17,272 bases of DNA. Origin: an uncultured Bacteriovorax sp. (lineage in GTDB: Bacteria; Bdellovibrionota; Bacteriovoracia; Bacteriovoracales; Bacteriovoracaceae). The notes under the pieces are model-generated. The model worked only from the letters and a program-made list of their open reading frames with translations. It did not search any database and was not told the DNA's origin. Made by a program: the position numbers and the translations under genes. The stretch spans positions 1-17,272 of the forward strand of contig CAMLRB010000057.1 in NCBI GenBank assembly GCA_946482295.1, in the 5' to 3' direction. This document shows, in pieces, positions 1 through 17,272 of this stretch; position 1 is the stretch's first letter, and each line of letters opens with the position of its first letter.

Positions 1-601
1 CAATTTGTGTGTAACGACTTTCAGATTTAACTTCAGCAATTGTTTTTTTATCTTCTAAGCTGCGAATGAGTGATGAAAGCCCTTGCTCTTTTTTACCTAA
101 TTGTTGAGAGAGAAGCGCGTACAATTGGTGGAATTTTTTTGCTTCACCATCTTGAAGATTTTTATAATTTACTTGTGACAGCGTCGCTAATGCTTTTTCG
201 TTTTGGTTCATCTTGTAATAAGCACTTCCCAAATTAAGACCAATTTGTGATTCCAGGCCTGGATCTTCCTTGGAAATGGCGAGTGCTTCTTCAAAGTTCT
301 TTGAAGCAACATCGAAATTTTTCTTCGAGAAATTGATAACACCAATAAGATTCTTGCGAGTCGCTCTTTCTGCCAAACTCAAACCTTCCTCTGGCATTGC
401 TGCTAAATCTTTAAGCGCAATATCCCCCTTACCTAAACGAACTTTTTCTTTGATCGCATTTATTTTTTGCAGGAATGTCTGTTTATAAAGTTTTGATGTA
501 TCGACATTCTCTGCCACTCTTCGCTCGGGAGTAATCATTTTCACTCCTGAACAAGAAATAGTAGCAAACGTAAGAAAGAGAATTGCGAGAGAAATCTTCA
601 T
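1..601 (-). CDS. TPR-containing lipoprotein, N-terminal part (runs off the left edge)
   Basis: Read by hand on the minus strand from ATG at 601; the frame stays open for 200 codons to the window edge, so the C-terminus is missing. The first 17 residues form a lipoprotein signal (MKISLAILFLTFATISC) with Cys17 as the likely lipidated residue. The rest is helical and TPR-like; the clearest unit lies around residues 100-140 (EALAISKEDPG...NLGSAYYKMNQNEKALATL). A GAGG Shine-Dalgarno lies 5 nt before the ATG. TPR lipoproteins that continue into a periplasmic-binding fold are known as penicillin-binding-protein activators (LpoA type). That would fit this N-terminus, but the defining domain lies outside the window, so the specific function is a guess. 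Confidence 0.8.
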   Translation of the reverse strand, partial: MKISLAILFLTFATISCSGVKMITPERRVAENVDTSKLYKQTFLQKINAIKEKVRLGKGDIALKDLAAMPEEGLSLAERATRKNLIGVINFSKKNFDVASKNFEEALAISKEDPGLESQIGLNLGSAYYKMNQNEKALATLSQVNYKNLQDGEAKKFHQLYALLSQQLGKKEQGLSSLIRSLEDKKTIAEVKSESRYTQI

Positions 602-612
602 GTAAACCTCGA

Positions 613-635
613 TAGAATAAACTCAGTCTATTCTA
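613..635. repeat. Near-perfect 23-bp inverted repeat in the lipoprotein leader
   Basis: TAGAATA at 613-619 mirrors TATTCTA at 629-635, and inner bases continue the symmetry; 10 of 11 base pairs match around the centre at 624. It lies between a TATAAT on the minus strand (653-648) and the lipoprotein ATG at 601. It could be an operator just downstream of the transcription start or a leader hairpin. No regulator is identifiable. Confidence 0.5.
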
Positions 636-647
636 ACAAGGCATAGG

Positions 648-653
648 ATTATA
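648..653 (-). promoter_or_regulatory. Candidate -10 box for the TPR lipoprotein gene
   Basis: A perfect TATAAT reads on the minus strand at 653-648, 46 bases before the ATG at 601. No convincing -35 is present at 16-18 bp. In AT-rich DNA a single hexamer is weak evidence; the position between the chaperone terminators and the gene supports it. Confidence 0.35.
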
Positions 654-690
654 TGAAAGCAGGATTAAATAAGAGACTATTGTGATCAAG

Positions 691-710
691 AAAGCCGCGA
701 GAGCGGCGCA
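691..710 (-). terminator. Second GC hairpin after dnaJ, possible back-up terminator
   Basis: GCCGC (694-698) pairs with GCGGC (703-707) around a 4-nt loop. On the minus strand the stem is followed by TTTCTTG, a poor U-tract. It lies just downstream of the stronger dnaJ terminator, so a tandem back-up is reasonable. Confidence 0.35.
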
Positions 711-720
711 CCCCAACCTT

Positions 721-746
721 GAAAAGAAACCGCCGTTAAACGGCGG
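721..746 (-). terminator. Rho-independent terminator of the grpE-dnaK-dnaJ operon
   Basis: Directly after the dnaJ stop codon, CCGCCG (730-735) pairs with CGGCGG (741-746) across a 5-nt loop. On the minus strand the stem is followed by TTTCTTTTC, a typical stem plus U-rich tail. Confidence 0.8.
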
Positions 747-1883
747 CTATTGAAATAAATCTTTAACTTTATCGAAAAAACCACGACTCATCGGATTTGA
801 GTGCTCATCCAACTCTGCGAGTCGCTGAAAAATTTCTTTTTGCTCGCTTGTGATTTTGGTTGGTGTTTCGACGTGTACAGTGACGATTTGATCACCAACA
901 CCGTAACCACCTAGACGTTGAATTCCCTTACCTTTTAAGCGCATTTTTACGCCTGACTGAGTTCCTGCCGGAATTTTTAAAGCCACTTTTCCCGACAGTG
1001 TTGGAACTTCCATTTCAGCACCAAGTGTCGCCTGCGAGAAGCTAATAGGCACCGTACAGTGAACATCAAACTCGTCACGTTCGAAGATTTTATGTGGCTT
1101 AATATTGATCACAACATAAAGATCACCATTAGGTCCACCCATTGAGCCGGCATCACCTTCATTAGAAAGTTTTAGACGCTGACCTTGATCAATTCCTGCT
1201 GGTACTTTTACTTGAAGATCGACTTTTTTCTTTTTCTTTCCATGACCATGACAAGTGCCACATGGATCTTTGATCATTTGACCTGAACCATTACACTTTG
1301 GACATGTTGAAGAGACAGTGAAAAATCCCTGCTGTCTTCTTACTTCTCCATGACCGTTGCAGTAGTCACATGTTGTAGGACTCGAGCCCGCTTTTGCACC
1401 AGATCCGTTACAAGTGTCACACTTAACATTTTTAGTGAGTGAAATTGTTTTTTCTACACCGAAAGCGGCTTCTGAAAATTCAATATCAATTCCCATTTGA
1501 AGATCGTCACCTGGTCTTCCCTGTGAACGTCTTCCGCCACGACCACCGCGTCCGCGACCACCAAGCATGTCTCCGAAGATGTCTCCGAAAATATCGCCGA
1601 AGTCTCCAAAGTCTCCACCTTGGAATCCGCCAGCGCCACCAAATCCACCTTGACCATTGACACCTGCGTGACCGAATTGATCGTAACGAGCTTTTTTATC
1701 GTCATCTAAAAGAACTTCAGCTGCTTCAGAAGCTTCTTTAAATTTCGCTTCCGCTTCTGCATTCCCCGGATTTTTATCAGGGTGATACTGCATGGCCAAT
1801 TTACGATAGGCCTTTTTAATTTCATCCTTATTCGTCCCTTTTTGGACTCCAAGAATTTCGTAATAATCTCTTTTTGCGCTCAT
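747..1883 (-). CDS. dnaJ: Chaperone protein DnaJ (Hsp40)
   Basis: Class I J-protein of 378 residues. It delivers unfolded substrates to DnaK in the cytoplasm and stimulates its ATPase. The N-terminal J domain (about 4-70) carries HPD at 34-36. A Gly/Phe-rich linker with repeated GDFGDIFGD-type units follows (about 75-125). The zinc-finger region has four CxxCxGxG motifs with Cys pairs 155/158, 172/175, 194/197 and 208/211, then the C-terminal substrate-binding domains. An in-frame GTG nine bases upstream (1892) would add three residues, but AGGTGA lies 5 nt before the ATG at 1883, so I prefer the ATG. It is last in the grpE-dnaK-dnaJ operon, separated from dnaK by a strong hairpin and followed by a terminator. 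Confidence 0.97.
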   Translation of the reverse strand: MSAKRDYYEILGVQKGTNKDEIKKAYRKLAMQYHPDKNPGNAEAEAKFKEASEAAEVLLDDDKKARYDQFGHAGVNGQGGFGGAGGFQGGDFGDFGDIFGDIFGDMLGGRGRGGRGGRRSQGRPGDDLQMGIDIEFSEAAFGVEKTISLTKNVKCDTCNGSGAKAGSSPTTCDYCNGHGEVRRQQGFFTVSSTCPKCNGSGQMIKDPCGTCHGHGKKKKKVDLQVKVPAGIDQGQRLKLSNEGDAGSMGGPNGDLYVVINIKPHKIFERDEFDVHCTVPISFSQATLGAEMEVPTLSGKVALKIPAGTQSGVKMRLKGKGIQRLGGYGVGDQIVTVHVETPTKITSEQKEIFQRLAELDEHSNPMSRGFFDKVKDLFQ

Positions 1884-1895
1884 GTAACTCACCTA

Positions 1896-1923
1896 CAAAA
1901 AGGTCCCTCCAAAGGAGAGACCT
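1896..1923 (-). terminator. Terminator-like hairpin between dnaK and dnaJ
   Basis: On the minus strand AGGTCTCTCC (1923-1914) pairs with GGAGGGACCT (1910-1901) around a TTT loop. This is a 10-bp stem with one G-U pair, followed by a run of T ending at 1897. It has the form of an intrinsic terminator but lies inside the operon, 14 bases before the dnaJ ATG and next to its Shine-Dalgarno. It probably works as an attenuator or an mRNA 3'-end stabiliser, lowering DnaJ relative to DnaK. Confidence 0.7.
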
Positions 1924-1955
1924 CTTATTTTCATAAAAATTTAGACATTAATAGA

Positions 1956-3878
1956 TTAGACTTCTTTGTAGTCCGCATCAACAACATCATCATCTTTCTT
2001 CGATGAACCTGAATCAGAATCGTTTGAACCAGCACCTGGACCTTGTGGACCAGCATCTCCACCTGGAGCACCACCAGCTTGATACATCTCAGTTGCAACT
2101 TTATGAGAAACATTTTGGAGTCTCTCCACTGCTGCTTTCAATTCATCAAGAGATTCACTTGCAAGTTTAGTTTTAGCTTCTGAAACTGCACTCTCTAATT
2201 CTGATTTAGATTGGCCAGAAATTTTTCCTTCGCCTTCTTTAATCATTTTTTCAGTTGCGAAGATCAATCCATCGAGGTTGTTTCTTGTATCGACAACCTG
2301 ACGTCTTTCCTGGTCAGCTGAACGGTTAGCTTCAGCATCTTTTACCATTCTCTGGATTTCTTCTTCTGTTAATCCAGAACCAGAAGTAATTCTGATTTCT
2401 TGAGATTTACCAGTCGCTTTATCTTGTGCTGAAACGTGAACAATACCGTTAGCATCGATATCAAAAGTTACTTCGATTTGAGGAACACCACGTGGTGCTG
2501 GTGCGATTCCTGAAAGGTCGAAGCGACCAAGAGTTTTGTTGTCTTTTGCGAACTCGCGCTCACCTTGAAGAACGTGAATCGATACTGCTGGTTGGTTATC
2601 CTGAGCTGTCGAGAAAGTCTGAGACTTTTTCGTAGGGATCGTTGTGTTCTTTTCGATGATCTTAGTAGAAACACCACCAAGAGTTTCAATACCAAGTGAA
2701 AGTGGAGTTACATCAAGAAGAAGAACGTCTTTAACGTCACCAGCAAGAACACCACCTTGTATAGCAGCACCAGCAGCAACAACTTCATCTGGGTTTACAC
2801 CTTTAGAAGGTTCTTTTCCAAAGATCTCTTTTACTTTTGCTTGAACAAGCGGGATACGGATCGATCCACCAACAAGAACAACTTCATGAATTTCATTCAA
2901 TGAAAGACCTGAATCTTTAATACATGTCTTACAAGGAACAACTAGTTTCTCGATTAGGTCACCGATCAATTGTTCAAATTTCGCTCTTGTGATGTTTACG
3001 TTTAAGTGTTTTGGTCCAGAAGCATCCGCTGTGATGAACGGAAGGTTAACATCAGTTTGAGTTACGTTTGAAAGTTCGTGCTTAGCTTTTTCCGCAGCTT
3101 CTTTAAGACGTTGAAGCGCCATTGTATCTTGTCTTAGATCAACACCGTTTTCTTTCTTAAATTCTTCTGCAAGATAATTGATGATTCTGTAGTCGAAGTC
3201 TTCCCCACCGAGGAATGTATCCCCGTTAGTTGCTTTTACTTCGAATACACCGTCAGATGTAATTTCAAGAATTGAGATATCGAATGTACCACCACCAAGG
3301 TCGAATACAGCGATGTTCTTATCTTTCTTTGTATCTAGTCCGTAAGCAAGAGCAGCAGCTGTTGGCTCGTTGATGATACGTTTTACATCCAGACCAGCGA
3401 TACGACCTGCATCTTTCGTTGCCTGTCTTTGAGCATCGTTAAAGTAAGCTGGAACTGTAATAACAGCTTCAGTTACTGGTTGACCTAAATAATCTTCAGC
3501 AGCTTTTTTTAGCTTCTCAAGAACTTTTGCGGATACTTCTTGTGGTGACATTTCTTTGCCGTCAACTTTTACCCAAGCATCGCCGTTTTTATTTGCAGTG
3601 ATTTCAAAAGGTGCTACTTCGTGAAATTTTTTAACTTCAGCAGCATCAGCTTTACGACCGATTAAACGTTTAATACCGAAAAGTGTTTTCTTCGGATTCG
3701 TTACCGATTGTCTTTTTGCAACTTGACCAACAAGGACTTCCCCGTTGTTTGCGAAACCAATAATTGATGGAGTTGTGTTGTGTCCTTCAGAGTTAGCGAT
3801 AACTTTGTAAGTTCCGTTTTCTAATACGGCCACACACGAGTTCGTTGTTCCTAAGTCGATACCAATAATTTTTCCCAT
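1956..3878 (-). CDS. dnaK: Molecular chaperone DnaK (Hsp70)
   Basis: Full-length Hsp70 of 640 residues, the ATP-driven cytoplasmic chaperone that works with DnaJ and GrpE. The nucleotide-binding domain shows the phosphate-1 motif [14 protein letters not shown] (5-18), the phosphate-2 motif [11 protein letters not shown] (190-200) and the adenosine motif [11 protein letters not shown] (333-343). The interdomain linker [12 protein letters not shown] follows at about 385-396, then the beta substrate-binding domain, helical lid and a disordered Gly/Ser/Asp-rich tail ending DADYKEV. The start is firm: AGGAG lies just upstream of the ATG at 3878. The gene is 29 bp downstream of grpE. Cys316 and Cys319 in the VVPCKTC segment are a minor sequence feature. 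Confidence 0.98.
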
Positions 3879-3907
3879 ATATTTCTCCTGTTTTTGTAAA
3901 CCTAAAC

Positions 3908-4450
3908 TTAGTTATTATTAGCGACTACGACTTTGGAAGCTCTAAGCAATCTTCCGTTTAGCATGTAGCCTTTTTGATACTCAGTTATAATTTCTTGATC
4001 CTTTTTTCCCTCTGCTGGAGCTTGAGCAACAGCTTCGTGAAAATTTGGGTCAAAAGTTTTTCCTAGTGCTTCCACTGGGGTTAAACCATTCTGTTTTAAA
4101 ACATCTAGAAATTGATTTCTGATCATCTCAATTCCTTTAACAATGTTCTGCACTTTATCGTCATTGTCATTTTTCAAAGCGTTCACAGTAAGCTCGAAAT
4201 TATCAACTACTCCAATCAGATTGGTTAGGATTTTTTCATTACCAAACTTGAGTAAGTTTTCTTTTTCGCGCTCAAATCTCTTGCGTGAATTATCGAATTC
4301 CGCTGCCAGATAGTAATATTTCGCTTTAAAATCTTCTGTTTGTTTCTTCTGATCATCTTTCTGAACTTCGCTTAACTCTACAGTTTCAGCATCATCACTG
4401 ACTTGATCAGCTTTCAAATCTTCATTCTCGTTTGTAGTTTCATTTGTCAT
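3908..4450 (-). CDS. grpE: Nucleotide exchange factor GrpE
   Basis: Cytoplasmic co-chaperone that releases ADP from DnaK. The 180-residue product has an acidic, disordered N-terminus, a long coiled coil ([23 protein letters not shown] region, about residues 45-110), and the conserved C-terminal beta domain with [11 protein letters not shown] and the ending [12 protein letters not shown]. The frame extends upstream to a TTG at 4507, but GAGGA lies 8 nt before the ATG at 4450 and the extra residues look unrelated to GrpE, so I use 4450. It is first in the chaperone operon. No hrcA gene lies upstream. Confidence 0.95.
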
Positions 4451-4478
4451 TTCTTTATTCCTCAGTTCGTGTCCCTCG

Positions 4479-4507
4479 TAAGATGGTATCACCTGTGTGA
4501 GTGTCAA
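4479..4507 (-). promoter_or_regulatory. Candidate (heat-shock-like) promoter of grpE-dnaK-dnaJ
   Basis: On the minus strand a perfect TTGACA (4507-4502) is followed after 15 bp by CCATCTTA (4486-4479). The second box resembles the CCCCATnTA -10 of sigma-32 promoters more than TATAAT. Transcription would begin near 4472, giving a leader of about 22 nt. No CIRCE inverted repeat was seen. Confidence 0.4.
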
Positions 4508-4603
4508 TGTTAGAGGTTCATCTTTTTTAGATGATTTGACTAAGGCATCGATATTAGGAGATAAACTTGAGCAAATGATCAGGCGTGTGCGGCGAGTCTA
4601 GCG

Positions 4604-5500
4604 CTAGGTTTTCTTGATAAGTTTAGAGATATGACCTTGCTGGAACATTTCAAAAGGGTGAAGTTCACCGTAAAATTCGTTAGAAATCCAACACTCTGAT
4701 TCTTCATCAAAATCAAACCATGGGGAAACACCACAGATCATATTGATCCTATCAACGGTGTCGAGTTTTTTACAAACAGGCCGATGATATTTATTAGTGT
4801 TATACACATAGGCAAAATTTTTCTTCAACTCAAATTCAGCTATGTCGAGATGTTCTCCTTCAGCGCTATTAATGATTTGAATCGCATAATTTGAAGTCGT
4901 TTGTATGGGGATATTCACTCTCAAATTTACAAATACTAATTCATCATTATGCCAGCAATAATCGGGCTTAGTTGATTCATCATAACCGGCAAGTACTGTA
5001 GATACTCTTGAACGAATGAGCGTACGTTGAAAAGAATCCACAACAGTTTTAATGGCACCGTGCTTTGCAAATGGCGTTTTTACTTTAAAGGAATAAGTAT
5101 CGTTATAGGTATTTCTCGGAGTCGAAATTCCTTTATATTGAGAAGCCGATCCATAAGAGAGTTGAGTAGAGCCTAATGTGGCCAAATGCGGATCATCAGA
5201 AATTTTATCAATGGCATCTGGGTTATAAGTAAGCGAAGAAGAAACATAACTTTTAGATATTTTTGTTGAATCTTTATAAGCAAACTCATGGAGACCATAA
5301 AGTTCTATCGCTTCACGGACTGACAGGTGAAGCTGATCTAGATTGAAATCAAAGGGAAGTTCTATATAAGCTGGTATTTTAAAATTATCGAATTTGGCAA
5401 TTTGGTTTTTAATATCACTATTCTGATAAATATAGTGATGTACTACCACATCGGAAGGTATCTGCTTAATCGGAATGATCCACTTCCCTCTAATGGCCAT
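4604..5500 (-). CDS. 2OG-Fe(II) oxygenase, aspartyl/asparaginyl hydroxylase-like, probable RiPP tailoring enzyme
   Basis: 298 residues. The C-terminal half has the double-stranded beta-helix signature of Fe(II)/2-oxoglutarate oxygenases: H184-x-D186 in WHNDE, distal H239 in YNTNKYHRP, and R251 in DRINMI as the likely 2-oxoglutarate ligand. The NLRVNIPI strand (192-199) matches the Asp/Asn beta-hydroxylase pattern. The N-terminal 180 residues are not recognised and may bind substrate. The ATG at 5500 has AGGA just upstream and lies 7 bp after the PqqD-like gene, so it is the last gene of the radical-SAM peptide operon. Inferred job: hydroxylation of a residue in the precursor peptide. The fold call is good; the substrate is inference. 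Free amino-acid hydroxylation is the alternative. Confidence 0.75.
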   Translation of the reverse strand: MAIRGKWIIPIKQIPSDVVVHHYIYQNSDIKNQIAKFDNFKIPAYIELPFDFNLDQLHLSVREAIELYGLHEFAYKDSTKISKSYVSSSLTYNPDAIDKISDDPHLATLGSTQLSYGSASQYKGISTPRNTYNDTYSFKVKTPFAKHGAIKTVVDSFQRTLIRSRVSTVLAGYDESTKPDYCWHNDELVFVNLRVNIPIQTTSNYAIQIINSAEGEHLDIAEFELKKNFAYVYNTNKYHRPVCKKLDTVDRINMICGVSPWFDFDEESECWISNEFYGELHPFEMFQQGHISKLIKKT

Positions 5501-5507
5501 AGAGTTC

Positions 5508-5810
5508 CTATTCGCCTTTAGGCGTTTTAAGAAGATTTAATAAATGATTTTTTTCTAAATCGTGAATTAGATCATTAATTTCTTTGTGAAATTTTCCTTT
5601 TTCTAATTCGTATTCATTTTCAAATTCTTCGATCAAGTTTCTCAATGTTTTTTTACCATCAATTTTGCGACAAAAAAGCGCAGCCAATCCATCAACTACA
5701 TATCCCCTATTAATTTTAGAATTGAAAAGATAATAGGTTTGAAGATTTTCTTTTCGTCCACCTGCGAGTGGTTCAGCAAAAATTTCAGGATAAAGATCTA
5801 ATATTTCCAT
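5508..5810 (-). CDS. PqqD-like RiPP recognition element protein
   Basis: 100-residue stand-alone protein of PqqD type: a short beta-rich N-terminus followed by a winged-helix core (about residues 25-92; FNSKINRGYVVDGLAALF, then LRNLIEEFENEY and a final HDLEKNHLL helix). Such proteins bind the leader of a precursor peptide and present it to radical SAM enzymes. The frame opens at a GTG (5837) inside the upstream gene, but the ATG at 5810 has GAGGT just before it and leaves a 7-bp gap from the previous stop, so I prefer it. It sits between the radical SAM gene and the oxygenase gene, and its likely partner is the 62-residue peptide encoded at 7164-7352. Confidence 0.8.
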   Translation of the reverse strand: MEILDLYPEIFAEPLAGGRKENLQTYYLFNSKINRGYVVDGLAALFCRKIDGKKTLRNLIEEFENEYELEKGKFHKEINDLIHDLEKNHLLNLLKTPKGE

Positions 5811-5817
5811 TACAACC

Positions 5818-7152
5818 TCAAACAGCGCGAAGTACACTCACTGAAGTTACATCGCTTTTTCTAATGGGAGCACCATCAATCATAGTTAAACGAAAATTCG
5901 TTTGTAAGTAAATCGCTAAAGAGAGATATGCCAAGCTCCATGTGAAGTGTTGGTCGCAAGCAGCTTCCCACAATTTATTTTCAAGAAACATACAAGCGCC
6001 TTTGCAAATCTGCACTACTGGACATTGTACACATTCTTTCCGCGTACTCCAATGATAAGCTGTATTCAATTGAACATTATTAAACTGATCTATATGACCT
6101 ATTTTATGTCCGCCCTTTGCTGTCACGTTTTGGCATGTAAGAACATTACCATCAATATCTACTGCGATTGAAGTTGGTTGATCCATACTGCATTTTTGTC
6201 CAACAGTTTCCGCATGACGGGCTTCTAACAAAGAGTCAAAAAAATCGTTGATGAAAACGTCAACCATCCCAACATTAAGATCAAATGGATACTGCTTTAC
6301 CAATTGATCAAAAATTCCATTCAGCAGATCATTTCGCTTAGATTGATCTGAAACATAACTCATTCCTGCTGAATCATAAGGAGTTGCTAAATCATGTGTA
6401 AGTCGTACATTTTTAGGATCTGTACATAACTTAGCGGCAATATATTTTCTTATTTCAAGTAATGAATAATTCTTTGGTGAAATGGTTGCATTGAACGACA
6501 CTAATCGATGCGGTTGCAATAGATTAAAAAGATAAAGAAGATTTTCTCTCTGATGAGGAACATCAAGCGGATCTTTCGCTCGATCTTCAGTAAAAGTAGG
6601 ACCATCATGAGAAATAATAAAAAGCAATTTTAGTTCGAGTGCTCTATCGGCCATTTCTTTAGTAATAATAGAGCCATTCGTAAAAAGTGCTAAACTGATA
6701 TTGGGATATTTTTCACGTAAATATTGAGCCATTTTTTCAACAGCTGCCCAATACAAAAGAGTCTCTCCACCCCAGAATTCTAAATGTACTCCTTCACCCT
6801 TTCCATCTTGACCGCCATCAAACCATGAAGGCATTTTTGTAAGAAAGCCTTCTACTTTATTTAATGTTTCTTGGGCAGTGTCTTTCTGAAAAGCACGTTG
6901 ATTATTTTGACTGCAATAGGTACAAGAATAATTACAAGCAAAACCCATTTGTATTTTAATTTTTCGTAGGGTCTTAACTTTTCCAACTGGCGTACTTGGA
7001 CTTACTTTTAAAACTTGAATTTTTTGGATATGGCTTGAAGGTATGATTTCTTCACCACTATCTTTCCAAGTTAATTTTGAAAGATAAGGGTCATAGAGAG
7101 CAACTCTAGATTGTTCTTCGTTCTGCAGATGAAGATTGTAACATATGCCCAT
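5818..7152 (-). CDS. Radical SAM/SPASM peptide maturase
   Basis: 444 residues. After an N-terminal extension of about 65 residues comes the radical SAM motif CNYSCTYC (Cys73, 77, 80), which holds the SAM-binding 4Fe-4S cluster, and GGE at 128-130. The C-terminal SPASM domain for auxiliary clusters has Cys321, 340, 374, 377, 383, 387 and 399 with the usual spacing (CxxCx5CxxxC at 374-387). Enzymes of this build, next to a PqqD-like protein and a Cys-rich peptide, install thioether or C-C crosslinks on RiPP precursors. It begins 11 bp after the precursor gene, with only a weak GAGAA upstream of its ATG. It is the best candidate for core modification; the bond it makes cannot be told from sequence. 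Confidence 0.88.
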   Translation of the reverse strand: MGICYNLHLQNEEQSRVALYDPYLSKLTWKDSGEEIIPSSHIQKIQVLKVSPSTPVGKVKTLRKIKIQMGFACNYSCTYCSQNNQRAFQKDTAQETLNKVEGFLTKMPSWFDGGQDGKGEGVHLEFWGGETLLYWAAVEKMAQYLREKYPNISLALFTNGSIITKEMADRALELKLLFIISHDGPTFTEDRAKDPLDVPHQRENLLYLFNLLQPHRLVSFNATISPKNYSLLEIRKYIAAKLCTDPKNVRLTHDLATPYDSAGMSYVSDQSKRNDLLNGIFDQLVKQYPFDLNVGMVDVFINDFFDSLLEARHAETVGQKCSMDQPTSIAVDIDGNVLTCQNVTAKGGHKIGHIDQFNNVQLNTAYHWSTRKECVQCPVVQICKGACMFLENKLWEAACDQHFTWSLAYLSLAIYLQTNFRLTMIDGAPIRKSDVTSVSVLRAV

Positions 7153-7163
7153 TTGTTCTCATT

Positions 7164-7352
7164 TTAGTAACAAGGACCACCACATGCACCCCCACAGGCG
7201 CAAGCACCGAAGGCCATGTCTGATTTAATGAGTAGTGAGACAATTTGAACAGCAGTTAGCGGGGTTAAACCTCCAAACCGTGTTTTATCAATGATTAAAC
7301 CCTCTGGCTTAACTTCCGAACTTTTCTTTTTAGTTTCGTCTTGATCACTCAT
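7164..7352 (-). CDS. Cys/Gly-rich precursor peptide (putative RiPP)
   Basis: 62-residue peptide. Residues 1-17 are charged and probably disordered; about 18-45 form a leader with a likely amphipathic segment (TAVQIVSLLIKS); the C-terminus after Phe48 is a compact core, GACACGGACGGPCY. The four Cys are 51, 53, 57 and 61. The core contains ACGG twice in tandem (52-55, 56-59) and ends Pro-Cys-Tyr. It lies immediately before a radical SAM/SPASM gene and a PqqD-like gene, as expected for a RiPP substrate. There is no hydrophobic signal peptide. I recall computationally defined radical-SAM 'ACGX-repeat' peptides, which this resembles, but I could not check. A metal-binding small protein is the alternative. 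Confidence 0.82.
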   Translation of the reverse strand: MSDQDETKKKSSEVKPEGLIIDKTRFGGLTPLTAVQIVSLLIKSDMAFGACACGGACGGPCY

Positions 7353-7375
7353 CTCGACACTCTACTCACTACTAA

Positions 7376-7414
7376 TTTTAAGTATATTATACTTAAAAAA
7401 TTACTAAGAGTTAA
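7376..7414 (-). promoter_or_regulatory. Promoter and palindromic operator candidate for the precursor peptide
   Basis: On the minus strand TTAACT (7414-7409) and a perfect TATAAT (7391-7386) are separated by 17 bp, placing the start near 7379 and giving a 27-nt leader. The -10 box lies inside a perfect palindrome at 7376-7398 (TTTTAAGTATA, one centre base, TATACTTAAAA). A second inverted repeat (TTAATA at 7411-7416, TATTAA at 7421-7426) overlaps the -35. The arrangement suggests a repressor site, though AT-richness raises the chance of symmetry. Two more TATAAT hexamers lie upstream at 7422-7417 and 7442-7437. Confidence 0.55.
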
Positions 7415-7463
7415 TAATTATATTAAGTTTAGTCTAATTATAGTGTATTTCTTAATTTTATAT

Positions 7464-9161
7464 TCAGGCTGAAGAAGACAGTTTATGAAGTGCTTGAAAA
7501 CTATAGATATACTCTTCAAGTGTTTTTACGTTCAACTTTAGAAGTGCTTCCTCTAATGGGCACTGCTCACTCAAGACCATTAAACGGGCAAATTGCTCTT
7601 CCCCCAAGGTATCTAGTAGATAAGCAACGAAGGCTTTAGCCTGTAGGTAGAGTCCATTTGCCTCTGGAAGATTCTTATCTAAATCGATAAGTTGTTTTTT
7701 ACCTGACAGAATTTCTGGCCTTTCAAAAAGATTCAAACTTTGTAGAGATCGCTGGAGAAAAGAGAGGTCTATCTTTTGATCTTGTGTCCATTCGCAAAGC
7801 CCTTCTACAAACCACTGAGGAAGCTTTAATCCTCTTTCTGCAATAAATAGATGTGTCAGTTCGTGTACAAGTGCGGGAGTTAGTTTGGTACCCAAATGAT
7901 GTAGAGTATGACCTGAAGATGTTGTGGCCCTTACCCATTCGGGTAAATCATGTTGGCCCGAGGCAAACCTTAATTCTTCCGGATAACCTGCAATATTTAC
8001 AAAAATTTTATTTTTCAACGGCCAAAGTCTTTTTTCTAAATCTATGATTGTTGCTTGAATTTTTTCAATCATTGGTTCAACTTGTTCGAGTTCGATCATT
8101 GAAATGAGCTCAAGCTTTTCATATTGTTTCAGAAAAACTGGTCTCAATAAAAAATTGCACCAATCGCGGAAAAAATTACAACTAACTGCTGGATCAGCAT
8201 CTGTGCCAATGTGATAATGAACTTGCTCAATGGCAGAACCGAAACATTTTTCTTTTATACTACAACCATCACATTGTTTATTATAAAAATCTCGTGCTTC
8301 AGCTATCGTCGAAGTCCACAATCCTTGCTCATAAAGATTTGTTAAATCTTTTATTTCTCGGTGAATTTTTTTTGTTCCACTCATAAGAGGAAAATAAAAA
8401 GTTCCATCCATATTCACATCAATGGCCAACCTTTTATCAAGTTTAGCAATTTTATTTTTTCCATTTTGTCCGTACTTAACGACTCTTCCCCAGGGACCAC
8501 TTATTGTTACACCTTTTCTTATTCCGTAATAAAAAACTTTCCGATAAAGCTCCATACCCACTTGGTGAGAAATCATATCGAGATTATAAAATTGATCTAG
8601 ATAGATTTTTTTAATACCGTGTTCGGCTGCGATATCTACAATTTCATGAAGGTTAAGATAATTTGAAGGCATCATGTATGAATTTATTTGTGCTGGAGCC
8701 TGATGTTTTTTTATAAGTTCCAAGGCTGGTTTCACCATGTGAAAGGTCCCTTTCCCTTTATGTGTTGGACGGGAAATATTATGAATATCTTCTGATCCAT
8801 CCACACTTACATGTAATTCAACATTATGTTTTTTGAAAAAAAGAATATCTTCTTCTTTTAACAAACTCCCATTTGTATTGATTACCCATTGAAGCTTTAT
8901 ACCATTGCAATTTTGGCCATAGCGAAGAACGCCATCCTTGATGACTTTTTTGTTTGCCATCGTTTCGCCACCATAAATTGAAATCATGGTTTGTTTGTTA
9001 CCCATGAGAGAGGCAACGTTTAAAAATTGATCTACTGCTTGATTGAAAACTTCTTGAGACATAACTCGGTTAGGAAGATTATTTTCTCCGAGCTCGAATA
9101 CATGGCAATTCGGACATTTGAAATTACATAAATTTGAAACATGTATCCTTAACCAATCCAA
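7464..9161 (-). CDS. Radical SAM/SPASM protein fused to a peptidase-MA-like metalloprotease domain
   Basis: 565 residues in two parts. The N-terminal part has CNFKCPNC (Cys12, 16, 19), YGGET (63-67) and a SPASM-like cluster region with Cys297, 300, 306, 328 and 335. From about residue 380 comes a gluzincin-like domain: HELTH (433-437) with the third zinc ligand probably Glu453 in WFVEGLCEW, followed by a helical tail with AKAFVAYLLDTLG as in peptidase MA family proteins. It could both modify and cut the precursor encoded next downstream. The start is a TTG at 9161 with AGGAG 5 nt before it; that Shine-Dalgarno overlaps the stop of the preceding gene, suggesting translational coupling. Both domains keep their key residues. 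The fusion is unusual; its order of action is inference. Confidence 0.85.
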   Translation of the reverse strand: MDWLRIHVSNLCNFKCPNCHVFELGENNLPNRVMSQEVFNQAVDQFLNVASLMGNKQTMISIYGGETMANKKVIKDGVLRYGQNCNGIKLQWVINTNGSLLKEEDILFFKKHNVELHVSVDGSEDIHNISRPTHKGKGTFHMVKPALELIKKHQAPAQINSYMMPSNYLNLHEIVDIAAEHGIKKIYLDQFYNLDMISHQVGMELYRKVFYYGIRKGVTISGPWGRVVKYGQNGKNKIAKLDKRLAIDVNMDGTFYFPLMSGTKKIHREIKDLTNLYEQGLWTSTIAEARDFYNKQCDGCSIKEKCFGSAIEQVHYHIGTDADPAVSCNFFRDWCNFLLRPVFLKQYEKLELISMIELEQVEPMIEKIQATIIDLEKRLWPLKNKIFVNIAGYPEELRFASGQHDLPEWVRATTSSGHTLHHLGTKLTPALVHELTHLFIAERGLKLPQWFVEGLCEWTQDQKIDLSFLQRSLQSLNLFERPEILSGKKQLIDLDKNLPEANGLYLQAKAFVAYLLDTLGEEQFARLMVLSEQCPLEEALLKLNVKTLEEYIYSFQALHKLSSSA

Positions 9162-9169
9162 AAAAACTC

Positions 9170-10228
9170 CTAAAACTCATTTACTAAAACTATCTCTTCA
9201 GCAAATGTTTTGCGTGGATTTGTTTCTTTACTTCCAAAAGTCTTAAACATCTTTACAATTTTTTCAGCTTGAGTAGTTGGCAAATCAATTATTCCAGAAA
9301 AACCAATGAGAGAATTAAAAATATTCTCAGGCATTGGGGCTTCAAGCAAATTGACCTTCCTGAAAGTATTAATAATTTTAAAACGCTCCTCTTCACTTAA
9401 TTTGCCATTTAAATAGATTAAGTTGCAGGGAACATTATAGCTATTAGTATAAGCGATTTTTACTCCAGGATACTTCGTAAACTGATTATTAGTATAACTA
9501 CCTAAAAAAATGAAGTCTACGGAGTTTCCATAGTTCCTCGATACATCGATTACTGCATCTACCCTGCCTGCTAATAGTGCTTTAATCATTGAGTCGCCTG
9601 ATCCATTTAGATGTAGTTCCTTCACTTTAATATTTGAATCAATGAGTAATTGAGTAACTAGAGGACCACCATTCTTAACAATTCTATTAGTAGCTACTTT
9701 TTTTCCTGCCAAATCTCCACCACCAGCAATGGGAGACTTATCAGGTACGACAACACTTACTTTATATTGGCATCTCATTTTTGCTTCACCTGAAGTATAA
9801 ACTTCAAATATTGGAAAGATGTCTATGCCTGCGGATAAAATTTCACCGATTAGTATAGTATCTGAACCTCCAATATCTGCATTCCACTTAGGTAATTTTG
9901 CTACATCTTTTTCATCAACTTCTTCCGCAGAAGTTTTAATCTTGAGCCCTAAACTTTCGAATGTTTTTAGTGAAAAAGTTTTATCAAGGCTGGTCATATC
10001 GACACGTTTTTTAATCGTGTACAACTGATACGAGTAAGTCTTATCTGTATTTGGGGCTGTTGGTTTTGGTTCGGCTGATTTTTCTGGAAGATCTAAGTCG
10101 AGATCAATTTTTGGAGCGTCTGATAGCGTAATGGTTTTAACAGGCGGCTTGGCCTTATTTCTTGTTGAGAAATAAATACCGATCGCAACAACAATAACAA
10201 GACTCGTAATGAGTATAGGTTTTTTCAT
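9170..10228 (-). CDS. Membrane-anchored periplasmic substrate-binding-like protein (PhnD/NMT1 type)
   Basis: 352 residues. An N-terminal membrane segment (4-20, ILITSLVIVVAIGIYF) with no lipobox suggests a signal anchor, followed by a Pro/Lys/Asp-rich linker (22-62) and a type-2 periplasmic-binding fold. Visible marks are GGSDTILIGEI (120-130), the hinge-like DLAGKKVATN (172-181), and a ligand-pocket stretch with GSGDSMIKALLAGRVDAVID (209-228). This resembles phosphonate- or nitrate/taurine-type binding proteins. No ABC permease or ATPase gene accompanies it here. It ends 8 bp before the radical SAM-protease gene, so it belongs to the same transcript. The ATG at 10228 follows GGGGG. Possible roles: sensing, receptor for the mature product, or delivery of a small molecule; none is shown by the sequence. 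Confidence 0.7.
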   Translation of the reverse strand: MKKPILITSLVIVVAIGIYFSTRNKAKPPVKTITLSDAPKIDLDLDLPEKSAEPKPTAPNTDKTYSYQLYTIKKRVDMTSLDKTFSLKTFESLGLKIKTSAEEVDEKDVAKLPKWNADIGGSDTILIGEILSAGIDIFPIFEVYTSGEAKMRCQYKVSVVVPDKSPIAGGGDLAGKKVATNRIVKNGGPLVTQLLIDSNIKVKELHLNGSGDSMIKALLAGRVDAVIDVSRNYGNSVDFIFLGSYTNNQFTKYPGVKIAYTNSYNVPCNLIYLNGKLSEEERFKIINTFRKVNLLEAPMPENIFNSLIGFSGIIDLPTTQAEKIVKMFKTFGSKETNPRKTFAEEIVLVNEF

Positions 10229-10296
10229 GGAACCCCCAAAAAACGTTCACTAGTATACGAATTTTAGAATCATTGTATAAAAATAGCCAATAAATT

Positions 10297-11112
10297 TTAT
10301 TCGATCTTCCTATAGACAGTGGCTAGAAAAACATCCGGGATGTTTAATGAATTGAAAACGGCTTTAGAATAATCTTCAGATTCAAACTTCTCATATAATT
10401 CAAAAGTTTCTCTGTCGATCCTTTGACAAGTTAACCCGACTTCCAACTCATGATATCTCGAAAGAGAAAAGGATTCTTTGGGAGTGAATTCATTTGAGTT
10501 TTTTAGATCTAAGTAAGCAGCGCCTTTTGAAAGGCCAAGATGGATAATTGTATTATCAGAACAAAACCACTGTGTAGCACCATCAAATAGGGCCCATTCT
10601 CGCATTGATGAAAGCTTTTGCAACTGAGTGGCTGAGATTTTTTGGGGGATTTGACCTAGAACATCCGAAATCATTTGATAAAAACCATTGAGGTAATCTA
10701 AATGTTTGGCGGGATTAAAAGCTGAAAATGTCTCTATATATAAATAACTTTCGCACTCATTCACATTAATTAAAGACTTCAACTGGTTGAGAGAATCTCG
10801 AATTAAATATAGTGGCGAAAGCCATGGATCCATCAGAAGTGTGACAAGAATTTTTTTAGGTTTGAATAAACTTTTGCCTGTTTTAAACTTAAAGAATTTT
10901 TGATTTTTATTAAGACTTAACAAAGTTGCACATTGATGATGAATAATTTCGTTTTCATTTAACTTTTTTTGATAACTACTCCACGCTATTGCAAAAAAAC
11001 CTTTGCGATTAACATCTAATTCGACAGGGGAAGCATACTGACTAAAATAAGAAACCCCACCGTCATCCTGGGAAGCACTCAATGTTGGAAACTCAATTAG
11101 TATTTCGCTCAT
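10297..11112 (-). CDS. Hypothetical protein coupled to a glycosyltransferase
   Basis: 271 residues; I do not recognise the family. No signal peptide or membrane segment is visible. It is rich in aromatic residues and Lys, with segments such as LVTLLMDPWLSPLYLIRDSL and DNTIIHLGLSKGAAYLDL that suggest a globular alpha/beta fold. The frame opens at a TTG (11127), but the ATG at 11112 overlaps the stop of the glycosyltransferase gene as ATGA and has GGAG 8 nt upstream, so this start is preferred. That overlap implies translational coupling and a shared task with the glycosyltransferase. A 68-bp gap follows before the binding-protein gene. Confidence 0.7.
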   Translation of the reverse strand: MSEILIEFPTLSASQDDGGVSYFSQYASPVELDVNRKGFFAIAWSSYQKKLNENEIIHHQCATLLSLNKNQKFFKFKTGKSLFKPKKILVTLLMDPWLSPLYLIRDSLNQLKSLINVNECESYLYIETFSAFNPAKHLDYLNGFYQMISDVLGQIPQKISATQLQKLSSMREWALFDGATQWFCSDNTIIHLGLSKGAAYLDLKNSNEFTPKESFSLSRYHELEVGLTCQRIDRETFELYEKFESEDYSKAVFNSLNIPDVFLATVYRKIE

Positions 11113-12347
11113 GAGTTTTTCTCCCAAAAAGGAGCATAAACTGCTCTATAATTTTCTAAACTCAAACTTGAATCTGCGTGAAAAAATCTTTGAGGACCAC
11201 TGACAGCAAGTTGATTAAAGATTTCCTTAAATCCCTTAAATTTACCAGAAGCCAAAAATACTTCCTTCAATTTTTCCGCAACAGATTCCAGGGAATAATA
11301 ATAACGAACATTTTCCTGTAAGTGACTGCGATTTATTTCGTAAAAACTCTCCGGCATTTCGCCAGAAAATTTAATCTCATAACCCTTAGACAAGACATCA
11401 ACTGTCAAAAAATGGATTTTGAAATTCACAACCTGTGAAAAATCTTTAAAACCTCCCCAAGAGGTAAGAATTAACGGTAGCCCCGTGGCCATTGCCTCAA
11501 GAGGTGCGCATCCAAAATCTTCATCATGAAAGAGACTCAAACTTATAAAAGCATCAGCTGCATTATAAAGACTATTCAATTCTTCTGCTGAGACGCTTTC
11601 CATAAATTTTACATTAGATAAACTATTAGATGAAATAACTTTTGCAAACTGTGACCCAAGAAGCTCAGAAGTTCCAATTGTTGCTCCCTCAAAATCATCT
11701 TCATTCCCAACAATGATCAGTTTTAAATTCGTAAATGATTCATTGATATGATTGAAGTATGAGATTAATGATCCTATATTTTTTTGATTCGCCAGCCTGC
11801 CCGAATAAATGAAAAGCTTTTCATCCTTTAGAATATCCAATTGCATTCGCTTTTTTTCGCGAAGAACTTCTGAGTAAAAAAAAGTTTTTTTATCAAATGA
11901 AAAAGGAACTACTGAGACTTTTCCATTCAGTAAATTTTCAACTACTTTTTTATAGGCCGTTGAGGGAGCAACCCAAGAAACTTCTTTATTAAGAAGAGAG
12001 TCCTCTAAACCTTTCCATCTCTTAATTTGCCTAATAAAATCACCATAGAGATGGAAGACATACTGCGTATTCGATTCTTTAAGAATCTGGAGCAAAAAAT
12101 GAAAGAATTGACTTCTGTAAACAGCAGGATGAGTGATAACTATTGTTCTCGGAGGTGATTTAAGTATTTGCCTGAAAAATTCATTATAATTTTCTTCAAA
12201 CGGAAGTTTAGATTTCGTATCAGGAAGTGAAAAAACTTCACAATCTTTAACCATCTTATAAGATTTAATTAGATTGTTATTAATTGCATTTACGCTTGCA
12301 ATATCCTGAACGCAAGAAGTAATCAAAATCGTTTTTAATGAGTTCAT
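11109..12347 (-). CDS. Glycosyltransferase family 4-like protein
   Basis: 412 residues of GT-B fold. The C-terminal nucleotide-sugar-binding half has YSGRLANQKN (181-190), typical of GT4 enzymes, and the EX7E motif with Glu276 and Glu284 in EDFGCAPLEAMATGLP, followed by TSWGG. The N-terminal acceptor half is divergent. GT4 enzymes transfer sugars from UDP- or GDP-sugars to lipids, polysaccharides, proteins or small molecules; the acceptor is not evident here. No clear Shine-Dalgarno precedes the ATG at 12347. The gene diverges from the DUF1513-like lipoprotein gene across 54 bp. Its coupling to an unknown protein and proximity to the RiPP genes leaves open either envelope glycan synthesis or peptide glycosylation. 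Confidence 0.85.
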   Translation of the reverse strand: MNSLKTILITSCVQDIASVNAINNNLIKSYKMVKDCEVFSLPDTKSKLPFEENYNEFFRQILKSPPRTIVITHPAVYRSQFFHFLLQILKESNTQYVFHLYGDFIRQIKRWKGLEDSLLNKEVSWVAPSTAYKKVVENLLNGKVSVVPFSFDKKTFFYSEVLREKKRMQLDILKDEKLFIYSGRLANQKNIGSLISYFNHINESFTNLKLIIVGNEDDFEGATIGTSELLGSQFAKVISSNSLSNVKFMESVSAEELNSLYNAADAFISLSLFHDEDFGCAPLEAMATGLPLILTSWGGFKDFSQVVNFKIHFLTVDVLSKGYEIKFSGEMPESFYEINRSHLQENVRYYYSLESVAEKLKEVFLASGKFKGFKEIFNQLAVSGPQRFFHADSSLSLENYRAVYAPFWEKNS

Positions 12348-12401
12348 AAGACTATCGTAACAATATATTTATCTCAGTTCAAATTGTGTTAATATGAATC
12401 T
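12348..12401. promoter_or_regulatory. 54-bp divergent intergenic region
   Basis: It must hold promoters for both flanking genes. Plus strand: TAATAT (12390-12395), preceded by TGT, lies so close to the ATG at 12402 that a leaderless transcript is possible. Minus strand: TTGAAC, 17 bp, TACGAT likewise ends a few bases before the ATG at 12347. Neither gene has a clear Shine-Dalgarno. Weak evidence only. Confidence 0.3.
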
Positions 12402-13517
12402 ATGGACAGACGCGATTTTGTTTTAAAATCTCTTGGCTTAACAGGGTTGCTACTACTTAATAGCTGTGCGACTTCTCGTAAGCTTAATTTAAATTCGGAT
12501 ACAAAATTTCTCATTGGATCAGGTAAAGAAAACCAGCTCGCTAAAGTTGGTTATAAAATTTCCACTCCAGTTAAAAGCAGACTGGTACTTTCGCAAATTA
12601 ATCATGACTTAATTGAAATAACCACTCCATGCAAAGCCCATGAAATTATCGTTTCCCCGGTTGATAACAATTTAGTGTTTGCTGCAAGTAAATGGGGGCG
12701 CGAGGCTTACATCGCCGACATTCATAAAAAAGTTGTTACGGGAGAAGTTCGGCTCAAGGATGGGGAATTATTTTATGGACATAGTTTATTCACCCCAGAT
12801 GGAGCCTTCATTCTGGCAACATTGACCCGCGAAGATGATCGCCAAGGCTTCGTTTCGATTAGAGACAGAGTCACTTTAAGAGAGCTCAAAAAAATATCAA
12901 CTTTCGGACAAAACCCACATCAAATATCATGGATTGATCCAGGCAACGTTGTGGCAATCATGAATTCAAATCATGCACAATTTAGCGATACCGATCATGC
13001 ACTATTAACTTATGTTGACATTCACAGCGGCAAATTACTAAAAAAATATTCAACCAGTTTACCGAAATACAGCCATTTCAAAATGGATGAGGGGCTAACA
13101 TCCGCAATTCTTTGTAGAAGCTCTAGCCCGGGCCTTGAAAGACTCTATGAGAAATTGGATTTAAGTACGGGAGAATTATGTCTCTCTCCAAAAGTTTCAC
13201 TTCCAAACGGAATACCAACTGAAAGCCTTAGCCTAATCATTTTAGAAAAACAGAATATTGCGATCATAACCATTATAGGACTCAAGCAAATTGTTGTTTG
13301 GAATTATAAAACAAATTCTCAATTATTTGTTCAGCATACTAAAGACGAACCACATGGTATTGGAAAAGATATCACAGAAAAATTTATCTACGTTACATAT
13401 GCAGGCGAAGATTCGAACTACCTAGAGATTTATAATCTTGAGAGTTTTTTAAAGAGAAAGATGGATGTACAGATGAGTCTGACCACTGGAAATGGAAGTC
13501 ACTTAACTATCATATAG
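12402..13517 (+). CDS. DUF1513-like beta-propeller lipoprotein with Tat-type signal
   Basis: 371 residues. The N-terminus starts MDRRDFVLKSLGLTG, a twin-arginine pattern (RRDFVLK), and continues to a lipobox LLNSC with Cys22, so it is probably exported folded and lipid-anchored. The body resembles DUF1513 proteins (beta-propeller): YGHSLFTPDGAFILAT (about 133-148), QGFVSIRD, then GQNPHQISW and a late EPHGIG. Family members are often found beside imelysin-like iron-regulated proteins, but no such partner lies in this window. The function is unknown. It diverges from the glycosyltransferase gene and its 3' end overlaps the convergent ligase gene by 8 bp; no terminator hairpin is visible between them. 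Confidence 0.78.
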   Translation: MDRRDFVLKSLGLTGLLLLNSCATSRKLNLNSDTKFLIGSGKENQLAKVGYKISTPVKSRLVLSQINHDLIEITTPCKAHEIIVSPVDNNLVFAASKWGREAYIADIHKKVVTGEVRLKDGELFYGHSLFTPDGAFILATLTREDDRQGFVSIRDRVTLRELKKISTFGQNPHQISWIDPGNVVAIMNSNHAQFSDTDHALLTYVDIHSGKLLKKYSTSLPKYSHFKMDEGLTSAILCRSSSPGLERLYEKLDLSTGELCLSPKVSLPNGIPTESLSLIILEKQNIAIITIIGLKQIVVWNYKTNSQLFVQHTKDEPHGIGKDITEKFIYVTYAGEDSNYLEIYNLESFLKRKMDVQMSLTTGNGSHLTII

Positions 13518-14730
13518 TTCTTTTTTTCTTTAATTCAACTTCAGCAATGGGGTCATAAAACTCAATGTCTGCCGGGACCTTGAATCTATCGAGTTTATTC
13601 ATACAAAATTCTTTTAGCTTAATAATAAATTCTTCATTTCTATTTTCATGTTTAACAAATATCCGAGCTGCAACAATTTGATTTGTTAGAAGAAAATCCT
13701 TTCCAAAAACTTTAGCACTTAGGACGCCAGGAAAACTCATTAGTACATCTTCTACTTCGAATGGTGAAACTTTTTCACCGCCGACAATAATCCAGTCTGA
13801 TTCACGCCCAAGAATAACAAAGGCATCATCCTGTTTTTTTACTCGATCTCCAGTTGAATACCATTCTTCTAATGAGAATGGATAATTAAGATACCCCTTG
13901 AAAGATTCTGGCTGTTTTATTTGCAGAACATTATTTTTAACACGTAGACTATTCTCCATATTTTTAAACGTTAAAAAAGCCGATGAGGAACTAAGCGATT
14001 TCAATCCCAATATACCTGTCTCCGTCATTCCATAAGTTTGATAAAGTGGAACAGATGGGAAATCTAAAGGCCACCTATCTAGTACAAATTGAGAGATAGG
14101 TTCAGTACCAAAAGTCACAAGCTTCAAACTACTCAGATCGTATTTTAAAAATTCTTTTGAAGCCAACAACATTGCTAAAAAGCTTGATGTAGAAGAAAAC
14201 AAAGTGATTGTTTCCTTTTCAATGAGATGACAAATAGATTCTGGATCGCGTTTTGCCACACAAACGCCTGTCCCGCCTGAGGATAACAACTGCAAAAGAG
14301 TATTAACTCCACCAATGTGATCAAACTTCATAAAGAGAATTGACTTATATTTCTTTTTAGGAATTTTTAATTGTGAAATAAATTGTTCAAGATTATGGAG
14401 TGCTGCTTTTTCTATACCAGTACTTCCACTTGTGAATAAAACCAAACCGCTACCTTTTTCATTTTTCATGGCCTGAATTAATTCATTTTTTGTCTTTATG
14501 TTTGTATTGCTGATTGAAAGAGAGCTATTTGTTTCAAGAATAAATTCACATTCTGCTACTTTTATCCTTTCCTCATTCATTTGTCCTAATGGAACTACAA
14601 TACATTTTTTTCTCATGCACGCTAAAAAACATGAGATAGAATTAATATTAAAATCTCCAATGATCGCGACCACACTACCATCTGGGATTTGCTTTAATTT
14701 TTCCAAAGATTCATCAATCTTTATGTCCAA
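13510..14730 (-). CDS. AMP-forming acyl ligase (ANL superfamily), start probably further upstream
   Basis: Adenylates a carboxylic acid and loads it on a thiol, here probably the carrier protein encoded upstream. Motifs, numbered from the TTG at 14730: P-loop LFTSGSTG (98-105), YQTYGMTETG (230-239), YSTGD (291-295), GRESDWIIVGGEKVSP (308-323). The C-terminus ends in a Lys-rich VELKKKRTI, where the catalytic Lys should lie. The interval starts at TTG 14730, but the same frame upstream reads NIAIIEGHESITYERLD, a normal ANL N-terminus. No ATG, GTG or TTG occurs between the in-frame stop (14847-14845) and 14730, so initiation may use CTG at 14793 or ATT at 14799. It follows the SDR gene directly. 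DltA-like ligases are the nearest functional analogy; the substrate is unknown. Confidence 0.85.
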   Translation of the reverse strand: MDIKIDESLEKLKQIPDGSVVAIIGDFNINSISCFLACMRKKCIVVPLGQMNEERIKVAECEFILETNSSLSISNTNIKTKNELIQAMKNEKGSGLVLFTSGSTGIEKAALHNLEQFISQLKIPKKKYKSILFMKFDHIGGVNTLLQLLSSGGTGVCVAKRDPESICHLIEKETITLFSSTSSFLAMLLASKEFLKYDLSSLKLVTFGTEPISQFVLDRWPLDFPSVPLYQTYGMTETGILGLKSLSSSSAFLTFKNMENSLRVKNNVLQIKQPESFKGYLNYPFSLEEWYSTGDRVKKQDDAFVILGRESDWIIVGGEKVSPFEVEDVLMSFPGVLSAKVFGKDFLLTNQIVAARIFVKHENRNEEFIIKLKEFCMNKLDRFKVPADIEFYDPIAEVELKKKRTI

Positions 14731-14798
14731 TCGCTCATAAGTGATAGACTCATGCCCTTCAATGATTGCAATATTCTTTGAAAATTTTCGCAGGTTAA

Positions 14799-15476
14799 TT
14801 AAACACCACCAAAGAAAAAGTTCTGATTCGTAATTTTTTGGCTTTTAGCAGAGATAATGAAATCAAAAACGTGCTTCAAATCTGTTTCGTCCAAGTGATC
14901 GCGAACAATAAGTTGGTCATGTATTTTATCTAACTGCTCGGTTGTTAAACCTTGTATCAACTGTGTATTAACTAGTGAAAGCCCAACGTTATTTACAGTG
15001 ATACCGAATGGGTAAAGCTCCTTCGCCCAAATGGTTGTCATTTTTTCAAGAGCTGCTTTTGTCAGCAGATATTGTACTTCGCCGGTGATATTGAGCTTCG
15101 TTCCAATTGTCGTTATGTTTATAATTCGGCCAAATTTTCGTTCAATCATCCCTTTTGCTATTTCTTGGGTGAGCAAATAAGGCGCTTTAATATTTGTTTG
15201 AATTGCTACATCTAAATTATCTTCAGTTGATAGTAAGAAGGGATTTATACGCGCAATCGCAGCATTGTTTATAAAAACATCTACACCAGGTAATGTTTCT
15301 ATTAATTTTTTTAACTGAGAACTATCGGTGAGATCACATTTAAAATGCTTATATTTTATATCATTAAATTCTTTATCATTTCTTGAAACTCCAAAAACAT
15401 CATGTCCTTCTGATAGAAAGAGACGTGTCAACATTTCTCCTACCCCACGAGAAGTTCCTGTAATTAAAATTTTCAT
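14799..15476 (-). CDS. Short-chain dehydrogenase/reductase (SDR)
   Basis: 225-residue classical SDR, a Rossmann NAD(P)H oxidoreductase. Visible motifs: TGTSRGVG (6-13) for cofactor binding, NNAA (70-73), Asn95, Thr122/123 where the usual catalytic Ser sits, and YLLTK giving Tyr136 and Lys140. CDLT (47-50) is the usual Asp near the adenine. The start ATG overlaps the stop of the carrier-protein gene by 4 bases (ATGA), and its stop lies against the presumed start of the ligase gene, so the three are co-translated. Inferred role: reduction or oxidation of an acyl group held on the carrier protein, FabG-like. Action on a free sugar or alcohol is the alternative. Confidence 0.88.
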   Translation of the reverse strand: MKILITGTSRGVGEMLTRLFLSEGHDVFGVSRNDKEFNDIKYKHFKCDLTDSSQLKKLIETLPGVDVFINNAAIARINPFLLSTEDNLDVAIQTNIKAPYLLTQEIAKGMIERKFGRIINITTIGTKLNITGEVQYLLTKAALEKMTTIWAKELYPFGITVNNVGLSLVNTQLIQGLTTEQLDKIHDQLIVRDHLDETDLKHVFDFIISAKSQKITNQNFFFGGV

Positions 15477-15766
15477 TTCATCTTTTCCTCAATGAATTCT
15501 GCTAAAGTACCAACAGTTCTAAAAGGACTTTGAGTTGCGCTCATTGCTTTGGAACTGACTAGACTAATTTTAAGTGCACTCTTTGATTTAATCTTTTTTT
15601 CGAGATGGACAATAAGATGTACTAAACCAATACTATCCAGAAATCCTGAACGGCCAAACAATGCTGTTTCTTCATCAATTTTTAAATGTGTGTTAATTTT
15701 TAAAAAACTTCGATTGGCCTCTAAAAACTCCATAATCCAAATTGTGATTTCTGAACTTGTTAACAC
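15473..15766 (-). CDS. Acyl/peptidyl carrier protein
   Basis: 97 residues with the four-helix carrier fold. GFLDSIGLVHLIVHLE (41-56) contains the DS[IL] phosphopantetheine site, with Ser45 as the attachment residue. It is longer than a typical ACP, with an extra Lys/Ser-rich stretch at about 58-80, which also makes the last helix region atypical. The GTG start at 15766 has GAGGGAG 4 nt upstream. It is first in the carrier > SDR > ligase operon, and the ligase is the likely loader. By analogy with DltC it may carry the acyl group to the membrane acyltransferase encoded from the right edge of the window. Confidence 0.85.
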   Translation of the reverse strand: MLTSSEITIWIMEFLEANRSFLKINTHLKIDEETALFGRSGFLDSIGLVHLIVHLEKKIKSKSALKISLVSSKAMSATQSPFRTVGTLAEFIEEKMK

Positions 15767-15792
15767 CGCGCTCCCTCTTCTACTAAAAAATA

Positions 15793-15801
15793 TGTTATAA
15801 T
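15793..15801 (+). promoter_or_regulatory. Extended -10 promoter for the small secreted protein and SGNH gene
   Basis: TGTTATAAT is a perfect extended -10 (TGn plus TATAAT, hexamer at 15796-15801), 26 bases before the ATG at 15827. No good -35 is present, as is usual for this type. The start should be near 15808. Confidence 0.6.
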
Positions 15802-15826
15802 CAATTTAAAACCTTTCAGGATAATA

Positions 15827-16081
15827 ATGAAATATTTATTTCTCGTCCTCATCATATCTTCAAGCGCTCTAGCGACAGATAAAAAACTGTTGCCACCAAA
15901 AACTACGAAACTAAAGGCCAAGTCTGAGATATTTGACCATCCGGAGATACAGGATTCTTGTGAGGTTCTGACTCTTTGTGAAAAAGCAGCAGTAAATTAC
16001 TGCTCATCTGCTAAAGCAAAATTTCTTCGTTGTTCCGAACAATATAAAGATAATTGGATTTTGACATGCGTTTGTCTTTAA
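15827..16081 (+). CDS. Small secreted Cys-rich protein
   Basis: 84 residues; family not recognised. A typical signal peptide (MKYLFLVLIISSSALA, cleavage after Ala16) leads into a Lys/Pro/Thr-rich stretch and then a Cys-rich C-terminal half: SCEV, LCEK, YCSS, RCSE and a final TCVCL, six Cys in all, enough for three disulfides in the periplasm. AGGA lies 6 nt before the ATG. The 3' end overlaps the SGNH gene by 16 bp, so the two are probably made together. A role beside the acylation proteins is possible but unproven. Confidence 0.75.
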   Translation: MKYLFLVLIISSSALATDKKLLPPKTTKLKAKSEIFDHPEIQDSCEVLTLCEKAAVNYCSSAKAKFLRCSEQYKDNWILTCVCL

Positions 16082-17049
16082 AGTCTAAGTTGATATTAAG
16101 CACGACGAGTTTTGTGTTTCTCTTACTTGGAGTGGAATTCTTCTTAAAAACTAATTTATACCTACGGTTCTTAAACTCTCAAGAGACTTCAAGTTATTTT
16201 TATCTCACTTATGATTGGCAAAAAAAATTATATCTCACCGAGCAATCAAGCGGTGAAGACACACTCTTTTTCGGTTCATCACGCACAGCTTATGCAATAA
16301 CACCTTCAAAGAAATTTAAAAACTTAAGCCTTATTGCTGGTTCATATAAGGAGCAATTACTATTGGCCAATGTGCTTTCAAAGAAAAGAAATAAAGTTAA
16401 AAAGATTTACATTGAGCTCAATGCCATGTCAGCTACCAAGCGTCTTTTTAAGGCCATGAGTAATGAACAAAACAATAACCTTTTTTTTGACTTTGAAAGA
16501 ACACCTCCATTATTACGACATGTTTTGTACAATTCTCAAATTTTTTTACAGCGTTTTATTCTGCGGGATAGCCTGGACGCTTTAATTTCTGGCTCGAGAA
16601 CTTCTGATGATTACAGGAAAGCAAAACGAAACAATCATATCGAAGAATTTAAAGTTATTCTGAATTCAAAAGAAACAACCCTCATCCCAGGTTTAGATAT
16701 GAACTTAGAGTTTCAAGAGCGTCTTTTCAATGAGTGTGAAACAATGATTAATTGGACAACTAGTGACCCAAAAGATGATCATTCCGAAGGTTTAGCTATC
16801 TTTTCGGAATTAATTAAAAAAGTAAATCAATCTTCCAATGAAACAATTGTCTGGATACCTCCAGTACCAAATACTCATCAAATGAATGATGCTGAAGCTT
16901 CCTTAACGAATGAACTTATCAAAGTGGCTCAGCTCTATAAAGTTAAAATTCTGGACCTCAGAAAATTGAACAATATTAATTTCTTTGACTGTATACATCC
17001 CAACTTGAAAAGCAGCGCGATTATTACTGAAACACTCATTAAAAACTGA
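16066..17049 (+). CDS. Membrane-anchored SGNH-hydrolase-like protein (DltD/AlgJ-type acyltransferase partner)
   Basis: 327 residues from the ATG at 16066 (a TTG at 16054 would add four). An N-terminal membrane helix (about 8-26) places the domain in the periplasm. FFGSSRT (68-74) matches the block I nucleophile site in the GSS form also seen in DltD, and DCIHPN with Asp308 and His311 supplies the rest of the Ser-Asp-His triad. Such proteins act as the final acyl transferase or esterase beside an MBOAT protein. An MBOAT-like C-terminus is encoded convergently and overlaps the 3' end by 11 bp. Start signals are weak, consistent with coupling to the upstream secreted-protein gene. The acceptor polymer is unknown. 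Confidence 0.75.
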   Translation: MRLSLKSKLILSTTSFVFLLLGVEFFLKTNLYLRFLNSQETSSYFYLTYDWQKKLYLTEQSSGEDTLFFGSSRTAYAITPSKKFKNLSLIAGSYKEQLLLANVLSKKRNKVKKIYIELNAMSATKRLFKAMSNEQNNNLFFDFERTPPLLRHVLYNSQIFLQRFILRDSLDALISGSRTSDDYRKAKRNNHIEEFKVILNSKETTLIPGLDMNLEFQERLFNECETMINWTTSDPKDDHSEGLAIFSELIKKVNQSSNETIVWIPPVPNTHQMNDAEASLTNELIKVAQLYKVKILDLRKLNNINFFDCIHPNLKSSAIITETLIKN

Positions 17050-17272
17050 AATAAAGAAATTGTGGAGTTTTGGCCTGATAGTACATTGCAACTAAGACCA
17101 AAATGATTACATGATAAACGATGGCCACTCCATGCAAGTCGAAGTTTTGGCGTCTTTTATGAAGCCAATCAAAAAACTCAGAAAATAAAAAAAGTATTAG
17201 AAAAAAAATTGCGTTTTTAACAGTAGCTGTATTGTGAAAAGGTCGTCCCACGCTTTGGCCAAAAAGCTCTAC
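17039..17272 (-). CDS. C-terminal end of a probable MBOAT-family acyltransferase (partial)
   Basis: The frame is open from the right edge to the TAA at 17041-17039, giving 77 visible residues, so the N-terminal bulk is outside. Two hydrophobic helices are visible (AIFFLILFLFSEFFDWL and GVAIVYHVIILVLVAMYY) and the protein ends QFLYFSF. Bacterial MBOAT acyltransferases of the AlgI/PatA group commonly end in an IYFQF-like motif, and the small Dlt-system protein DltX has a comparable C-terminal aromatic motif with an essential Tyr. A convergent SGNH protein with an 11-bp overlap supports the assignment. The catalytic His lies outside the window, so the call rests on the tail, the helices and the context. 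Confidence 0.6.
   Translation of the reverse strand, partial: VELFGQSVGRPFHNTATVKNAIFFLILFLFSEFFDWLHKRRQNFDLHGVAIVYHVIILVLVAMYYQAKTPQFLYFSF

Follow-up and report, generated by a model that had tools for sequence, protein, structure and literature searches.

The window analysed here (17,272 nt from an uncultured Bacteriovorax sp., contig CAMLRB010000057.1), which comes from a relative of bacterial predators, carries what is, taken as a whole mechanism, probably an operon for RiPP-type maturation in a bacterium resembling Bacteriovoracaceae. As shown in Table 1, eight co-oriented genes run on the minus strand from position 12347 to 4604, in the order of transcription glycosyltransferase, unknown protein, solute-binding-protein (SBP)-like membrane protein, radical SAM-HExxH fusion, precursor, SPASM enzyme, PqqD-like protein and 2OG oxygenase. 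All genes named in the original prediction were found where it had placed them, on this strand. Their co-orientation was also correct, while the "six contiguous elements" announced there amount to five named ones. The box drawn around them (4604-9161) encloses a real locus and is too narrow: the SBP-like gene, 8 bp from the fusion, and the two genes preceding it in the same run were left out. Gaps of 7-11 bp had been claimed, and we measured 7, 7, and 11 bp between the oxygenase, PqqD, SPASM, and precursor genes, given the ATG start of the PqqD-like frame at 5810; the GTG at 5837 would instead produce a 20-bp overlap with the SPASM gene. Within the 111-bp gap before the precursor, the sigma-70-like match (10/12) is one of the two best on the minus strand, and the number of such matches in the region is not above chance (31 vs. 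a mean of 28.7 in shuffles).

Table 1. Features of the operon and their positions in the window.
Feature	Position	Strand	Basis and remarks
2OG-Fe(II) oxygenase, AspH-like fold, 298 aa	4604..5500	-	predicted fold
PqqD-like protein, presumed precursor-recognition element	5508..5810	-	PF05402; longer frame from GTG 5837
SPASM radical SAM enzyme, 444 aa, PHROG 1802 family	5818..7152	-	PF04055 37 bits; TIGR04085 35.2 bits
Precursor peptide, 62 aa	7164..7352	-	leader with FGGLTPLTAVQIVSLL; core end GACACGGACGGPCY
Intergenic gap, 111 bp	7353..7463	-	before precursor; promoter-like match at 7414-7386
Radical SAM domain (~residues 1-345) + HExxH peptidase domain (~346-565)	7464..9161	-	PF04055 44.8 bits
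Solute-binding-protein-like, N-terminal hydrophobic stretch (by eye)	9170..10228	-	PF09084 27.7 bits, cut-off 20.5
Protein of unknown family, conserved with operon	10297..11127	-	no Pfam match
GT4-type glycosyltransferase	11109..12347	-	PF00534 78.2 bits; 19 bp overlap with next gene

The locus shows the features of a RiPP system, namely a short precursor with a conserved leader and a variable core, encoded beside modifying enzymes. Of the 129 genomes of the order, 10 have a counterpart of the precursor, as does one oligoflexian, and the gene is thus more than a chance reading frame. Matches of the precursor profile in G173, G243, and G337 (E 0.0028-0.007) were taken as chance; G243 has no listed small ORF of at least 40 aa. 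The prediction of a possibly undescribed radical-SAM RiPP-type locus was supported, in that neither radical SAM protein reached a specific NCBIfam maturase cut-off among the models shown and the precursor matches no Pfam or NCBIfam family. The 46 precursor protein clusters, the window's own included, keep the leader and a C-terminal Cys-Tyr, and the middle varies, with ACGG units going down to none. The window core, GACACGGACGGPCY, has two such units. Their tandem arrangement as the defining feature is not supported in the family: just one Cys is present in 24 of the 46 precursors, which rules out a multi-staple product as the general case. At least four Cys in the last 15 residues were counted in 6 of 1806 small ORFs from 17 bacterial stretches (window included), and four of these six are precursors.

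As predicted, the SPASM enzyme has all seven auxiliary Cys (321, 340, 374, 377, 383, 387, and 399), invariant in 8/8 aligned sequences (window included), in addition to the CX3CX2C motif at 73/77/80. It scores above the TIGR04085 cut-off of 27 bits, and its residues 48-419 of 444 match phrog_1802 with an E-value of 3.8e-52. The fusion carries CX3CX2C at 12/16/19, HELTH at 433-437, and E453; the H, E, and H of HELTH and E453 are invariant in all five aligned sequences (window included). Its peptidase part, at 15.5 bits, stays below the gathering score of 32.4 of Peptidase MA (PF13485; Peptidase_MA_2), with the HExxH and the downstream Glu conserved. The predicted radical SAM-protease fusion is present in the window and is not universal, since the oligoflexian locus L017 has separate genes for the radical SAM half (39% over 355 residues) and the peptidase half (28% over 184). 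In G003, a paralogue of the fusion no longer has the radical SAM motif but retains HELTH, and it lies near a second precursor with six Cys; this second cluster includes neither an oxygenase nor a SPASM gene of its own.

The PqqD-like protein matches PF05402 with 28.6 bits vs. a gathering score of 23.4, and the PQQ_PqqD model with 21.5 bits vs. a cut-off of 46. The Pfam PqqD model has matches in five of the eight SPASM-bearing genomes, and home-made profiles added two more. In the oxygenase, H184, D186, H239, and R251 are invariant in 85/85 sequences. The structure model built from this 85-sequence alignment, which replaced an earlier six-sequence model with a pLDDT of 43, is a double-stranded beta-helix with HxD...H, as expected of a 2OG-Fe(II) oxygenase. 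By sequence the protein has no close solved relative (best E 0.033).

Comparison of the genomes separated the jobs of these enzymes. In the 129 genomes of the order the precursor was counted in 10, the oxygenase in 11, the SPASM enzyme in 7, and the fusion in 6. The oxygenase is present in 10/10 precursor genomes of the order, and an oxygenase match without precursor was found in G031 (E 2.2e-28), among other genes. Three of the ten precursor-bearing genomes have no match to the SPASM enzyme (E 1e-30) or the fusion (E 1e-40), so that a single obligatory pathway of all enzymes is not supported. These three have no radical SAM protein of either kind, and their cores are Cys-free and end in YGGY or YGGGY behind the same leader. 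In all three the operon lies on one strand in the order precursor, PqqD, oxygenase, glycosyltransferase, unknown protein, ABC permease, and ABC ATPase. Core Cys occurs in 7/7 precursor genomes with SPASM and 0/3 without (Fisher p 0.008, kinship ignored), a correlation that may reflect one or two events, the ten genomes being few and related. As the Cys-free precursors keep the oxygenase without radical SAM enzymes, the most likely targets are the core Cys for the SPASM enzyme and another site for the oxygenase. The comparison is thus a natural experiment, in which Cys tracks the radical SAM proteins and the terminal Tyr the oxygenase. The oligoflexian (G350, so called because a source gives this name to protein P0099, which is identical to the SPASM ORF of L017) has a Trp-ended, Cys-rich precursor and separate radical SAM and peptidase genes, and no oxygenase was detected in it at E 0.001. 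Co-presence, and this one oxygenase-less genome ending in Trp, suggest that the oxygenase target is perhaps the terminal Tyr.

In G018 (2.6 Mb, perhaps incomplete) the SPASM enzyme, oxygenase, and precursor were detected, and the fusion and PqqD were not found. Five of the seven closest relative loci are labelled Bacteriovorax or Bacteriovoracaceae and two 'Proteobacteria bacterium'; a Nanoarchaeota match (L008, 24% identity) was excluded from later counts. The original prediction had named, as evidence against itself, homologous maturases with no conserved small Cys/Gly peptide nearby. This was not the case in cells: among the 368 genomes of the phylum, eight have the SPASM gene, and all eight have a precursor as well. 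By the letter it is the case in the phage branch described below.

In the proposed mechanism, the PqqD-like protein would bind the conserved leader and present the short core. The SPASM enzyme would then modify the core Cys beside the C-terminus, a Cys dependence that the genome comparison supports, most likely by forming thioether links. The oxygenase would work independently of Cys and most plausibly hydroxylate the C-terminal Tyr of its partner precursors. The second radical SAM domain, which accompanies Cys-bearing cores exclusively, may introduce a further change, and the HExxH domain fused to it would remove the leader. In the three genomes that lack the fusion, leader removal must proceed by other means. 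The glycosyltransferase, together with an ABC-2 type transporter in several relatives, would probably glycosylate and export the product.

The upstream genes also allow a reading that is compatible with this mechanism and that we regard as possible, if rather unlikely, in which the product is a surface glycopeptide or polysaccharide primer with a glycan on the terminal Tyr or a Ser, exported by the ABC-2 system, and the radical SAM steps are later embellishments. A glycosyltransferase relative was found in 13/13 loci sets (the one in G350 is no closer than more distant paralogues), and further glycosyltransferase genes lie in the surroundings. An ABC-2 permease with its ATPase occurs in 5/13 sets; in the three operons with Cys-free cores it belongs to one unbroken run with the precursor. 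Against this reading, the ABC-2 pair was not seen in the window or in seven other loci sets, the loci being cut at ~10 kb. The protein encoded at 10297..11127 has a match of at least 98 bits in 8/13 sets (window included), and the SBP-like gene scores above 480 bits in two other sets and more weakly in four. For all these counts the profiles were partly built from the same loci, so that seed loci match by construction. The name Wzm/Wzt was given by eye, Pfam reporting an ABC-2 permease and an ABC ATPase; HprK-like is likewise a name by eye, with no Pfam or NCBIfam match.

Less probable, in our estimate, is a mycofactocin-like route in which a small redox cofactor or signal is excised from the C-terminal Cys-Tyr, with the SPASM enzyme joining or decarboxylating the residues, the peptidase freeing a dipeptide-sized core, and the glycosyltransferase glycosylating it. 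C-terminal Cys-Tyr was found in 46/46 precursor proteins, a count that is partly circular as the search profile was made from CY-ended sequences; the smallest cores are AGACY and AGPCY, and PqqD, peptidase, and glycosyltransferase accompany the precursor. On the other hand, the long Cys-rich cores would go to waste, the Cys-free members have their YGGY or YGGGY ends without any radical SAM enzyme, and no dehydrogenase was recognised by Pfam or NCBIfam among the eight operon genes. The mycofactocin precursor ends in Val-Tyr, the window core in Cys-Tyr, and no mycofactocin model is among the 25 listed of the 42 NCBIfam matches of the SPASM enzyme.

Anaerobic sulfatase maturases oxidise Cys to formylglycine within the sulfatase motif CxPxR. 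That the SPASM enzyme makes formylglycine in this way, and not thioethers, appears somewhat more doubtful still. A sulfatase-maturase model (48.8 bits, far below its cut-off) and PDB 4k37 are among its matches, the copy in phage JWF is annotated as a sulfatase-maturating enzyme, and a single Cys would be enough for this chemistry. Yet the thioether model PapB scores higher (69 vs. 48.8 bits, both far below cut-off), and CxPxR occurs in 0/46 precursors. It is very improbable that the peptide is a plain Cys-rich metal binder and the enzymes act elsewhere: runs like CACACGGPCY could bind metal and a DUF1513 gene adjoins in 3/13 loci sets, but members with one Cys or none share the leader and stand beside PqqD, and precursor and enzymes are co-inherited.

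Unexpectedly, phage contigs often carry members of the maturase family (PHROG 1802). In the forward test we accepted CxCxCxC anywhere in an ORF of at least 60 aa on the same strand, ending at most 4 kb upstream of the maturase, and took loci with at least 3.5 kb upstream as testable. A Cys-repeat protein was found in 55 of 59 testable viral loci and in 6 of 21 with less than 3.5 kb upstream. The misses are L063, L107, L110, and L133; the repeat protein lies farther upstream in L107, and L110 has a shorter repeat. These loci are the best 80 of at least 553 stretches (tblastn, E 0.001), not dereplicated, and the stretches with weaker scores may encode radical SAM proteins of other kinds. Individual inspection of nine loci showed the repeat in all nine, L064 and L079 included. 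In the reverse test, 80 of 98 reported stretches were examined and gave 77 frames with CNCNCNCNC. The SPASM gene accompanies 32 of 33 frames with a C-terminal CNCNCNCNC (ORF of at least 70 aa, at least 4 kb downstream; the miss is L140), 10 of 22 with less than 4 kb downstream, and 1 of 22 that are short or non-terminal.

Both Achromobacter phages JWF and 2-1 show the association; of the four records from the phage collection, two are of JWF and one is of phage 2-1, and the fourth, at 24% identity, carries no annotation. The phage neighbours of the maturase are larger or smaller Cys-repeat proteins, with no small Cys/Gly peptide. A PF13759 2OG-Fe(II) oxygenase is present in 26/50 phage contigs (E 0.001, any distance; 19 over cut-off), a safer count than the 52/80 loci with an oxygenase within 7 kb, obtained with an iterated home-made profile that may drift. 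A home-made profile found a second radical SAM gene in 10/80 phage loci. As it is not a clear relative of the fusion (BLAST E 0.004, one pair), a two-enzyme system common to phages and the window was rejected. With a phage-type SPASM protein as query, no match was found in the plasmids searched.

These comparisons suggest that bacterial and phage maturases share a way of modifying protein tails. With the phage branch linked to Cys-X-Cys tails on tail-type proteins, the common substrate of the family is probably a flexible Cys-bearing C-terminus. We give about even chances to one family with two uses: a leader-guided, probably glycosylated surface peptide in the Bacteriovoracaceae-like bacteria, and C-terminal Cys-X-Cys tails of tail-fibre-type proteins in phages, which would place staples made by radical SAM enzymes at virion tips that possibly contact the host. 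Radical-SAM modification of phage tails was not found in the literature searched, where coverage of subscription journals was thin. The available portions of reports on radical SAM genes in marine phages (PMC7150976; PMC5332604) and on RiPP clusters in Bdellovibrionota (PMC8067016) contain neither this operon nor the Cys-repeat link. Through this link, seen in both search directions, the phage radical SAM family, which PHROGs lists simply under 'other', gains its first candidate substrate. If the chemistry is confirmed, C-terminal tails of peptides and virions could be modified, and perhaps cross-linked, by this route.

Several known systems resemble parts of the locus. The window oxygenase agrees in fold with the AspH family; however, it has no match to PF05118 (gathering score 22.6) at E 0.1, and no Asp or Asn is common to the cores. 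The ACGX system (TIGR04340), named from its ACG repeats, likewise has a SPASM-type enzyme. In the window family the repeats are dispensable, and only the oligoflexian radical SAM protein matches TIGR04340 (39 bits vs. a cut-off of 400), which is absent among the best 25 NCBIfam matches listed per window enzyme (down to 23.6 and 39.7 bits). PapB (NF047865), a ranthipeptide maturase that forms thioethers and requires Asp or Glu after the core Cys, is the best NCBIfam match of both window radical SAM proteins, and the substrate has Cys in both systems. The scores of 69 (SPASM enzyme) and 87.5 bits (fusion) nevertheless stay below its cut-off of 340, and Asp or Glu does not follow the core Cys in any of the 46 window-type precursors. 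The mycofactocin and PQQ systems likewise group a SPASM enzyme, a PqqD-like partner, a peptidase, and a glycosyltransferase around a short precursor that ends in an aromatic residue, whereas the window system has a Cys-Tyr end, an extra oxygenase, and a second radical SAM domain. The closest likeness in enzyme family is to the phage PHROG 1802 proteins of JWF, 2-1, and the IMG/VR contigs, whose candidate substrates also have alternating Cys, mostly near the C-terminus. These candidates differ in being tail-type proteins with Cys-Asn or Cys-Ala repeats, placed directly before a Hint-type domain in JWF and 2-1, and the oxygenase of the phage loci belongs to another family (PF13759) than that of the window.

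The genes from the radical SAM-peptidase fusion to the oxygenase, which the original prediction had read as a compact radical-SAM RiPP locus, proved real and correctly placed. They form part of a longer, eight-gene run on the minus strand, with gaps of -19, 68, 8, 111, 11, 7, and 7 bp from the GT4 glycosyltransferase to the oxygenase. In the seven closest loci of the genome collection (five labeled Bacteriovorax or Bacteriovoracaceae, two "Proteobacteria bacterium"), the SPASM enzyme is 57–71% identical to that of the window. The DUF1513 gene diverges from the operon and has relatives adjoining the oxygenase in L005 and L007; the upstream AMP-ligase has a relative in the vicinity of L053's Cys-free operon.

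Genes of the operon and its surroundings in the window, and further genes of the loci sets (rows without coordinates), with the number of sets having a relative. The 13 sets come from the window, from 10 genomes of the order (G003 supplies two) and from the oligoflexian G350; the profiles used were seeded from some of these same sets
Feature	Coordinates	Strand	Relatives in loci sets
GT4 glycosyltransferase	12347-11109	minus	13/13 (GT)
Protein without family	11127-10297	minus	8/13
Binding-protein-like gene	10228-9170	minus	
Radical SAM + HExxH fusion	9161-7464	minus	radical SAM domain 9/13 (one degenerate); peptidase domain 9/13
Precursor	7352-7164	minus	
SPASM enzyme	7152-5818	minus	9/13
PqqD-like	5810-5508	minus	12/13
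Oxygenase	5500-4604	minus	11/13
DUF1513	12402-13517	plus	3/13
Upstream AMP-ligase, dehydrogenase-like and carrier-protein-like genes (last two named by eye)	13510-15766		
ABC-2 pair			5/13
PF05118-type second oxygenase			4/13
HprK-like			3/13

The precursor matches no family of Pfam or NCBIfam. When the precursor of the window was aligned with the first five to be identified, the block FG...P-[LM]-T-A-x-Q-I proved conserved and the core ran from GACACACACGGPCY down to AGACY, with Cys-Tyr as the final two residues in all six. A search with the profile of this alignment gave the same ending in 46/46 precursor protein clusters (single Cys in 24), a count that is partly circular because the profile was built from CY-ended sequences. 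As a fairer test, whole genomes were searched with the same profile, and the precursor was present in 10 of the 129 genomes of the order. Precursors of G008, G011, and G014 contain no Cys, their C-terminal residues being SSYGGY or SSYGGGY; in G003 a second, six-Cys precursor occurs. The cluster of the latter (L054) also contains a fusion paralogue (6880-8529) that has lost the radical SAM cysteine motif and retains HELTH.

Among the 129 genomes, the SPASM enzyme was found in seven, the fusion in six, and the oxygenase in 11. Cys occurs in the precursors of all seven SPASM genomes and in none of the three precursor genomes without either radical SAM protein. Chance would give such a split once in 120 cases were the genomes independent of one another, which they are not. 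The oxygenase accompanies the precursor in 10/10 genomes; the eleventh (G031) gave a weak match and has no precursor. The three Cys-free operons share a single-strand order (precursor-PqqD-oxygenase-GT-unknown-ABC permease-ABC ATPase). The radical SAM steps thus resemble an addition that goes with Cys, and the target of the oxygenase must be a different one. The terminal Tyr is a core residue common to all precursor partners of the oxygenase. G350 fits Tyr as the target, since it gave no oxygenase match at E 0.001 and its precursor ends in Cys-Trp.

The gene set of G002 is divided between two places on one contig, and neither fusion nor PqqD was found in G018; the Pfam PqqD model matches 5/8 SPASM-bearing genomes. 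The operons of L051, L052, and L053 may belong to a larger polysaccharide region, since more genes resembling glycosyltransferases and, by eye, twitch-type radical SAM genes lie around them.

From co-occurrence, conservation and motifs, together with a predicted oxygenase fold, we infer that the PqqD-like protein would bind the leader, the SPASM enzyme form a thioether at the C-terminal Cys, and the oxygenase hydroxylate Tyr. The second radical SAM domain would make a further change and the peptidase take off the leader, with glycosylation and export of the product to follow. The latter may be a surface glycopeptide, a cofactor or a secreted peptide; the first would fit the GT and ABC-2 genes best.

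A profile search revealed a large outer branch of SPASM proteins, about 40% identical to that of the window, which itself matches PHROG 1802 (E 3.8e-52). At least 553 IMG/VR stretches (553/600 candidates) encode a relative at E 0.001; the best 80 of these, 40–70% identical to the outer-branch query, were analysed. A Cys-X-Cys-X-Cys-X-Cys protein ends within 4 kb upstream of SPASM on the same strand in 55/59 loci with at least 3.5 kb upstream, among these best 80. Such ORFs numbered 67 in 264 kb upstream of SPASM vs. 7 in 1982 strand-kb elsewhere. In the reverse search, of the C-terminal CNCNCNCNC tails followed by at least 4 kb of sequence in the stretches listed, 32/33 had a SPASM gene within 6 kb downstream. 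Asn predominates between the Cys (193), followed by Ala (64) and Asp (20). Cys-Asn or Cys-Ala repeats stand mostly near the C-terminus of proteins upstream of PHROG 1802 genes (loci L058-L137, L138, L139). Four repeat proteins were tested: one (L072) matches tail-fibre PHROGs, another (L134) a family of unknown function, and the other two have no match. In Achromobacter phages JWF and 2-1, the repeat directly precedes a Hint-type domain (Hom_end_hint in JWF, 47.5 bits, cut-off 32.1), followed by one further gene and the radical SAM gene; with this order, self-cleavage would put the repeat at a new C-terminus. In a 116-sequence tree, a branch with support 1.0 splits all 62 phage-contig from all nine cellular sequences; being unrooted, the tree gives no transfer direction. 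Another protein of unknown family lies within 5 kb of SPASM in 60/80 loci (home-made profile; best 80 of at least 553). In L105, a gene downstream of the radical SAM gene (11797-12744) encodes a solute-binding protein of the DctP type (PF03480, E 1.2e-42).

The literature matches listed, covering few subscription papers, included none that deals with this operon or that links a radical SAM gene to Cys-repeat tails. We file the operon with RiPP maturation, in a new form, beyond which the phage link could lift it.
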